From an uncultured Lachnospiraceae bacterium (GTDB lineage Bacteria > Bacillota > Clostridia > Lachnospirales > Lachnospiraceae): a stretch of 64,000 bases of DNA. The notes below the pieces were generated by a model that saw only the letters and a list, made by a program, of their open reading frames with translations, was not told where the DNA came from and ran no database searches. How positions within the stretch are numbered: the first letter of the stretch is position 1; each line of letters begins with the position of its first letter. Positions 1 through 64,000 of the stretch are shown one piece after another. The translations under genes were made by a program, and so were the position numbers. The stretch is taken from assembly GCA_947626745.1 (NCBI GenBank), contig CANQTF010000003.1, positions 124,001 through 188,000 of the forward strand, in the 5' to 3' direction.

Positions 1-886
1 CCTGATAGAAATAGATCTCTGCATTGTCGTATGCGAGGAGCGCCCCGATCGCCTGTGTCTCGTTGTAGATCACGGCATCCCGCTCCCCGTTTCGGTATGC
101 GTTGTCCCACCAGAGCATGGAGTAGGGCGAGAAGAAGAACTTGAAGGTTGTATCGGGATGCGCTTCGACCTGTGCCGTGAGCAGAGCGATATTGCCCGCC
201 AGTTCCTCGGCGTTCGTATTTTCCGGCTGCATCTGTTTGACGTCCGGGAGACGCGTGTACATGCCGATCGCCAAGTCCTGCCCGAAATATTTCCACTGCG
301 CCCAGTTGTAGGAGTCGCCCTCGTCATAGTTTCCGATCAGGGAGTAGGCGAGCATATAGGGTATCTTTTCCAGCAGTACGCCCTTGTTGAGCCAGTAGGG
401 ATAATCGTTGAAAAAGCTCCTGTCGTACAGGTACATCGGGCAGTTCGTGGCTTCATAGGTCGGCTCCGTGCTCGCCGACAGGGAGGAAGGGTCGATGTTG
501 TAGAACACATATTTCAGTTCGTGCGACTCATAGGCTTTATCCAACAGATAGCAGAGATCCGCGGTGGCGCCGTAGGAGCGGATCGCCTTGATCGCCGTAC
601 AGCCGAACCCTTCGTCGAACCAGTGATTGTTGTAATTCTCGCAGACTGAGGAGCCGACGATCAGCGCATCGTAATCAAAATTGCGCAGCGTGCCGACGCA
701 CTGATACTCTTTGTCGGACAGCACCGCCTTCAGACCCGGAAGAGGCGCGTGATACCGGTAGAAGGGATCGAAAAGTATCACGACGCCGATGACCGCCGCA
801 AGGAGCGCGACAGACCGCACTGCGAACCGGCGCAGGAAGCTTATATTCTGATCTTGTGTGATAGTTTCTTTCTTATTCTTATGCAT
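1..886 (-). CDS. SGNH/GDSL-like partner of MBOAT acyltransferase (3' end beyond window)
   Basis: Partial gene on the minus strand; the first 295 codons are present and the rest lies left of the window. The start ATG at 886 has AGGAG about 11 bases upstream. Residues about 16-34 form one hydrophobic signal-anchor helix followed by an extracytoplasmic domain. The motif DALIVGSSVCENY resembles block I of SGNH hydrolases (G-x-S nucleophile region), and the segment YVFYNIDPSSL follows as in DltD/AlgX-like proteins. It sits 18 bases downstream of the MBOAT gene on the same strand. That pairing is typical of envelope O-acylation systems, where the MBOAT protein passes an acyl group across the membrane and the SGNH protein completes transfer. 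The family call is by motif and context; the acceptor is unknown. Confidence 0.7.
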   Translation of the reverse strand, partial: MHKNKKETITQDQNISFLRRFAVRSVALLAAVIGVVILFDPFYRYHAPLPGLKAVLSDKEYQCVGTLRNFDYDALIVGSSVCENYNNHWFDEGFGCTAIKAIRSYGATADLCYLLDKAYESHELKYVFYNIDPSSLSASTEPTYEATNCPMYLYDRSFFNDYPYWLNKGVLLEKIPYMLAYSLIGNYDEGDSYNWAQWKYFGQDLAIGMYTRLPDVKQMQPENTNAEELAGNIALLTAQVEAHPDTTFKFFFSPYSMLWWDNAYRNGERDAVIYNETQAIGALLAYDNAEIYFYQ

Positions 887-904
887 ACTCTCAGTTGCTC
901 CTGT

Positions 905-2416
905 CTAAAAGTTAAAATACAAAAACGTGCTCACTTGTGACAGCGATACGATACACCACACGAACAGCACACATATCCCCCAGCAGCGCTTCGATGTCAG
1001 CTCGCCGCGCATTGTCCGTTCATATGCGTTCGGGCGGAAGATCAGGAAAAATGCCAGCGCGAACAGCAGCAGCATCAAGATCAGATAAAAGTATTGCATC
1101 AGACCGGGAGCGGCCAGCTCTATGGTCTGCCGCAGCACATAAGCCTCGGCCAGCTCAAGCTGCGCGGCGACGTCGTAGATCTTGCCCGTATCATTTCCCG
1201 CGAAGAGATTCTTAAAAAGCTGCTTTGCGCTGAGCATACTCCCGCTTCTGAAGAAGAAGAGGGACAGATTGAACAGCGTGAATGTGAAGATCCAGCCCAG
1301 CCATGCGGGAATGTGGAAGCGGGCGGGTCTTTTCTCATCATGCCCCTTGACGCCTATGATCCCCAGATTGTCCCAGACCACCAAGAGGCCGTGCATCGCG
1401 CCCCAGGCCACATAAGTCCAGGCCGCGCCGTGCCACAGGCCGCTCAGAAGAAAAATCAGGAACGTATTGATGAGCATGCGCAGCCGGCCCTTCCTGCTGC
1501 CGCCCAGCGGGATATACACATACGTGACGAAGAAGCGGGAGAGCGTGATGTGCCACCTCTGCCAGAATTCTTTGATGCTGCATGCGCGGTAAGGCGCGTT
1601 GAAATTGACGGGCAGCTCGATGTTGAACATTTTGCCGAGTCCTATCGCCATATCCGAGTAGCCGCTGAAATCAAAGTACAGCTCAAACGTATACGACAGT
1701 ATCACCGCGATCGTGGAGACCGTGTCCAGCGAAAAGGTCTGCGCAAAGCCGTAGTTGGCCATGAGCGCGAACGTGTCCGCCAACAGCACTTTTTTGGCAA
1801 GTCCCAATACGAACAGATACACGCCCCGGGAAAAGGACGAGGCGTCGAAGCGCCGCTTGGAGATATCCTCGAACTGCGGGATCATCTCCTTGTAGAGAAC
1901 GATCGGCCCGGCGATAAGCTGCGGGAAGAACGTCACGAACGTAACGTAGTTGATCAGGGAATAATGTCCGCATCTGCCCAGACATCTGTCGATGATGAAC
2001 GACAGCTGCTGAAAGGTAAAAAAGCTGATGCCAAGCGGCAGCAGGATATGTCTCAGGGTAAAATCGGTGTGAAATGCAAGGTTTATGTTTTCCACGAAAA
2101 AGTCATAGTACTTAAAGTAGAACAGGATACCGAGATTCAGGACGATACCTGTAACCAGCCCGGCACGCCGCCACAGCGCCGCATGGCGGTCTTCTGACGC
2201 GATCAGGGTCAGCAGCCAGCTCAACAGATAGTTCAGGGCGATGCTGACCAGTATGACCGCAAGATAACGGACATTGAAATAGGCGTAAAACCACAGCGAC
2301 ATACCCGCCAGAAAGAGGTTGGCCGCCGTATATTTCCGTCTGCCGTTCAGGCCGTACCAGCCGAGCAGCACAAGCGGCAGAAACAAAAAGATAAAGATAT
2401 ACGAGTTAAACAGCAT
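905..2416 (-). CDS. MBOAT family O-acyltransferase (AlgI/DltB-like)
   Basis: Polytopic membrane protein, 503 residues from the start chosen here, within the usual 470-520 of AlgI-like MBOAT proteins. The conserved MBOAT histidine lies in SGLWHGAAWTYVAWG (about residue 329), and the region around KEFWQRWHITLSRF is also family-typical. The start ATG at 2416 gives MLFNSYIFIFLFLP, the standard N-terminus of the family, with GAAGGGAG upstream; a longer start at 2446 has no ribosome binding site. It is expected to carry acyl groups across the membrane for O-acylation of an envelope polysaccharide or teichoic acid, together with the SGNH-like protein just downstream. The family is secure, the substrate is not. 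Confidence 0.92.
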   Translation of the reverse strand: MLFNSYIFIFLFLPLVLLGWYGLNGRRKYTAANLFLAGMSLWFYAYFNVRYLAVILVSIALNYLLSWLLTLIASEDRHAALWRRAGLVTGIVLNLGILFYFKYYDFFVENINLAFHTDFTLRHILLPLGISFFTFQQLSFIIDRCLGRCGHYSLINYVTFVTFFPQLIAGPIVLYKEMIPQFEDISKRRFDASSFSRGVYLFVLGLAKKVLLADTFALMANYGFAQTFSLDTVSTIAVILSYTFELYFDFSGYSDMAIGLGKMFNIELPVNFNAPYRACSIKEFWQRWHITLSRFFVTYVYIPLGGSRKGRLRMLINTFLIFLLSGLWHGAAWTYVAWGAMHGLLVVWDNLGIIGVKGHDEKRPARFHIPAWLGWIFTFTLFNLSLFFFRSGSMLSAKQLFKNLFAGNDTGKIYDVAAQLELAEAYVLRQTIELAAPGLMQYFYLILMLLLFALAFFLIFRPNAYERTMRGELTSKRCWGICVLFVWCIVSLSQVSTFLYFNF

Positions 2417-2482
2417 ACCGTAAAGGAAACTCCCTTCCGCATACATATTTTTCTAAAAAGGACAAAGACTATAACAAATCAT

Positions 2483-2511
2483 ATTATACCAAATAACACC
2501 AAAATTAACAA
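2483..2511 (-). promoter_or_regulatory. sigma-A type promoter for the MBOAT operon
   Basis: On the minus strand the region reads TTGTTA (-35, 2511-2506), a 17-base spacer, and a perfect TATAAT (-10, 2488-2483). It lies about 65 bases upstream of the chosen MBOAT start, in the gap between divergent genes. Confidence 0.65.
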
Positions 2512-2547
2512 TTACGGTAAAAGGCGGAAACGGAGGACGATACGGGA

Positions 2548-3189
2548 ATGGGAACGGACAGAAAAAGACGTATGCGAAAAATGGCGGCGGCCGCTTGGAT
2601 CGGCGGACAGCTCCTGTTGTCCGGCTGCGGCGATACGCTGCCGGAAGACGAGTTGGTCGATAACGGACAGGCGTTCGAGATGCAGAAGGTCACGGAAGAC
2701 CTGCAGGCGAGCAATTTTCTTCTGCAGGGCGATCGGGAATTTACCACGCTGGCGGAACTGAAAGACAGCGTCAAAGAGCTGCTGGGGGATCAATACTGGC
2801 CTGATGTCCGTCTGTCAAAGGAGGAGCTGGAACAGAAGACGGGCATCACGGAGGATATGTATGTCGATTTCTTGGCGGAGCGGCAGGGAATGGATACCCA
2901 TATCGACACGATGATCATCATTCACGCCAAGGAGGCGCATGTGGGAGACATAGAAGCGGCGCTGGAGCGGTATCGCGACGATATCATCGAGCAGAACCGG
3001 AAGTATCCGCAGAATCTGTGTAAGGCAGAGGCTTCCCGCATGGAGACGATCGACGACTATGTCTGTTTCGTGCAGTTGGGCGCGGATACGACGATCGTTG
3101 CCGACAAGGGGGAGGAGGAGATCATCGCGTACTGTCAGGAGGAGAACGAGCGCGCTTTGTATGTGCTGGAAAAAGGGATTTTGGAGTAA
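2548..3189 (+). CDS. DUF4358-like lipoprotein
   Basis: 213 residues. The N-terminus has basic residues, a short hydrophobic stretch and the lipobox LLLSGCG, so it is probably a lipoprotein anchored outside the membrane (Cys at about residue 27). The body resembles DUF4358 proteins: a central DTMIIIHAKEAHVGDIEAAL segment followed by a helix with ERYRDDIIEQNRKYP and a later DDYVCFVQLG strand. Such proteins are often found beside MBOAT and SGNH genes in Lachnospiraceae, and here it is divergent from that pair. GGAGG lies 10-11 bases upstream of the start; an internal ATG at codon 9 is an alternative. Molecular function is unknown. Confidence 0.7.
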   Translation: MGTDRKRRMRKMAAAAWIGGQLLLSGCGDTLPEDELVDNGQAFEMQKVTEDLQASNFLLQGDREFTTLAELKDSVKELLGDQYWPDVRLSKEELEQKTGITEDMYVDFLAERQGMDTHIDTMIIIHAKEAHVGDIEAALERYRDDIIEQNRKYPQNLCKAEASRMETIDDYVCFVQLGADTTIVADKGEEEIIAYCQEENERALYVLEKGILE

Positions 3190-3199
3190 GCGGCGCTTT

Positions 3200-3547
3200 T
3201 TATTTTGATTGAACTATATTTTTGAGATAAAATTCAGCGATCTTTAATGCGGAGAAAACGTCTTCATTTGAAAAATTTTTACACAGTTCCTGAAACAGTA
3301 AATAATTTTTGGTTTCCAGAGGTTCTTCCCGACCAAACAGTAAATAATCTAAACTCACATGAAAAGAATCTACGATTTGGGCAAGGACATCTATACTTGC
3401 CATTCTTTTTCCCGTTTCCAATAATGCAAGATATGATGTTGATATATTGATTTGTGTGGCAAATTTTTCTTGCGTATAATCAAGAGAAGATCGCAATTCT
3501 CGGATTCTCTGTCCCATGCTTTGTAAATCAACAAGTCCTTTTTCCAT
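3200..3547 (-). CDS. XRE family helix-turn-helix repressor
   Basis: 115 residues from the ATG at 3547, which has GGGGA seven bases upstream; an in-frame ATG at 3583 lacks one. The HTH_3 domain covers about residues 8-66 (GQRIRELRSSLDYTQEKFA, then ISTSYLALLETGKRMASID, then FHVSLDYLLFG). The C-terminal 45 residues form a short helical tail. It is divergent from the secreted protein gene at 3715, and the shared intergenic region holds two near-identical dyad-containing repeats that are probable operators. The gene is AT-rich, like the island it heads. It is likely the local repressor and probably autoregulated (inference). Confidence 0.9.
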   Translation of the reverse strand: MEKGLVDLQSMGQRIRELRSSLDYTQEKFATQINISTSYLALLETGKRMASIDVLAQIVDSFHVSLDYLLFGREEPLETKNYLLFQELCKNFSNEDVFSALKIAEFYLKNIVQSK

Positions 3548-3599
3548 AGTTTGTTCCCCATTTATTATATTTACACTAATCATAGCAATAATCTAACAC

Positions 3600-3696
3600 G
3601 AGAATTATTTCTATAAGAAAATACTAGATTGACTAACAGAAATGTTTGTGCTATATTATTGCACGGAGCAAGGAGAATTATTTCTCACAGAAAATA
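3600..3696. promoter_or_regulatory. promoter flanked by two copies of a 24-base operator-like repeat
   Basis: Two direct repeats at 3600-3623 and 3673-3696 match at 21 of 24 positions: GAGAATTATTTCT, three variable bases, then AGAAAATA. Each carries an internal near-dyad (ATTTCT-N3-AGAAA). Between them is a good sigma-A promoter: TTGACT at 3629-3634, 17-base spacer, TATATT at 3652-3657. One copy therefore sits just upstream of -35. The other sits in the leader, immediately before the AGGAGG ribosome binding site of the gene at 3715. The XRE gene reads away to the left, so the same sites could control both genes. Confidence 0.65.
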
Positions 3697-3714
3697 AATA
3701 AGGAGGAAATGGAA

Positions 3715-4416
3715 ATGAAAAAGCAAAGAATGAAAAAATGGGCATCATTGGTATTGGCACTTACCATGATAGTCGGCTCCACATTATGCGTGGAAGCAGC
3801 CGGCAGCGGCTACAATGAACCGACAAAAAAGGAAGAGGCGCAGCAGTCCGGCGAAACATCGACAAATGAAGCAACCGGCGCAACAACTGCTGCCGCACCC
3901 AGCCAGACAGTTCAAAATGTTGTAAAAAAAGGCGATGGCACAGTTCTTAAATCGACCGTATCCGGCAGTTATACATCGAAAAAATTTGCGGGGACGGCGG
4001 TAACGTCTGTAAAAGCAAATGTAAATGCGGCTTTGGGAGTAAAGAGCGGCGAAAAGGCGATGATCAGTATCGGGGACAGTGCTTGCGGTGCAAAAGCGAT
4101 GAAGACCGTAACGGAAGTATCTTCGAGCATGGGAGCAAAGGTAGCGGGGATCTTGGATATCTATGGTTCTAAGATAACAGCTTCGGGTAAAAGAGAGAAT
4201 ATTGCACACCCGGCAAGCGAGGTTTCTTATACGGTGGGTGTTCCGACATCTATGAAGGCGCCTGCCGGATATCAGATAGCTGTTTTGCGCGTATATGGCG
4301 ATAATGGCGTCGGCAAGGCAGATCTGTTGAAGGATATGGATAACGATCCGAATACAGTGACGTTCTCGTCTGACAAGTTTGGTGTATTTGCATTTGTTTA
4401 TATTAAAAACGTGTAA
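3715..4416 (+). CDS. secreted protein of unknown function
   Basis: 233 residues from the ATG at 3715, chosen because AGGAGG lies eight bases upstream; longer in-frame starts lack a site. Residues 1-29 form a classic Sec signal peptide (KK, KK, hydrophobic core, then VEAAG). A low-complexity Thr/Ser/Ala/Glu linker runs to about residue 65. It is followed by a roughly 150-residue domain containing TVSGSYTSKKFAGTAV, ISIGDSACGAKAMKT and a C-terminal FGVFAFVYIKNV beta strand. I do not recognise the domain. No LPXTG, lipobox or transmembrane tail is present, so it should be released or held by partners. It is controlled by the dyad-flanked promoter next to the XRE gene. Confidence 0.75.
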   Translation: MKKQRMKKWASLVLALTMIVGSTLCVEAAGSGYNEPTKKEEAQQSGETSTNEATGATTAAAPSQTVQNVVKKGDGTVLKSTVSGSYTSKKFAGTAVTSVKANVNAALGVKSGEKAMISIGDSACGAKAMKTVTEVSSSMGAKVAGILDIYGSKITASGKRENIAHPASEVSYTVGVPTSMKAPAGYQIAVLRVYGDNGVGKADLLKDMDNDPNTVTFSSDKFGVFAFVYIKNV

Positions 4417-4438
4417 TTTGCAAACGATTTTTGTTGAA

Positions 4439-4472
4439 TTACGGGGAGCATGCCGTAAAATGCTCTCCGTAA
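4439..4472 (+). terminator. hairpin terminator after the secreted protein gene
   Basis: A 13-base stem (left arm 4439-4451, right arm 4460-4472, one G-T wobble) encloses an eight-base loop and is followed by TTTCTGTT. It lies 22 bases past the stop codon and separates the secreted gene from the SH3-like gene. Confidence 0.65.
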
Positions 4473-4504
4473 TTTCTGTTGTAAGGTAAAAGAAAGCATA
4501 TATC

Positions 4505-5122
4505 ATGAAAAAATTTTTAATAATCAATGGTTATTTAGCGGCCGCTCTTCTGTTCGTAAAAGCAAAGGATATCGTTTATGCAGCAGAACAGGCACAGGTT
4601 ATCTATGATTTTATGGAAATGTCCGAAGATGTTCCCGTATATGAAGAGCCTAATTCTGAAAGCAAGACAGATGTGATTATACCGGAAGGGGAAAATGTCC
4701 TTATTCTTTCGCAGACTGCGGAAGGCTGGTATCAGATTCTATATCATGGAGAAATAGCATATATCAACGGCAATCATGAAAACATGACAGAGATGCAGAT
4801 ATCGGAGGATGTCGTTGAAGAAATGGAAGAAACAAGGGCAGCGCAGGAATTGGCCCAAGAGGAAACGCAGGAGATCATGTCAGAAGAGGCGGATGAGGCG
4901 GCGGAAGATGTTGTATCGACAGGGTATGCACATGATTCGGCCATAAGCGAGCAGAATCAAAAAAATATAACCATAACCAAAATATTATTATCCGTAGTAG
5001 TTGCTATAGTAGCGTTAAGCGGCGCAGGTTATTGGTACATGAACAGAAAAGAAAAATTAGAGCAGATCAAAAAAAGGGAGCAGACAGATCTATATATTCA
5101 AGATTTAGATCAAGAAAAATAA
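4505..5122 (+). CDS. SH3b-like domain protein with C-terminal membrane anchor
   Basis: 205 residues. A cleavable-looking signal sequence ends near residue 27 (VYAAEQ). Residues about 35-95 have the pattern of a bacterial SH3 domain (VPVYEEPNSESKTD, then VLILSQTAEGWYQILYHGE, then AYINGN). A Glu-rich segment follows (about 100-140), then one transmembrane helix (about 158-178) and a basic cytosolic tail. So the SH3-like domain faces out, tethered to the membrane. The ribosome binding site is weak. SH3b domains usually bind peptidoglycan or peptides. The ligand is unknown, and the neighbouring secreted protein is a candidate partner by position only. Confidence 0.75.
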   Translation: MKKFLIINGYLAAALLFVKAKDIVYAAEQAQVIYDFMEMSEDVPVYEEPNSESKTDVIIPEGENVLILSQTAEGWYQILYHGEIAYINGNHENMTEMQISEDVVEEMEETRAAQELAQEETQEIMSEEADEAAEDVVSTGYAHDSAISEQNQKNITITKILLSVVVAIVALSGAGYWYMNRKEKLEQIKKREQTDLYIQDLDQEK

Positions 5123-5151
5123 ATACTAACAAATAGATATGGTTTTATGAT

Positions 5152-7233
5152 ATGAGCATGGCAAATAAAATAATCAACAAAAGAAATATGATAATATGCT
5201 GTTTCGGTGGAATTACTGTCTTTAAGATGATTTGTATGTGCTGTTTTTCTTCGGATTATCAGGATGTGTTATTTTTTCCGTTTGTAAGCCAATTTTTAAC
5301 GGGTCAAAATAACCCGTACGAATATTATCATGCAAACCATATGATAGAGGCTTTTGCATACCCGCCATTTATGCTTTATATTGAATCCGTACCCGTCGGG
5401 TTGATACGTTTGTTTTCTATTCAAAATAGTTATTTATTCCACTTTGTGCTCAAATTACCGATTTTCTTATTTGATAATTTGTGTGCCTATATTTTATATA
5501 GACTTTTTCCGCACAAAATAAAATATATTTTACTGTTTTACTGTGCTTCGCCTATTATAATTTATTCTGCGTATATGCATGGACAGCTGGATATCATACC
5601 GACCGCGATCTTATTGGCAGCCATTTATTTTTTGACGCAGAAAAGTGCGCGTGCGGAAATAGTTTCTTTACTGTTGTCAGTGACAGCAGTTTTGACTAAA
5701 CAGCATACGATAGCTGTAATTCCGTTATTATTTATGTTTTATCAAAAGCGGAAAGGGCATTTGAGGTGCATCTGCGCGCTTATGATATTTACTGTCATAG
5801 TTATCATGTGCATCGCGCCTTTTTGGTCAAACGGATTTGTTCAAGAGGTACTGCTTAATAAGGAACAGAGCCGGCTTATGAATGTATACATAGACTATGA
5901 CACCTTAAAGTTTATCATTCCGATCTTTATGGTCTTATGGTTATATCTAAGAGTATTTTATTTAGACAGAATCAATCAGGAGCTCCTGTTGAATTATTGT
6001 GGTATCCTTTTCGCGGTTTTCTTGGCGTTTGTTGCACCTATGCCGGGTTGGTATGCATGGATAGTGCCGTTTATCACCATATTTTTTATGTATGCAGGAC
6101 AAAACAGATATAAACATTTTGTGCTGTATTTCCTTTTAAATGCAAGTTATCTTTTATATTTTTTCTTTTTTCATAATCAAGGATTAACAGATCTCTATTT
6201 TTGCGGGATCTCCTTAGCATATCTGAAAATAAATAACACAACGCTGCGGAATCAGATTTTTACCGTTATGACCGGTATTTTACTCTATGTTATCTTTCAA
6301 ATGTATCATTTTGGCATAGCCAGCAATTCCTTGTACAAACGGGGAAATATTCCGTTGGCGCTCGGCATAGCCGGAGATAGCGGAAGCGGAAAAAGTTATA
6401 TGCTGCATACTTTAGAAATGGTTTTCGGTAAAAAAAATATTTTGGAAATAGAGGGAGACGGAGATCATAAATGGGAACGCGGCGAACAAATGTGGAAATA
6501 CCATACGCATTTAGATCCGAAGGCAAACTATTTATATCGACAAGCCAATGATATACGGATGCTCAAACAGGGTAAATCCGTATATCGGGTGGAATATGAC
6601 CATACGACCGGAAATTTTTCTACTCCGCATAAAATAAAACCACGCAAAATCATTGTTGTATGCGGCTTGCATTCCTTATATCTGCCGCAAATGCGGAAGT
6701 GCCTCGATATCAAAATCTACATGGATACTGAGGAATCTTTAAGGAGATTGTGGAAAATAAAGCGGGATACCGCCAAAAGGGGATATTCAAATGAAACGAT
6801 CATAAATCAGATCGAAAGCCGCCGCGTAGATAGTCAAAAATATATCATGCCGCAAAAAGAGTATGCAGATATGGTTATCCACTTTTTTGATGACCGTTTG
6901 ATCGGACAAGAATTATCGCCGGATTATATGCCTGAAATCAGTATGAAATTATCAGTCAGTTCGGAAATAGATCTGGAATCCATTATTACGGATCTAAGAA
7001 ATGCCGGCATTCAGATCACGCAAGATTATGAAGAAAATATAAATCGTCAGACGGTATTGGTAGACGGCAGAGCCTGTCGGCTTGACGCAAAGTGTATCGG
7101 AGAAATTGCTGCGAAAAATATACCACAGATAGATGAGTTGACTATGCAGAAATTTGACACAGAAGATTTGAATGGCATTATTGCGCTTTTTATTTTGGCG
7201 TTAATGAGCAGCCGACTTAGGGAGGAAATATAA
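5152..7233 (+). CDS. GT-C-like membrane protein fused to uridine kinase/PRK-like domain (AT-rich copy)
   Basis: 693 residues in three parts. Residues 1 to about 390 are polytopic, with GT87/DUF2029-like signatures: SSDYQD in the first loop, a following NPYEYY, FAYPPFMLYIE, and YMHGQLDIIPTA. About 400-585 is a P-loop kinase of the uridine kinase/phosphoribulokinase type: Walker A GIAGDSGSGKS at 405-415, IEGDGDHKWERG from about 433 (candidate catalytic Asp), HLDPKANYLYRQ, EYDHTTGNF, CGLHSLYLPQM from 504, and a later RD-x4-RG motif. About 590-693 is a third, unrecognised domain. The gene next downstream follows directly after its stop. A closely similar protein is encoded at 14255-16381. Substrates of either catalytic part are unknown. 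Confidence 0.8.
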   Translation: MSMANKIINKRNMIICCFGGITVFKMICMCCFSSDYQDVLFFPFVSQFLTGQNNPYEYYHANHMIEAFAYPPFMLYIESVPVGLIRLFSIQNSYLFHFVLKLPIFLFDNLCAYILYRLFPHKIKYILLFYCASPIIIYSAYMHGQLDIIPTAILLAAIYFLTQKSARAEIVSLLLSVTAVLTKQHTIAVIPLLFMFYQKRKGHLRCICALMIFTVIVIMCIAPFWSNGFVQEVLLNKEQSRLMNVYIDYDTLKFIIPIFMVLWLYLRVFYLDRINQELLLNYCGILFAVFLAFVAPMPGWYAWIVPFITIFFMYAGQNRYKHFVLYFLLNASYLLYFFFFHNQGLTDLYFCGISLAYLKINNTTLRNQIFTVMTGILLYVIFQMYHFGIASNSLYKRGNIPLALGIAGDSGSGKSYMLHTLEMVFGKKNILEIEGDGDHKWERGEQMWKYHTHLDPKANYLYRQANDIRMLKQGKSVYRVEYDHTTGNFSTPHKIKPRKIIVVCGLHSLYLPQMRKCLDIKIYMDTEESLRRLWKIKRDTAKRGYSNETIINQIESRRVDSQKYIMPQKEYADMVIHFFDDRLIGQELSPDYMPEISMKLSVSSEIDLESIITDLRNAGIQITQDYEENINRQTVLVDGRACRLDAKCIGEIAAKNIPQIDELTMQKFDTEDLNGIIALFILALMSSRLREEI

Positions 7234-10200
7234 ATGACGACCTCAAAATATTCAGAGCGCAGTAAAAACACGATAGAAACAATGGGAGTTATTTTATTAA
7301 CGTTGGCCGTGTTTCTTATAATAGGACAGGGAAATCTCAATTTTGGTTTATTTGACGATAATAAATCCCAATGGCTTCCGATAATTGATAAAGCGTATCA
7401 AACTTTGTTTCATACAGGGCATCTGCCGACGATTGATTTCTATCAAATGAAGGGAATGAAAATATATGATCAGGGGTATTACGGATTATGGAATCCGTTT
7501 ATGCTTGCGGCATATGTTATAAGGGCATATTTTCTGAATTTTTTAAATACCAATACCATATCCGTTTATATATGTCTGATGATCGTACTGGGTAATATAT
7601 GTTGTTGCAAAATATTCAGAGAATGTGGCAATACCCGTATATGTTCCGTGTTGTTCTCTGTTTCTATGATGTCCGTATCGGTTTATACTGCAATAAGCTA
7701 CTGGTATTATATTTATAATGTGTATTTTATTTTGGCATGGCTTTTGCTCCGATTGATTCGGAACAGAGAAAAACGAAGTTATTATGACTGTGGAGCGATT
7801 CTTGCATGCAGCCTGTTAATGGGGAATATACAGTATACGGTATATATGTATTTGGTATACACTATAATGACCGTAGTATTTTTCTATCAGAAAAAAAGCG
7901 AAAGTATCATGAAATGGTTGTCGAACAGCGTATGCATGGGCGTACTTTCAGTGCTGCCGTGTATTTTACTCTTGCTGGCATCGTTCAGAACGACAAATTT
8001 TTCACAGGGTAACAATGAATATTACAGCATGGTCGTTCACCCGCTCATTATGGCACTGTTTTCATGGCTTCCGTCCGCACTTTTGGGAAGTTTCGGCGAA
8101 AAAACGGAGGCATGGATATATGCCGATCATTATTTGCCGGATACAGGGAGCTTTCCGGGAGCGCGAAGTGCATATCTGGGAGTCTTATTATGTGCGGCGG
8201 TCATTTTTGTGATATGTCGTAAAAAGATACAAAAAGACCGTTTCTGTGAAATAGCGTGGGCGGGTGTGATCACAGCGGGAATAACGCTTATGTTATCTTT
8301 GGGTAAAATAGGTATTTTGGCAATATTTGCTCATCAGATCCCGTTACTTGACAATTTTCGTATTTTAATGAAATGGTTTGTATTGATCCCGCCGCTTTTA
8401 ATTCCTTGTTTTGGTGTGATAGCGAGAGAGCAAAAACGTATGCAAAGAAAGCGGGTTGTTTTTGTCCTTTGGGCGCTATTGATGATATTGGGAATACTGC
8501 AAAATCGGAAGATTTTACCGTATACCTCGACAGTGCAGACGGCAGAGGGAATACAAAGGCTGCAAGATCTAGGGGTGGATTACCGCAATTATCGTATTTT
8601 GAGCTTTGCAAAAGGTGAGGAAGTTCAGGTTACATATCCTCAATGGGAAGAGTTTGACAGCAGAGAACAAGTAAGCTATGAGGAAAAATATTCTAAAAAT
8701 ATAGGAACAAGCGCCGGAATAGTGACACTTGGCGGTTATGATCTGGCGTTTGCATATAAACAGTTTCAAATGAGCGATCACATTATGGAAACGATGTCTG
8801 GTTATGCCACAGAGTTCGGCTATGACAATATGGTAATTGAAGAAAATTTTTTGCCAAAGTACAGTAGAGATAATTTGAATTACTGGCAGGAGATAGGAAC
8901 ACTTAAGGAACAGCTTCTCGATAATGGTGTGAAATACTGTATTTTTACAAAGGATTCTTTATGTCTGCCGGTTTTTAAACAGTTGTTGCAAGATATGAAT
9001 CTGACGGTGGAATGGCAGCAGGATTTTTTGGAACATACAACGCTTTTATCTATTAGAGAGGCGCACCCTCTTATACAGGATACAAACGGCAATAAGATCA
9101 ATGCCGATGTAACGATGAATAAGATCACGTTTCCGGTACAAGGCTTTCAAAATGTTCGGATCAGTATGTATTACGATAAAAATATGCAGGGATTTTATAT
9201 CGACAATAGCGGTAACAAGGAATCCGTGTCTGTAATGCCGGATGAAAAGGGCTATCTTTGGATCTCGGATATTCCGCAGGATAGTGACGGCGTAATTGAG
9301 ATTACCTATTTGAACCGTTTATATGTGTCATGTCAAATATGGATCGTTATGGAAGCACTGATCATAGGATTTTTGTTGTTTATGCCGGAAGTAAATACGG
9401 TAAAGAGACTTTGCCAATATGCAGATGAGAAAATACAAGCGGTATACCGTTCTTTGATGAAAACCGCTCCGTACAGAGGCGTAAAAATCTGTTTTATAGG
9501 AATGATATGCGGTTATATGGGCTTTATGGCGTTCTATTATTTGCATATCCAGTGTACGGTTCCGGATGAAGACTGGTTTTTGGAGATGTTTCGTACGATT
9601 CATAAAATGGCGCAGGGAAATATTTTTTCTTATCTGGGTAATACGGAAAATTATTTGGGATACGGGCAGATTTATTGGATATTGAGCAGTATTTGTCCCA
9701 ATATTATAGTTCTTAGGATCATTTCCTATCTGCTGATTATGGGGAGCATGATACTTACTTTTTGTGATATCGGCAACCGATACGGCAGGAAAATGATTCC
9801 ATATGCGGGTATACTGTGGATTTCTATGCCGTTTACATGGTTTAGTGATAAAATCATCGGACCGGAGATACTGGGCTTGTTTATAGGCATCTTGGGGATA
9901 TATATAGTACATTGGCGGCAGAAAAAATGGATCGGCTGGATCTTGTTAGGAATAAGCGGCGCAATAAAAACTTATTACATGATATTTATGCTTTTTGCAG
10001 TACTGGCACTTCTTAGAGAGAGAAAAATGCAAGGGGCGGCGCTATCGGCAAAGGGCATAGGATTAAGTATCTGCGGTTTTTTGATCAGTAATCCGATCTT
10101 ATTATGGGATACGCAGACATATTTGGAAAATGCAGCTATGGGGAAAGGTTTTTCGCCGGAATTTATCGACCGTGTATTTGAAAGACATGAATACGAATGG

Positions 10201-10884
10201 GACATGGTTATAGTAAACGGTGCTTTTGAGGGATATATCAGCGCTTTTTTGCTGGCGGCGGCAGTCCTGCTTGGCCTGTATAAGACAGTACATCATAGCG
10301 ATAAAATAACAAAATATGGAGATGAAGCCGTAGCGGGGATATTGTCATTATTGTTGATCCTCATCTGTAGCAGGGCCGGATTCTTGGGGTGGTATCTGCT
10401 GCCGCTGTGTTATTTGATGGAAATATTTGTGTGCGGGCAATTTTATTCAGGGGATCAAGGGAGAAAGGCACAAAATATAAAGCAGTGGTTATTGGCAATA
10501 TGCTTGCTGATCAACGGAGCGCTGCTGCTTCCGGATCACATTCTTAATCGGCAAAACAATATAGAATATATGCATATGTTGGCGGATAAAGTTGAAATAT
10601 GCACGGAAATACAGAGTGAAGAAGAACGTATCAAACAGGAAATGCCTGACGCGACATGGTACTATCTTCTGGATCATCATATGGATCAATATGCCTATAA
10701 TCGCAGAGATTACACGAACTTTTATTTTTTAAATGCAGAAGGTATTGCGGTCATCGGCAATCGGGCGCAGCATGCAAAGGGGCTTGGAGAACTTGTAGAA
10801 AAGGCTGTCAAAGGCGAGGAACATTTGCGCGTTTTGGGACGCACGAAAGACGCGTGGATTATACAAAGACGAAATGACTTGTAG
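7234..10884 (+). CDS. giant double GT-C-type membrane protein
   Basis: 1216 residues. The start ATG directly follows the previous stop and has GGGAGG eight to nine bases upstream. The N-terminal half has a first transmembrane helix, then an acidic loop (DD at residues 41-42 in GLFDDNKSQW), then many helices and a large soluble segment (about 430-700), an arrangement like YfhO-type membrane proteins. The second half begins near residue 740 with another transmembrane helix followed by VPDEDWFLEM (acidic residues 778-780) and about nine more helices. That is the pattern of GT39/ArnT-like GT-C transferases, in which an acidic residue in the first outer loop is catalytic. It probably transfers sugars from polyprenyl-phosphate donors outside the membrane (inference). 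Confidence 0.7.
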   Translation: MTTSKYSERSKNTIETMGVILLTLAVFLIIGQGNLNFGLFDDNKSQWLPIIDKAYQTLFHTGHLPTIDFYQMKGMKIYDQGYYGLWNPFMLAAYVIRAYFLNFLNTNTISVYICLMIVLGNICCCKIFRECGNTRICSVLFSVSMMSVSVYTAISYWYYIYNVYFILAWLLLRLIRNREKRSYYDCGAILACSLLMGNIQYTVYMYLVYTIMTVVFFYQKKSESIMKWLSNSVCMGVLSVLPCILLLLASFRTTNFSQGNNEYYSMVVHPLIMALFSWLPSALLGSFGEKTEAWIYADHYLPDTGSFPGARSAYLGVLLCAAVIFVICRKKIQKDRFCEIAWAGVITAGITLMLSLGKIGILAIFAHQIPLLDNFRILMKWFVLIPPLLIPCFGVIAREQKRMQRKRVVFVLWALLMILGILQNRKILPYTSTVQTAEGIQRLQDLGVDYRNYRILSFAKGEEVQVTYPQWEEFDSREQVSYEEKYSKNIGTSAGIVTLGGYDLAFAYKQFQMSDHIMETMSGYATEFGYDNMVIEENFLPKYSRDNLNYWQEIGTLKEQLLDNGVKYCIFTKDSLCLPVFKQLLQDMNLTVEWQQDFLEHTTLLSIREAHPLIQDTNGNKINADVTMNKITFPVQGFQNVRISMYYDKNMQGFYIDNSGNKESVSVMPDEKGYLWISDIPQDSDGVIEITYLNRLYVSCQIWIVMEALIIGFLLFMPEVNTVKRLCQYADEKIQAVYRSLMKTAPYRGVKICFIGMICGYMGFMAFYYLHIQCTVPDEDWFLEMFRTIHKMAQGNIFSYLGNTENYLGYGQIYWILSSICPNIIVLRIISYLLIMGSMILTFCDIGNRYGRKMIPYAGILWISMPFTWFSDKIIGPEILGLFIGILGIYIVHWRQKKWIGWILLGISGAIKTYYMIFMLFAVLALLRERKMQGAALSAKGIGLSICGFLISNPILLWDTQTYLENAAMGKGFSPEFIDRVFERHEYEWDMVIVNGAFEGYISAFLLAAAVLLGLYKTVHHSDKITKYGDEAVAGILSLLLILICSRAGFLGWYLLPLCYLMEIFVCGQFYSGDQGRKAQNIKQWLLAICLLINGALLLPDHILNRQNNIEYMHMLADKVEICTEIQSEEERIKQEMPDATWYYLLDHHMDQYAYNRRDYTNFYFLNAEGIAVIGNRAQHAKGLGELVEKAVKGEEHLRVLGRTKDAWIIQRRNDL

Positions 10885-10909
10885 ATAGTATAGTAAGGGG
10901 AAAGTATAA

Positions 10910-11380
10910 ATGAAATTTATGGCTAATATATTTAAGATATCAACGATTCTTTTAATTTTCATGGGCGGCATCATAATCGGACAAACGGTACAGGCAAAAT
11001 ATGTTGTAAATGCGGGGCAGCTTTTAGAGGAATCGGCCATAGAAGGGAAACCGCTTTTGGTTCAGGAAGGTGATCAGATTGCTGTATATTTTGGCGGCAT
11101 ACAGGGGGAAACTCTCAACTTTATCGTATGCAATTATGGAGAAAGCAAGTTGACGGAAGTATCGGTAATGAATATGGAATTGGACGGACAGAAAGCGGAC
11201 AGTTATTCTTATCTTGGCGGGATTCGGTCCGGTGAGATAAAAAGATGTCCGATTGATTATGAACTGCCACAAAACAAAGAAACCAATGCATTGCCGGAGC
11301 ATATTCGCGGCTGGTTGTTTGTCCGCGGCAGTCAAAATTATATACATCAGAAAATAGATATCGATCTTTCTGAAAAATAA
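10910..11380 (+). CDS. small exported protein of unknown function
   Basis: 156 residues with AAGGGG about nine bases before the ATG. Residues 1-29 form a signal peptide or anchor (ISTILLIFMGGIIIGQTVQA). The rest is soluble and probably all-beta, with segments VQEGDQIAVYFGG, ETLNFIVCNYGES and RGWLFVRGSQNY. I do not recognise the family. It is the last gene of the AT-rich island and follows the giant GT-C gene by 25 bases, so it is probably cotranscribed and may assist that protein. Confidence 0.7.
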   Translation: MKFMANIFKISTILLIFMGGIIIGQTVQAKYVVNAGQLLEESAIEGKPLLVQEGDQIAVYFGGIQGETLNFIVCNYGESKLTEVSVMNMELDGQKADSYSYLGGIRSGEIKRCPIDYELPQNKETNALPEHIRGWLFVRGSQNYIHQKIDIDLSEK

Positions 11381-11505
11381 TGTAATCTTAAAAGAATACG
11401 AAATTAAGCATAAGCATGGCATCATATGATAAAATATGATAAAATATATACCTAATATGAACTGTACATCTAGTTATATATCATGAAAACGGTGAGGCAG
11501 TTATC

Positions 11506-12576
11506 ATGCAAGATTTCATCAGGATATCCAAATATGCGGGCATGCGCAACGATCTGGCACAGGCGGGCGGCGGCAACACCTCCGTCAAACTGGACGAGCA
11601 TATCATGCTGGTCAAGAGCTCGGGCTTTCAACTGGCGGATGTGAGCGAGCAGACCGGGTATGCCAAAGTGGATTACGGGAAGATCACGGATCATTTTCAG
11701 AGCTATGTGGGGACGAGCGGCGGGGAGGTTCTGACCGAGGAGGTCGGCAAGGCGCTGCTCGCCGAGGCACACATCGAGGGCGGACGCCCTTCCATAGAGA
11801 CATTCCTGCACGCGGTCACGGGGAAATACACGCTGCATTCCCACCCGACGCTGGTGAATGTCCTGACCGCGCGCGACGGCGGTACAGATATCCTGCGGAC
11901 GCTTTTTCCGACGGCGGTGTTCGTTCCGTACAGGAAGCCGGGCGCGGCGCTGGCGGAGACTTATTACAGGCTGTACGCAGAGCAGCGGGCACAGGGGGCG
12001 GACGGCTCTGTGGTCTTTCTGGCAAACCACGGACTGGTGGTGAGCGGGGACAACGGCGATACGGTGATCGACCGGACAGAACAGGTTTTGCAGAAGATCG
12101 CGGCGTATTTGGAAATAGACGACAGCGCCTATCGGGAAGCGACGAAGCTCTGGCGGACGATAGAGCAGATCGGCGCGCTGTCGGGATACATAGTATATGT
12201 TTCGGAGAACCGTTACCTGTCGCGGGAGTACGCAGGTGAACCGCTGGCGGAGGCCGGGCTGTGGGAGCATGCCTTCTGTCCGGACTGCGTGGTCTATGCG
12301 AACAAGAAGCTGCTGCGGCTCGACAAAGAATATAAAGCCGCGGATATAACGGATTTTATGGAGCGGTACGGCGCTCCTGCGCTGATCTATCACGAGGGCA
12401 GCTTCTATATTCTGGCGGAGAGCGTGAGGAAAGCGCAGGAGATCGAGAACGTGATGAGCTTCGCGGCGCGGGTGCAGCGCGCGGATCTCGGGCAGAAAAT
12501 GAATTATCTGAGCGATGCACAGGCGGACGAGCTGTTAAATTGGGACGCGGAAAAGTTCCGCCGGCAGAAAGGATAG
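11506..12576 (+). CDS. class II aldolase/adducin family protein
   Basis: 356 residues. The N-terminal 210 residues form a class II aldolase domain: substrate-phosphate loop motif AQAGGGNTSVKL, zinc ligands in TLHSHPTLVNVL and a further His in FLANHGLVVSGD. Members cleave or form sugar phosphates (fuculose-1-P, rhamnulose-1-P), epimerise ribulose-5-P, or decarboxylate tetronate phosphates. A 140-residue C-terminal extension (from about ENRYLSREYAG) has a CPDCVVY motif and is not part of the basic aldolase fold. It is the first gene of a tight GC-rich operon with nucleotidyltransferase, kinase, phosphatase and glycosyltransferases, so a role in making a surface-glycan precursor is likely. The exact reaction cannot be read from sequence. 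Confidence 0.85.
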   Translation: MQDFIRISKYAGMRNDLAQAGGGNTSVKLDEHIMLVKSSGFQLADVSEQTGYAKVDYGKITDHFQSYVGTSGGEVLTEEVGKALLAEAHIEGGRPSIETFLHAVTGKYTLHSHPTLVNVLTARDGGTDILRTLFPTAVFVPYRKPGAALAETYYRLYAEQRAQGADGSVVFLANHGLVVSGDNGDTVIDRTEQVLQKIAAYLEIDDSAYREATKLWRTIEQIGALSGYIVYVSENRYLSREYAGEPLAEAGLWEHAFCPDCVVYANKKLLRLDKEYKAADITDFMERYGAPALIYHEGSFYILAESVRKAQEIENVMSFAARVQRADLGQKMNYLSDAQADELLNWDAEKFRRQKG

Positions 12577-12583
12577 AGAGATC

Positions 12584-14221
12584 ATGAATGTCGTCATTCC
12601 GATGACCGGATACGGCTCGCGCTTTGCGGCGGCGGGCTATCGGGAACTGAAACCTTTTATCAGGGTCATGGACAGGCCGATCATAGAGTGGATCGTGACG
12701 GGAATGTACCCTGCGGACGTAACGTTTATTTTTGTCTGCCGCGGGGAGCATCTGCGGAAGGATCCGTCCATGCGGGAGAGGCTGCTGGGGCTTGCCCCGA
12801 AGGCGGTCGTCGTGTCGATCGATGACTGGGTGAAGAAGGGGCCGGTGTATGATGTGCTGCGCGCATACGAGATGCTGTGCGGACAGGAGGACGGCGGCAT
12901 CGACCCGAAGGACGGATTTATCATCAATTACTGTGACTTCTATATGACATGGGATTACGCCGCCTTTGCCAAGGAGGCAAAGGAGCGCGGCTGTGACGGC
13001 GCCGTTCCGTGTTACACGGGCTTCCACCCGAATCTGCTGCCGGAGAAGAATTATTATGCCTCCTGCCTGACCGATGCGCATGACGATCTGATCGAGATCC
13101 GGGAGAAGTATTCCTTTGAGAAAGATAAGATGAAAGCGAAACACTCGCCGGGAGTGTATTATTTTAAGAACGGCGAGGTGATGCAAAAATACTGCCGTAT
13201 GCTGACGGAACATGAGGAGTGTGCGATCAACGGGGAATTTTACGCGTCCCTCCCGTATAACTTTATGGTGCGCGACGGCCTGAAGGTATGGGTGCCGACG
13301 AATGTCAGACACTTCTGCCAGTGGGGCACGCCGGAAGACATGAAGGAGTTTGTCTACTGGACGGATCGGATCTGCTCGGCAGGAAAAGAGGCGGCGGACG
13401 CGCCGATAGCAGACGGCGGGCACGGCAGGATATTGATCCCCATGGCGGGCGCGGGGCAGCGCTTTGCGGACGCGGGATACAAGGTACATAAACCGGCGAT
13501 CATGACGGTGGATCGAAGGACAGGGCAGGAAAAGCCGATGGTGGTGTGCGCCACGGCGGATCTGCCGGGGCTGGCGGCGGACGGCGGCAACGTCATCTAT
13601 GTGGACAGGACTTTTCACAAGACAGACGGGGTGGAGGCTGCGATCCGCAGTTACTATCCGAAGGCCGAGTTCATCACGGTAGACCATTTGACCGAAGGAC
13701 AGGCCTGTACCTGTATGCTTGCCGAAGACAGCTTGGATCCGGCAGAGCCTCTGCTGATCGCGGGCTGCGATAACGGTATGGATATCGACAGGGAGGCTTT
13801 CGATGCGCTGACGCGTGTGTGCGACTGTATCGTATTCACTTACCGGCACAACGAGGCTGTTCTGGCGAATCCCAATGCCTATGGGTGGATGATAGCGGAC
13901 GCGGACGGTAATATTACAGGCACATCGATCAAGAAAGCGATCTCTGATACGCCGATGGAAGATCCTGCCGTGGTGGCGACTTTCTGGTTCAGACAGGCGA
14001 GGATATTCACGGAGGCGACGAAGAAGATGATCGCGGAAGATGACCGCATCAACGGAGAGTTTTACGTCGATCAGGTGGTGAAGCACGTGCTGGAGCTGGG
14101 ATACACCGCCAAGATATTCGATATCGACCGCTATGTCGGGTGGGGTACGCCCGCAGATTATGAGAATTATCAAAGGACATGGCGGTATTTTCAGGATCTT
14201 GTGGAAGAGGAAGCCCTGTAA
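12584..14221 (+). CDS. tandem-domain sugar nucleotidyltransferase
   Basis: 545 residues made of two nucleotidyltransferase domains. Domain 1 (about 1-265) opens with IPMTGYGSRFAAAGYRELKP and has NYCDFYMTWDY, with the metal-binding Asp. Domain 2 (about 280-545) opens with IPMAGAGQRFADAGYKVHKP and has AGCDNGMDID at the matching place; both end with a WGTPxD motif. Each keeps the glycine-rich loop and the downstream Lys-Pro of NTP-transferases that join a nucleotide to a sugar or polyol phosphate. The start lies eight bases after the aldolase stop. The pair may activate two related substrates, or one domain may be regulatory. The nucleotide cannot be inferred. Confidence 0.82.
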   Translation: MNVVIPMTGYGSRFAAAGYRELKPFIRVMDRPIIEWIVTGMYPADVTFIFVCRGEHLRKDPSMRERLLGLAPKAVVVSIDDWVKKGPVYDVLRAYEMLCGQEDGGIDPKDGFIINYCDFYMTWDYAAFAKEAKERGCDGAVPCYTGFHPNLLPEKNYYASCLTDAHDDLIEIREKYSFEKDKMKAKHSPGVYYFKNGEVMQKYCRMLTEHEECAINGEFYASLPYNFMVRDGLKVWVPTNVRHFCQWGTPEDMKEFVYWTDRICSAGKEAADAPIADGGHGRILIPMAGAGQRFADAGYKVHKPAIMTVDRRTGQEKPMVVCATADLPGLAADGGNVIYVDRTFHKTDGVEAAIRSYYPKAEFITVDHLTEGQACTCMLAEDSLDPAEPLLIAGCDNGMDIDREAFDALTRVCDCIVFTYRHNEAVLANPNAYGWMIADADGNITGTSIKKAISDTPMEDPAVVATFWFRQARIFTEATKKMIAEDDRINGEFYVDQVVKHVLELGYTAKIFDIDRYVGWGTPADYENYQRTWRYFQDLVEEEAL

Positions 14222-14254
14222 GGGCCGGAAGATACCTAGGAAAAACGGAAAGGC

Positions 14255-16381
14255 ATGAGCTTCATGTTGCGCAGACTGGATACGTTGGATTGGGAAAAAA
14301 ATTATTATAAAATACTGCTGTCAGTCGTCATCGCGGCAGTTCTGTTTAAACTGCTCCTAATGGGACTGTTCTCGTCGGATTATCAGGATCTCATGTTCAT
14401 TCCCTTTGTGCAGTGCTTTCTGGACGGAAAAAATCCCTATCAGTATTATTATGACAATCGGCTGCTGTCCTCTTTTCCGTATCCGCCGGTGATGCTGTAT
14501 ATCGAGTGCATCGGGGGTATCCTTGTGAGGCTTGGCGGCGCGCTTCCGGTCTTTATGCGGAATCTGCTGTTCAAGCTGCCGCTGCTTTTGGCGGATCTTC
14601 TGGGGCTGTACTATCTGATGCGTATTTCCAAGTCGCGGCGGAAGTATATCATCGCGCTGTATTTTCTGTCCCCGATCATTCTGTACGCCACCTATATGCA
14701 CGGACAGCTGGACATTATCCCGACGGTGTTTCTGGTGGGCGCGGTCTGCTATCTGACGGAAACGGGCGCGTCGGAGGAGGAGGCAAAGTATAACGATTGG
14801 AAGTATGTGGCATTTCTTACGCTTTCCTTAGCGTCCAAATTTCACATCGCGGTGGTGCTGCCGCTGTTTTTCCTGTATCTTTACAAGAAGAAGGGGCGCA
14901 AAAAAGCAGTGATCCTGACGGGATTGCCCGTCTTGTGTACGGCGCTTATCATCGCTCCTTTCTGGGGAAGCGGTTTTGTCAACTTGGTGCTCTTGAACAA
15001 GGAACAGAGTGTCATCGACGATGTCTATATCGAGTACGGCAGCGCGCATCTGCTCCTGTGTGTGCTGGTGCTGCTCTTGGTTTATTTTCAGGCGTTTCAT
15101 ATCAACCGGATGAACAGGGAGCTGCTCATCAGTATGACGGGACTTCTCTTTTCGGTATTTCTCGCGTTTGTGCCGGCCATGCCCGCATGGTACATATGGG
15201 TCGTGCCCTTTTTCATGCTGTACCTCGCGGGATTATCCGTCAACCGCAGTAAAATGGTCCTCGTCTACGGCGGGTTCAATCTGCTGTATCTGCTCTATTA
15301 TGTCTGTTTTCATGTGACGCGGTTTACCGACCTGTCGTTTCTCGGCAGGGATCTCAACCGGCTGAAATACGCCAATGAGGGCGCGCGGAATATCGTATTT
15401 ACCTTAATGGTCGGCACATTTATGATCTTGGTCGTCTTCATGTATCTGTACGGCGTGAACAGCAATTCGTATTACCGCAGGAGAAACCGCCCGTTTACGA
15501 TCGGTATCGCCGGGGACAGCGGCGCCGGCAAGAGCAGACTGCTCGTCATGCTGCGCGAACTGCTCTCCGAGGAGAGTATCCTGCATATCGAGGGCGACGG
15601 CGATCACAGGTGGGAGCGGGGAGACACAAACTGGAAGGATAAGACGCACTTGGACCCGCTTGCCAATTACCTGTACAGACAGGCGGAGGATCTGCGCATA
15701 CTGCGCGGCAACAATGCGGTGAAAAGGGCGGATTACGACCACAGTACGGGAACCTTTACCGGCAGGAAAAGAGTAGCGCCGAAGCCGTATATCGTTATGT
15801 GCGGTCTTCACTCGCTGTATCTTCCGCAGATGCGGCAGGTCTTGGATATGAAGATCTATCTGGATACCGACGAGGCGCTGAGATGCCGCTGGAAGATGCT
15901 GCGGGATCAGAGTGAACGGGGCCATACGGCCGGGGAAGTGACGCGGCAAATGGAAAGGCGGCGCGCCGACGCGGAGAAATATATCTACCCGCAGAAGCAG
16001 TATGCCGATCTGGTGATTCGGTATTTTGACGACGCTCTGCCGCAGGATCAGGCGGCGGCGGACAGCCGGCCGCAGACCGATCCGAACGTGGAATTTCTGT
16101 TGGACGTGGGGATCAATGCCGAGCCTGTACTGGGACTCCTGCAGGAGCAGGGGATCAGCGGCAGCCTTGTCTATGACAAAGATCTGCTGCACCAGAGAAT
16201 GGTATTTGCCGGAGACGATCTGAAGAAAATCGACAAGGCCGTCTGGAGGCGGATAGCCCGTGCGGCGATCCTGCAGATGGAGGATCTGACCGGCGGGCAG
16301 GTCATATGGGAAGACGGCACCAACGGCTTGGTACAGGTTATCCTGCTTATGGTGCTCAGCGACATCATGAAGAGAGATTGA
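14255..16381 (+). CDS. GT-C-like membrane protein fused to uridine kinase/PRK-like domain (GC-rich copy)
   Basis: 708 residues with the same three-part layout as the protein at 5152. Polytopic GT87/DUF2029-like part: FSSDYQDLMFIPFV, KNPYQYY, FPYPPVMLYIE, YMHGQLDIIPT. Kinase part from about 412: Walker A GIAGDSGAGKS at 417-427, IEGDGDHRWERG, THLDPLANYLYRQAEDL, DYDHSTGTF, CGLHSLYLPQMR, then RD-x4-RG. Third domain about 600-708, with a DGTNGLVQVILL segment near the end. It lies inside a glycan operon between the nucleotidyltransferase and a HAD phosphatase, which points to a sugar or polyol-type acceptor for the kinase. GGAAAGG precedes two possible ATGs (14255 or 14264). The coupling of cytosolic kinase and membrane transferase is inference. 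Confidence 0.82.
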   Translation: MSFMLRRLDTLDWEKNYYKILLSVVIAAVLFKLLLMGLFSSDYQDLMFIPFVQCFLDGKNPYQYYYDNRLLSSFPYPPVMLYIECIGGILVRLGGALPVFMRNLLFKLPLLLADLLGLYYLMRISKSRRKYIIALYFLSPIILYATYMHGQLDIIPTVFLVGAVCYLTETGASEEEAKYNDWKYVAFLTLSLASKFHIAVVLPLFFLYLYKKKGRKKAVILTGLPVLCTALIIAPFWGSGFVNLVLLNKEQSVIDDVYIEYGSAHLLLCVLVLLLVYFQAFHINRMNRELLISMTGLLFSVFLAFVPAMPAWYIWVVPFFMLYLAGLSVNRSKMVLVYGGFNLLYLLYYVCFHVTRFTDLSFLGRDLNRLKYANEGARNIVFTLMVGTFMILVVFMYLYGVNSNSYYRRRNRPFTIGIAGDSGAGKSRLLVMLRELLSEESILHIEGDGDHRWERGDTNWKDKTHLDPLANYLYRQAEDLRILRGNNAVKRADYDHSTGTFTGRKRVAPKPYIVMCGLHSLYLPQMRQVLDMKIYLDTDEALRCRWKMLRDQSERGHTAGEVTRQMERRRADAEKYIYPQKQYADLVIRYFDDALPQDQAAADSRPQTDPNVEFLLDVGINAEPVLGLLQEQGISGSLVYDKDLLHQRMVFAGDDLKKIDKAVWRRIARAAILQMEDLTGGQVIWEDGTNGLVQVILLMVLSDIMKRD

Positions 16382-16391
16382 GGATAAGATC

Positions 16392-17057
16392 ATGATAAAA
16401 GCGGTAGTGCTTGATCTGGACGATACGCTATATGCTTTTGAACCGTTGGACGCGGAGGCGCGCGTGCGCGTGCGGGCGTATGCCTGTGAGAAGCTGCATA
16501 TCACGGCGCAGCGGTATGAAGAGGCGTTCGACTATGGCAGGAGAGAGACGAAACGGCGGCTCGGCAGTGTGGCCGCGTCGCACAACAGATTGTTGTATTT
16601 TCAGACGGCGCTTGAACACATGGGCGTGAATCCCGTACCGATCGCGCGGGAGCTGTATGAGATGTATTGGGACACAGTTCTGCATAAAATGAAACTGAAC
16701 GACGGCGCGCGGGAATTTCTCGACCGTATGCATGCGTGCGGCATCAAGGTGATGCTCTGTACCGACCTGACGGCGCATATCCAGTACCGCAAGATCGAGG
16801 CGCTGGGGATAGCCGGCGACATCTTCGGGCTGGTGACGAGCGAGGAGGCCGGCAGGGAAAAACCCGCCCCCGAGATATTTGCGCTCTGTCTGGCAAAGCT
16901 GGGACTGCCGGCGGCGGAGGTCTGCTGCGTCGGCGACAGCCCGGAGAGGGACGTGGCGGGCGCGCGCGCGGCCGGTATGCAGACTGTTCTGTTTCAGCCG
17001 GATCAGCCGAGTGCGCAGCAGTTTGAGAAGCTGGGAGAGATCATTGGAAAAAGATGA
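16392..17057 (+). CDS. HAD-superfamily phosphatase (subclass IA)
   Basis: 221 residues. All four HAD motifs are visible: DLDDT with nucleophile Asp8 and acid Asp10, motif II Thr in MLCTDLT, motif III Lys in GREKPAPEIF, and motif IV CVGDSPERDVAGA. A helical cap between motifs I and II places it among phosphoglycolate-phosphatase-like enzymes. GAGGA lies nine bases before the ATG, and the gene is eleven bases past the kinase-fusion stop; its own stop overlaps the next reading frame. Its likely job is to remove phosphate from an intermediate of the same operon. The substrate is unknown. Confidence 0.88.
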   Translation: MIKAVVLDLDDTLYAFEPLDAEARVRVRAYACEKLHITAQRYEEAFDYGRRETKRRLGSVAASHNRLLYFQTALEHMGVNPVPIARELYEMYWDTVLHKMKLNDGAREFLDRMHACGIKVMLCTDLTAHIQYRKIEALGIAGDIFGLVTSEEAGREKPAPEIFALCLAKLGLPAAEVCCVGDSPERDVAGARAAGMQTVLFQPDQPSAQQFEKLGEIIGKR

Positions 17058-17071
17058 AAACGGAGGGATCT

Positions 17072-17770
17072 ATGAAGCTGTCAGTCGTTGTTCCATGCTA
17101 TAATGAAGAACAGAACATACCGCTGATCCTCACGCGTTTTGCACAAGTCGTAGACAGGGACGACGTCGAGGTGATCCTCGTGGACAACGGTTCTACGGAT
17201 CACAGCGCGCAGGTGCTCACGGAACTGCTGCCGGAATACCCGTTTGCAAGGACCGTGAAGGTAGAGGTCAATCAGGGATACGGTTACGGTATCCTGCAGG
17301 GGCTTAAGGAGTGCAGGGGCGAGTATATCGGGTGGACGCACGCCGACATGCAGACGGATCCGGCGGATATCCTGCGGGCGCTGGCTATCATAGAGGCGCA
17401 GAACGGGCTTGTCTTTGTCAAGGGCAGACGAAAAGGCCGGCCGCTGTTCGACGTGTTTTTTACGACAGGCATGAGCCTGTTCGAAACCTGTTATCTGCGG
17501 GAGAAGCTGTACGATATCAACGCGCAGCCGAATCTGTTTCCCAAGGTATTCTTTGATGCCTGGGACAATCCGCCGCACGATTTTTCGCTGGATCTGTATG
17601 CGCTGTATATGGCGCGCCGCAGGAGGCTTAAGGTGATCCGGTTTCCCGTGCTCTTTCCGGAGAGGATCTACGGGGAATCCAAGTGGAATACGGGGCTTAA
17701 GGCCAAGTGGAGATTTATCAAGAGGACGATCGCCTTCAGCATAAACCTGAAAAAGAACGGCAATATCTGA
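17072..17770 (+). CDS. family 2 glycosyltransferase, DPM1-like
   Basis: 232 residues from the ATG at 17072, chosen because GGAGGG precedes it closely and it gives MKLSVVVPCYNEEQ, the standard GT2 start; an upstream ATG at 17054 overlaps the HAD gene. Motifs: VDNGSTDHSA (nucleotide binding), GYGYGILQGL, and WTHADMQTDP carrying the metal-binding Asp residues. It is soluble or peripheral with no C-terminal membrane helices, like short DPM1-type enzymes that move a sugar from a nucleotide donor to polyprenyl phosphate. That would supply the GT-C proteins in this operon. The sugar is unknown. Confidence 0.87.
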   Translation: MKLSVVVPCYNEEQNIPLILTRFAQVVDRDDVEVILVDNGSTDHSAQVLTELLPEYPFARTVKVEVNQGYGYGILQGLKECRGEYIGWTHADMQTDPADILRALAIIEAQNGLVFVKGRRKGRPLFDVFFTTGMSLFETCYLREKLYDINAQPNLFPKVFFDAWDNPPHDFSLDLYALYMARRRRLKVIRFPVLFPERIYGESKWNTGLKAKWRFIKRTIAFSINLKKNGNI

Positions 17771-17794
17771 GGCGGGCGGAAGAAGGAGAAGGAT

Positions 17795-18388
17795 ATGGAA
17801 TACATAGCGCACAGAGTCAACACGGTGGAGGAGCTCAGGAAGCTGCCTATAGAGTATGGTGTGGAGCTGGATCTGCGGGACGATCTGAACGGCAGGATCT
17901 ACATTTCCCACAACCCCTTTGAGGCGGGGGAGGATTTTGAAGACTACTGCAAGGAATACCGCCACGGTACGATGATACTGAACATCAAGAGCGAGCGGAT
18001 CGAGCACAAGGTGCTGGAGTATATGGAGCGGTATCATATTGCGAAATATTTTTTTCTGGATTCTTCTTTTCCGATGATAAAACTCCTCACGGACATGGGA
18101 ATCAAAGACATAGCGCTGCGGTTCAGCGAACTGGAAGGAATGGATACGATCCGCAATATGGCGGGCAAGGCCGACTGGGTGTGGGTGGATTGTTTCACGA
18201 AGATCCCGCTCGACCGCGACGGTTATCGGGAACTGAAGGCGCTGGGATATAAGCTGTGTTTCGTATCCCCGGAGCTGGAGGGGCAGGAAGAAAAGCTGCC
18301 GGCGTATAAGAAATATATAGAAGAGCAGGGGATCGTGTTCGACGCGGTCTGCACGAAGAGTTATCATATCGACGATTGGAGATCATAG
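17795..18388 (+). CDS. glycerophosphodiester phosphodiesterase/PI-PLC-like protein
   Basis: 197 residues, shorter than full GDPD enzymes (about 240). The TIM-barrel pattern is clear at the start: IAHRVNT, then GVELDLRDDLNG with the E-x-D metal pair, then IYISHNPF with the second His. Later strands have MILNIKSERI, YFFLDSSFPM and DWVWVDCF. Proteins of this kind next to capsule genes are often annotated as PI-PLC or GDPD-like. It may cleave or rearrange a phosphodiester, or bind a nucleotide-alcohol. GAAGGAGAAGG precedes the ATG, and it lies between GT2 and GT-C genes of the same operon. Confidence 0.68.
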   Translation: MEYIAHRVNTVEELRKLPIEYGVELDLRDDLNGRIYISHNPFEAGEDFEDYCKEYRHGTMILNIKSERIEHKVLEYMERYHIAKYFFLDSSFPMIKLLTDMGIKDIALRFSELEGMDTIRNMAGKADWVWVDCFTKIPLDRDGYRELKALGYKLCFVSPELEGQEEKLPAYKKYIEEQGIVFDAVCTKSYHIDDWRS

Positions 18389-18401
18389 GAGTACGGCACG
18401 G

Positions 18402-19988
18402 ATGAAAAAAGAGATAAAACAGCGGATCGGTATGGCGGCGGCGATCCTTGCGACGCTGGCCGCCGGCATTCTTGTATTTTACAGGCACTGGCAGTTTGAA
18501 CTGCCGTTCTGTCCGAATATGGACGAGCAGATGTCGTTAGAGCAGATCGGCAGTCTGCTGAATCAGCACATCTATGCGGGAGACATCTATGTATTGGATT
18601 TCTTCCGCTATCCGCATCTGACCTTCTATTATGCGGTGATAGGCGTCCGTCTGCTCGGCAGACTGTTTGCGGCGGCGGACACTGCCATGCTGGCGCGGTA
18701 TGCCGTCTGCGGCACGGCGCTCCTCTCCAACGTGTGCGTGTATTTTGCGGTGAAGAAGATGACGGGCGACCGGGGGCTGAGCTTCATGACGTTTGTGCTC
18801 TCGGTATTCTCTCTGTACGGCTATGCGTATCTGTATTATACCGGCCCGGACACCATGATCTACGCGGTGGCGAACGTGATCGTGCTGCTCGGCTGTGTCA
18901 TCTGGCAGGATACGTGTGAGGAGAGGGTGGTCTACCTGTGGTATCCGCTCCTTGCGGTCTGTATCGGGCTTGCCGCCGCCGCGAAGTACCACGGCATTCT
19001 GTTCGGGCTGTTTTGGCTGGCGCTGCATATCCGGGGGAAATACTGGAAAAGCTATCGGAACGATTTCCTCTTTTTTCTGAACTGTATCGTGCTCGCACTG
19101 GTATTCTGCCTGTGCAACTATTCGATGTTTTTTCATTTTAAAACGTTTGTCTGGGATAACCTGTACAACCTGAACCATTATGCGTGGGGACATCCCGGCA
19201 TAGAACACAATCTGTCGCTGCTGGGATATTTGGAAGCGTATCTGCTGAGCGGTTACGGGATCGTGGGAGGCGCGCTGTTACTTATGGGGATCGTGTATCT
19301 GCTTCGCAGAAAGGACTGGAGGCAGACGATCGTGTTTCTTCTTATGCCCGTGTTTGTGATCCTGTTTCTGTCGAGGTACCGGATCATGCTCGGGAGGAAT
19401 CTGTCTTTGGTGCTGCCCTTTTCCTATCTGTTTCTGGCATACGGCCTGATGCAGATCCGGGAGCTGCTGCGCAGGAAGGACCTTGCCCGTAAGGCCGTAC
19501 TGCCGGCCCTTGTGGCGCTGATGACGGTGTGCAATATCGCGACGGCGCTCGGCAGTTACCGCTATGACTTGACATACACACAGGCGGCAGCGTATATCGA
19601 GACGCAGATCCCGGAAGGCGCTGTGATCTACTGCACGTCCTTCGCGCCGCCGATAGACGCGGAGCGCTATACCGTTGTTGATATAGGCGAGGATATGTCG
19701 CTTCTGCCCGATACCCTGAGCGAAGGGGAATACTTCGTGGATATCCAGTACGCCACGGGATATTTCCGGCAGCGCAAGGATTATTTGATCCTGCAGGGCG
19801 GCGATATGTACCCTGACCTGAGAAGCGCGTATGAACGGAAAATACAAAATTATGCGTGTCTGCAGGACTATCGCGGTATTTCTTACGGAAAAGAATGGAA
19901 ATACCGGATCGGCTACCTTGACTGGTTCCGATACAGCCCGAAGGCGTATTATACGGGACCGAGCATAAGCATCTACGGCGGGAAATGA
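18402..19988 (+). CDS. GT-C family polyprenyl-phosphate-dependent glycosyltransferase (GT39/ArnT-like)
   Basis: 528 residues, about eleven transmembrane helices and a C-terminal outer domain of roughly 140 residues (from about 390). Helix 1 (about 10-26) is followed by an outer loop with CPNMDEQMSLEQIG, whose acidic residues are candidates for the GT-C catalytic base, and FFRYPHLTFYYAVIGV. YTGPDTMIYAVANVIV and AAKYHGILFGLFWL are typical of the PMT/ArnT group. It is the last gene of the operon and converges on the gene at 20012. It likely transfers a sugar made by the upstream GT2 onto an extracellular glycan or protein (inference). Confidence 0.82.
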   Translation: MKKEIKQRIGMAAAILATLAAGILVFYRHWQFELPFCPNMDEQMSLEQIGSLLNQHIYAGDIYVLDFFRYPHLTFYYAVIGVRLLGRLFAAADTAMLARYAVCGTALLSNVCVYFAVKKMTGDRGLSFMTFVLSVFSLYGYAYLYYTGPDTMIYAVANVIVLLGCVIWQDTCEERVVYLWYPLLAVCIGLAAAAKYHGILFGLFWLALHIRGKYWKSYRNDFLFFLNCIVLALVFCLCNYSMFFHFKTFVWDNLYNLNHYAWGHPGIEHNLSLLGYLEAYLLSGYGIVGGALLLMGIVYLLRRKDWRQTIVFLLMPVFVILFLSRYRIMLGRNLSLVLPFSYLFLAYGLMQIRELLRRKDLARKAVLPALVALMTVCNIATALGSYRYDLTYTQAAAYIETQIPEGAVIYCTSFAPPIDAERYTVVDIGEDMSLLPDTLSEGEYFVDIQYATGYFRQRKDYLILQGGDMYPDLRSAYERKIQNYACLQDYRGISYGKEWKYRIGYLDWFRYSPKAYYTGPSISIYGGK

Positions 19989-20011
19989 CATCGGACCGTC
20001 CGGAGCTGCGG

Positions 20012-20680
20012 TCAGGTCAGAAGTTCCTGCAGCAGCTTTTCCAGCTCCTCTATTTCCGGTCCGGAGAAAGCGGGGGAACCGGTTTCCTTCGCAGCCGGCT
20101 CTGCCCGGTGCTTGTCCAAGGCGGCTTTGTCGGCAGGGGCGATCGACTGCATATCCGCGTCCGTCTGTTCCAGACGGTTAGCCAAATGATTTTCCAGATA
20201 ATCTATCAGATTGATGCGCAGGATATTAATCCTGCCGGGAATGTCGAGCAGAGAGACGACCGCAAAATAACAGTACAGTCCCACGAAGCTGATTACATAA
20301 AACGGGGCGATATGGAGGAAACTTTCATTATGGACGATGCCGAGACAGGCGCCGATCCCGGCTGTCAGAACGGCGAGGAGCATAAGCTGCCCCGACAGGT
20401 GTTTGATGACGGACAGCGGAACACGGCCGATCCTGAGACCGCTTAAGTACTTGTCCACAAAGACGGGCACGTTGGCGACTTTCTCGTTGATCTTGCGGCA
20501 GCCGGAAAATTTGAGCTTCAGCTGCTGCAGGGATCTGTCGGTGGTGGTGGACATGTGCTCCGTCTCCCAGATCAGGCGGCGGTATATCACTCCCATAACG
20601 ATCTGGCATATGATACTAGCAGACAGCAGCGCAAGGATCCCGAACATAAAATTTCTGTGCTGAAAAAATACGGCGAACAT
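20012..20680 (-). CDS. membrane protein of unknown function with acidic tail
   Basis: 222 residues from the ATG at 20680, preceded by AAAGGGG about nine bases away; a start at 20725 lacks a site. Three transmembrane helices (about 10-32, 98-118 and 124-146) flank a cytosolic basic segment with SLQQLKLKFSGCRKINEKV. The C-terminal 70 residues are charged and probably helical, ending EIEELEKLLQELLT. I do not recognise the family. The stop is 24 bases from the convergent GT-C stop, with no clear terminator between them. A hairpin/leader element lies about 100 bases upstream (20785-20809). Confidence 0.65.
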   Translation of the reverse strand: MFAVFFQHRNFMFGILALLSASIICQIVMGVIYRRLIWETEHMSTTTDRSLQQLKLKFSGCRKINEKVANVPVFVDKYLSGLRIGRVPLSVIKHLSGQLMLLAVLTAGIGACLGIVHNESFLHIAPFYVISFVGLYCYFAVVSLLDIPGRINILRINLIDYLENHLANRLEQTDADMQSIAPADKAALDKHRAEPAAKETGSPAFSGPEIEELEKLLQELLT

Positions 20681-20784
20681 GGTCTTGCCCCTTTCATACA
20701 ATGTGTGTGCGGTGAAAATCCGCATACCTACATTATATTGGATAACCGTAGATGTAAAAGCTGTAGGGCATCGTCAAATTAGTC

Positions 20785-20809
20785 CATAAAATCTCCATTC
20801 CGGAGCGTT
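20785..20809 (-). repeat. copy A of the ACGCTCC/GGAG leader element
   Basis: On the minus strand this reads AACGCTCCGGAATGGAG followed by ATTTTATG. CTCC and GGAG can pair across five bases. Just upstream on the same strand CGCGGC pairs with GCCGCG. The same AACGCTCC...GGAG...ATG arrangement occurs at 24378-24410 and 32518-32542, each on the minus strand ahead of a gene for an envelope protein. Here the nearest gene is the membrane protein at 20680. A 21-codon frame (MEILWTNLTMPYSF...) starts within the element and could be a leader peptide, without further support. Confidence 0.45.
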
Positions 20810-20887
20810 TACGCGGCAAGACGCCGAAAGCCGCGATACGGTTTTCGCCCGTTGTAAGCGGCACTGGAAACACATCGGAGAATATGC

Positions 20888-20893
20888 TACAAT
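20888..20893 (+). promoter_or_regulatory. extended -10 promoter for murG
   Basis: TACAAT preceded by TGC gives an extended -10 box 30 bases before the murG start. No good -35 is present. Single-site evidence, moderate at best. Confidence 0.4.
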
Positions 20894-20922
20894 CCATATA
20901 TGATGAGGAGGTTTCTTTCATT

Positions 20923-22002
20923 ATGAGTAAGAAGATCGTATTGACCGGCGGGGGAACGGCCGGACATGTAACACCGAATATGGCGCTGATCCCGAAGCTC
21001 AGGGATCTGCAGTATGAGATAACTTACATGGGGTCCTATGACGGCATCGAGAAGAAGCTGATAGAAGATTTTGATATCCCGTATTACGGGATCGCCACCG
21101 GCAAATTCAGAAGATACTTTGATCCGAAGAATTTTTCCGATCCGTTCCGCGTCCTTAAGGGAATGCGCGAGGCGCGGAAGTACCTTAAGGAGATCAAGCC
21201 GGACGTGGTGTTCTCCAAGGGCGGTTTTGTCAGTGTTCCGGTGGTGCGCGCGGCGGCGTCCCTGGGGATACCGTGCATCATACACGAATCGGACATGACG
21301 CCCGGGCTGGCGAACAAGCTGTGTATCCCGGTGGCGCAGAAGGTATGCTGTAATTTCCCCGAAACGCTCAATATGCTGCCGGCGAACAAGGCGGTGCTGA
21401 CCGGCTCGCCGATCCGCAAAGAACTTACTGCGGGCAGCAGGGAAGCCGGGTATAAGCTGTGCGGGTTCGACGCTTCCAAGCCGGTCATCATGGTGGTGGG
21501 CGGCAGTCTCGGTTCGGCGGCGGTCAATCAGGCAGTCAGAGATGTGCTGCCGGAGCTTCTGAAGGATTTTCAGGTGGTGCATCTGTGCGGTAAGGATAAG
21601 ATGGATAACCTCTTACTCACGACACCGGGATATAAACAGTTCGAGTATATCAAGTCGGAGATGAAAGATATCTTTGCGATGGCGGACATCGTTATCTCCA
21701 GAGCGGGCGCCAATGCGATCAGTGAGCTGCTCGCGCTCAGAAAACCCAACATCCTTATTCCGCTTCCCGCGGGCAGCAGCCGGGGCGACCAGATCCTGAA
21801 CGCGAAGTCCTTTGAGTCGCAGGGCTTCAGCATCATGATCGACGAGGACGATCTGACGAACAAGCTGCTTCTCGAGAAAGTTCAGGAGCTGTATTTCAAC
21901 AGATTTTCTTACGTTGACGCGATGAGTAAAAGCAATCAGCGGGACGCTGTCGGGACGATCATCGGGTTGATCGAGGAGGCGGCGGACGGCAAAATGTCTT
22001 GA
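20923..22002 (+). CDS. murG: UDP-N-acetylglucosamine--lipid II glycosyltransferase MurG
   Basis: 359 residues from the ATG at 20923, with GAGGAGG eleven bases upstream; the longer in-frame start at 20884 adds an unlikely N-terminus. The N-terminal glycine loop is TGGGTAGHVTPNMAL, followed by GFVSVPVVRAA and HESDMTPGLANKL. The C-terminal domain has VVGGSLGSAAVNQ, SRAGANAISELLAL, the pyrophosphate/UDP site, and PLPAGSSRGDQILNA. MurG adds GlcNAc to lipid I on the inner membrane face, the last cytosolic step of peptidoglycan precursor synthesis. It stands outside a dcw cluster here, beside pgi, and has its own promoter. Confidence 0.96.
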   Translation: MSKKIVLTGGGTAGHVTPNMALIPKLRDLQYEITYMGSYDGIEKKLIEDFDIPYYGIATGKFRRYFDPKNFSDPFRVLKGMREARKYLKEIKPDVVFSKGGFVSVPVVRAAASLGIPCIIHESDMTPGLANKLCIPVAQKVCCNFPETLNMLPANKAVLTGSPIRKELTAGSREAGYKLCGFDASKPVIMVVGGSLGSAAVNQAVRDVLPELLKDFQVVHLCGKDKMDNLLLTTPGYKQFEYIKSEMKDIFAMADIVISRAGANAISELLALRKPNILIPLPAGSSRGDQILNAKSFESQGFSIMIDEDDLTNKLLLEKVQELYFNRFSYVDAMSKSNQRDAVGTIIGLIEEAADGKMS

Positions 22003-22093
22003 AAAACCGTGTATCCAATGCTACACTTATCAGTGACAGCAGAAATAAAAGACCCGGACACGGCGTCTGATAGAAAAGGAGAGAGGATAAACG

Positions 22094-23440
22094 ATGAGCA
22101 AAGTTACATTTGACTATTCCAAGGCGGCTTCTTTCGTTGGGGAAAACGAAGTAGGATCCATGAAAAAGCTGGCGTTGGACGCAAAGGAAGTGCTTGTAGG
22201 AAAGACGGGAGCGGGAAACGATTTCTTGGGCTGGATCGATCTGCCGGTAGACTACGATAAAGAAGAGTTTGCGCGGATCAAGAAAGCGGCGGCCAAGATC
22301 CAGAGCGATTCCGAAGTGCTGCTGGTGATCGGTATCGGCGGTTCTTATCTCGGCGCGAGAGCGGCGATCGAATTTCTGCGCCACAGCTTCTACAACGTAG
22401 TGGACAAATCTATCAGAAAGACACCGGAAATATATTTTGTAGGCAACTCTATCAGTTCCACCTATATCAAGCACCTGATCGATGTGATCGGTGACAGGGA
22501 TTTCTCTATCAACATGATCTCCAAGTCCGGTACGACGACCGAGCCGGCTATTGCGTTCCGTGTATTCAAGGAGATGGCGGAGAAGAAGTACGGCAAAGAG
22601 GGCGCTGCGAAGAGAATCTACGCGACCACCGACAAGGCGAGGGGATCCCTGAAAAATCTGGCGACAGAGGAAGGGTATGAGAGCTTCGTCGTTCCCGATG
22701 ACGTGGGCGGACGTTTCTCCGTTCTGACGGCGGTAGGACTTCTTCCGATCGCTGTGTCCGGCGCGGATATCGACAAGCTGATGGAAGGTGCGGCAGACGG
22801 CCGCAAGAGAGCGCTGGAAGCTCCCTTTGAGGAAAATGATGCGCTGCAGTACGCGGCGCTGCGCAATATTTTGCTGAGAAAGGGCAAGACGATAGAGATC
22901 CTTGCCAACTATGAGCCGAGCGTGCATTACGTGTCCGAGTGGTGGAAGCAGCTCTACGGCGAGTCCGAGGGCAAAGACCAGAAGGGTATCTTTCCGGCAA
23001 GCGTGGATCTGACCACGGATCTGCATTCTATGGGCCAGTTCATTCAGGACGGTTCCAGAAATCTGTTTGAGACGGTCATCAACATCGAGAAGAGCCGCGA
23101 GGAACTCATTATCGGTGAGGAACCGGTGGATCTGGACGGGCTGAATTATCTGGCGGGCAAGAGCGTGGATTTCGTCAACAAGAGCGCGATGAACGGAACG
23201 ATCCTCGCACATACGGACGGACATGTTCCCAACCTTATGGTAAAGGTGCCGGAGGTGAACGAGTTCTACCTCGGCCAGTTGTTCTACTTCTTTGAGTTTG
23301 CATGCGGCGTCAGCGGCTACCTTCTGGGCGTGAATCCGTTCAACCAGCCGGGCGTGGAGAGCTACAAGAAGAACATGTTTGCGCTCCTCGGCAAGCCGGG
23401 TTATGAGGCGCAGAGAGAAGAGCTGCTGAAGAGACTGTAA
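22094..23440 (+). CDS. pgi: glucose-6-phosphate isomerase
   Basis: 448 residues, the short form usual in Firmicutes. Signatures: [31 protein letters not shown] (sugar-phosphate loop), [17 protein letters not shown], and [22 protein letters not shown] with a catalytic-region Lys/His context. It interconverts glucose-6-P and fructose-6-P in glycolysis and supplies sugar phosphates for envelope synthesis. GGAGAGAGG precedes the ATG. A strong terminator follows at 23485, so it forms a one- or two-gene unit with murG. Confidence 0.97.
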
Positions 23441-23484
23441 GAGCAGCCGTCATACGGAAACTAAGAACAGCCTCAGATAATACA

Positions 23485-23515
23485 AAGCGTCTGCCCGTGA
23501 GGGCGGACGCTTTTT
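23485..23515. terminator. intrinsic terminator after pgi
   Basis: Stem AAGCGTCTGCCC / GGGCGGACGCTT (one wobble) with a GTGA tetraloop, followed by a T run to 23515. It sits between the convergent pgi and SIMPL genes and could serve both. Confidence 0.9.
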
Positions 23516-23537
23516 CAAATGTAAGGCATTAGAATGG

Positions 23538-24380
23538 TTATTCCGTCAGTTCATACTCTATCGTCACGGAAGCCTCCACGGCAATTTCTCCGGGCATCAT
23601 CTCAGCCATGCTCTCCACGGTATCTTGCAGCCCCATTTCCTTTCGGGCATTCATGGCGTTGACGCCGGCGGTATTCTCGTAACGGGCTTGGGTATAGCCG
23701 CCGGTTTCTTGGATCGTTATGACCCTGCCGACCGTTGCGCCGGAGGCTGCCGCCAGCGTTTCCGCTTTCTGCCGGGCCATATCTACGGCCTTGGTCAAGG
23801 CTTCCTGATAACTCTGATCGTACTCACTGGCCTGATAGGTAATGGAGCTTACCGTGTTGATTCCGGAGGCGACCGATTGGGACAGGATATCGCCCAGCCC
23901 GTCAATTTTTAGATCCGATACGGTCAGGGAAGTTTCGGCTTCATATCCTGTGATCCTTGCGGTATTGCCGCTGTAATCGTACACGGGCCGCATGGAGAAA
24001 TCCGAGGTTTGGATCGATCTTTCTTCCACGCCGAGCCCCTTCAGCAGTTCGACCACCTGCGCCACGGACGCCGCGTTCTTCTGCTGACAGTCCGCCGCTG
24101 TGCCGCTTTCGGTGCGGACACTGTACACGACTATTGCCATATCCGGAACGACTGACACCGTCTCACTGCTGTTTACGGTGACGGAACGCGCTTCCGGAAC
24201 GCTGTCCGTCTCGGACGCATTCTGCGGTGCGGCATTTTCCTGTTCCGTATTCTGCATCTTGACGCTGTCCGATTCATTCGGCTGCGTTTCGTCTGCCGTC
24301 TGCCCGCCGCAGGCTGTCAGCAGGAGCATTCCCGCGAACAGCAGCGGCAGGATCTTTATGTGACTGTTTCTCTTTTTCAT
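23538..24380 (-). CDS. SIMPL (DUF541) domain lipoprotein
   Basis: 280 residues. Lipobox LLLTACGG places an acylated Cys near residue 25; a polar Glu/Asn/Ser linker runs to about 62. The rest is a SIMPL/DUF541 domain: VTVNSSETVSVVPDMAIVVY, then KGLGVEERSIQTSDFSMRPVYDY, a GYEAETSLTV strand, an ALTKAVDMARQKAETLA helix and a C-terminal VEASVTIEYEL strand. SIMPL proteins are envelope proteins linked to oxidative or envelope stress in a few bacteria, with no known enzymatic activity. GGAGG before the start can pair with CTCC in the leader element at 24378-24410. Confidence 0.92.
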   Translation of the reverse strand: MKKRNSHIKILPLLFAGMLLLTACGGQTADETQPNESDSVKMQNTEQENAAPQNASETDSVPEARSVTVNSSETVSVVPDMAIVVYSVRTESGTAADCQQKNAASVAQVVELLKGLGVEERSIQTSDFSMRPVYDYSGNTARITGYEAETSLTVSDLKIDGLGDILSQSVASGINTVSSITYQASEYDQSYQEALTKAVDMARQKAETLAAASGATVGRVITIQETGGYTQARYENTAGVNAMNARKEMGLQDTVESMAEMMPGEIAVEASVTIEYELTE

Positions 24381-24410
24381 AAGCTATCCTCCTTTGGGAG
24401 CGTTTGCGCG
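24378..24410 (-). repeat. copy B of the ACGCTCC/GGAG leader element
   Basis: On the minus strand: CGCGCAAACGCTCC, four bases, GGAGGATAGCTTATG, where the ATG is the SIMPL lipoprotein start. CTCC can pair with the Shine-Dalgarno GGAG over a CAAA loop and mask it. It matches copies A (20785) and C (32518) in sequence and layout. Confidence 0.5.
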
Positions 24411-24557
24411 GTCGTGGCGGACATCTGCTCCTTATTATGAATACCCGCGAAGAGAGCAAAAGGTTGCAGACGAGGATCGATTGCAGAGAAATAATTCGGC
24501 GCGGCAGTTGATAAACTACATTTTTGTAATTGTTTGTAATTTTTTTCAAAAAAGTAG

Positions 24558-24617
24558 TTGACATATCGGTTAGCCAGTGCTAACCTAATATACGCAGGAG
24601 TTAGCATAAACTAACCT
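24558..24617 (+). promoter_or_regulatory. feo promoter with two DtxR-type iron boxes
   Basis: TTGACA at 24558-24563 is a perfect -35; the -10 is weak (TAACCT at 24581 or TAATAT at 24586). Two inverted repeats share the form GTTAG-N6-CTAAC: GGTTAGC-CAGT-GCTAACC at 24568-24585, between the promoter elements, and a second at 24600-24615. This resembles metal-dependent DtxR/IdeR-type boxes, which repress iron uptake when Fe(II) is plentiful. The remainder of the roughly 310-base gap to the left (24381-24557) shows only AT-rich sequence and no other gene. Confidence 0.65.
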
Positions 24618-24690
24618 AAATGCAGGATCCGGCATACGATATAGTAAAGCGGTACATATTTGGGAGAACAGATGAAAAGGAGATGAGGAT

Positions 24691-24900
24691 ATGCCGCTGA
24701 CGTTTGCAAAAGAAGGAGAAGTATCCTCCATTAAAAAGATCGGAGGCAAAGAAGAGATCAGGCAGTTCCTTGAAAATCTCGGATTCGTGGTAGGCGCGGC
24801 AGTGACAGTGATCTCCACGTCGGGAGGCAGTCTGATCGTTAATATCAAGGATTCCAGAGTGGCCATCGGCAAGGATATGGCGAGCCGCATCATAGTCTGA
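24691..24900 (+). CDS. feoA: FeoA family protein (first copy)
   Basis: 69 residues, a complete single FeoA SH3-like domain: MPLTFAKEGEVSSIKKIGG, then FLENLGFVVGAAVTVI, then GGSLIVNIKDSRVAIGKDMA. AAGGAGATGAGG precedes the ATG. FeoA is a small cytosolic partner of the ferrous iron transporter FeoB. It is controlled by the two iron boxes upstream and followed by another box before the second feoA. Confidence 0.92.
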   Translation: MPLTFAKEGEVSSIKKIGGKEEIRQFLENLGFVVGAAVTVISTSGGSLIVNIKDSRVAIGKDMASRIIV

Positions 24901-24915
24901 TCTTTTGCCATGCGG

Positions 24916-24933
24916 TAAGTTACGGCTAACTTA
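24916..24933 (+). promoter_or_regulatory. third inverted repeat between the feoA genes
   Basis: TAAGTTA-CGGC-TAACTTA, a perfect seven-base inverted repeat with four-base spacer, 16 bases after the first feoA stop. A weaker related sequence (TAAGTCAAGACTAACC) follows at 24949-24964. The half-sites resemble the feo promoter boxes but the spacing differs (four instead of eight between GTTA and TAAC). It probably belongs to the same metal-regulator control (inference). Confidence 0.5.
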
Positions 24934-25057
24934 TTTTTTGCACGGGAGTAAGTCAAGACTAACCGTAAGAGGCACAGGCGGCATTTTCAAGCAAACCGCG
25001 TGGATACGGCGCATGACGCACTGTCCGCGGAGATCATAAGAAATGGAGGAGAGAACA

Positions 25058-25279
25058 ATGAAAACTTTGAGAGAGGTATCCTGCGGCGAGACCGTGACGG
25101 TCAGAAAGCTGTCGGGAGAAGGCCCGGTCAAGAGGCGTATCATGGATATGGGGATCACCAAGGGCGTGTCCGTCTATGTGTGTAAGGTTGCGCCTCTGGG
25201 CGATCCCGTGGAAGTTACGGTGCGCGGATATGAATTGTCTCTGCGCAAGGCGGATGCCGAGATGATAGAGGTTGAATAA
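25058..25279 (+). CDS. feoA: FeoA family protein (second copy)
   Basis: 73 residues from the ATG at 25058, with GGAGGAGAG upstream. FeoA domain: MKTLREVSCGETVTVRKLSG, then KRRIMDMGITKGVSVYVCKV, then GDPVEVTVRGYELSLRKADA. This is the more canonical FeoA of the pair, with the MDMGITKG turn and an ending like other stand-alone FeoA proteins. It lies 26 bases before feoB. Two FeoA copies ahead of one FeoB is common in Clostridia. Confidence 0.95.
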   Translation: MKTLREVSCGETVTVRKLSGEGPVKRRIMDMGITKGVSVYVCKVAPLGDPVEVTVRGYELSLRKADAEMIEVE

Positions 25280-25305
25280 ATATCACTTTTCAGGAGGAGG
25301 AAGAA

Positions 25306-27468
25306 ATGGCAATCAGGATCGCACTCGCAGGAAACCCGAACTGCGGCAAGACAACACTTTTTAACGCTTTGACGGGATCCAATCAGTTCGTCGGAAACTG
25401 GCCGGGCGTTACGGTGGAGAAGAAAGAGGGTAAACTGAAAGGAAACAAAGATGTAGTTATCATGGATCTGCCGGGTATCTATTCTTTGTCTCCTTATACG
25501 CTGGAGGAAGTCGTTGCGAGAAATTATCTGATAGGTGAGCGCCCCGATGCGATCATCAATATCGTGGACGGCACGAACATCGAGAGGAACTTATATCTGT
25601 CCACGCAGCTTTTGGAGCTTGGCATTCCGGTCGTTATGGCGATCAACATGATGGATGTGGTCAGCAAGAACGGCGACAAGATCTCGCCGGAAAAGCTGAG
25701 TAGGAGCTTGGGCTGCGAGGTCGTGGAGATTTCCGCACTGAAAGGCACGGGCATTCAGGAGGCCGCGGACAGGGCGGTGGCTGTCGCGGGCCGCGGGGAA
25801 CAGAAGATTGTGCATAGATTCGACGAGCGCGTGGAACATGCGATCTCGGATGCGGCCGCACTGCTTACGGGCGTGACGGAGAGCCAGAAGAGATTCTTCG
25901 CGATCAAGCTGTTGGAGAGAGACGCCAAGATCAGCGAACAGATGGCGGTGGTGCCCGATGTAAGTAAGCAGATCAACGATCTGGAGGAGATCTTTGAGGA
26001 CGATACGGAGAGCATCATCACAAACGAGAGGTATGTGTACATCTCCTCTGTCGTCAAGGACTGTATCGTCAAGAATAAAAAGCATGCGCTGACCACCTCC
26101 GACAAGATCGACCGCATCGTGACGAACAGATGGCTGGCGCTGCCGATCTTTGCGGCGGTCATGTTCATTGTATACTATGTGTCCGTGACTACGGTGGGGG
26201 CGTTCCTCACAGATTGGACCAATGATGTTCTGTTTGGCGAGATCATACCGCCCGCGATCGAGAGCCTTCTCGTGAGCATCGGCTGCGCGGACTGGCTGCA
26301 GGGGCTGATTTTGGACGGTATCGTGGCCGGCGTCGGCGCGGTGATCGGTTTCGTGCCCCAGATGCTTGTGTTGTTTTTGTTTCTGGCGTTCTTGGAGTCC
26401 TGCGGATATATGGCGAGGATCGCGTTTATCATGGACCGCATCTTCCGCAAGTTCGGTCTGTCCGGCAAGTCCTTTATCCCGATCCTGATCGGTACGGGCT
26501 GCGGCGTTCCGGGCATCATGGCTTCCCGTACGATCGAGAACGACAGAGACCGCAAGATGACGATCATGACGACGACATTTATTCCCTGCGGGGCGAAGCT
26601 GCCGATCATCGCGCTGATCGCGGGAGCGTTCTTCAACAATTCCGGCGCGGTTGCGTGGGGCGCATTCCTGATCGGTATTGCGGCGATCATCTGCTCGGGT
26701 ATCATCTTAAAAAAGACGAAAATGTTTGCCGGCGAGCCGGCGCCGTTCGTCATGGAGCTTCCGGCGTACCATATGCCGACCGTCGGCGCGGTTCTGAGAA
26801 GTATGTGGGAGCGCGGCTGGTCCTTCATCAAGAAGGCCGGTACGATAATCCTCCTCTCCACCATTGTGCTGTGGTTCCTGATGAGCTTCGGCTGGACGGA
26901 CGGCGGGTTCGGCATGTTGGAGGCGGAGCAGCTTGACGCCAGCATTTTGGCGAAGATCGGCAGCGCGATCGCGTGGATCTTTGCGCCGCTCGGCTGGACA
27001 CAGGCCGGAGAAGGCTGGAAAATGGCGGTTGCGGCGATCAGCGGCCTGATCGCGAAGGAGAATGTCGTGGCAACCTTCGGTATGCTGTTCGGCTTTGCCG
27101 AGGTGGCAGAGGACGGCGCGGAAGTGTGGGGCAGTCTGGCAGCGGTCATGACGCCGATCGCGGCGTTCGGTTTCCTCACCTTCAATCTTCTGTGCGCGCC
27201 CTGCTTTGCGGCGATGGGTGCGATCAAGCGGGAGATGAACAACGCAAAATGGTTCTGGTTTGCCATTGGCTATCAATGTCTGCTCGCCTATATCGTGGCG
27301 CTGTGCATCTATCAGCTCGGCACGTTCTTTATGGGCGGCGGTTTCGGGATCGGCGCGGCGGTATCGGTGCTGCTCGTGATCGGTTTCCTGTATCTGCTGT
27401 TTCGGCCGTACAGGGAAGCGGATTCTCTGCGGGTCGATACGAAGAAGATCGCGAAAGCGGCAAAATAA
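25306..27468 (+). CDS. feoB: ferrous iron transporter B
   Basis: 720 residues. The N-terminal G protein has G1 GNPNCGKTTLFN (about 9-20), switch region NWPGVTVEKKEG, G3 DLPGIYSL and G4 NMMD, followed by the helical regulatory domain. The membrane part (from about 280) has two Gate/nucleoside-recognition segments with the conserved GCGVPGIMASRTI and the Cys in LLCAPCFAAMG. It moves Fe(II) into the cell, coupled to GTP binding. GGAGGAGG lies just upstream of the ATG. The order feoA-feoA-feoB is one operon under the iron boxes at 24568 and 24600. Confidence 0.97.
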   Translation: MAIRIALAGNPNCGKTTLFNALTGSNQFVGNWPGVTVEKKEGKLKGNKDVVIMDLPGIYSLSPYTLEEVVARNYLIGERPDAIINIVDGTNIERNLYLSTQLLELGIPVVMAINMMDVVSKNGDKISPEKLSRSLGCEVVEISALKGTGIQEAADRAVAVAGRGEQKIVHRFDERVEHAISDAAALLTGVTESQKRFFAIKLLERDAKISEQMAVVPDVSKQINDLEEIFEDDTESIITNERYVYISSVVKDCIVKNKKHALTTSDKIDRIVTNRWLALPIFAAVMFIVYYVSVTTVGAFLTDWTNDVLFGEIIPPAIESLLVSIGCADWLQGLILDGIVAGVGAVIGFVPQMLVLFLFLAFLESCGYMARIAFIMDRIFRKFGLSGKSFIPILIGTGCGVPGIMASRTIENDRDRKMTIMTTTFIPCGAKLPIIALIAGAFFNNSGAVAWGAFLIGIAAIICSGIILKKTKMFAGEPAPFVMELPAYHMPTVGAVLRSMWERGWSFIKKAGTIILLSTIVLWFLMSFGWTDGGFGMLEAEQLDASILAKIGSAIAWIFAPLGWTQAGEGWKMAVAAISGLIAKENVVATFGMLFGFAEVAEDGAEVWGSLAAVMTPIAAFGFLTFNLLCAPCFAAMGAIKREMNNAKWFWFAIGYQCLLAYIVALCIYQLGTFFMGGGFGIGAAVSVLLVIGFLYLLFRPYREADSLRVDTKKIAKAAK

Positions 27469-27485
27469 AAACCGACAGTGTCTGC

Positions 27486-27519
27486 AGCCCCTGCCGGGTG
27501 GTTTACGGCAGGGGCTTTT
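27486..27519 (+). terminator. intrinsic terminator after feoB
   Basis: Stem AGCCCCTGCC / GGCAGGGGCT with an eleven-base loop and a TTTT tail. It separates feoB from the small Cys-rich gene, which may be reached by read-through or from a weak TATAAT at 27525-27530. Confidence 0.88.
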
Positions 27520-27560
27520 GCGAGTATAATATCATGTAGAGATTAGAAGGAGATGACGCT

Positions 27561-27692
27561 ATGGGAACAGCGGTCGTATTGGTAATCGTAGCGGGCGCGG
27601 CGGCGCTTGCGATACGGAGTATCATAAAGGACAAAAAGGCGGGCAAGTCGGTACAGTGCGGAGACTGCTCCCGCTGTAACCGATGTCATTAG
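27561..27692 (+). CDS. FeoB-associated Cys-rich membrane protein
   Basis: 43 residues. GAAGGAG lies ten bases before the ATG. One transmembrane helix (about 3-21) is followed by a basic stretch and a C-terminal CGDCSRCNRCH cluster with four Cys and a terminal His, the signature of the FeoB-associated Cys-rich family. It may handle Fe(II) at the membrane next to FeoB. Its place directly after feoB supports the call. Confidence 0.88.
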   Translation: MGTAVVLVIVAGAAALAIRSIIKDKKAGKSVQCGDCSRCNRCH

Positions 27693-27743
27693 GCGCGGTC
27701 GTTGGATCTACGCCGGAGGATCGTGCATATAGGCGGGGAAAAT

Positions 27744-28505
27744 ATGGCGGATACGGGCAGGACACAGAGAAAAGGCACAATACGGGAAATGAAGATCGCA
27801 GACTTGCCCTGCCGATTATTTGTTCCGGCAGGGTATGACGATACGGATGCGCGCTGTCCCGTGGTCTATGTCAACGGGGAGATACCGATAGAGGAGGTCG
27901 TGAACGAGGCGGAGAAGGCCGGGGTCTCCATGAACTTTCTCTTGCTGTCCGTACAGCCGGAGAGCTGGAACGACGACTTTACCCCGTGGAGCGCGCAGCC
28001 CTTCCGCAAGGGAGAAACCGCACCGGCCGGACGGGCAGACGGATATCTCCGGCGTCTGACGGGAGAGATCAAACCGTATATGGACACGCACTATCGGACG
28101 ATGCCGGAGGCCCGGCACACGGCGCTGATCGGGTATTCCCTCGGCGGGCTGGCCGCGCTGTACGCCATATACAGGACGGACGTATTCGGTATTGCCGGCA
28201 GCCTGTCGGGTTCGCTCTGGTATGATGATTTCTGCGAATATATGGAAAAGAACGCTCCGCGCTCCACAGACATCGGCGTGTATCTCTCCCTCGGCAGAAA
28301 GGAAAGCCGGAGTAAGGATCCGCGCATGGCGAAAGTGGCGGCCTGTACGGAGCGGGCGCAGGAGCTTCTGCTTCGTCAGATAGACGGAGCGGCCTTGGAG
28401 GACCGTGTCTGTCTGGAGTGGAATGACGGCGGACATTTTCATGAGATCCCGCGGCGTTTTGCCAAGGCGCTTGCGTGGGTGAGTTCCGCGTTTGCCCGAT
28501 TGTAG
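27744..28505 (+). CDS. alpha/beta hydrolase, Fes/IroE-like putative esterase
   Basis: 253 residues from the ATG at 27744 (GGCGGGG upstream; ATG 27789 is another candidate). It fits the esterase D family: nucleophile elbow GYSLGGLAALYA, strand VFGIAGSLSGSLWYDD, and a C-terminal catalytic His in GGHFHEIPRRF. No signal peptide, so it is cytosolic. Family members hydrolyse ferri-siderophore esters, other esters or S-formylglutathione. Its position right after the feo genes makes an iron-siderophore role possible, but no siderophore uptake genes are in the window. It converges on the DUF4129-type gene. Confidence 0.8.
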   Translation: MADTGRTQRKGTIREMKIADLPCRLFVPAGYDDTDARCPVVYVNGEIPIEEVVNEAEKAGVSMNFLLLSVQPESWNDDFTPWSAQPFRKGETAPAGRADGYLRRLTGEIKPYMDTHYRTMPEARHTALIGYSLGGLAALYAIYRTDVFGIAGSLSGSLWYDDFCEYMEKNAPRSTDIGVYLSLGRKESRSKDPRMAKVAACTERAQELLLRQIDGAALEDRVCLEWNDGGHFHEIPRRFAKALAWVSSAFARL

Positions 28506-28524
28506 GCGTATTTGCCGGGGACGG

Positions 28525-29757
28525 TCAGTCTGCTTGTCCGTACCGCGCCAGCTCATAGCGGTCATGGAGCCTCTGTATGTCCGTATTTTGGGCGATGCCG
28601 GCATTTTTTTCTATCTCGGTGGGCGTCTCGTGCCGCTCCGGCCGGTCTTTTCTGTATTTTCGGATCGTTTTTCGATATTCTTTCCTGATGCGCTCGCGCT
28701 CGGACAGTCGGTGCTGTCCGGCGGGGGCTTTTTTGATCCTGACGGCCGGTTCGGTCTTCTGCAGTTCCTCCACGATATCCCCGTTTTCATCGGCGGCCTC
28801 GCGGAAGGCGCGGAAAGTGCCGAAGATCACCTTAAGCAGTCCGGCAGCCACGGCGGCCAGTGCAGCCGCTTCTAGGATCCGTGACAGGGCAATCAGCCAC
28901 GGGGGTGTGGGTTTCGGCTCGCCGTACCGCTCTATCAACGCCTGTACGGGATCTTCGCCGGACGCCTCCGGCGGCATCTCCCATGTTGTTTCCGGATAAT
29001 CGAATTCTATGGGAGTCATGGATTTCCTGATATCGCGGTAGTGTCTGCCGGAGACGGTCATCAGAGCGGGCAGCGCCGCCGCGATGAATAGGAGGAGAAA
29101 GATCGCAAGCATACCGGCGCCGATGCCGTAGATCCGCCCGGAAGGCAGATTGCATGTCCGCTTATTGAGAGACAGATAGTTCTCCGTCTCGCAGATGTAC
29201 TTGTGCAAAAGTGCGGCCGGCGCATAGAATAGGGCGCTGAACAGCGCGGCGCTGCATACGGCCGGATTGTTCAGGTTCAGCGCCAGTGCATAGACTGCGC
29301 CGAAGAAGATGAGGACCGACAGCGAAGGCGTCCGCAGGGTGTCCGGCGCAGGACGCCAGGACGGATCCCTGTTTTTGGCGGCATCGCCGGCCTTCTTTCG
29401 CTTCAGGCGTTCTGCAATACGGCTTATGAGCACAGCGCCGGTCTCGATGATGAGGAATGTCATGTAAACGCCCGATACGGAGCTGCCGCGGACCGGAGAG
29501 ATCAGGAGCTGTCCGGCAAAGACGGTCGCGGCGAACAAAAGCGCGCTTGCGATAAGATAGGATAGAAGGCTGCGGCATCTGTCGACGGCGAGGTCGCTCG
29601 CAATGATCGGCAGAGCAATCACGAGGCATCTTAGATAGAGTGTCCGGCCGATGAGGTCGGGCTGCTCCGCGCCAAAAGTGTATACCATAGGCATAAGGAT
29701 CGCAAGGATCAGAGTGATGTGAGTCCATTCTGTCACTTTTTTGACTGCGGTTCTCAA
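28525..29757 (-). CDS. DUF4129-type membrane protein of the MoxR/DUF58 cluster
   Basis: 410 residues with several transmembrane helices (a block at about 12-110, others near 155-200, 215-235 and 293-313) and a basic cytosolic tail. The tail has ERIRKEYRKTIRKYRKDR, then TPTEIEKNAGI, then LHDRYELARYG, the pattern of the DUF4129 domain found at the C-terminus of transglutaminase-like proteins in such clusters. No transglutaminase Cys-His-Asp core is visible, so this is the membrane and DUF4129 part alone. It overlaps the DUF58 gene by four bases and is the last of the MoxR-DUF58-DUF4129 unit. Confidence 0.75.
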   Translation of the reverse strand: MRTAVKKVTEWTHITLILAILMPMVYTFGAEQPDLIGRTLYLRCLVIALPIIASDLAVDRCRSLLSYLIASALLFAATVFAGQLLISPVRGSSVSGVYMTFLIIETGAVLISRIAERLKRKKAGDAAKNRDPSWRPAPDTLRTPSLSVLIFFGAVYALALNLNNPAVCSAALFSALFYAPAALLHKYICETENYLSLNKRTCNLPSGRIYGIGAGMLAIFLLLFIAAALPALMTVSGRHYRDIRKSMTPIEFDYPETTWEMPPEASGEDPVQALIERYGEPKPTPPWLIALSRILEAAALAAVAAGLLKVIFGTFRAFREAADENGDIVEELQKTEPAVRIKKAPAGQHRLSERERIRKEYRKTIRKYRKDRPERHETPTEIEKNAGIAQNTDIQRLHDRYELARYGQAD

Positions 29758-30935
29758 CTTCTTTCCACCTCCCGTTTGATCGGACGGATATTATCCGGCA
29801 CACGCAGTTCGCAAGGCTCGTTTCGCATATAGGGAACGACCAGCACGGCCTGTCTGTCTTTGCCGACGAATGCCTCTATGGCCGCTTGGCTGCGCGCAAT
29901 ATTCTTGGAAATAAAGATCAGCATGGTGTCCTGCGGCTCAGAGAAGGAGTCCGGTCTGCGGCGGGCCTGTGCATCGTCACGCAGTTCACCGAGCAGATCC
30001 GCAAAAGGCACGGTATTTTCGTCGCTTTTGCATTTTGCCAGCAGCTGCTCTATCGCGTCCAGATGCCGTTTGCCCCCGGCGGGCGCAAGGCGCACGGTGC
30101 GCGGCGCGTTTCCTGATGCGTCCCTGTCTTCTGCGTTGCCCCGACAGCCCGCGTTGACGCACAGCCCCACTTCCATGCCGCGGGCGATCAGCCTCTGTGC
30201 GAGCGATGCGGCGACGGAGACGGATTCTTCCACGAGGAGATCGTATTTCAGGATACCGCGGTCCTCTACGTCCAGATAGAGCATCACGCTCTCCGTAAGC
30301 GTAGACTCAAAGGTATTTACCATCAGCCCGCCCGTCCGTGCGCTTGCTTTCCAGTTGATCGTGTTCATGGGATCGGCGGACGTGTATTCGCGAATGGAAG
30401 CGAAGGCGAAAGGATCTTCATAGAGACGTTTTGCACACTGCAGGTTCCCCATCAGCCGTTCACAGGCGACGAGGATATCCGAGACGTCCGTCCGCGCGGC
30501 GTAGACATACAGCTCCGTATCCGCGGGACAGGCCGCGGAATAGCGTTTGGTGTGCAGCATGGAAAAAGAGGCGAGATAGGATTCGCTGATGCGGTAATAC
30601 CCCCTTTGGGTGCAGTCAAGCGTCAGTTTTCTGGTGACGCGCTGCCGCCCGAGCAGGGCAAAGATATCCCGTTTGTATACGAAGTCGCTCACGTTCGTAT
30701 TTTCACTGTCGTGAAAAGAAAGCCGCCTGTCCACATGAAAAGCGACTTCCAACACCGGGAGCATAAGTCTTTTGCGGTTTTCGATCCGCTCCGTCATCTG
30801 CGCCTGTTCGCCTGTATAGACGTAATTCTGCAGAAAATTCAGAGAGACCGACAGATCCTTGCTCCAATGCATGGAATAATACAGATCCCAGAGGACCGAC
30901 AGGAGCAGGAATCCTAAGAAAAACAGGCTGATCAT
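29754..30935 (-). CDS. DUF58 domain protein
   Basis: 393 residues. An N-terminal hydrophobic segment (about 1-17) is followed by an outer or peripheral beta region and then the DUF58 core, with REYTSADPMNTINWKASART (the family signature around residues 193-212) and a vWA-like fold to the C-terminus (MLYLDVEDRG, MLIFISKNIARSQ). DUF58 proteins act with MoxR ATPases in assembling or maturing envelope or redox complexes, by an unclear mechanism. The gene overlaps moxR by four bases upstream and the DUF4129 gene by four bases downstream. Confidence 0.9.
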   Translation of the reverse strand: MISLFFLGFLLLSVLWDLYYSMHWSKDLSVSLNFLQNYVYTGEQAQMTERIENRKRLMLPVLEVAFHVDRRLSFHDSENTNVSDFVYKRDIFALLGRQRVTRKLTLDCTQRGYYRISESYLASFSMLHTKRYSAACPADTELYVYAARTDVSDILVACERLMGNLQCAKRLYEDPFAFASIREYTSADPMNTINWKASARTGGLMVNTFESTLTESVMLYLDVEDRGILKYDLLVEESVSVAASLAQRLIARGMEVGLCVNAGCRGNAEDRDASGNAPRTVRLAPAGGKRHLDAIEQLLAKCKSDENTVPFADLLGELRDDAQARRRPDSFSEPQDTMLIFISKNIARSQAAIEAFVGKDRQAVLVVPYMRNEPCELRVPDNIRPIKREVERS

Positions 30936-31888
30936 GGTTTGGTCCAGTCCTCCGTAGGAAGGGCGGTGCTGTTCAAAAGTTCCCGGATCAAGGCTTCCTT
31001 CTCTTCTGTGTAGGAGACCTCGGAGATCATTCTGTGCGCGAGCACGGGCACGGCCACGGCCTTGATGTCCTCCGGCGTCACAAAATCCCGCCCCTGCACC
31101 ATCGCATACCCCTGCGATGCGCGCAGCAGGGCGAGTGTGCCGCGCGGGCTGACACCCTCCGCGATAGAGCGGCTCTTATCGGAAGAAGCGCCGTATTTGC
31201 GCGTTCCCTGCACGAGGTCTACCAGATAGTCCCGCAGGTCGCCGTGGACGTAAACATTCTGACAGTCCCGCTGCAGCGATAGGATCTCCTCTTGTTTACA
31301 TACGGGAGAGATCTTTTCCAAGGGCTGGTCGTTGATGTAGCGGTCGATCATCTGCCGTTCTTCTTCCCGTGTCAGGCTTCCCATGTCGATCCGCATGAGG
31401 AAACGGTCCATCTGCGCCTCCGGAAGCGGGTAGCAGCCCAGCGTCTCCACCGGGTTCTGCGTTGCGATCACGAAGAAAGGGGCGTTCAGCGTCCGCGTCA
31501 CGCCGTCCACCGTGACCTGTCCCTCGCCCATGCACTCGAGCAGACTCGACTGTGTCCGCGGCGTGGCGCGGTTGATCTCGTCCGCCAGCAGCAGGTTGGT
31601 GAACACAGGCCCTTCCTTAAAGACAAAAGCGCCCTTTTCCTGATTATAGTAGGACAGTCCCGTCACGTCGCTGGGCAGCAGGTCGGGGGTAAACTGCACC
31701 CTGCCGAATGCGAGATCCATCGACTTGGCCAGCGATTTGGCCAACACGGTCTTCCCCGTGCCCGGTACATCTTCCAGAAGGACATGGCCGCCCGCCGCCA
31801 GCGCCGCCAGCAGCAGATCGGTGACGTTTTCCTTCCCGATGATCACTTTGGAAACATTTTCTTTGATGCGCGGTAACAGATCGTTCAT
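30932..31888 (-). CDS. MoxR family AAA+ ATPase
   Basis: 318 residues. Walker A is LEDVPGTGKTVLAKSLAKSM (about 37-56), Walker B LLLADEINRATPRTQSSLLE, sensor 1 FFVIATQNPVE, and the arginine-finger region YPLPEAQMDRFLMRI. The C-terminal AAA lid has SPRGTLALLRASQGYA. MoxR ATPases remodel or assemble partner proteins and are almost always next to a DUF58 gene, as here. ACTGTTCC precedes the ATG with AAAGGAC upstream. It is cotranscribed with the lipoprotein gene 20 bases upstream. Confidence 0.95.
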   Translation of the reverse strand: MNDLLPRIKENVSKVIIGKENVTDLLLAALAAGGHVLLEDVPGTGKTVLAKSLAKSMDLAFGRVQFTPDLLPSDVTGLSYYNQEKGAFVFKEGPVFTNLLLADEINRATPRTQSSLLECMGEGQVTVDGVTRTLNAPFFVIATQNPVETLGCYPLPEAQMDRFLMRIDMGSLTREEERQMIDRYINDQPLEKISPVCKQEEILSLQRDCQNVYVHGDLRDYLVDLVQGTRKYGASSDKSRSIAEGVSPRGTLALLRASQGYAMVQGRDFVTPEDIKAVAVPVLAHRMISEVSYTEEKEALIRELLNSTALPTEDWTKP

Positions 31889-31908
31889 GGGAACAGTCCT
31901 TTCTGGGA

Positions 31909-32520
31909 TCAGTCATCTATCCCAAAATAATATTCTAACTGATCTTCCGCCTTGTCAAGTGCATCTTCCAATTTTTCCAGTTCCCGCTCCGTGCTTCTGT
32001 AATCGTCTCTCGACAGAGAGCCGCTTCGCACCTGTCTTTCCAGTTCATCCTCGTACCTGTCGAGTCGGCGGTCGATGCTCTCGGCGTCCTGCTTGTAAGT
32101 GAAGAACTGTTCCAGTTCGGGATTGCGGCTGTCGGCGAGCAGCGTACCTACCCTTGCGGTGAAGTCGTCCACCAGTGCGGTCAGACTTTCCATCGTGTCT
32201 GTGTCGTCCGCGGGGCTGCCGCTGTCGGGCGTCGGTTGTGCATTGTCCGCGGGCGGCGCCTGTGTGTTGTCTGCCGGTGCGGTGGGTGTATCTGCGGGCG
32301 GCGTCTGTGTGCCGTCTGCGGGGGCAGCGGGCTGTTCCGGCGCGGACGCGGCGTTTGTCTGCTGCAAGTCCGTGATCTGCTGCTGCAGGTCCGCGATCTC
32401 CTGACGCAGAGCCTCCGTCTCGCTGTTATCGGCGGCTGTCCCACAGGCGGACAACATACATGCCAGAGACAGCACACATGCCGTCCGGATACCGAGCTTG
32501 TAAAGTCTTGTTTTTTTCAT
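31909..32520 (-). CDS. coiled-coil lipoprotein
   Basis: 203 residues from the ATG at 32520, preceded by GGAGGG. Lipobox SLACMLSACG gives an acylated Cys near residue 25. A heptad-rich coiled coil follows (ALRQEIADLQQQITDLQQ), then a Pro/Ala-rich low-complexity spacer with repeated PPADN/APADN units (about 60-105), and a charged helical domain to the end (RRLDRYEDELERQVRSGSL). It resembles lipoproteins that span part of the cell wall. It heads the moxR-DUF58-DUF4129 unit and has an elaborate leader (32521-32654) that may control translation. Confidence 0.75.
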   Translation of the reverse strand: MKKTRLYKLGIRTACVLSLACMLSACGTAADNSETEALRQEIADLQQQITDLQQTNAASAPEQPAAPADGTQTPPADTPTAPADNTQAPPADNAQPTPDSGSPADDTDTMESLTALVDDFTARVGTLLADSRNPELEQFFTYKQDAESIDRRLDRYEDELERQVRSGSLSRDDYRSTERELEKLEDALDKAEDQLEYYFGIDD

Positions 32521-32654
32521 AATACCCTCCATTCTGGAGCGTTCTCGCGACAGGGCGACGCGAATCTCAAATTCGCGTCTGCCATCAGGGGAATTTGTGA
32601 CGCTCCAGCACAAATTCCCGCGTGAAAAATCAGCACATCAGTGTGATTTTTCAC
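32521..32654 (-). promoter_or_regulatory. structured leader RNA with potential Shine-Dalgarno switch (copy C)
   Basis: Three perfect hairpins lie in a row upstream of the lipoprotein start. H3 has 11-base arms at 32622-32632/32644-32654, with an inner CAC/GTG. H2 has 11-base arms at 32589-32599/32609-32619 and a nine-base loop. H1 has nine-base arms at 32557-32565/32571-32579. In the minus-strand RNA the H2 loop (CTGGAGCGT) is exactly complementary to ACGCTCCAG at 32542-32534, just upstream of the Shine-Dalgarno. That same segment can instead form CTCCA-GAA-TGGAG and cover the GGAGGG site. This is the layout of a cis-acting switch. No ligand or family is recognised. Confidence 0.6.
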
Positions 32655-32757
32655 ACTATCCTCTCATTCCACAGATATATTCTGCAATACTACTATCAGT
32701 ATTAACAGTATAATCCCCAAATGTAAAAAAATTGTGAACATCGAAGCCCAAATAAGG

Positions 32758-32811
32758 TTGACAGATGTAACCCGCGGTGTTATCTTGTAAATAGGGTTAC
32801 GGAAGTCACCC
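32758..32811 (+). promoter_or_regulatory. promoter with GTAACCC operator half-sites
   Basis: TTGACA at 32758-32763, a 17-base spacer and TATCTT at 32781-32786 form a promoter 85 bases before the lipoprotein/ABC operon. Three related half-sites alternate in direction: GTAACCC 32767-32773 in the spacer, GGGTTAC 32794-32800, and GTCACCC 32805-32811. The rest of the gap (32655-32757) holds AT-rich sequence with nothing recognised. Confidence 0.6.
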
Positions 32812-32870
32812 TGTAATGCGGACGATCGTAATGACAGACGCGGATCCGAGAAATAAAGGAGATACAAACG

Positions 32871-34028
32871 ATGCACCGAAAATATACGACAATGACAGCT
32901 GCGATCACAATAACACTGTGTTTTATGACTGCCTGTACACAGACGCCAAGCGAGGGAGAACGCAAGGGCGTAAGGGTTGCTACAACAGATAATCCAAATA
33001 ATGAAGTATTAAAGGAAGAGGAGAAAGCGCTGCCACAGGATACGGAGATCTTGGAAAACAGCTTGGAGGACACTTCCACAAGCTCTGTTGCAGAGAAGAA
33101 TATAGAAATCCTTGCGGCTTGTGAGCATACGAGAATAGAGCAGTCGATTGTTGCTTCTGACGGGGCAATATTACGGATCGATGCGGATGTCGATGTAGAT
33201 GAGATCGAGCGTGTCAGCCGGTATGAATATGAGATACAGGATATGACTGAGGAAAAACGGATAGCTTTCTTTGAGGCAGTATTTTCAGAGGATGCGGATC
33301 ATGCAGAGTATGATGAAAAGAATGATATCTGGACACTGGAGATCGATCCTGAAATCAGGAATTACTTTCTATATCAGCTCAGTTATTCAAACGGCGGGGC
33401 CACTATACCGGGTGAACAGATCGTTGTGCTGGAAAATAGATATTATGATCTGTATCCGTTTGAGGATAACCGGCTTGCCGCGCTTGCAGACAGCAGAGTC
33501 ACAGCTTCCTTAGAGGAAGCGGCAGCTATGTGCGGCAAGGTAGTGGGAGCCGTTACAGACGCTGACGATTATGTGGTGAGTTACGCTCAGGCGTACGGAA
33601 ATGGCGGCCGACGCCCCTATTATAAAATTGTATTTACGCAGATGTTGGATGGCATGACCGTAACGGCGTATAACAATTGGAGCTTTTTGTATGATAACGA
33701 CGGCATTGAAAAGGTGACCGGCTCACTGTTTTCCACGAGCGAGGTCGGTCTGGACGAAGCGATCCTTTCTCCGGTTCAGGCTGTCGAAAGGCTGCAGGAA
33801 CAGGCAGCTTTCTTGCAGCTTGAAGGAGAAAGCCCAGGGACGGTCAGCAGGGTCACGTTGGAATACCTTGTGATCATGACTCCTGCGGGAGAGGTCTTGG
33901 CTGCTCCCGTCTGGAGATTTTGGCTGGGTGAAGATGAGGACGGGAGAAACTTTTTCGGTCATAAGATACTCGCGATTGATGCCGTTACAGGAGAATTGAT
34001 CTGGGAAGAACGGGGGCAGTCAATGTGA
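32871..34028 (+). CDS. lipoprotein of an ABC transporter operon
   Basis: 385 residues. Lipobox CFMTACTQ gives a lipid-anchored Cys near residue 22. An acidic linker leads to an outer domain with repeated beta-rich segments (about 95-185 and 230-375), including RRPYYKIVFTQMLDGMTVTAYN, LEYLVIMTPAGEVLAAPVWRFW and a PepSY-like ending ILAIDAVTGELIWEE. It is similar in style to DUF6034-type Clostridial lipoproteins (tentative). AAAGGAG precedes the ATG. The stop overlaps the next start by four bases, tying it to three permeases and an ATPase; it may be the sensor or substrate-contact part of that transporter. Confidence 0.72.
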   Translation: MHRKYTTMTAAITITLCFMTACTQTPSEGERKGVRVATTDNPNNEVLKEEEKALPQDTEILENSLEDTSTSSVAEKNIEILAACEHTRIEQSIVASDGAILRIDADVDVDEIERVSRYEYEIQDMTEEKRIAFFEAVFSEDADHAEYDEKNDIWTLEIDPEIRNYFLYQLSYSNGGATIPGEQIVVLENRYYDLYPFEDNRLAALADSRVTASLEEAAAMCGKVVGAVTDADDYVVSYAQAYGNGGRRPYYKIVFTQMLDGMTVTAYNNWSFLYDNDGIEKVTGSLFSTSEVGLDEAILSPVQAVERLQEQAAFLQLEGESPGTVSRVTLEYLVIMTPAGEVLAAPVWRFWLGEDEDGRNFFGHKILAIDAVTGELIWEERGQSM

Positions 34029-34846
34029 GCAGGTCATTGTGCAAAAGAGTAAAGCTGAGCATTTTTTCGCCGGCTATGGCAGTGAGTGTCTGCGTGGGAA
34101 TGTGGTTCCTTATGTGGAGCAGGGTAGCAAATCTGATCAGCTATAATGCCAGCTATGATGCGGCGCTTACATTTCGGGACATCGGCTCTATCTTTTTAGA
34201 TGATATTGCAGTATCCCATTCTTTAAGCGGCTACGATCTGTTTGCACCAATTTTGGCAGTCCTTCCGGCAGCCGCATTATTTTGTGAAGATTATAACAGC
34301 GGCTATATAAGATCTATATTGAATCGGGTAGAAAAACGCCGATATATCAGGGAAACGCTTTTATGTTCTTCCATAGCGGGCGGTCTGGCAGTATTTCTTC
34401 CTTGTTTTCTGTCAGGCTTGTTTTATCTGATAAACGGCAAGCCGGATACCTTGGAAAATGTGAATCGCTGGGGATATTCCACCTCCTTTGACGAAACCGT
34501 ATATGCCCAAATGCAATATATATGGGGCGGTCTGCTGCTGGCGCTTATGTTGCTGCTGCTTGCTTTTTTATTTGGCGCTATTTGGTCAAATGCAGGGTTG
34601 CTTGTATCAGTTTTGTTCCCCAACAAGTACCTTGCGTTGGCGGCGCCTTTTGCCCTTTATTTTTCCATACATCTGATTTTTTACCGTTTAGGATTTTTGC
34701 TGGTGCTCAGTCCGGTCAATATGCTGATGCCAAATGCTGCCTTCATACCATTTATATTATATCCGTTACTTTATGAAGCGCTGCTGTTTACACTGGTTTG
34801 CGTCTTATTTTCTGTATTGATCAGAAGGAGGCTGTGGGATGTTTAA
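34025..34846 (+). CDS. ABC-2-like permease subunit 1
   Basis: 273 residues starting with GTG at 34025, overlapping the lipoprotein stop by four bases. Six transmembrane helices are visible (about 14-34, 75-95, 117-140, 160-186, 196-218, 240-262). The cytosolic EDYNSGYIRSILNRVEKRRYI segment is typical of ABC-2 permeases, where this helix contacts the ATPase. It overlaps the next permease gene by eight bases. It is probably part of a heteromeric exporter with the two following permeases. Confidence 0.78.
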   Translation: MSRSLCKRVKLSIFSPAMAVSVCVGMWFLMWSRVANLISYNASYDAALTFRDIGSIFLDDIAVSHSLSGYDLFAPILAVLPAAALFCEDYNSGYIRSILNRVEKRRYIRETLLCSSIAGGLAVFLPCFLSGLFYLINGKPDTLENVNRWGYSTSFDETVYAQMQYIWGGLLLALMLLLLAFLFGAIWSNAGLLVSVLFPNKYLALAAPFALYFSIHLIFYRLGFLLVLSPVNMLMPNAAFIPFILYPLLYEALLFTLVCVLFSVLIRRRLWDV

Positions 34847-35687
34847 GATATGCAGACATCAGCTGCGAATGGCGCTTGCTTCTCCGCGCTTTTATGTTGC
34901 ATTGTTTATGGGCTGCGCCATACATATTGTGGGGATCATGCCGTTGCTTGAATATGCAAAAGGGATCGGTAAGCCTCTCTCTTTGTTGGAAGGCTTTGTG
35001 TATTTCAGCTGCGAAAGATACACGATAGCGGCGGTGTTTTTGTGCATCGTATTTCTGGTATCGGATATCCCCTTTTCTTCCGAGAATGAGACGTATACAC
35101 TCCTGCGCGTCTCACGAAGAAAATGGCTGGCGGGTAAAGTCCTATACCTGTTATGCGTCTGCAGCTTATATTATTTGGCCGTGCTTCTGGCGGGAATGGC
35201 ATTTCTTTCAGGGAATGCTTTTGTGGGGGATTTTTGGAGCGAGCCGGTTTATTATTTGGCGCAAGGGCTGGATTTGGGGGAATACAATGCCTATTTCCCA
35301 TATCCCCATGTTCTGCGGTTGAGACCTTTACAGGCGGTTCTTGCCGCTGTTTTGCTGCATGTGGCGTATGGGTTTACCATGAGCCTTTTTCTCTTTTTTT
35401 GCAACCTAAAACTGCCGAGGACATTGGGATATGCCGTTACCATGCTGCTTCATGCGGTATTTTATATGATGCTCAGCGTTTTTCAGTCCAGTTATTACGC
35501 GAGATATTCCCTGCTGGGGAACAGCCTGTTGATGTACCATAGCATATATGGGGAATATAAGGAATTGCTGCCATCGCTGGGGCAGTCCTTTCTGGTGTTT
35601 GGAATCGCGGCAGCGGCATTGCTTATTTTCATCTTTCAGGCAATCCAAAAATATGACTTTAGGATATCGGTAGGAACGAAACAATGA
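34839..35687 (+). CDS. ABC-2-like permease subunit 2
   Basis: 282 residues with GGAGG ahead of the ATG. About six transmembrane helices. SSENETYTLLRVSRRKWLAGK (about 82-102) is the ABC-2 coupling segment, matching the position of the corresponding motif in the first permease. Overlaps the third permease by four bases. It has no close catalogued function recognised here; the operon layout suggests export of a peptide or lipid, or resistance to an envelope-active compound. Confidence 0.75.
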   Translation: MFKICRHQLRMALASPRFYVALFMGCAIHIVGIMPLLEYAKGIGKPLSLLEGFVYFSCERYTIAAVFLCIVFLVSDIPFSSENETYTLLRVSRRKWLAGKVLYLLCVCSLYYLAVLLAGMAFLSGNAFVGDFWSEPVYYLAQGLDLGEYNAYFPYPHVLRLRPLQAVLAAVLLHVAYGFTMSLFLFFCNLKLPRTLGYAVTMLLHAVFYMMLSVFQSSYYARYSLLGNSLLMYHSIYGEYKELLPSLGQSFLVFGIAAAALLIFIFQAIQKYDFRISVGTKQ

Positions 35688-36376
35688 ACAGAAAGATGAT
35701 CGGCAGGATAATGGACAAAAGGGCGATCGCGATTTACCTTGCAGCCTTTTTGCTTCTTTTCGCAGTTACACCCGGACAAAAGGGTATTCTGGATATTTTG
35801 GGCGGCTTTTCTCCGCAGGAGAGCAGAGGGCCGGATATGATAGGAATTATGCGCTGGAGCTTGTGTGTGCTGCCGCCGGTTGCGGTGAGCATCCTTTTCA
35901 TGGATGCGGAAATGGGCGGGCTTCGGTTCTATACCATGATAAGGGCAGAGACTGTGAAAAAATGGGTTATTTTGCGGTTTATGGGTATTGCCGCCGCCAA
36001 CCTGTTTTATCTTTTCCTGTTTACAGTGCTGACAGAAATATGTGCGGGAAACGGGGGTTATAGAAGGAGAGTATTTTTGCTTTTCCTGCTGTTGTTTTTT
36101 GTGCATAGCTTTGGCATGTCTATGGTTTCCGCGGCATTATGTACACAAAGTAAAGGGATCCATATGGCCGTAGTTTTCTATCTGACAGTGGAAGGAATTA
36201 TGGTCGTCATCGGGGATATTTTTCCACAGACAGCGGCTTACCTGCCGCCCTACTGGGGAATGATCCGCCAGGTCGGGGAAGCATGCAGGAGCGGTTATCT
36301 GTTGTCGATTATGGGATTTTCGGCAGCTGTGATCGCCGGCTCCGTCATAGGTATCATAAAGGGTCTGCGGGCATAA
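35684..36376 (+). CDS. ABC-2-like permease subunit 3
   Basis: 230 residues, six transmembrane helices. MDAEMGGLRFYTMIRAETVKKWV (about 77-99) is the coupling segment found also in permeases 1 and 2, so the three are diverged relatives. A 52-base gap separates it from the ATPase gene. Confidence 0.75.
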   Translation: MNRKMIGRIMDKRAIAIYLAAFLLLFAVTPGQKGILDILGGFSPQESRGPDMIGIMRWSLCVLPPVAVSILFMDAEMGGLRFYTMIRAETVKKWVILRFMGIAAANLFYLFLFTVLTEICAGNGGYRRRVFLLFLLLFFVHSFGMSMVSAALCTQSKGIHMAVVFYLTVEGIMVVIGDIFPQTAAYLPPYWGMIRQVGEACRSGYLLSIMGFSAAVIAGSVIGIIKGLRA

Positions 36377-36428
36377 CAAAAAACAGGATAGAAAGCCGTG
36401 TCAACAGGAACGGCGGAAAAGAGGAAAT

Positions 36429-37091
36429 ATGGAAAACGTGATCGTAGTAGAGGAAGTCTCTAAGTCTTACAAGGGCATCAGCGTATTGGATCATGTCAAT
36501 ATATCTTTTGAAAAAGGGAAGATCCATGGTATTATTGGTAGGAACGGTTCCGGCAAAACCGTTTTCATTAAGATAATATGCGGTTTGGTGCAGCCGGATG
36601 AAGGGCATGTGTCAGTGAATGGGAAAGAGATCGGAAAAGACGTGGATTTCCCGGAAAGTATTGGCGTGATCATCGAGGCGCCCGGCTTTTTGCCGAATTT
36701 AAGCGCCTATAGAAATTTAGATTATCTGGCCTCGCTGAAGGGCGTGATTGGAAAAGAGGAAATCCGTAACGCTATGTCTTTAGTGGGGCTTGACCCGGAT
36801 GACAGGAAACATGTGGGGAAATTTTCTCTGGGCATGAAACAGCGGTTGGGGATAGCACAGGCAATTATGGAAAATCCGGATATCCTGATTCTGGACGAGC
36901 CCATGAATGCCTTGGATAAAAGCGGCGTCGCAGAAATCAGAGAATTGCTGCTGCGTCTGAAAGCGGAGGGGAAAACGATTTTGATCGTATCCCATAATGC
37001 AGAAGATATCCGTATGCTATGCGACACAGTTCATGAAATGGATGGGGGAAAATTGACAAGGCAGTCTCTTGTTGACACTGCACAAGATTAG
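36429..37091 (+). CDS. ABC transporter ATP-binding protein
   Basis: 220 residues, one nucleotide-binding domain. Walker A GRNGSGKTVFIK (about 37-48), signature KFSLGMKQRLGIAQ, Walker B ILILDEPMNALDKSG and the switch His in LIVSHNAED are all present. AGAGGAAAT precedes the ATG. It should power the three permeases upstream. The short C-terminal tail after the H-loop has no regulatory domain. Confidence 0.95.
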   Translation: MENVIVVEEVSKSYKGISVLDHVNISFEKGKIHGIIGRNGSGKTVFIKIICGLVQPDEGHVSVNGKEIGKDVDFPESIGVIIEAPGFLPNLSAYRNLDYLASLKGVIGKEEIRNAMSLVGLDPDDRKHVGKFSLGMKQRLGIAQAIMENPDILILDEPMNALDKSGVAEIRELLLRLKAEGKTILIVSHNAEDIRMLCDTVHEMDGGKLTRQSLVDTAQD

Positions 37092-37121
37092 GACACCAAT
37101 TTAAAAAACAGGGAGGAAGTT

Positions 37122-37505
37122 ATGGAAGAGAGAGGCGTAGGGCTGTCAAACAATGAATGGTACATTATGGAATATCTCTGGGAGGATCCGCCGAAAACGG
37201 CCACGCAGATCATCAGAGCGATGGAACAGGAAACCGGCTGGGCGAAGAGCACCACGAAGACCATGCTCAGGCGTCTGGAACAAAAAGGCTGCATTGCCTA
37301 CAGGGAAGGGGAAAAGGCGCGGGAGTACTATGCGGTCGTAAAACGGGAAGAAGTGGTGGAATCCGAAACGAACAGCTTCTTGAACAGGATCTATAACGGC
37401 AGTCTCGGACTGCTGGTGAACACGCTGGTCAAAAGGCAGGAGATTTCCGATGCGGAGATGGAAGAGCTGTACCGTATCATCAAAGAAGCGAAAGAGAAGA
37501 ACTGA
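37122..37505 (+). CDS. BlaI/MecI/CopY family repressor
   Basis: 127 residues. Penicillinase-repressor winged helix: LSNNEWYIMEYLWEDPPKTA, then AKSTTKTMLRRLEQKGCIAY (recognition helix and wing), then a C-terminal dimerisation helix bundle (about 75-122). GGGAGGAAG precedes the ATG. It lies 16 bases before the M56 protease gene; in BlaI/BlaR1 pairs the membrane protease triggers cleavage of the repressor. The target promoter here is unknown. The ABC operon just upstream is a reasonable candidate, although its GTAACCC boxes do not resemble the TACA-TGTA sites of BlaI. Confidence 0.93.
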   Translation: MEERGVGLSNNEWYIMEYLWEDPPKTATQIIRAMEQETGWAKSTTKTMLRRLEQKGCIAYREGEKAREYYAVVKREEVVESETNSFLNRIYNGSLGLLVNTLVKRQEISDAEMEELYRIIKEAKEKN

Positions 37506-37520
37506 GAAGGAGAAAAAATC

Positions 37521-39077
37521 ATGGCGGGGATCATGGCGCAGACGGCAGTTTTGATAGTGGCAATACTCGCGGTGCAGAAATTGCTCGGGGACAGGCTGCA
37601 CGCATACCTGCGGTACGGTTTGTGGCTGCTCGTGGTTCTGCGGCTGATGCTGCCGTTTAATTTTCTGGACAGTCCGTTCAGCGTGCTCCGGATTGCGGGA
37701 GCGGCCGGCGGTCTGCAGGAAAAGACGCTGCAGCGGTATGCCGCGGAGGACAGGGCAGACTTAAGCGGACAGGACACGGGATCAGAGCATACGGCGGCGC
37801 ACATCATAGCGGAGCATGCGGCGGCCGGTGAAGACGGAGAGAAAGCGCCTGTGCTGCATACAGATCGGATCGGCTTCTTAGCAGAGATGTCAGGCCGGAT
37901 ATTGCCGGTGGTATGGCTTGTGGGAAGCGTACTCGTGGGAGGCGTGCTGCTGTTTTCTCACGGCTGTTTTCTGCGGCGACTGCGCAGAAACCGTATATGT
38001 CGTGTGGACGGTACGCGGGATGCGGCAAAGGGCTGCTGTATCCCGGTCTACAGGGTCAGAGGCTTGGAGACGCCGTGTCTGGCCGGCGTTTTTCGCCCGA
38101 CAGTCTATGTCGGCGCAGAGCTTGACAAGGATCCGGACTATTTTCGCTATGCCGTGACACATGAAAAAGTGCATTATCTGCACGGGGATCATCTCTGGGC
38201 GCTGGTGCGCGCTGCGCTCGTCACCGTATACTGGTTCCACCCGTTGGTGTGGATCGCAGCGATATGCTCCGCCAAAGACGGGGAGATCGCCTGTGACTAC
38301 GGCACGACCTGCCGTCTGCGGCAAGGAGAACGGATCGCGTACAGTGAAATGCTTTTGGCATTTACGAAAGTGAAAAGAGGAAAGAGCTTTTATCCCCGCG
38401 GCACAATGCTGCGCCCGCGCCGGTCGGAGCTGAAAGAAAGGATCCGGCGGCTGGTGGAAAACAGCGGCAGCGGCAAGCTGTGGGCGGGTATGCTGGCGGC
38501 GCTTCTGATGCTTGTCACGGTGGGCTGCACTTTTACAGGCGCATCTGCGGACAGGGCAGACGGGACGGTACGGCCCGTGGAACCGATACAGGTAGAGGCA
38601 TCGGCAGATGAAAAGCAGAACGAGACAGAGAGCGGAACCGATAATGCCAATACAGAGAGAGCTGACGTTTCCGCTGCGGACAGCGAGCGCCTCTATGCGG
38701 AACCCTGCGAATATACCGGAATATCCGCTGTTTTTGGAGAGCGGATAAATCCCGCCACGCAGGAAGTCATAAGACATGAGGGGATCGATTATGCGGCGGA
38801 GAAGGGCACCGACGTCAAGGCGGCAGCAGACGGCGTGGTATATGAGACGGGATATTCGGCAGAAGACGGTAATTATATCGTGCTCCTTCACGCGAACGGC
38901 GATATGACCTATTACTGCCATTGTCAGGAAATTACCGCCCGAAAAGACGAAGAGGTAAAATGCGGCGACAAGATCGCCGCCGTGGGACAGACGGGGAGGG
39001 CTACCGGACCGCATCTGCACTTTGCCCTGCGCCGGAACGGGGAGTTTGTGGATCCGCAGACCTATATGCAGGAATAG
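37521..39077 (+). CDS. BlaR1-type M56 protease fused to M23 peptidase domain
   Basis: 518 residues. The membrane part (about 1-330) has the M56 zinc motif HEKVH at residues 214-218 between helices, followed by WFHPLVWIAAICSAKDGEIACD. A helix near 325-340 leads outside (ends VGCTF). Instead of the penicillin-binding sensor of BlaR1, the outer domain (about 400-518) is an M23/LytM peptidase: HEGIDYA with ligands His419 and Asp423, and GPHLHFAL with His498 and His500. All zinc ligands look intact. The sensed signal may therefore be peptidoglycan or its fragments (inference). Confidence 0.88.
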   Translation: MAGIMAQTAVLIVAILAVQKLLGDRLHAYLRYGLWLLVVLRLMLPFNFLDSPFSVLRIAGAAGGLQEKTLQRYAAEDRADLSGQDTGSEHTAAHIIAEHAAAGEDGEKAPVLHTDRIGFLAEMSGRILPVVWLVGSVLVGGVLLFSHGCFLRRLRRNRICRVDGTRDAAKGCCIPVYRVRGLETPCLAGVFRPTVYVGAELDKDPDYFRYAVTHEKVHYLHGDHLWALVRAALVTVYWFHPLVWIAAICSAKDGEIACDYGTTCRLRQGERIAYSEMLLAFTKVKRGKSFYPRGTMLRPRRSELKERIRRLVENSGSGKLWAGMLAALLMLVTVGCTFTGASADRADGTVRPVEPIQVEASADEKQNETESGTDNANTERADVSAADSERLYAEPCEYTGISAVFGERINPATQEVIRHEGIDYAAEKGTDVKAAADGVVYETGYSAEDGNYIVLLHANGDMTYYCHCQEITARKDEEVKCGDKIAAVGQTGRATGPHLHFALRRNGEFVDPQTYMQE

Positions 39078-39140
39078 GAAAAGGAAAACAGGGAGAAGGA
39101 AGCGGCGGTAGTAGGTATTGCATATGCGGGTAAAACCAGA

Positions 39141-39659
39141 TTGAAAGCGGCCAAGTCTAATGATATAATCAGTCGCATGGAGATAACAAAAGAATGGATA
39201 AAGAAAACACAGGACAAAACGGGCTTGGTCATTGAAAAACCGTCATATATAATTAACGGAAAAACTTATGTCGTGGATGGAGTTCATGTCATATTAAAGC
39301 CGTCAGAGAGGGAAAGGAGGATTGCGGAAATTTTAAGTAATAAGTACGGCAAAACGGTGGAACTCGTGCCGCAGGTAGTTTATCCACAGGGAATACAAAC
39401 GCCGGATTATTTAATTGATGGTGAACGATTTGATTTGAAATCGCCAACGGGGAAAGGGAAAAATCTTCTCTATGGACTTATAGCAAAGAAAAAGGCGCAA
39501 TCCCATAATTTTATTATTGATATATCTAAATGCCCTTTGAATACGGAAGAACTTGAAAGGCAGACAGAGCAGCTATATCGTTCATGGAGAGTTCGTTTTT
39601 TGGAAAAACTTGTTTTTATTAAAGACGGAAAAATTGTGAAGGTATATAACAGAAAATAA
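39141..39659 (+). CDS. CdiA-CT-like nuclease domain protein (start uncertain)
   Basis: 172 residues if the TTG at 39141 is the start; an ATG at 39177 is the alternative. Neither has a clear ribosome binding site. The frame is open back to the stop codon of the M56-M23 gene at 39077 and lies in that same frame. The second half (TPDYLIDGERFDLKSPTGKG, then HNFIIDISKCPLNTEEL and a C-terminal VFIKDGKIVKVYNRK) matches the pattern of the CdiA C-terminal tRNase/nuclease domain (PF18451-like) used in polymorphic toxins. It is AT-rich. It may be a stand-alone toxin, a displaced C-terminal tip or a remnant. No immunity gene is recognised next to it. Confidence 0.55.
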   Translation: MKAAKSNDIISRMEITKEWIKKTQDKTGLVIEKPSYIINGKTYVVDGVHVILKPSERERRIAEILSNKYGKTVELVPQVVYPQGIQTPDYLIDGERFDLKSPTGKGKNLLYGLIAKKKAQSHNFIIDISKCPLNTEELERQTEQLYRSWRVRFLEKLVFIKDGKIVKVYNRK

Positions 39660-39690
39660 AAAAGAAAGAGCCGTTCATAGAACCAATCAA

Positions 39691-39708
39691 CTAATTCCGA
39701 GGAATTAG
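39691..39708. repeat. perfect palindrome CTAATTCC-GA-GGAATTAG
   Basis: Eight-base arms around GA, 32 bases after the toxin-like frame. No T run follows, so it is not a standard terminator; it could be a protein-binding or recombination site. The surrounding 39660-39838 gap holds nothing else recognised. Confidence 0.4.
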
Positions 39709-39838
39709 GACACAGGGGTTCGAGGACGACACTTTCTTTAATTATTATATACCATGTTTTATAAAAAAACTCAAGAAATTTCTTTTTGGAATAGCCAACT
39801 GTCCTTTTGAGAGGAAATGTCAACAAATAAAATCAAGA

Positions 39839-40318
39839 TTACAATTCACGATAATAGGGACATATATTCTCGTAATGGCCGTCTTTCATGCGGAAGCCTC
39901 CCGGTATCGCGCCGAGCGGCTTAAATCCCAACCGCTCATATAAATGTCTCGCATGAATATTATTCTCAACGACAGCGTTGAATTGCAGCAGTCTAAAGCC
40001 CAACTCTTTTCCTTTTTTCAAGCAATCCAGAACCAACTGTTCCCCAATATGCTGCCCTCTCATACCGGATAAGACTGCATAACTTGCATTGCATATGTGG
40101 CCGCATCTTCCGACATTGTTGGGATGGAGAATATACAAACCTGCAATTTTCCCGTCGATTTCTGCCACTCCGGTATAACTTTGAGAAGAAAAAAAGGCCG
40201 TGCCGCTTTCAAGATCAAGATATTCTTCTTGCGGAAACGCAACGCCTTCTTCCACCACTTCATTCCAGATTTCTATCATTTCATTGATATCCCGCTGCGT
40301 ATATTTTCTGATCATCAT
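39839..40318 (-). CDS. GNAT family N-acetyltransferase
   Basis: 159 residues. The acetyl-CoA loop is seen as LSGMRGQHIGEQLVLDCL (R/Q-x-x-G-x-G/A variant), preceded by NASYAVL, with VVENNIHARHLYERLGFKPLG as motif B and the family C-terminus. Small-molecule or protein N-acetyltransferase with unknown substrate. GGAGG lies eight bases before ATG 40318. The start overlaps the stop of a 44-codon frame. Confidence 0.9.
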   Translation of the reverse strand: MMIRKYTQRDINEMIEIWNEVVEEGVAFPQEEYLDLESGTAFFSSQSYTGVAEIDGKIAGLYILHPNNVGRCGHICNASYAVLSGMRGQHIGEQLVLDCLKKGKELGFRLLQFNAVVENNIHARHLYERLGFKPLGAIPGGFRMKDGHYENICPYYREL

Positions 40319-40452
40319 TATCTCTGCCTCCGCAAACGATATGCTCTGTCAGGTTCTATCTCTCGATCTAAGATATAACTTTTTAACGCGCCGTTTGGAT
40401 GTGGCCTATGGAAGTTTATTACTTCGTTACTTCCGCCTTTGTTATACAGCAT
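40318..40452 (-). CDS. short frame overlapping the GNAT start
   Basis: 44 codons starting MLYNKGGSNEVINFHRPHP and ending DREIEPDRAYRLRRQR. Its TAA overlaps the GNAT ATG (TAATG), and its 3' end contains the GGAGG that serves the GNAT gene; both features are typical of coupled genes. No ribosome binding site is seen at its own start, so it may be the 3' remnant of a longer gene. A faint likeness to the C-terminus of HicA-type toxins is not enough to name it. Confidence 0.35.
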   Translation of the reverse strand: MLYNKGGSNEVINFHRPHPNGALKSYILDREIEPDRAYRLRRQR

Positions 40453-40578
40453 AGTACATAAAAGCATAACATGCAACTATAGAGTATAAAACCAGAAAAG
40501 TTCAAAAGATAAGCCTAAATTTGATGACATTGTTGGAACGACGCTTCTTTTGTATTGAAAATTGCCCTAAAAACTTCA

Positions 40579-40607
40579 TGTCACCTCCGCTGTTTCCTCC
40601 GCGTGTA
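40579..40607 (+). promoter_or_regulatory. possible ECF-type autoregulated promoter
   Basis: TGTCAC, 17 bases, CGTGTA about 60 bases before the ECF sigma gene. ECF promoters of Clostridia and Bacilli commonly have a -35 of the TGAAAC/TGTCAC kind and a CGT-type -10. A TATAAT-like sequence overlaps at 40607-40612. The rest of the gap 40453-40578 is AT-rich with nothing recognised. Confidence 0.4.
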
Positions 40608-40667
40608 TATAATAGAAAGCATGAAAGGTGTACACCATGCTGGAAGAAGGAAACGAAGGAGGAGCAC

Positions 40668-41126
40668 ATGACAGTCGAAGAACTTGTGGAAGAGTACGGC
40701 AATATGCTTTTCAGGATATGTCTTGTTATTGCGGGAAATGAGTGGGACGCACAGGACGTGATCCAAGATGTCTTCTGCCGCTACATAGAGCGCGCTCCCG
40801 CATTTCACGACAGCGGGCACGAGCGGGCATGGCTCATCAAGGTGGCGGTCAACCGATGCCGGGATATGCACCGGTTTCGGCTCAGGCATCCGCAGACGGA
40901 TCTGGACGAGATATCGGCTTACTGTGAACTGCCGGAACAGAGCGAGGTGCTGGCGGCGCTGATGAAACTGCCGGAATCTCTGAAATCGGTAATCTATCTG
41001 CACTATATAGAGGGTTATAAGACGTTCGAGATCGCGGATATGCTGGGAATATCCCTGAATGCGGTCAAGAAGCGTCTGGAGAGAGGCAGAAAGGCGTTGC
41101 GGCTCACTCTGTCAGATGAATCATAA
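40668..41126 (+). CDS. ECF-family RNA polymerase sigma factor
   Basis: 152 residues from the ATG at 40668, preceded by AAGGAGGAG; an open frame upstream (from 40521) has no site. Region 2 spans about 7-75 (YGNMLFRICLVIAGNEWDAQDVIQDVF, then HERAWLIKVAVNRCRD). Region 4 is at about 95-148 (LMKLPESLKSVIYLHYIEGYKTFEIADMLGISLNAVKKRLERGRKAL). The layout is that of group 4 (ECF) sigma factors. It forms a pair with the membrane protein 76 bases downstream, its likely anti-sigma. Confidence 0.95.
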   Translation: MTVEELVEEYGNMLFRICLVIAGNEWDAQDVIQDVFCRYIERAPAFHDSGHERAWLIKVAVNRCRDMHRFRLRHPQTDLDEISAYCELPEQSEVLAALMKLPESLKSVIYLHYIEGYKTFEIADMLGISLNAVKKRLERGRKALRLTLSDES

Positions 41127-41202
41127 AGGAACGTGAAGGTGCAGAGAGATATGTGAAAAGGAGATCCTTCCAAGCGGAAAGGGTTTCCGGAGAGGAGTAA
41201 AA

Positions 41203-42528
41203 ATGAAATTGCAGGATCTGAAAAATGCGGTGGAAGCGATAGAGATCAGAGAGACGATGCAGCAGGAGATCGTACACAACGTGGCCAAACGTACCGGGCG
41301 CGGCAAGTGGGGGGGGGTAAACGCTGCCCGTACACATCGAAGAGCGCATCCTATCCCGCGCATGGCGGCAGCGGCGGCGGGCTTGCTTCTGGTGATCTGC
41401 GCTGCGATCCCCGTCAGGGCGCTGGTCTCGTCTCTGGTGCGGGAGCGCATGGAGGAGATTCCGGCTGAAGAGCATGAAGCGATGACAGAGATGATGGACA
41501 GCCAGCCGGTAGGCGCAGACAGTTATTCCAGAGAGTATTCGGCGGACGAACGGAGCCGCATGAAAGAACTTTGGGGACGGTATCAGGAAGGGGAATTTCC
41601 GGAAGGCGAGCTGCCACAGGCGGACACCGAAGAGGAAGCGGAAAGGTATGAGCTGTGTTATCTGACCACAGACAGCAGTTTTCATCTGCCGGACAGAGAA
41701 CTCACCGACGAGGAACTGCTGGAGTTGATCGATTTTGAGGTAAAGCGCAATTATGCCCTGCAGAAGCGTTATGAGGAGGAATATGCCGATGAGATAGCGG
41801 CCGAGGAGCAGGAAAGGAAAGAGGCGGCCACACAGGCGGTCGAAGCGGGCGGCATCACCGAGGAGGAGGCGGTCGCGTCGGCGAAAGCGTGGCTGCAGAC
41901 ACTGTACGGCATCGCGGGCGACGGTATGGAGCAGAACGCGTACTTTGAGGAGACACAGGAAGCGGGCTATGTCGGATCGGGAGAAAAAGACACCTACATG
42001 GTCAATTGGTCGGATGTGCCGGACAGACGGTATTACTATTTCTATATCAGCGCGCAGGACGGCAGTCTGGTGTACGCTTCCTACAGCGGCAGCGATCTGA
42101 CAGATGCGCTGGAGATGTCGGTGACGCCGGAAGAAGCGGAAGAGACGCTCCCCGCGCTTAAGGCAAAAGCGGCGGCTTTCGCGGAAGATAAGCTGGGAGT
42201 TGACGTATCTGCGTGCGGGGAAAGCTATGCACACTATATGGTATATCTGTCCGCGGACGAAGATGCGCAGACCGAAGAGCGGCTTGCGGGACAGAGCATA
42301 GGGAGCAGGGTAGGCTTTATCTTCTGTCCTGACAGCGGGCAGACCGCGTCACAGCCGGCGTGTGGCTATGTGATCTCTTACGCATGGGACGGCACTTTCT
42401 CGGAGTGCTGCCGCGTGAAAGATATCGACACCTACTGGGACAACAGGGATATGCTGGCACAGACGTATCGGGAGCGCCATGGCGTGGAGGTGCGGCAGGT
42501 CAAGGTGCGGTTAGATGAGATAAGATAA
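41203..42528 (+). CDS. putative membrane-anchored anti-sigma factor
   Basis: 441 residues. A short cytosolic N-terminus (about 1-52), one transmembrane helix (about 53-72, AAAAAGLLLVICAAIPV) and a large Glu-rich outer domain. The outer part has a PepSY-like stretch (ITEEEAVASAKAWLQTLYG, then YYFYISAQDGSLVYASYSG). No zinc-binding ZAS motif is seen. The partnership with the ECF sigma gene is by position and topology. Codons 36-38 contain nine consecutive G (41309-41317), a tract where slippage would switch the gene off. GAGAGGAG precedes the ATG. Confidence 0.68.
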   Translation: MKLQDLKNAVEAIEIRETMQQEIVHNVAKRTGRGKWGGVNAARTHRRAHPIPRMAAAAAGLLLVICAAIPVRALVSSLVRERMEEIPAEEHEAMTEMMDSQPVGADSYSREYSADERSRMKELWGRYQEGEFPEGELPQADTEEEAERYELCYLTTDSSFHLPDRELTDEELLELIDFEVKRNYALQKRYEEEYADEIAAEEQERKEAATQAVEAGGITEEEAVASAKAWLQTLYGIAGDGMEQNAYFEETQEAGYVGSGEKDTYMVNWSDVPDRRYYYFYISAQDGSLVYASYSGSDLTDALEMSVTPEEAEETLPALKAKAAAFAEDKLGVDVSACGESYAHYMVYLSADEDAQTEERLAGQSIGSRVGFIFCPDSGQTASQPACGYVISYAWDGTFSECCRVKDIDTYWDNRDMLAQTYRERHGVEVRQVKVRLDEIR

Positions 42529-42543
42529 TAAATTTTTTAAAAC

Positions 42544-43794
42544 TTATACGCCATTGTAGTTTTCCCAGCGCCATCTGATAAAATCCCGATTGATGAAATC
42601 GGGGAGAACGATTCTCGGAGGGATGATAGCGCCGTAGTCCAACCGTGCTCTTGTAGACAGTTCGACAATTCCTGTCTCAGAGATACGAAGATGTCCGGCG
42701 TCAAACAATGTGTGAATATCTGACCTCATTGCGAGTCCATTTGCAATGGTATCTTCGCCATTATATTTGAATGGCTTGATATGGGCGGCTTCAAGCACTT
42801 CCGGCATGGTTACGTTCGTTATAACACACCGCGGGCAAGCGGCGAGAACATCGTGCCGGAATTTGGCTTGATTCGGACGACTGATCCTAAAATTTTGCAC
42901 TCGTTTGCGCTCGACTTCTGAAGCAACCTCACTTGTACGGATTTGATTCAGGATCATTTGTAGGGAAGCGTCAGTAATCGGAGTTGCGAGAATCTCTTCA
43001 ATCTCAGGTTCAATCAAAGCATTAATGTGGTACTGCTCGGAATCTCTAGTCGATCCGGCCGCCTTTTCCAAGTAACCGTAGTTTTCAAGGAATAATAGAT
43101 ATTCTCGGGAAATACGGAAATCGTTAGCACCTTCACAACAATTAGGCCAGTTTGTAATGGTAATCTCGCCGGAGCGATACCAAAGAATGAAATTCACATA
43201 GTCCTCGATCTGCGCATGGCAGCCGGAAAGAGGTATTATGATCCTTGTCAGTTCTGTGGTTGTTAAGTAGCCCTGTCCTCTCTTTTTGAGTTCCATAATT
43301 ACAGATAAAATAATTCTGAGGGGATAAATAATTAGGCTGTGACTTTCCCAATTCAAGCATTCTGCCGCAGTCTGAACATGGCTGTTAGGCAGCTTGAACG
43401 TCTGAACGGTAATGGCGGAAAACTCTGTTTGAGAAATATCATGTTCCGCTACGCGGCGGCCAAAGTCGGTAAGACAAATAACCCCTCTGCTGTTATCGGG
43501 GATCAAACCGACAGCCTTCCAATACTGGCCGGAATTGCGAATGATATTTCTCTCACCTGTTCGCCTTGCAAGATCGACGCCAATGGAATCGCTGATATCA
43601 TTCGACAACGCAACAAGCTCATCTGCAAATTCCTGTGAACTATATTTCAAACCACGGCCTTCCAGCTTTTTCATACGAAACAGAACGCCTAACAGAACGA
43701 CAGGGTCATTGATCCCTTCGGTACATTGCAGACAAGCCCATTTCCATTTGAAATCCGGGAAAGGCTTTGCAGGGAGAAAATCTTTTGAGAACAT
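42544..43794 (-). CDS. type II restriction endonuclease with C-terminal HNH domain
   Basis: 416 residues. The last 120 residues carry an HNH_2-type nuclease: RHDVLAACPRCVITNVTMPEV (zinc or structural Cys pair), LEAAHIKPFKYNGEDTIANG with the catalytic His, and SDIHTLFDAGHLRIS with the last His. The N-terminal 290 residues are probably the DNA-recognition part, with an unrecognised fold. Its ATG shares one base with the stop of the adjacent methyltransferase gene, so it is the last gene of a three-gene restriction-modification operon. The recognition sequence is unknown. Confidence 0.82.
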   Translation of the reverse strand: MFSKDFLPAKPFPDFKWKWACLQCTEGINDPVVLLGVLFRMKKLEGRGLKYSSQEFADELVALSNDISDSIGVDLARRTGERNIIRNSGQYWKAVGLIPDNSRGVICLTDFGRRVAEHDISQTEFSAITVQTFKLPNSHVQTAAECLNWESHSLIIYPLRIILSVIMELKKRGQGYLTTTELTRIIIPLSGCHAQIEDYVNFILWYRSGEITITNWPNCCEGANDFRISREYLLFLENYGYLEKAAGSTRDSEQYHINALIEPEIEEILATPITDASLQMILNQIRTSEVASEVERKRVQNFRISRPNQAKFRHDVLAACPRCVITNVTMPEVLEAAHIKPFKYNGEDTIANGLAMRSDIHTLFDAGHLRISETGIVELSTRARLDYGAIIPPRIVLPDFINRDFIRWRWENYNGV

Positions 43795-44726
43795 TATTTG
43801 GCATTCCTTTCGTATTGATTAAAAACATTTGCGACTGCGTACCCCAAAAGTGGTGGAACAGCATTTCCTATTTGACGGTATACCGAGGAACGATTGCCGA
43901 AAAACAAATAGTCCAACGGAAACCCCTGTACTGTCGCCAGTTCACGACAAGACATTCTTCTCTGTGCGTTCGGATGAGGAAGAATAACAACGCCGCCCTT
44001 GTTATCACCTCGGGCAGTAACAGTCGGCGCCGGTTTTTCGGGATCCAAAGCTCTGTGACCGAGATAACCATTAAATTGCAGCTTGTATTTTGAGTAATCG
44101 TGATTGGGTAAATCGTTCGGAAGATCGGGGTCAGGAATCTGTGACATTGCTTCACCGACACTTACCCACTGGGGGAGTCCGTTTTCGCCGTTTTTACTGT
44201 GAGTAGGCGAGGGAAATCTATACGCAAAGTCAATATCATTACGCACGCCGATGATAATGACTCTTTGGCGCGTCTGAGGGACTCCGTAATCGGCAGCATT
44301 AAGTACTTGATAACTCACTTGATATCCCAGCGCGGTAAAGTCGTTCAAGATCATTGTGAATACTGCGCCCTTAGCAAAATTGGTAAGTCCCTTTACGTTT
44401 TCCGCCAAGAAAAACTTGGGATTTTTCGCGTCAACTACTCTGATAAATTGTTTATACAAAGCGTTACGTTCATCTGCTTCATGGCGTTTCATATTGGCAA
44501 CAGAAAAGCCCTGACAGGGAAAGCCGCCAATGACGATATCGCATTCCGGAATTTCCTTAGTGTTTATTTTAGAGATATCTTCGCAGATAATATGATCTCC
44601 CAGATTATGTTTGTATGTTTCAACGGCATCTTCGTATAAATCATTTGCCCAAATGATTTCATGCCCCGCCATTTTAAAACCTAAATCAAGGCCGCCGGCC
44701 CCGCTAAAGAGTGATACCACTTTCAT
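43794..44726 (-). CDS. DNA (cytosine-5) methyltransferase, second gene
   Basis: 310 residues. Motif I SLFSGAGGLDLGFKMAG (SAM site), motif IV GGFPCQGFSVAN with the catalytic Cys, motif VI ENVKG, motif VIII QTRQRVIIIG, and motifs IX/X (CRELATVQGFP, then YRQIGNAVPP). The target-recognition region is short, between about 190 and 255. Overlaps the first methyltransferase by four bases. Adds a methyl group to C5 of cytosine in the site cut by the HNH nuclease. It is similar to, but distinct from, the neighbouring enzyme. Confidence 0.95.
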   Translation of the reverse strand: MKVVSLFSGAGGLDLGFKMAGHEIIWANDLYEDAVETYKHNLGDHIICEDISKINTKEIPECDIVIGGFPCQGFSVANMKRHEADERNALYKQFIRVVDAKNPKFFLAENVKGLTNFAKGAVFTMILNDFTALGYQVSYQVLNAADYGVPQTRQRVIIIGVRNDIDFAYRFPSPTHSKNGENGLPQWVSVGEAMSQIPDPDLPNDLPNHDYSKYKLQFNGYLGHRALDPEKPAPTVTARGDNKGGVVILPHPNAQRRMSCRELATVQGFPLDYLFFGNRSSVYRQIGNAVPPLLGYAVANVFNQYERNAK

Positions 44727-45658
44727 ATGTTTTCTTCCTTTTCAAGTCTCATCAATTCTTCTCCAAGTTTTCGGGCAAATATAACCGGGACGGCATTTCC
44801 TATTTGACGGTAACATGAATTCATGGTTCCCACAAAATGAAAATCTTCAGGAAAGGTCTGCAGACTTGCGCTCTCTCGGATCGTCAGTCTGCGTTTTCCG
44901 TTATAATGCGGAATGGCGCAAACGCCGCCTTTTCCGTTTCCTCGCGCAAGAATGGTCGGAGAGGGCTTATCGGGATCGGTTTTTCTGTGCCCTGTGAAAT
45001 TGCGATATTCCACTTTATAAGCAGAGTAAATATGATTCAGAATGTCGTTATCACTATCGGGATCTGGGAAATGATCAATAGCCTCCCTAATGGATACCCA
45101 ATGCGGTAATTCGCCATTTTTTGAGTGAGTGGGATTGGGAAAAATAAAATGCAATTCTTCCCCTAAATCTAATCGTTGACCAATGATAATAACTCTTTGT
45201 CTTGTCTGCGGCACTCCATAATCTGCCATATTAACAATGTTTACAGATGTAGTATAACCCGCAGCCGTAAAGTCTGATAGGATTTGTCTGATTGCTTCTC
45301 CTTTGCTGAGACTAAGGATACCCCTGACATTTTCAGCGATAAAATATTTGGGCTGTTTGCGTTTTACGGTGTTGCAGAAGAAATGATAGAGTTGATTTCT
45401 ATCGTCTTCCAGCGTTCGCAGCCTATTTGCTTGTGAAAAGCCCTGGCAAGGGAAGCCGCCTACAACGACATCGGCATCAGGCAAAGTGGAAATGTCGATA
45501 TTTTTGATGTCATCACAAATAATGTGCCCGCCGATATTCTCTCTGTAAGTTGCAACGGCATCTTTGTCGATGTCGTTTGCCCATATAATCATGTTGCCAG
45601 CTTGTATTAAACCCAAGTCTAATCCGCCGGCCCCACTAAAAAGCGATATGATTTTCAT
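44723..45658 (-). CDS. DNA (cytosine-5) methyltransferase, first gene
   Basis: 311 residues. Motifs: SLFSGAGGLDLGLIQAG, GGFPCQGFSQAN with the catalytic Cys, ENVRGI, QTRQRVIIIGQ, RESASLQTFPEDF and YRQIGNAVPV. It is the first gene of the restriction-modification operon. Two different C5 enzymes beside one nuclease usually means an asymmetric site in which each enzyme modifies one strand. Its ATG overlaps the TGA of a 16-codon frame that looks like the start of a serine recombinase. Confidence 0.95.
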   Translation of the reverse strand: MKIISLFSGAGGLDLGLIQAGNMIIWANDIDKDAVATYRENIGGHIICDDIKNIDISTLPDADVVVGGFPCQGFSQANRLRTLEDDRNQLYHFFCNTVKRKQPKYFIAENVRGILSLSKGEAIRQILSDFTAAGYTTSVNIVNMADYGVPQTRQRVIIIGQRLDLGEELHFIFPNPTHSKNGELPHWVSIREAIDHFPDPDSDNDILNHIYSAYKVEYRNFTGHRKTDPDKPSPTILARGNGKGGVCAIPHYNGKRRLTIRESASLQTFPEDFHFVGTMNSCYRQIGNAVPVIFARKLGEELMRLEKEENI

Positions 45659-45705
45659 AGCAGTTTTCTCTTATGCTCAGCTTCGATCCTTGTTACTTCC
45701 GCCAT
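45655..45705 (-). pseudogene. 16-codon frame resembling a serine recombinase N-terminus
   Basis: The frame reads MAEVTRIEAEHKRKLL then TGA. That is close to the opening of many Clostridial large serine recombinases, which continue with VAAYCRVST; here the frame stops and the methyltransferase begins in overlap. It may be a remnant of a recombinase into which the restriction-modification genes were inserted, or simply a short coupled leader. There is no other recombinase sequence nearby. Confidence 0.4.
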
Positions 45706-45782
45706 GTACAATACATAATGCAAACGACGCATTGGGTACACGATCGAACAGCCGAGACAGTTTTTCTACTGATACAAGTTTT

Positions 45783-46868
45783 TTATATCATATCAAAAAT
45801 TCTGCGCAAAGTAAACTGCTTGCGTGGAGGGAGCTTTCTTAAGAGCATTTCATACAGAGCCTTCGTTTCGGCGTTGTTTTTTGCGCCGAGCACGAGTGTT
45901 TCCCCGTTGATCTTCAGCACGATGCAGTCGTGTGAGCCGGTGTATGAGTAGCGCGTGTATGTGCCGAGTTCTTCATTATCGAATGTGCCCATCAGCAGCC
46001 TGGCGGAGCCGAAGCCGTTGGTCCTTGCGCCCGCGGAGAGATCCGTGCGGTAGTCGGCCTGTTCGATCTGCCCATAGCTGACCGTGAGATCACGCCAGTA
46101 GTCGGCTTTGATCTCGAGACCGTCGTCCGTGCAGGCGTACTCGATATCGCCCGTGAACATCAGGATGGCGACGCCGAGCAGAAGCAGTATCGTGGCAGCG
46201 GCAGAGACGGCCGCCGCCAGACGCCGGCTTTTCTTTTTGGAGCTCGGCGCGTAAGAGATCCCCTCACGGCGGTGCTGCCTGTAGATGCCGTAGGAATAAG
46301 CGACAGGCAGGATGACGGCCGCACAGACCACACAGAAGGTAACCGGCATGATCAGGCTGCCGGGCAGAAATACCGACAGAACGAGGATCAGACCGCATAC
46401 AAACCACACCTTGCCGCCGAATCGGTGCGTCCGGGTCCAGTTTTCTTCGTTGTTTAACGTCCACGGGATCCGGATGCCCAGCGTCCGGTTCTGCTGGGTC
46501 TTAGGCAGATAATTGCCGATGAACAGAAACAGGAGTCCCGTCATCAGCGGGGAGAAGATCCGGGGATCAAATCTTCTGCCGAGGACAGCGCAGTAGGTGA
46601 TGCCGTTGGCATAGAGGGAGACAAAGGGTATGATCCAAAAGATCATGTTTAATGCTTTGGGATTTTGGCCGCGCTGTCTTTTGTCCAGAGACGTCACAAG
46701 CAGACAGCCCCAGTGGCCCGCCAGCAGGGTGAGCGGCAGTCCGAAGACGGTGACGCTTTTCTGCCCGAAGCTGTCGGGCAGCCTGTTCCACAGGAGAAGA
46801 CCTGCCAGCATGGGCAGCAGGATGATAACGGAAGACAGCAGGATTTTCCCTTTATTGTTTTTCAGCAT
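45783..46868 (-). CDS. SdpI family membrane protein with C-terminal PH-like domain
   Basis: 361 residues. Eight or so transmembrane helices in the first 240 residues. The sequence NYLPKTQQNRTLGIRIPWTLNNEENWTRTHR is the typical SdpI/DUF1648 signature loop. A last helix (about 217-240) is followed by a 110-residue beta-rich domain (IEYACTDDGLEIKADYWRD...) with the look of a bacterial PH-like fold. SdpI gives immunity to the SDP toxin in Bacillus and sequesters its repressor SdpR. Its start overlaps the ArsR-type gene by 17 bases. Confidence 0.88.
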   Translation of the reverse strand: MLKNNKGKILLSSVIILLPMLAGLLLWNRLPDSFGQKSVTVFGLPLTLLAGHWGCLLVTSLDKRQRGQNPKALNMIFWIIPFVSLYANGITYCAVLGRRFDPRIFSPLMTGLLFLFIGNYLPKTQQNRTLGIRIPWTLNNEENWTRTHRFGGKVWFVCGLILVLSVFLPGSLIMPVTFCVVCAAVILPVAYSYGIYRQHRREGISYAPSSKKKSRRLAAAVSAAATILLLLGVAILMFTGDIEYACTDDGLEIKADYWRDLTVSYGQIEQADYRTDLSAGARTNGFGSARLLMGTFDNEELGTYTRYSYTGSHDCIVLKINGETLVLGAKNNAETKALYEMLLRKLPPRKQFTLRRIFDMI

Positions 46869-47136
46869 GGTCGTCAGCTCCTTTCAGGCCGGAAATCCAC
46901 AACAGTGTCTCTTCAAGGACGGAGGTGTTGATCTCGTAGAAGATATATTTGCCCTCGCGGGTGTCCCGGATCAGATCCGCGTCTTTCAGAACCGACAGGT
47001 GTCTGGAAATGGATGCGGCTGTCACGGGAAAATGTTCCGTGATCTCACCGGCAGACATCCGGCCGTTTTTCAGCATATTCAGGATCTCACGGCGGATCGG
47101 GTCGGCGAGTGCCTTCAATGTCTGCTGCAGTCCCAC
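46852..47136 (-). CDS. ArsR family repressor (SdpR-like)
   Basis: 94 residues from the GTG at 47136, which has AAAGGAGG eight to nine bases upstream; the longer ATG frame to 47190 runs through the operator. Winged helix: LQQTLKALADPIRREILNML, then MSAGEITEHFPVTAASISRHL, then GKYIFYEINTSVLEE. There is no metal-binding Cys pair in the recognition helix, as in SdpR. It likely represses its own operon through the inverted repeat at 47178-47212. Confidence 0.92.
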   Translation of the reverse strand: MGLQQTLKALADPIRREILNMLKNGRMSAGEITEHFPVTAASISRHLSVLKDADLIRDTREGKYIFYEINTSVLEETLLWISGLKGADDHAEKQ

Positions 47137-47177
47137 GAGATAACCTCCTTTGTGATATGCGCGTTTACGGTTGACGC

Positions 47178-47212
47178 TATCAATTAACATTTAACCTAAT
47201 TGTTAATTGATA
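47178..47212 (-). promoter_or_regulatory. 12-base inverted repeat, likely SdpR operator
   Basis: TATCAATTAACA and its exact reverse complement TGTTAATTGATA, separated by 11 bases, lie 41 bases upstream of the GTG of the ArsR gene. The arm-to-arm distance of two helical turns suits a dimeric winged-helix repressor. Confidence 0.7.
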
Positions 47213-47290
47213 TTATAAAGAAAAGACGGCGGGCTGTCAAGAGTCGGAGTGAAATATCTCGGCAGACAGCCGCCGCCGTATGGATCCCGC

Positions 47291-47734
47291 TCACGGCCGG
47301 GGCGTCTGATCCGCGCCTAAGCGCTTCTCCATCCAGATGTGGGGACAGCCTTCCTCCTCCTCTGTTTCGCCGAATGCCGTGAAGCCGGATTTTTGATAGA
47401 AAGCACAGGCTCTGCATTGAGCATGCAGGGCGATGCGCTTTCCGCCGTTTTCCCGGACATAATTTTCCGCTTCTTTTACGAGCTTTGAGCCGATGTTATT
47501 GCCGCGATATTCTTTCAGGACCGCGAGCCTTCCCAGAATATAGGTATCCGGCTCGCTGCCCTTGAAGATCCGGCAGGTCGCGACGGGGTTGGCGTCTTCG
47601 TCAAAGGCTATGATATGCGCGGCCGCCCGGTCGGTTTCGTCAAATTCATCGTGAAATCCCTGCTCGTCCACAAATACGGTTCTGCGGATCTCTTTTGCAT
47701 ATTCCGGAATACCTTTATAGATCGACATTTTCAT
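47291..47734 (-). CDS. GNAT family N-acetyltransferase (ElaA-like)
   Basis: 147 residues. IRRTVFVDEQGFHDEFDETD at the start and LGRLAVLKEYRGNNIGSKLV (acetyl-CoA loop R-G-N-N-I-G), then ALHAQCRACAFYQKSGFTAFGE, are typical of the ElaA/YjcF group of GNAT enzymes. AGAGGCGA precedes the ATG. It is 51 bases downstream of the dehydrogenase gene on the same strand. Substrate unknown. Confidence 0.9.
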   Translation of the reverse strand: MKMSIYKGIPEYAKEIRRTVFVDEQGFHDEFDETDRAAAHIIAFDEDANPVATCRIFKGSEPDTYILGRLAVLKEYRGNNIGSKLVKEAENYVRENGGKRIALHAQCRACAFYQKSGFTAFGETEEEEGCPHIWMEKRLGADQTPRP

Positions 47735-47785
47735 TGGGATCGCCTCTTGTGTGGGATTTTCGTCTGTCTGCTGTCTGCGGGAGCG

Positions 47786-48742
47786 CTATGACACCACGTT
47801 CCGCGCTTCGCCGTTCAGGAATGCTTCTATATTCTTACAGGTCTCTTCCACGACGCGCGTTCTGGCCTCCACGCTGGCCCATGCCATGTGGGGCGTGACG
47901 ATCAGCTTTGTGCTGTCTTGGATCTTTCTGAGCGGATCGTCTTTGGCCATCGGCTCTTTTTCAAGGACGTCCAGACCTGCCGCTGCGATCCGGTCGCCGG
48001 TCAGGGCGTCGTAGAGGGCCTGTGTGTCTACCACAGGGCCGCGCGCCACATTGATGAGGATCGCCGTCTTTTTCATTTTGGCGAGGGCGTCTTTGCCGAT
48101 CAGTCCTCTGGTCCTGTCGCTGAGCGGACAGTGCAGGGAGAGGATGTCGGACTGCGCAAGCAGCGTGTCGAAGTCCACGCGCTCATAGGCTGTGCAGGTG
48201 CTCTGGCCGGAGGCGGAGTAGAAGATGACCCTGCAGCCCAATGCCTGTGCCAGCGCCGCGACCCTGCGGCCGATCGTGCCCATGCCGACAATGCCCCAGG
48301 TCATGCCCTCCATGTCGTGGAATACCCTGTCGAAATTGGAGAAGCGGTCCTGCGCGCTGTAAGCGCCGGACTTGACATACTGGTCGTAGTGTACCAGCTT
48401 TTCCGTGAGCGCGAGCGCAAGGAGCAGCGTGTGCTGCGCCACCATGGCGGTGCAGTAGTTGACTACGTTGGCGACTTTGATGCCCCGGCTCTTGCAGTAG
48501 GCGATGTCCACATTGTCGTAGCCCGTTGCAAACAGGCAGATCAGTTTGATGTTGGGTGCGCTCTTCATGGTCGTCTCGTTCATGGGCGCTTTGTTGCAGA
48601 TCACCACATCGGCATCTTTGATGCGTTCGGCGGTGACATCCGCCACCGTATTCGGATAGCAGACCACTTCCCCGAACTTTTCAAGGCAGGATACGTCCAC
48701 GTCCGTGCCCACGCTGTTTCTCTCTAAAACGACTATCTTCAT
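47786..48742 (-). CDS. D-isomer-specific 2-hydroxyacid dehydrogenase
   Basis: 318 residues. NAD-binding loop GIVGMGTIGRRVA (about 149-161). Catalytic residues: Arg in ILINVARGPVVD, Glu in LDVLEKEPM, His in VTPHMAWAS, all in family spacing. The N-terminal substrate domain has FATGYDNVDIAYCKSRGIKVANV. It reduces a 2-keto acid (for example hydroxypyruvate or glyoxylate) with NADH or NADPH. A short hydrophobic pattern at AMVAQHTLLLALAL is family-typical. Substrate not decidable. Confidence 0.93.
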   Translation of the reverse strand: MKIVVLERNSVGTDVDVSCLEKFGEVVCYPNTVADVTAERIKDADVVICNKAPMNETTMKSAPNIKLICLFATGYDNVDIAYCKSRGIKVANVVNYCTAMVAQHTLLLALALTEKLVHYDQYVKSGAYSAQDRFSNFDRVFHDMEGMTWGIVGMGTIGRRVAALAQALGCRVIFYSASGQSTCTAYERVDFDTLLAQSDILSLHCPLSDRTRGLIGKDALAKMKKTAILINVARGPVVDTQALYDALTGDRIAAAGLDVLEKEPMAKDDPLRKIQDSTKLIVTPHMAWASVEARTRVVEETCKNIEAFLNGEARNVVS

Positions 48743-48846
48743 ATATGGCCTCCCTTGTATGCGATATTTGTATGGAAATTGTTGTGAAAGGGGTTAAGAT
48801 CACACAGATATTTTAGCATATGCGGAATATTTTTCCTAGAGCCTAT

Positions 48847-48875
48847 TTGTCAATCGTACGCGGCTGTGCTATACT
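48847..48875 (+). promoter_or_regulatory. sigma-A type promoter for the HDOD gene
   Basis: TTGTCA, 17-base spacer, TATACT, ending 55 bases before the ATG at 48931. The rest of the 188-base gap has no other feature. Confidence 0.7.
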
Positions 48876-48930
48876 ATATCATAATAGTTGCAATACAGTG
48901 ATCTAATCCGAAAGGGAAAGGTGAGATAAT

Positions 48931-50151
48931 ATGCTTGCGACATTGGTACCATTTTTTGACAGAGACATGAAGGTGAGCGCGTACTCGTTGTTTTCGCAGA
49001 AGGAGAATTATCTGCTCAATCCGGAGCTGCAGGGTCTGGCGGTACTCGACGGCGCAGGCAGGGTAGACGGGCTGGACATCATCAAGAACATAGGGATCGA
49101 TACATTGTCGCCGGAGTCCAAGGTATTTCTGCCGATAGGGCCGATCAATGTCTTCTCGGATATCGAATCTCAGACGGAAGACATGAAGGACAGGCTGGTG
49201 CTTCTGTTCGACAAATCCATCGCGAACCGGGACGACTACAGGAACCGCCTCGCGCAGCTTAAGGAGAGGGGCTATCAGTTGGCGATGATGAAGCTGCCGA
49301 TCACCGAGTTTGAGAATTATAAGGGGATCCTCGACTCGATGGACTACATCATTCTGGACAGCAAGAAAGTGGATGTGATGACCGCGAAGATCTATTTTGC
49401 GCACCAGTATCCGAATATCAACATCTGCGTCGGCAACATAGAGAATCAGGATATGTTCGAGAAAGTCAAGGACGATGAGGCGTTCAGCATGTTTGAGGGC
49501 GATTTCTTCCGCATTCCCGTCACGAAGGGGCAGACGAAGATAGAGCCGCTGAAAGTCAACTATCTGGAACTGATGAAGATCGTAAACGATGACGACTACG
49601 AGCTGACACAGGCGGCGGACATCATCGGGCGCGACACGGCGCTTGTCCTGTCGCTGTTGGAGATGGTCAATAAGACTGCCGTCAACTCCGAGGTCACATC
49701 GATCCGCCATGCTGCGGCGATCCTCGGGCAGAGAGAACTGAAGAAGTGGATCAATACGGTCATCACCAAAGAACTCTGCGCCGACAGGCCGAACGAGATC
49801 ACGAGGGAATCCCTGCTGCGTGCAAAGTTCGCGGAGTGTCTCGCACCCGCATTCGGGCTGGCGAACAAAGCGCAGGAGCTTTTCCTCTTGGGGCTGTTCT
49901 CCGTGCTGGATATCATTCTGAACGTGCCGCTTAAGGAGGCGCTCTCCAGGGTGAACGTGGCGAAGGAGATCTCGGACGCGCTCATCGACCACAAGGGCGA
50001 GCTGGCGGAGGTGTACGATTTCATGCTGTATTATGAGAACGCGGACTGGCAGGAGGTCGGCAGACAGCTGGTCGTGAAGGGCATCGCCACCAATACGGTA
50101 TTCGGCGCATACACGGAAGCCGTCAAATGGTATAAGGAGATGTTTTTCTAA
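48931..50151 (+). CDS. HDOD domain protein with degenerate EAL-like N-terminus
   Basis: 406 residues. Residues about 1-195 have an EAL-like arrangement (YSLFSQKENYLLN at the start and KVDVMTAKIYFAHQ, VKDDEAFSMFEGDFFRIP) but lack the EAL and other metal residues, so no phosphodiesterase activity is expected. About 205-395 is HDOD: LMKIVNDDDYELTQAADIIGRD, LLEMVNKTAVNSEVTSIRHAAAILGQRELKKW, AFGLANKAQELFLLGLFSVL. This architecture matches CdgJ/YuxH-type signalling proteins, linked with motility in some bacteria. AAAGGTGAG precedes the ATG. Confidence 0.88.
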   Translation: MLATLVPFFDRDMKVSAYSLFSQKENYLLNPELQGLAVLDGAGRVDGLDIIKNIGIDTLSPESKVFLPIGPINVFSDIESQTEDMKDRLVLLFDKSIANRDDYRNRLAQLKERGYQLAMMKLPITEFENYKGILDSMDYIILDSKKVDVMTAKIYFAHQYPNINICVGNIENQDMFEKVKDDEAFSMFEGDFFRIPVTKGQTKIEPLKVNYLELMKIVNDDDYELTQAADIIGRDTALVLSLLEMVNKTAVNSEVTSIRHAAAILGQRELKKWINTVITKELCADRPNEITRESLLRAKFAECLAPAFGLANKAQELFLLGLFSVLDIILNVPLKEALSRVNVAKEISDALIDHKGELAEVYDFMLYYENADWQEVGRQLVVKGIATNTVFGAYTEAVKWYKEMFF

Positions 50152-50234
50152 AAAGAAAGGACAAGTGATGACAGGACAGACGACCATCACTATAATAAAA
50201 ATTCGGCTGATTCATCTATAGGAGGATACTATCA

Positions 50235-51482
50235 ATGAGCAGCGAAATCAGAGACATTACTTTGGCCGAATCCGGCGAGAGGAAGATCGAGTGGGTCAAG
50301 AGGAACTGCGACCTGCTGCGCACGCTGGAGAAAGAATTTACCGAGAGCAAGCCTTTTGCCGGCAAAAAGATCACGCTGTCCGTACACTTGGAGGCAAAGA
50401 CCGCTTATCTGTGCCTTGTGCTCGCCGCGGGCGGCGCGAAGATGTATGTGACGGGTTCTAACCCGCTGTCCACGCAGGACGATGTGGCGGCGGCGCTCGT
50501 CAAGGCCGGGCTTGAAGTTCACGCATGGTATGACGCTACGCAGGAAGAGTACGAAACGCATATCCGCCATGCGCTGGAGGCGGGGCCGAACATCATCATT
50601 GACGACGGCGGCGATCTCGTCAACATGGTACACAAGGAGATGCCGCACCTGATCCCGAACATTATCGGCGGCTGCGAGGAGACGACGACGGGCATCATTC
50701 GTCTGGAGGCGATGAACAGAGCGGGAGAGCTGAGATTCCCGATGGTCCGCGTCAACAACGCAGCCTGCAAGCATTTCTTTGATAACAGATACGGCACGGG
50801 GCAGTCCGTTTGGGACGGCATCAACAGGACGACGAACCTGATCGTGGCCGGCAAGATCGTAGTCGTGGCCGGATATGGCTGGTGCGGCAAGGGTACGGCT
50901 ATGCGGGCGAAAGGACTCGGCGCAAGGGTCATCGTGACGGAGATCGATCCGATCAAAGCGATCGAGGCGGTCATGGACGGCTTTGACGTCATGCCGATGA
51001 AGGAAGCGGCCAAGGTGGGTGACTTCTTTATCACCGTGACGGGCTGCGACGGCGTTATCGACAAGGAAGATTTCGCTGAGATGAAGGAAGGAGCGATCCT
51101 CTGCAACGCAGGACATTTTGACTGTGAGATCGACATGGCCTGGCTCAAGGCGAATGCCGTCGAGCAGAAGGAGCAGCGCAAAAATATCATGGGCTATAAG
51201 CTGCCTACGGGCCAGTGGATCTTTGTTCTGGCGGAGGGCCGTCTGGTGAATCTGGCGGCCGGCGACGGACATCCGGCGGAGATCATGGATATGAGTTTTG
51301 CGATCCAAGCGCTTTCCGCAAAGTATCTGGTGGAGCACGGCGGCGAACTTACAGAGAAGCTGATCGATGTGCCGGAGGAAGTGGACAGGGACGTTGCAAA
51401 GCGCAAGCTGGCATTCCTCGGCAAAGAGATCGACGTGCTTACGCCGGAGCAGGAGAAATACCTGAACAGTTATACGGTGTAG
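50235..51482 (+). CDS. ahcY: adenosylhomocysteinase
   Basis: 415 residues, the short bacterial/archaeal form. NAD site VVVAGYGWCGKGTAMRAKGLGARV (about 208-231); SAH-site segments LSVHLEAKTAYL, TGSNPLSTQDDVAA, GCEETTTGI, and the C-terminal NLAAGDGHPAEIMDMSF and LTPEQEKYLNSY. It splits S-adenosylhomocysteine into homocysteine and adenosine, clearing the product of methyltransferases. GGAGGATACTATCA precedes the ATG. The short upstream region does not look like a SAH riboswitch. Confidence 0.96.
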   Translation: MSSEIRDITLAESGERKIEWVKRNCDLLRTLEKEFTESKPFAGKKITLSVHLEAKTAYLCLVLAAGGAKMYVTGSNPLSTQDDVAAALVKAGLEVHAWYDATQEEYETHIRHALEAGPNIIIDDGGDLVNMVHKEMPHLIPNIIGGCEETTTGIIRLEAMNRAGELRFPMVRVNNAACKHFFDNRYGTGQSVWDGINRTTNLIVAGKIVVVAGYGWCGKGTAMRAKGLGARVIVTEIDPIKAIEAVMDGFDVMPMKEAAKVGDFFITVTGCDGVIDKEDFAEMKEGAILCNAGHFDCEIDMAWLKANAVEQKEQRKNIMGYKLPTGQWIFVLAEGRLVNLAAGDGHPAEIMDMSFAIQALSAKYLVEHGGELTEKLIDVPEEVDRDVAKRKLAFLGKEIDVLTPEQEKYLNSYTV

Positions 51483-51636
51483 GAGTTTTTCACAAAAACA
51501 GGGTCTCCGTTTTATTGCAAATATGCCGAAAATTCCACAAATATTCGGAAAACACTTACTAAAACGAAAATATAGTGTTAAACTATATATAGTAATGGGG
51601 AGTTGTCGGCATATACGGTCGAAAGCGGAGGGAGCC

Positions 51637-52155
51637 ATGTTTAAAGAAGATCAACTGATCATGTGCGGCGGACACGGTGTCTGCCGCGTTGTTACCATTA
51701 CGGACAATCCGATCGACAGATCGGATAAAAAACGCAAGTATTATGTACTGGAGCCGGTCTTTGAGAAGGGCAGTACCGTTTACACGCCGGTCGATAACGA
51801 CAAGGTAGTCATGCGCAGGATCATGAACAGGCGGGAAGCGGAGGAATTGGTCGATCACATCACGGAGATCGAGACCGTTTGGATCCAAGAGGAAAAGAGC
51901 AGGGAGCAGATGTACAAGGATGCGATCCGCACCTATGATTGCCAGAGCCTCGTGCAGATCATCAAAACACTGTATTTACGCAGACAGAGCCGCCTGAAGG
52001 AAGGCAAGAAGGTGTTGTCCTCGGACGAGCAGTACCTGCATAAAGCGGAAGAGCTTCTCTACAGCGAGATGTCCCTTGCGCTTTCCATACCGAAAGAGGA
52101 AGTGGAGGCTTATATCAGAAAAGCCGTCCGCGGTAAAGAGAAGACAGCCACCTGA
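51637..52155 (+). CDS. CarD family transcription regulator
   Basis: 172 residues from the ATG at 51637 (GGAGGGAGCC before it; longer frames lack a site). N-terminal CarD/TRCF RNA polymerase-interacting domain: MFKEDQLIMCGGHGVCRVVTI, then YYVLEPVFEKGSTVYTPVDN. The C-terminal helical domain (about 70-160) has LRRQSRLKEGKKVLSSDEQYLHKAEELLYSEMS, as in CarD/CdnL. It binds polymerase and stabilises open complexes at many promoters. It sits after ahcY, with a probable own promoter in the AT-rich gap, and converges on the ComFB gene. Confidence 0.93.
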   Translation: MFKEDQLIMCGGHGVCRVVTITDNPIDRSDKKRKYYVLEPVFEKGSTVYTPVDNDKVVMRRIMNRREAEELVDHITEIETVWIQEEKSREQMYKDAIRTYDCQSLVQIIKTLYLRRQSRLKEGKKVLSSDEQYLHKAEELLYSEMSLALSIPKEEVEAYIRKAVRGKEKTAT

Positions 52156-52168
52156 GCGGTGATCGAAA

Positions 52169-52199
52169 AAGAGCCGGACGAAAAGTCCGGCTCTTGGTC
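52169..52199 (-). terminator. terminator between CarD and ComFB genes
   Basis: Stem AAGAGCCGGAC / GTCCGGCTCTT (52169-52179 and 52185-52195) with a five-base loop. On the minus strand it is followed by TTTTT, so it mainly ends the ComFB transcript. The plus strand T tract is short. Confidence 0.85.
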
Positions 52200-52255
52200 T
52201 GTCGATGCTATCGTTTTGCGGTATAGACCGTATCTACTATAATATATGTGATCTG

Positions 52256-52528
52256 TCATGCTTCGTGCTTCGGGTGTGCGCTGATGATGTTGATCGCATT
52301 CATGACGGTCGTCATAACTTCCACTTCCGCCTGTTGGGAAGAGTTGTTCAGCTTCTGGAAAAGAGCGCCGGTGTCGGTCCTCACATACTGCGGCGTCAGT
52401 CGGTTGAGTGCAAAGGACGCCATATCTAAGCGGCATTTCTCGCAGGAACAGATATTCGGCATCGTGGGAAGTATCTTGTTGAGCTGATATTCCACAGCCT
52501 CCTCCATCATATTTTTTAAACCTTCCAT
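52256..52528 (-). CDS. ComFB family protein
   Basis: 90 residues. N-terminus MEGLKNMMEEAVEYQLNKIL, then CSCEKCRLDMASFALNRLTP with the paired CxC-xx-C cluster, TPQYVRTDTGALFQK, and VMNAINIISAHP; this is the late-competence ComFB pattern. The Cys cluster suggests zinc binding. In cyanobacteria related proteins bind cyclic dinucleotides; in Bacillus comFB has no clear essential role. GAGGAGGATT precedes the ATG. Single-gene unit. Confidence 0.9.
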   Translation of the reverse strand: MEGLKNMMEEAVEYQLNKILPTMPNICSCEKCRLDMASFALNRLTPQYVRTDTGALFQKLNNSSQQAEVEVMTTVMNAINIISAHPKHEA

Positions 52529-52707
52529 AGAAGAATCCTCCTCTTTTGCCTAAAACGACAAATCACACACATATCATGTTAATACATTTTCCGTCAATAA
52601 TCAATTATTATTTTGTATGCCGGCCTTTTTGCCTTGCATTTTATACGCAGAAACGGTATCCTAATGTGTAAAGCGATCCGGGATATTACAGAAAGAAGCG
52701 AAATAAG

Positions 52708-53550
52708 ATGATAGATGTTATAATTGACAGCTTGACAGACAGCATAAGACTTCTGCCTTTCCTGTTCCTCACGTACCTTGCCATGGAATATCTGGAACAC
52801 AAGGCCGGTGCGAAGATGCAGGCTGCGATCCGGCGCGCGGACAAGGGAGGGCCGGTGCTCGGCGCGCTTCTCGGACTCTTTCCCCAGTGCGGCTTCTCGG
52901 CGGCGGCGTCCAATCTGTATGCCGGCGGCATCATTACGCTGGGGACCCTGATGGCGGTATTCCTGTCCACGTCCGATGAAATGCTTCCCATTATGATATC
53001 CGAGAATGCCGGCATCGGCCTGATGGCCAAGGTGCTGGCTGTCAAGGCGGTCGTTGCGGCGGCCGCGGGCTTGGTGATCGACCGCGTTTCCGGCAGAAAG
53101 GATCGGGATCTGCAGATCGGGCATCTGTGCGAGCAGCATCATTGTCACTGTGAGAACGGCATATGGAGATCCGCGCTGCATCACACGGTCGAGATCTTTG
53201 CCTATATTCTGCTGATCTCGCTGGTGTTGAACTCGGTGATCGCGTATGTGGGAGAGGAGGCGCTGGGAAGCCTGATCCTTGACCGTCCGGTGGCGGGCGC
53301 GGCGATCGCGGGGTTGGTCGGGCTTATCCCGAACTGCGCGGCCTCCGTAGCGATCACACAGCTGTATTTGGACGGTGTGCTGAGCGCGGGCGCGATGATT
53401 GCCGGATTGCTGTCTGGTACGGGCGTGGGGCTGTTGGTCCTGCTGCGGGTGAATGACGACCGCAGGGAGGATCTGCGGGTGATCGGGCTGCTGTACCTGA
53501 TCGGTGTGGCCGCGGGAATCGCGGTGGAAGCGCTCGGCATCGTTTTCTGA
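52708..53550 (+). CDS. ArsP_2-type putative manganese/metal transporter
   Basis: 280 residues, eight or so transmembrane helices in two similar halves. Repeated core motifs GLFPQCGFSAAASNLYAGG (about 58-76) and GLIPNCAASVAITQLYLDG (about 211-229) mark the ArsP_2 group (putative Mn transporters/exporters). Between the halves is a His/Cys-rich cytosolic loop, HLCEQHHCHCENG, likely metal binding. No yybP-ykoY riboswitch is visible upstream. It ends right before the tRNA terminator. Confidence 0.85.
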   Translation: MIDVIIDSLTDSIRLLPFLFLTYLAMEYLEHKAGAKMQAAIRRADKGGPVLGALLGLFPQCGFSAAASNLYAGGIITLGTLMAVFLSTSDEMLPIMISENAGIGLMAKVLAVKAVVAAAAGLVIDRVSGRKDRDLQIGHLCEQHHCHCENGIWRSALHHTVEIFAYILLISLVLNSVIAYVGEEALGSLILDRPVAGAAIAGLVGLIPNCAASVAITQLYLDGVLSAGAMIAGLLSGTGVGLLVLLRVNDDRREDLRVIGLLYLIGVAAGIAVEALGIVF

Positions 53551-53552
53551 GC

Positions 53553-53600
53553 AAAAAAAAGAACCGACCCCAGAGCGTGATCGCTCCAAAACCAGTTCTT
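53553..53600 (-). terminator. terminator of the tRNA-Lys transcript
   Basis: On the minus strand: long imperfect stem with outer AAGAAC/GGTTCTT and inner GAGCG/CGCTC (ATCA loop), followed by eight T (53560-53553). Confidence 0.8.
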
Positions 53601-53605
53601 ATAAA

Positions 53606-53678
53606 TGCACCGCCAGGGGCTCGAACCCTGGACACCCTGATTAAGAGTCAGGTGCTCTACCAACTGAGCTAGCGGTGC
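53606..53678 (-). tRNA. tRNA-Lys (anticodon CTT)
   Basis: 73 nt including the A discriminator base; the acceptor arms GCACCGC and GCGGTGC pair fully. D arm AGCTCAGTTGGTAGAGC, anticodon stem CTGAC/ATCAG around CTCTTAA, giving anticodon CTT. T arm CCAGGGTTCGAGCCCCTGG. The 3' CCA is not encoded. Reads the AAG codon. Confidence 0.96.
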
Positions 53679-53804
53679 GTGTCCGATAATTGCGCGTTGT
53701 TTCAACACGCAAGAGTTATTATAGTATAATGTTATTTGTATTGCAAGCATTTTTTAAAGAAATTTTGCGGGGCGGTCATGATGCCCGCCCGGGAGGAAAC
53801 AAAA

Positions 53805-54572
53805 GTGATTTTTGAAAGTCATGCACACTATGACGACGAGGCGTTTGACGAAGACAGGGAGGCGCTTCTGCTCTCCCTGCGCGAGCATGGGATCGAATAT
53901 GTGATCAATGTGGGATCGAGTATCGAGAACTGCCGAAAGACGCTGCGGCTGACGGAGCGATATCCATTTCTGTACGGCGCGATGGGCGTTCACCCAAGCG
54001 AGACGGGGGAGCTGAACGAAGAGGCTCTCGCGTGGCTTAAGGAACAGTGTGCGGCGCCCAAGGTCGTTGCGGTGGGGGAGATCGGACTGGACTATCACTG
54101 GGAAGAGCCGGAGATCTCCGTGCAGAAAACGTGGTTTGAGCGGCAGCTTGCATTGGCCCGCGAGGTCGGGCTCCCCGTGATCATCCACTCGCGGGAGGCT
54201 GCGAAAGATACGCTGGATATCATGCGGGCGCACCGCGCGGAAGAGATTGGCGGCGTGATCCACTGCTTTTCTTATACGAAGGAGACTGCGCGGGAATATT
54301 TGGAGATGGGATATTATTTTGGCATCGGTGGCGTGGTCACATTTCGCAATGCGAAAAAATTGAAAGAAGCGGTGCAGTATATCCCTATGGACAGGATCCT
54401 GTTGGAGACGGACAGCCCGTACCTTGCGCCTGAACCGAACCGCGGACAGCGCAATTCGTCGCTGAACCTGCCCTATGTGGTACAGGAGATCGCGGCGCTA
54501 AAAGGCATTTCCTGCGAGGAAGTGGAAGATATCACGAGCGGTAACGCGAAGCGGCTGTTTTGTATCGCGTAA
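53805..54572 (+). CDS. tatD: TatD family metal-dependent hydrolase
   Basis: 255 residues from the GTG at 53805, which has GGGAGG eight bases upstream and gives the usual length; the longer ATG frame is unlikely. Metal ligands in ESHAHYDDEAF (H-x-H), VGEIGLDYHW (Glu), VIIHSREAAKDTL (His), GVIHCFSY (His) and LLETDSPYLAPEPNRG (Asp). TatD enzymes are Mg-dependent 3'-5' DNA exonucleases or related hydrolases. It is 58 bases upstream of rsmA, in the conserved tatD-rnmV-rsmA order but with rnmV missing. Confidence 0.94.
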   Translation: MIFESHAHYDDEAFDEDREALLLSLREHGIEYVINVGSSIENCRKTLRLTERYPFLYGAMGVHPSETGELNEEALAWLKEQCAAPKVVAVGEIGLDYHWEEPEISVQKTWFERQLALAREVGLPVIIHSREAAKDTLDIMRAHRAEEIGGVIHCFSYTKETAREYLEMGYYFGIGGVVTFRNAKKLKEAVQYIPMDRILLETDSPYLAPEPNRGQRNSSLNLPYVVQEIAALKGISCEEVEDITSGNAKRLFCIA

Positions 54573-54629
54573 GGAGTTCCTGCGCGATCCTAAGTCTTTT
54601 GGCGCTTTCGGCAGATAAGAGAGGTTTTT

Positions 54630-55496
54630 ATGGCGACGCTTGGAAACAGAAGAAGCACGGAGGAGATTATACGTAAGTACCGGTTTGATCTCCGGAAAAA
54701 GTTCGGGCAGAATTTTTTGATAGACAACAATATACTGGACAAGATCGTGGAGGCGGCAGGGATCACACGAAACGACTGCGTTCTGGAGATCGGGCCGGGC
54801 ATCGGTACCATGACGCAGCGTCTGGCGGAGGAAGCCGGGGAAGTCGTGGCGGTGGAGATCGACAAAAATCTGATCCCGATCCTTGCCGAGACGCTGGCGG
54901 GGTATGACAACGTGACGGTCCTCAATGAGGATATCCTGAAAACGGATATCCGGGCGATCGCGCGGCAGCACGGCGGCCGGCCGCTTAAGGTGGTGGCGAA
55001 TCTTCCGTATTATATCACCACGCCGATCATCATGTCGCTTTTGGAGAGCCGTGTGCCGATAGAGAGCGTGACGGTCATGGTGCAGAAAGAGGTGGCGGAC
55101 CGTATGCGGGTCGGGCCGGGCTCTAAGGATTACGGCGCGCTGTCGCTGGCGGTGCAGTATTACGCCAAGCCGGAGATCGTCACCAAAGTGCCGGCTGCCT
55201 GTTTTATGCCGAGGCCCAATGTGGACAGCACGGTGATCCGGCTGACTTGTTATGAGGAACCGCCGGTGAAGGCGCGGGACGAGGCGTGGCTCTTCGCGGT
55301 GATCCGGGCATCCTTTAACCAACGCCGAAAAACGCTGGCAAACGGGCTGGCCAATGCGGGCGGTCTGGGGCTGAACAGGCAGCAGGTGGAAACCGTCCTC
55401 GCGCAGATGGGACTGCCCCGGAACATACGCGGCGAAACGCTTACTTTAGAACGGTTTACAGAACTTTCCGACCGGCTGCTCGCGCTTCGGGCATAA
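54630..55496 (+). CDS. rsmA: 16S rRNA (adenine1518/1519-N6) dimethyltransferase
   Basis: 288 residues. FGQNFLIDNNILDKIV, SAM loop LEIGPGIGTMTQRLAEEA, VEIDKNL, the catalytic NLPYYITTPIIM (NLPY), then MVQKEVADRM and PNVDSTVIRL with FNQRRKTLANGL in the C-terminal domain. It adds two methyls to each of two adenines near the 3' end of 16S rRNA. Loss gives kasugamycin resistance in bacteria. AGAGAGGT precedes the ATG. Confidence 0.97.
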   Translation: MATLGNRRSTEEIIRKYRFDLRKKFGQNFLIDNNILDKIVEAAGITRNDCVLEIGPGIGTMTQRLAEEAGEVVAVEIDKNLIPILAETLAGYDNVTVLNEDILKTDIRAIARQHGGRPLKVVANLPYYITTPIIMSLLESRVPIESVTVMVQKEVADRMRVGPGSKDYGALSLAVQYYAKPEIVTKVPAACFMPRPNVDSTVIRLTCYEEPPVKARDEAWLFAVIRASFNQRRKTLANGLANAGGLGLNRQQVETVLAQMGLPRNIRGETLTLERFTELSDRLLALRA

Positions 55497-55540
55497 CGGA
55501 GCATAACGAAAAAAATACAAGATAAAGTACAGATCTGCTT

Positions 55541-55602
55541 TAGCATCTCCATATGTTGGTATATTTTACACAGAAACTTTCCAAATTGGAGATGCTATTT
55601 TT
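55541..55602 (+). terminator. terminator after rsmA
   Basis: Perfect 11-base arms TAGCATCTCCA / TGGAGATGCTA (55541-55551 and 55587-55597) around a 35-base loop, followed by TTTTT. Confidence 0.75.
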
Positions 55603-55614
55603 ACGTTTATTTTA

Positions 55615-55643
55615 TTTACATTAACATGCGGCTATGGTAAACT
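55615..55643 (+). promoter_or_regulatory. sigma-A promoter for the TPR/AAA-like gene
   Basis: TTTACA, 17-base spacer, TAAACT, ending about 95 bases before the start. Confidence 0.65.
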
Positions 55644-55738
55644 AAAACAGTGAAAATAGGCTTACTATGTGGAGAATGTGCGGCGAGACGGCGTAAGGGG
55701 CCGAATGGCTGCGGGAACACAGTGATGAGGTGACTACC

Positions 55739-58372
55739 TTGGATAAGTATGAATACAAAGTACGGGCCGATGAGATCAAAGCGCTGATCTCGGAAGGGAA
55801 ATTTGCGGAGGCTGTCAGCATTGCCGACACGATAGACTGGCGCAGGGTCAAGAGCGTGATGATGCTCTGTACTATCAGCGACCTGTATAAGATCAACAGA
55901 AGATATCGGGAGAGTAAGGATATCCTGCTCCTCGCCTACGAGAAGCATCCTACGGGGCGGCTGATCGTCTACTCGCTGTGCGAGCTTTCTATCAAGCTGG
56001 AAGAGTACGCAGATGTGATGAAGTACTTTGAAGACTTCGTGCATATCGCCCCGAAGGATACAGGCAGATATATCCTGCAGTACCGCCTCTATGAGGCGCA
56101 GGACGTCAGCCTCGAAGAGAGGATAGCGGTACTGGAAGAGTTCAAGAAGCGCGATTACAGAGAGAAATGGGCATATGAGCTGGCGTATCTGTATCACAGG
56201 ATCGGGCTTGCCACGAAGTGCGTGGAAGAGTGCGACGAGATGTTCCTCTGGTTCGGAGAGGGCAAATACGTTATCAAGGCGCTGGAATTAAAGGCGCTTC
56301 ATGAGCCGCTGAACGAAGACCAGCAGGCTAAGTACGACGCGTGGACTAAAGAGCGCGAGACGGGGGAACCCGCGGAGGAGGAGAGCGAGGCTCGGGAAGA
56401 GGACGATGCGGACGGCGTGTCCGAGGATACGCAGATCGCCGGACAGATCCGCCATGCGGAAGAGGACGGCGGTACACAGGAGATCTCTGGCGCGCCGACA
56501 ACGGAACTGCCGGAAGTCAAGACAATGGATCTGGGGCAGTACAATACGATCAATCTGCAGATGGCGCTGGCGGAGAGCATGAAGGAGATCCTTGCGGACG
56601 ATGCGCCGCAGGAGGCGGGGACGCCCGAAGAGCCCGTGGAAGAGCCGGACGAAGAGGAGCAGTATGAAGAAGACGAGGACGGGGAGGAAGAAGACCCCGT
56701 GGCGGCATCGCTGATCGCGCCGCTGTTGGAGGAGACGGAGGAGATGCCCGCTCCCGAAGCGGTGGAGGAAAAGATACAGGAAGCCGCCGCTATTGTGAGA
56801 TTCCCGGAACAGGCAAAACCGAACGCGGAGAAAACGCCGGTGCGTGAAGAACCTGCCGCCGCGGCGCAGGACAGACCGAAGTCCATGAGCGCGGACGAGC
56901 TGCAGGAGATCAGTACACAGATCGCTTCGGAGGATACGGCGTCTTTCAATGCGCAGCAGATCGTGGAAAAACTGAGAAAAGAGGCGCAGCAGGGGATCGC
57001 GGCATCGGGGGAGGTCCTCACGCCGTTAAATGCGCGCCCGTCTAAATATGATAATTTCCTTTCGCAGGAGTATGACGGACAGATCAGTCTCGTCGTGCCG
57101 GAGGCGGCGCACGTGGAGAAGCAGATCACCGGACAGCTCAGCATAGACGATATCATGGCTGAGTGGGAGGAGATGAAGCGGACGAGCCAGGAGCGGCGCA
57201 TGGAGGAGGTGCGGCAGCGGATCCTTGCGCATACGGGCAATCTCTTTGCGGATTTCGACGAGGCGACCAAAAACGGCCTGCTGGAAGAACTGGAGCGGGC
57301 GTTTGTGGCGGCGATCATGAAGGATTCCGACAAGAAGCCGTCTATTAAGAAAGTGATCCTGCCGGACGACGACGAAAAGATCAATTCCGCGTTAGATGCA
57401 GTGAAGTCCGAGGCGGAGCAGCTTGCAGTGAGTACGGCTGCCGCCAGAAAACAGGCCGAGGAAGAGGCGGACGACGGTGTGGAGGAGCTGGAAGAGATCG
57501 AGGAACCCGCGGCGGCGCCTGAGGAGGAAGAAGCTGCAGGGGAGAGCGGAGCCTCCGATGAGGCTGCACAAGAGGCGAAGAAAAAGCCTGTGGCGGCGGA
57601 GGCGGACGAAACCATACAGGATCGCGAGCTGACACCGGAGGAACAGGAGCTTTTCGGACAGTTCACGCATCACCGCAAGTCCAAGAAGCAGCTGCTGTAT
57701 ACACTGGATAATATGAGCCTTGCGCCTTACACAGGTAACGTGATTATTTCCGGCGAGGAGGATACCACCGCGCTGGCGCTGGCGAAAGCGCTGATCAAAG
57801 AGATGCAGTACAACGACAGCAATTTTTCGGGAAAAGTGGCAAAGATATCGGCCAATGTCCTGAACAAGAAGGACGTCGCGGAGACGTTTGCCAGACTGGA
57901 TAACGGCGCGCTCATCATAGAGAAGGCTTCGCGCCTGAAGCCGCTCACGGTCTCCAAGATGATCAAGGTCTTGGAAAAAGATAACATGGGACTTTTGCTC
58001 ATCATAACGGACAAGAAGCAGAGCGTCAACCAGCTGCTGGCGGATCACGCCGAATTGAATAACAATTTCAATCTGCGGATAGACATCGAGCCGCTGAACG
58101 ATGAGGCGTTGGTGGAATACGCGAAACAGTATGCGGAGGAGATGGAGTACTCTATCGACGAGTTCGGCATTCTGGCGCTTCACACGCGGATCGCGGACAG
58201 GCAGACGAGCGATCATGAGGTGAGCATGGCGGAGGTCAGGGACTTGGTCGATGAGGCGATCTTCTATGCGAACAAAAAAACGCCGAAACATTTTATGGAT
58301 ATTTTGCTGGCAAAGCGTTATGATGATGATGATATGATCATATTGAGAGAGAAAGATTTCATGCACTATTAA
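55739..58372 (+). CDS. TPR protein with acidic linker and degenerate AAA-like C-terminus
   Basis: 877 residues from the TTG at 55739, chosen because AGGTGA lies five to six bases upstream; GTG 55730 is an alternative. Residues about 1-210 are TPR-like helical repeats (DLYKINRRYRESKDILLLAYEK, then KYVIKALELKALHE). About 215-380 is a very acidic low-complexity linker. A helical middle follows (about 420-580) with a second acidic spacer. About 625-870 has AAA order: GNVIISGEEDTTALALAKAL at the P-loop, but without the Gly-Lys-Thr, then NGALIIEKASRLKP and LLIITDKKQ. So nucleotide hydrolysis is unlikely. Function unknown; probably a cytosolic scaffold. Confidence 0.75.
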   Translation: MDKYEYKVRADEIKALISEGKFAEAVSIADTIDWRRVKSVMMLCTISDLYKINRRYRESKDILLLAYEKHPTGRLIVYSLCELSIKLEEYADVMKYFEDFVHIAPKDTGRYILQYRLYEAQDVSLEERIAVLEEFKKRDYREKWAYELAYLYHRIGLATKCVEECDEMFLWFGEGKYVIKALELKALHEPLNEDQQAKYDAWTKERETGEPAEEESEAREEDDADGVSEDTQIAGQIRHAEEDGGTQEISGAPTTELPEVKTMDLGQYNTINLQMALAESMKEILADDAPQEAGTPEEPVEEPDEEEQYEEDEDGEEEDPVAASLIAPLLEETEEMPAPEAVEEKIQEAAAIVRFPEQAKPNAEKTPVREEPAAAAQDRPKSMSADELQEISTQIASEDTASFNAQQIVEKLRKEAQQGIAASGEVLTPLNARPSKYDNFLSQEYDGQISLVVPEAAHVEKQITGQLSIDDIMAEWEEMKRTSQERRMEEVRQRILAHTGNLFADFDEATKNGLLEELERAFVAAIMKDSDKKPSIKKVILPDDDEKINSALDAVKSEAEQLAVSTAAARKQAEEEADDGVEELEEIEEPAAAPEEEEAAGESGASDEAAQEAKKKPVAAEADETIQDRELTPEEQELFGQFTHHRKSKKQLLYTLDNMSLAPYTGNVIISGEEDTTALALAKALIKEMQYNDSNFSGKVAKISANVLNKKDVAETFARLDNGALIIEKASRLKPLTVSKMIKVLEKDNMGLLLIITDKKQSVNQLLADHAELNNNFNLRIDIEPLNDEALVEYAKQYAEEMEYSIDEFGILALHTRIADRQTSDHEVSMAEVRDLVDEAIFYANKKTPKHFMDILLAKRYDDDDMIILREKDFMHY

Positions 58373-58397
58373 AAAGCAAAGCAAGAGGGGGAAACTT

Positions 58398-60332
58398 ATG
58401 GCGGCAAAAAAAGAGAGCAAGACAAAAGCAGCGGAGGAAAACCGCGTATTTATCTCGCAGGACGACCAGTACCTGTTCGGGCAGGGCGCGCACTACGATA
58501 TCTACAAGAAGCTGGGCGCGCATCCGTCGGTCGAGAACGGTGAAAAGGGTATGTTCTTTGCGGTGTGGGCGCCGAATGCGGCGTGCGTACACGTGATCGG
58601 TACGTTCAACGGCTGGAATGAAGAGATGCACATGATGCAGAAGCTTGACCCTTCCGGCATCTACACGCTGTTCATTCCCGGCGTGGGCGAGAATGAACTG
58701 TATAAGTATCTGATCCACACGCCTTCCGGCGAAAAACTGTACAAGGCGGATCCCTTTGCGAACTATGCGGAGATGCGGCCGGGCAACGCTTCCAAGACTT
58801 ACGATATCAGCAAGTTTAAATGGACGGACAGCGCGTGGATGACGAGCCGCAACGGCAAAGATTACACCAAAGAGCCGGTTGCGATCTATGAGTGCCATAT
58901 CGGTTCATGGATGAAGCACCCGAACGGGACGCCGGACGGTTTCTACAATTACCGGGAATTTGCGGACAGGATCGTAGAATACCTGAAAGAGATGAAATAC
59001 ACCCATGTGGAGCTTATGGGGATCGCGGAGTACCCCTATGACGGTTCTTGGGGATATCAGGTGACCGGTTACTATGCGCCGACATCCAGACACGGGACGC
59101 CGGACGATTTCATGTATCTTGTCAACACGCTGCACCGCAATAAGATCGGCGTCATCTTGGATTGGGTCCCGGCGCACTTCGCCACCGATGCGCACGGGCT
59201 TGGCAGGTTCGACGGGGAGTGCATCTTCGAGCATCCCGATCCGAGGATCGGAGAGCACCCCGACTGGGGAACGAAGATCTTTAACTACGGCAGAACGGAA
59301 GTCAAGAATTTCCTGATCGCCAATGCGCTGTTCTGGCTCAAGGAGTACCATATCGACGGGATCCGCGTGGACGCGGTGGCCTCCATGCTCTATCTGGACT
59401 ACGGCAAGCGCGACGGACAGTGGGTGCCGAACAAGTACGGCGGCAACGAGAATCTGGAGGCGATCGAGTTCTTCAAACATTTGAATTCCGTCGTGCTCGG
59501 AACATATCCGGGCTTTATGACGATAGCGGAAGAATCCACCGCCTGGCCCAAGGTGACGGCCAAAGTGGAGGACGACGGGCTGGGATTCAGTTTCAAGTGG
59601 AATATGGGCTGGATGCATGATTTCTGCGACTATATGAAGCTTGACCCGTATTTCCGTAAGAACGACCACTACGCGCTGACTTTTGCGATGACATACAACA
59701 GCAGCGAGAATTATATCCTGCCGCTGTCCCATGACGAGGTGGTGCATCTGAAATGCTCTATGGTCAACAAGATGCCCGGCTACCCCGTGGATAAATATGC
59801 GAACCTGCGCGCGGGCTATACATATATGTTCGGCCATGCGGGCAAGAAGCTGCTCTTTATGGGACAGGACTTCGGACAGGAGAGAGAGTGGAGCGAGGCG
59901 AGGGAGTTAGACTGGTATCTGCTCGGCGAGGAACAGAACAGAGGGATGCACGAGTATGTGAAAGAGCTCTTAAACCTCTACCGCAAATATCCTTCGATGT
60001 ACTCCATAGACAACAACTGGGACGGATTCGAGTGGCTGAATGCGGACGACAGCGACCACAGCGTATACAGCTTCTACAGAAAAGACAAGACCGGCAAAAA
60101 CAACATCATGTTCGTGATCAACATGACGCCCATGATGTGGGAGAATTATATGGTCGGCGTGCCGAAGAAAAAGAAATACAAGCTGCTTTTCCACAGCGAC
60201 GAGAAGCGCTTCGGAGGAAACGGCCACGAGATCCCGGCGGAGCTTCAGGCAGTCAAGGGTGTCTGCAATTTCAAGGATTACAATATCTCCTTTGATCTGC
60301 CGCCGTACACCGCAGCAGTGTTCATTTTCTAA
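58398..60332 (+). CDS. glgB: 1,4-alpha-glucan branching enzyme
   Basis: 644 residues. The N-terminal CBM48-like part has GMFFAVWAPNAACVHVIGTFNGWNEEMHMM. The GH13 barrel has the nucleophile Asp325 in DGIRVDAVASMLYLDYG, Glu378/379 in TIAEESTAWP and the transition-state Asp in LPLSHDEVVH. The C-terminal beta domain (about 530-644) ends PPYTAAVFIF. It makes alpha-1,6 branches in glycogen. AGAGGGGGAAA precedes the ATG. No other glycogen gene is in the window. Confidence 0.97.
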   Translation: MAAKKESKTKAAEENRVFISQDDQYLFGQGAHYDIYKKLGAHPSVENGEKGMFFAVWAPNAACVHVIGTFNGWNEEMHMMQKLDPSGIYTLFIPGVGENELYKYLIHTPSGEKLYKADPFANYAEMRPGNASKTYDISKFKWTDSAWMTSRNGKDYTKEPVAIYECHIGSWMKHPNGTPDGFYNYREFADRIVEYLKEMKYTHVELMGIAEYPYDGSWGYQVTGYYAPTSRHGTPDDFMYLVNTLHRNKIGVILDWVPAHFATDAHGLGRFDGECIFEHPDPRIGEHPDWGTKIFNYGRTEVKNFLIANALFWLKEYHIDGIRVDAVASMLYLDYGKRDGQWVPNKYGGNENLEAIEFFKHLNSVVLGTYPGFMTIAEESTAWPKVTAKVEDDGLGFSFKWNMGWMHDFCDYMKLDPYFRKNDHYALTFAMTYNSSENYILPLSHDEVVHLKCSMVNKMPGYPVDKYANLRAGYTYMFGHAGKKLLFMGQDFGQEREWSEARELDWYLLGEEQNRGMHEYVKELLNLYRKYPSMYSIDNNWDGFEWLNADDSDHSVYSFYRKDKTGKNNIMFVINMTPMMWENYMVGVPKKKKYKLLFHSDEKRFGGNGHEIPAELQAVKGVCNFKDYNISFDLPPYTAAVFIF

Positions 60333-60381
60333 AGCAATCTGCGGCGCAAAGGTTAAGAAAGTGCATGACCGTGCCGAAATA

Positions 60382-60413
60382 AAGGGTGAATGTGAAAAGC
60401 ATTCGCCCTTTTT
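60382..60413 (+). terminator. terminator after glgB
   Basis: Stem AAGGGTGAATG / CATTCGCCCTT with a seven-base loop and a T tail, immediately before the DUF6240-like gene. Confidence 0.85.
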
Positions 60414-60443
60414 CTATTTATTATGACTGCATCGGAGATTTGT

Positions 60444-63431
60444 ATGAAGATCACATTTGACCACACAAACACGAATCTGAATGTAGACAGGGCGACAACC
60501 GCATATAGGGACACCCGGCCGGACAGGACGGCGCGGACGGGTGATTACGCATTAGACATTTCTGGCACAGTTATGGATAACAACGCTTACAAAGGTCACG
60601 GAAAGACCGCAGAAGAGGTTATGCAGGATGCGGGGCTCATTGATGTGGCCACGCAGCGAGACTATATGACAGTGATGTCTAATACTATGTCGGAGGAAGA
60701 TTTTGACCGGCTGCAGCGAGACGGTTACCACCCCGGCGACATGGACATAGAAGAGGTTGTCACCATTGTCGATAAGATCAAAGCGGAGCTTGTCAAAGGC
60801 GGCACGCAGGTCGTCGGCTACACGGACGATCTGGACGAGGAGACGCTGGAGGAGATCACCGGCAGCGAGACTTTTGCGCGGGAGCTGTGCAGACAGTTTG
60901 CGACGCACGATGTGCCTGTCACGAGAGAGAATGTCACGAACGCCAAACAGGCGTATGACAGAGCCGCAGAGCTTAGAGGGCCCGAGGACGGCACGGTCCG
61001 GTATATGGTGGAGAACCGCATAGAGCCGACGGTGGACGGCATGTACCTTGCGGAGCACAGTTCCACGGCGGACACCAGACAGAGCCACGGATATTATGCT
61101 TCGGATGCAAGCGGCTATTACGCGAAAAAGGCGGAAGAGTACAACTGGGAGCAGTTGGCGCCGCAGATGGAGAAGGTGCTGGAGGAGGCCGGACTGGAGC
61201 CCACGGACGAGAATCTGGAAGAGGCGAAGTGGCTGGTCGGATCCGGTATCCCGCTGACGGCGGAGTCCGTGAGCAGACTGCATGAGATCCGGCAGACGGA
61301 GCTTCCGCAGAGTACCGAACAGCTTCTCGCAGCGATCGCGGCGGCGATCGCAGATGGCAAGAGCGCCGGAAGCGCCAATTTGGCCGACGGCAGAAGCAGT
61401 CTGGAGAAGGCTGCCGATTATGTGGAGGCTTGTGACGGGATCAGCGGCGAGGCGGTGGATCAGGCCGTTGCGGAAGGCAGAGAGTTGAATCTGCGCAATC
61501 TGATGAAGGCGCAGGAAAAGATAGAAAGATACGGTGTGGCGGAGGGTACGCCGGAGCAGATCAGCGCAAGGCGGCAGCTTGAGGAAGTACGGCTGATGAT
61601 GACGATAGAGGCGAACCGCAAGCTGATCGAGAGCGGGTACGCTATCGACACGGCGGAGCTTGAAGAACTGGTGGACGCGCTGCGGAAGCTCGAGGCGGAG
61701 CAGGAGCAGACGCTTTTTCGGGAAGCAGACAGCGCTGCGGCCGCCGAGAAGGCACAGCTCTATGCGCAGACGCGGCAGAAGACCGCGGAGATCCCTTATC
61801 TGCCGGCGGCGGTGCTCACAGAGTATATCTCCGGAGAAGAGCCGTTTACGCTGGACAGTATCCACGAGAACGGCACAGCCCTTAAGAATGCTTATGAAGC
61901 CGCGAGAGAATCTTATGAGACGCTGATGACGGCGCCTAGGGCGGATATGGGAGATTCCATACGCAAGGCTTTTCGCAACGTGGACGATATCCTCGCTGAC
62001 ATGGGGTTAGAGATAAGCGAGGAGAACCGCCGTGCGGTGCGCATACTCGGATACAACAGTATGGATATCACGGACGACAATATAGATGCCGTGAAGAAAT
62101 ACGATATGGAACTCAGGCACGCCATACGCAGAATGACGCCGGCAGTCACGCTGCGGGCGATCCGGGAGGGCAGGAATCCCCTGCAGATGTCGGTGGCGGA
62201 ACTGAACGGTTATCTCGATGACATCGAGGCCGCAGATACGGACGACGGCGAGAAGTTCAGCAGATTTTTATATAAGCTGGAGAAGAATCACAATATCAGC
62301 GAGCAGGAGCGGGACGCATATATCGGGATCTACCGCATGTTCCGGCAGCTTGAAAAGACGGACGACGCGGCGGTCGGAAGCCTTATGCTGGAGGGCGCGC
62401 AGTTTACTTTCCAAAACTTGTTGACGGCGATGCGGAGCACGAAGAGGCAGGGCATGGATTATACTGTGGACGATGCTTTCAGAGGCGTGGAGGGCGTTGC
62501 GCTGAACAAGACCATTACCGAGCAGATCGCAAGCGGATTCTCCGGCGCTGCGGAAGGCTCGGATCCGCAGGAGGCGGGCGCGCAGCAGGAGAAAATGGCG
62601 CAGGAGTTTTACCGCACGCTCACGGACGACGGACTGGAACAGACCTATCGGAAGGAACAGCTGCAGCAGTATCAAGAGCTGAGCTCGGTGGAGGACGAAG
62701 TCATACAGGAGCTGCTCGCCTACAGGCAGCCGATTACGGCGAACATGCTGACGACGGCGGCGGCGCTGCGCAGGGATCCGAAAATGCTGTTCAAAAAGCT
62801 GAACGATATCGACAGATCGGCCGATAAACATAAAGTAAAGGATGCGGCGGCGCATTTGCTGGATAAGCTGACGGATAGGGAAAGCGCGGCGGAGGCTTAC
62901 GAGGAGATGCGGGGTACTTTCGCCGAAATGCTGGAGGAAGCGCAGGAGGAGAGCGGCACTTATCTGGATCTTCGCACGCTGCAGAGCTGCAGCAAACAGC
63001 TTGCGCTGGCCGGCAGTCTTGCCGGGGAAGAGAATTACCAGATCCCGGTGGAGATAGAGGGCGAGTGGACGGCGATCAACCTGAAGATCCTGCACGGCGG
63101 GGAGACCGGCAAAGTGACGGCGGTCATGGATACCGAAGCGTACGGCCGCGTGACAGCGCAGTTCAGCGTGAAGGAGCGGACCGTGTCCGGCTACATCGCC
63201 TGTGACAGTGAGGAGGGCACACGCAGACTGCGGGAGAAAGAGCGATCCCTGCGGGAGACGCTTTTTGCGGATACCAACGGCGGTGCGCTTAAGGCGGGCG
63301 ACATCGGCATCGTATACAGCAGAGAAGTCAGCGTAAAAGATTTTGCAGAAGAGCGGACGCGGGATGTCCGGGTCGGGACGGCGGACTTATACAGGATCGC
63401 CAAGTCGTTTATCTCTTCTGTAGCGGCATAA
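60444..63431 (+). CDS. DUF6240-like, FliK-related flagellar protein
   Basis: 995 residues from the ATG at 60444 (GGAG upstream; ATG 60423 is less likely). Mostly helical, charged, with repeated segments of the form LEEAGLEPTDENLEEAKWLV and ITAESV/ITDDNIDAVKKY (TAENV-like repeats at about 90-130, 240-290, 325-360, 530-560). The C-terminal 130 residues resemble the FliK hook-length domain: NYQIPVEIEGEWTAINLKIL, then VMDTEAYGRVTAQFSV and LRREKERSLRETLF-like helix. It precedes a flagellin gene by 13 bases. Proposed role: a hook/rod-length or filament assembly protein (inference). Confidence 0.7.
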   Translation: MKITFDHTNTNLNVDRATTAYRDTRPDRTARTGDYALDISGTVMDNNAYKGHGKTAEEVMQDAGLIDVATQRDYMTVMSNTMSEEDFDRLQRDGYHPGDMDIEEVVTIVDKIKAELVKGGTQVVGYTDDLDEETLEEITGSETFARELCRQFATHDVPVTRENVTNAKQAYDRAAELRGPEDGTVRYMVENRIEPTVDGMYLAEHSSTADTRQSHGYYASDASGYYAKKAEEYNWEQLAPQMEKVLEEAGLEPTDENLEEAKWLVGSGIPLTAESVSRLHEIRQTELPQSTEQLLAAIAAAIADGKSAGSANLADGRSSLEKAADYVEACDGISGEAVDQAVAEGRELNLRNLMKAQEKIERYGVAEGTPEQISARRQLEEVRLMMTIEANRKLIESGYAIDTAELEELVDALRKLEAEQEQTLFREADSAAAAEKAQLYAQTRQKTAEIPYLPAAVLTEYISGEEPFTLDSIHENGTALKNAYEAARESYETLMTAPRADMGDSIRKAFRNVDDILADMGLEISEENRRAVRILGYNSMDITDDNIDAVKKYDMELRHAIRRMTPAVTLRAIREGRNPLQMSVAELNGYLDDIEAADTDDGEKFSRFLYKLEKNHNISEQERDAYIGIYRMFRQLEKTDDAAVGSLMLEGAQFTFQNLLTAMRSTKRQGMDYTVDDAFRGVEGVALNKTITEQIASGFSGAAEGSDPQEAGAQQEKMAQEFYRTLTDDGLEQTYRKEQLQQYQELSSVEDEVIQELLAYRQPITANMLTTAAALRRDPKMLFKKLNDIDRSADKHKVKDAAAHLLDKLTDRESAAEAYEEMRGTFAEMLEEAQEESGTYLDLRTLQSCSKQLALAGSLAGEENYQIPVEIEGEWTAINLKILHGGETGKVTAVMDTEAYGRVTAQFSVKERTVSGYIACDSEEGTRRLREKERSLRETLFADTNGGALKAGDIGIVYSREVSVKDFAEERTRDVRVGTADLYRIAKSFISSVAA

Positions 63432-63444
63432 AGGAGGAAATCAC

Positions 63445-64000
63445 ATGAAAATCAGTTACAATGCGGCGGCAATGTATGCAAACAACGCGGTGAACATGGC
63501 GGACAACAAAGTGTCACAGTCCCTGAAAAGACTGTCTTCCGGCTTAAAGATCACGGCGTCGAAGGACGATCCCGCAGGGTATGCGATCGGGCGGAGAATG
63601 AACGCACAGATCGGCGGTATCGGCGTGGCGACGCAGAACTCCAACAGAGGCGTCAACATCATAGAGACGGCTGACGGTGCGCTGACGGAAGTACACGATA
63701 TGCTGCAGAGAATGAACGAGTTGGCGGTCAAGGGCGCACACGGCGTCCTCACTACCGAGGATCGTGAGATGCTCAATGAAGAGCTGAAGCAGTTGAAAGC
63801 GGAGGTGGCAAGAGTCGCCGCCGACACGGAGTTCAACGGGCAGCCGCTTCTGGACGGCAGCTTCGATCTGCGCGGTTATACGGACAGCCAGATCGCAAGC
63901 GTGGACTTCTACAGCGACGAAGTGACGGCCAAGGAGTACACGGTCGACGGGCTGACCGTATTCTATAAAGATGACGGAACGATCGATCTGGATAAGACGA
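63445..64000 (+). CDS. flagellin, N-terminal part (3' end beyond window)
   Basis: First 185 codons, running off the right edge. AAAGGAGG precedes the ATG by eight bases. The D0/D1 region shows NNAVNMADNKVSQSLKRLSSG, then GYAIGRRMNAQIGGI, the NSNRGVNIIETADGALTEV helix, and LQRMNELAVKGAHGVLTTEDR. These are core flagellin motifs. Its end is not seen, so size and class (flagellin or hook-associated protein) remain open; flagellin is the best match. Confidence 0.9.
   Translation, partial: MKISYNAAAMYANNAVNMADNKVSQSLKRLSSGLKITASKDDPAGYAIGRRMNAQIGGIGVATQNSNRGVNIIETADGALTEVHDMLQRMNELAVKGAHGVLTTEDREMLNEELKQLKAEVARVAADTEFNGQPLLDGSFDLRGYTDSQIASVDFYSDEVTAKEYTVDGLTVFYKDDGTIDLDKT

Follow-up and report, generated by a model that had tools for sequence, protein, structure and literature searches.

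The 64,000-nucleotide stretch of DNA analysed here (the window), from an uncultured Lachnospiraceae bacterium, encodes a protein in which a GT-C membrane transferase and a phosphoribulokinase-like kinase form one polypeptide, and a second copy of this fusion belongs to a mobile group of about seven genes whose probable function is to make an unusual sugar and attach it to the cell surface. In our reading, to which we give a rough probability of 0.45, the fusion is the membrane-bound enzyme of a mobile gene module that decorates surface glycans and builds its donor by an aldose pentose route. More tentatively, it could be the first known enzyme to join the C1 phosphorylation of a pentose phosphate to the transfer of a lipid-linked sugar, within a cassette carried by phages and plasmids that would make a pentose (or pentulose) donor via pentose 1,5-bisphosphate. 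No paper on the fusion or on the gene set was found in the open-licence literature.

Two GT-C/kinase fusions and the identity of the kinase

The two fusion genes and the parts of the first are as follows.

5152..7233, plus strand: fusion A, GT-C transferase and phosphoribulokinase-like kinase, 693 aa
5152..6345, plus strand: GT-C part of fusion A, residues 1-398
6349..6906, plus strand: phosphoribulokinase-like kinase core of fusion A, residues 400-585; Pfam PRK 127 bits
6919..7230, plus strand: C-terminal domain of fusion A, residues 590-693, counterpart of the phosphoribulokinase C-terminal domain
14255..16381, plus strand: fusion B, second GT-C/kinase fusion, 708 aa, inside the module; Pfam PRK 110 bits

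The original prediction described fusion A as a GT-C membrane enzyme joined in one polypeptide to a kinase of the phosphoribulokinase/uridine kinase family, and this is confirmed. The join is genuine: fusion B has the same architecture (42% identity over 684 aa) and, together with relatives in the genus, the fetched loci and the plasmid homologues described below, rules out a sequencing error or a chance fusion. Fusion B and the surrounding gene module, which gives the fusion its probable role, go beyond that prediction. The 2-kb blocks at 4001-10000, which cover fusion A and its neighbours, have a G+C content of 38-40%, and the other 2-kb blocks of the window 44-59%. Directly downstream of fusion A lies a gene for a 1216-aa membrane protein (7234-10884, plus strand) with no Pfam family above cut-off in a Pfam search; the matching stretch in locus L003/L093 consists of two open reading frames of 1053 and 156 aa. 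Far from the fusions, at 42544-45658 on the minus strand, two genes that by eye resemble DNA cytosine methyltransferases stand beside an HNH-endonuclease-like gene, a possible restriction-modification set.

The GT-C part of fusion A has the computed fold of the transferases that depend on polyprenyl-phosphate sugars, with a lipid-phosphate sugar as its putative donor, and it carries the acidic residue of the first outer loop (D35) as well as the motif HGQLD (143-147) and K183/H185. The GT87-like membership proposed earlier is unsupported for the window copies, which give no match to the GT87 family (Pfam PF09594) at E ≤ 1; the Azospirillum copy reaches 19.5 bits against a cut-off of 25. By averaged hydropathy, the region before residue 400 contains 12 hydrophobic segments. 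Asp and Glu outnumber Lys and Arg in the long loops 32-73, 224-251 and 340-364, and the N-terminus and loops 116-126, 192-206 and 315-322 are rich in Lys/Arg. Taken with the helices of the structural model, hydropathy and charge suggest that the active-site loops lie outside and the kinase inside; because the Lys/Arg-rich loop 116-126 breaks the strict alternation of sides, this sidedness stays a prediction.

The P-loop part was expected to have the fold of the phosphoribulokinase family, and structure comparison gives that fold. The C-terminal domain is included in it: fusion A has a profile match to 9qko over positions 400-664, and residues 399-691 align with 9qkp_B. The third domain of a separate kind that had been proposed is thus rejected on the profile match and the alignment, and the protein has two parts instead of three. 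The closest phosphoribulokinases are the structures 9qkn, 9qko and 9qkp, labelled 'cyanobacteria specific PRK'.

Eight fusions were scored against NCBIfam: the two of the window, those of L092, L094 and L095, and those of Escherichia coli (L125), Hirschia (L126) and Azospirillum (L127). Phosphoribulokinase was the best model in all eight (183-212 bits; 211.7 bits for fusion A against 88.6 for uridine kinase), and none reached the phosphoribulokinase cut-off (PRK07429.1, 236 bits). The uridine kinase models gave 76-94 bits (PRK05480, cut-off 180) and 62-81 bits (TIGR00235, cut-off 220.3), less than half of the phosphoribulokinase score in every case, and uridine kinase identity was set aside; of the earlier pairing of uridine kinase and phosphoribulokinase, the second is the closer. 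The database names of the relatives are mostly uridine kinase, with one JGI name, 'uridine kinase/Gpi18-like mannosyltransferase', and a nucleoside or polyol kinase, as these names would have it, is very improbable given the model scores and the conservation of the His and Arg at the positions presumed to contact the pentose phosphate.

For residue counts we used a Bacillota-centred alignment of 101 sequences. K414, D436, R443, H484, K535, R538, D539 and R543 are invariant (101/101) and H439 is present in 100; we take K414 to be the P-loop Lys and the others to be the phosphoribulokinase positions for the base, the pentose-phosphate contacts or the lid. The three plasmid copies likewise keep the P-loop, the presumed base and the pentose-phosphate and lid residues. 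The Walker-B Glu (EGLH) is replaced throughout, by Cys in 96, Ser in 4 and His in 1 of the 101 sequences and by Ser in the three plasmid copies. A compensating Glu/Cys swap between positions 434 and 504 was considered and dropped, since E434, present in 101/101 of the alignment, is absent from the three plasmid copies.

The loss of the Walker-B Glu would suit a sensor, that is, a kinase-like domain that binds pentose phosphate and ATP, hardly catalyses and tunes the GT-C part to the supply of pentose phosphate, and so would the poor conservation of the C-terminal domain of the phosphoribulokinase unit, with a mean pairwise identity of 0.34 in the same alignment. However, the presumed base, the P-loop Lys and the lid residues are kept in all 101 sequences, conservation is highest in the kinase core (0.65, against 0.49 for the GT-C part), which argues for activity, and the annotation of the three plasmid modules shows no other kinase gene. 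We consider a sensor improbable. We call the kinase part phosphoribulokinase-like and do not assign it to the phosphoribulokinases proper: it differs from that enzyme in the replaced Walker-B Glu, in scoring below the curated cut-off, in the attached GT-C part, and in its genome. No RuBisCO large subunit was found in the window's genome, which is 83.5% complete (the control search was positive in 5 of 14 genomes), and a Calvin-cycle role was rejected on this ground.

The gene module and its carriage

Between and beyond the fusions, the following genes make up the rest of the module.

11506..12576, plus strand: class II aldolase-like enzyme, 356 aa; Pfam Aldolase_II 48.8 bits
12584..14221, plus strand: tandem nucleotidyltransferase, 545 aa; Pfam NTP_transf_3 26.6 against 27 bits, and alignment
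16392..17057, plus strand: HAD phosphatase; closest curated model ribulose-1,5-bisphosphate 5-phosphatase, 196 bits
17054..17770, plus strand: GT2 glycosyltransferase; Pfam Glycos_transf_2 90 bits
17795..18388, plus strand: GDPD-fold phosphodiesterase, 197 aa
18402..19988, plus strand: 528-aa protein, with a homologue in 15 of the 19 fetched module loci

These surrounding genes point to a glycan-transfer setting, as the original prediction supposed. One Glu and three His are invariant in the aldolase-like enzyme (23/23), which most resembles the aldolase half of rhamnulose-1-phosphate aldolase/dehydrogenases. The tandem nucleotidyltransferase is encoded by two separate genes in L094 and L095, and its E. 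coli homologue, at 39 bits, exceeds the NTP_transf_3 cut-off. For the HAD phosphatases, the haloarchaeal ribulose-1,5-bisphosphate (RuBP) 5-phosphatase model NF053830 came out on top in 8 of 8 module HADs with 156-196 bits, none reaching its cut-off of 330. Since each of the 14 control genomes also has a match to this model at E ≤ 0.001, though never over cut-off, only the size of the score is informative; in the window's genome, the next match after the module HAD has 37 bits, and the HAD of another glycan cluster (L128), taken as a control, has a different top model. The GT2 enzyme is a probable polyprenyl-phosphate sugar synthase. The 197-aa protein folds as a GDPD barrel with H6, R7, E24, D26 and H39 invariant (23/23), and the 528-aa protein, which has no Pfam match above E 0.5, is judged by eye to be probably a second membrane glycosyltransferase.

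We fetched 20 regions chosen from search hits, and in 19 of them the fusion lies beside module genes; the remaining one, L092, holds an A-like copy apart from the module, which its genome has elsewhere (L091). L003, the sole locus from the scan of genome contigs, and L093 contain the same genes and were counted once. The aldolase-like, nucleotidyltransferase, HAD and GT2 genes are present in 19/19 module loci, with the aldolase and nucleotidyltransferase genes on the opposite strand in L091 and L097, and the GDPD-like gene is present in 18, the one locus lacking it being at a contig end. GtrA-family genes were recognised by Pfam in L094 and E. coli L125 and by blastp in L126, L127 and L129; the window's module has none, and two family matches over cut-off lie elsewhere in its genome. 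A gene that by eye encodes an MBOAT-like acyltransferase, together with a partner gene (2-886 and 905-2446 of the window, minus strand), is kept next to the module in many fetched loci. The L128 glycan cluster (6226-9277) contains two nucleotidyltransferases, a HAD and a GDPD-like gene, and no kinase fusion was found in its fetched stretch, so this sub-set of genes may also turn up elsewhere among glycan pathways.

Within the genus, a match to the fusion at E ≤ 0.001 was found in 46 of 77 genomes. In the family sample, 63 of 250 genomes match, three at full length (G000, G060 and G242, as read from the individual matches) and the rest mostly in the kinase part only, and in the class, 65 of 245 have any match and 2 a full-length one; at E ≤ 1e-60, 3 of 391 genomes of the class match. 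These samples overlap with one another and contain the window's genome. The family of G365 gave 8 genomes with any match and one with a full-length match among 87. Phylum-wide, the GDPD-like gene occurs in 3 of 398 genomes; one of the three matches is distant (26%) and lies in another kind of cluster. Named matches of the protein search include Clostridium butyricum, Clostridium botulinum, Orrella and Crenobacter. On a contig of G494 (C2, 68-837), fragments with stops match the fusion and are perhaps a decayed extra copy.

The module set is also found on plasmids of E. coli (NZ_CP145712), Hirschia baltica (pHbal01) and Azospirillum brasilense (p5). Identities between the window and plasmid proteins are 51-60% for GT2, 44-46% for the GDPD-like protein, 36-39% for the nucleotidyltransferase, 39% for the HAD, 27-30% for the aldolase and 28-32% for the fusion, where the alignment of the E. 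coli copy covers residues 68-542 or 84-657 alone. A full-length fusion occurs in 3 of 72,556 plasmid records. The cassette was found in 2 of 5,426 E. coli genomes, both times on plasmids (by a near-mode search and by a distant-mode search that used a 3.3-kb piece), and no chromosomal locus tying the module to a known O-antigen was found among these genomes. On NZ_CP145712, an IS26 transposase gene lies downstream of the module. Phage records gave five matches, all to the kinase part only, and two IMG/VR contigs carry the cassette, one (L130) flanked by baseplate and tail-fibre families and the other (L129) with a terminase large subunit gene. A 586-aa protein without a Pfam family is a further product of the modules on the E. 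coli plasmid and the viral contigs (L125 13224-14984, L129 7046-8869 and L130 3101-5098; 58% and 36% identical). In L130, a gene that by eye is acyltransferase-like and has no PHROG match (14740-15864, minus strand) lies between the module and the phage tail genes.

Proposed pathway

In the aldose route, the kinase part would phosphorylate C1 of a pentose 5-phosphate at the cytosolic face, and the HAD would take the 5-phosphate off the resulting pentose 1,5-bisphosphate to leave pentose 1-phosphate, which the nucleotidyltransferase would activate with a nucleotide. The GT2 enzyme would put the activated pentose on polyprenyl phosphate, a flippase would turn the lipid-linked sugar to the outer face, and there the GT-C part of the same fusion protein would join the pentose to a surface glycan; the pentose would come from the aldolase or be remodelled by it. 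With both activities in a single protein, the kinase and transferase steps would presumably be coupled, so that the donor is used at the membrane as it is supplied. The aldose 1-phosphate would be anomeric, in the furanose form because O5 was blocked, and fit for the nucleotidyltransferase, GT2 and GT-C. Several observations count against the aldose route: the Walker-B Glu is lost and both kinase and HAD stay under their cut-offs; the aldolase resembles ketose-1-phosphate aldolases, a poorer fit to an aldose; the window's module lacks GtrA and the fusion A relative of L092 stands apart from the module; and the steps leave the GDPD enzyme and the second nucleotidyltransferase domain unused.

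The resemblance of the kinase to phosphoribulokinase, of the HAD to RuBP 5-phosphatase and of the aldolase to rhamnulose-1-phosphate aldolases would fit a ketose route. Here, the kinase would make ribulose 1,5-bisphosphate or a stereoisomer, the HAD would convert it to a pentulose 1-phosphate, and the aldolase would cleave, re-form or epimerise this product, so that the decoration made by the cassette would be a pentulose or a unit of two or three carbons; GT2 and GT-C may use that or another donor. However, a ketose 1-phosphate is not anomeric, and a GT2 polyprenyl-phosphate sugar synthase cannot use the matching NDP-sugar in the usual way, so the link to GT2 is missing; as pure breakdown, the route leaves the nucleotidyltransferases, GT2 and GT-C unexplained. 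A pathway with RuBP phosphatase and ribulose-1-phosphate aldolase is known in haloarchaea (PMC9700705) and resembles the module in that its HAD model is the best for the module HADs and that a class II aldolase comes next, but it is a breakdown pathway without glycan genes, and the module HADs stay below the model's cut-off. We regard the ketose route as unlikely, if less so than the sensor, and prefer the aldose route because it closes the pathway.

Relation to known systems and implications

The proposed aldose route has the step order of the ADP/GDP-heptose pathway, in which a C1 kinase is followed by a HAD that removes the terminal phosphate and by a nucleotidyltransferase, there on a heptose and here on a pentose; the heptose kinase is unrelated to that of the module and has no membrane fusion. 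With Gtr O-antigen glucosylation (GtrA, GtrB and a serotype-specific GT-C), which is in part phage-borne, the module shares GT2 and GT-C in one set and a proposed outside GT-C acting on a lipid-linked sugar, and in several lineages it includes a GtrA-family gene. Its location near phage genes on two viral contigs, and its presence on plasmids, recall the setting of phage-borne gtr operons. Unlike Gtr, the module seems to encode the synthesis of its own donor (by aldolase, kinase, HAD, two nucleotidyltransferase domains and GDPD), and its GT-C is fused to the kinase. Gtr glucosylation, mycobacterial arabinan synthesis and a three-component pentofuranose system based on PRPP are treated together in PMC11127046. 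The pentofuranose and arabinan systems resemble the module in the lipid-linked pentose donor and outer GT-C that we propose for it, but start from PRPP with a prenyl phosphoribosyltransferase, in place of which the module has the kinase, HAD, nucleotidyltransferases and GT2 (PMC11127046). No prenyl phosphoribosyltransferase appears in the annotation of the fetched stretches of the three plasmid modules.

The fusion family is real and widespread and probably misnamed, and the putative mechanism is suggested by the evidence above. Proteins mostly listed as uridine kinase appear to be glycan enzymes with another role. If the pathway is true, it would provide surface glycans with activated pentose from a new source and add to the PRPP route another way of making lipid-linked pentose donors. 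It would also mean that the phosphoribulokinase fold is used outside carbon fixation, in a relative that works without RuBisCO, and that a mobile cassette could alter the surfaces of hosts from gut Clostridia to Proteobacteria.
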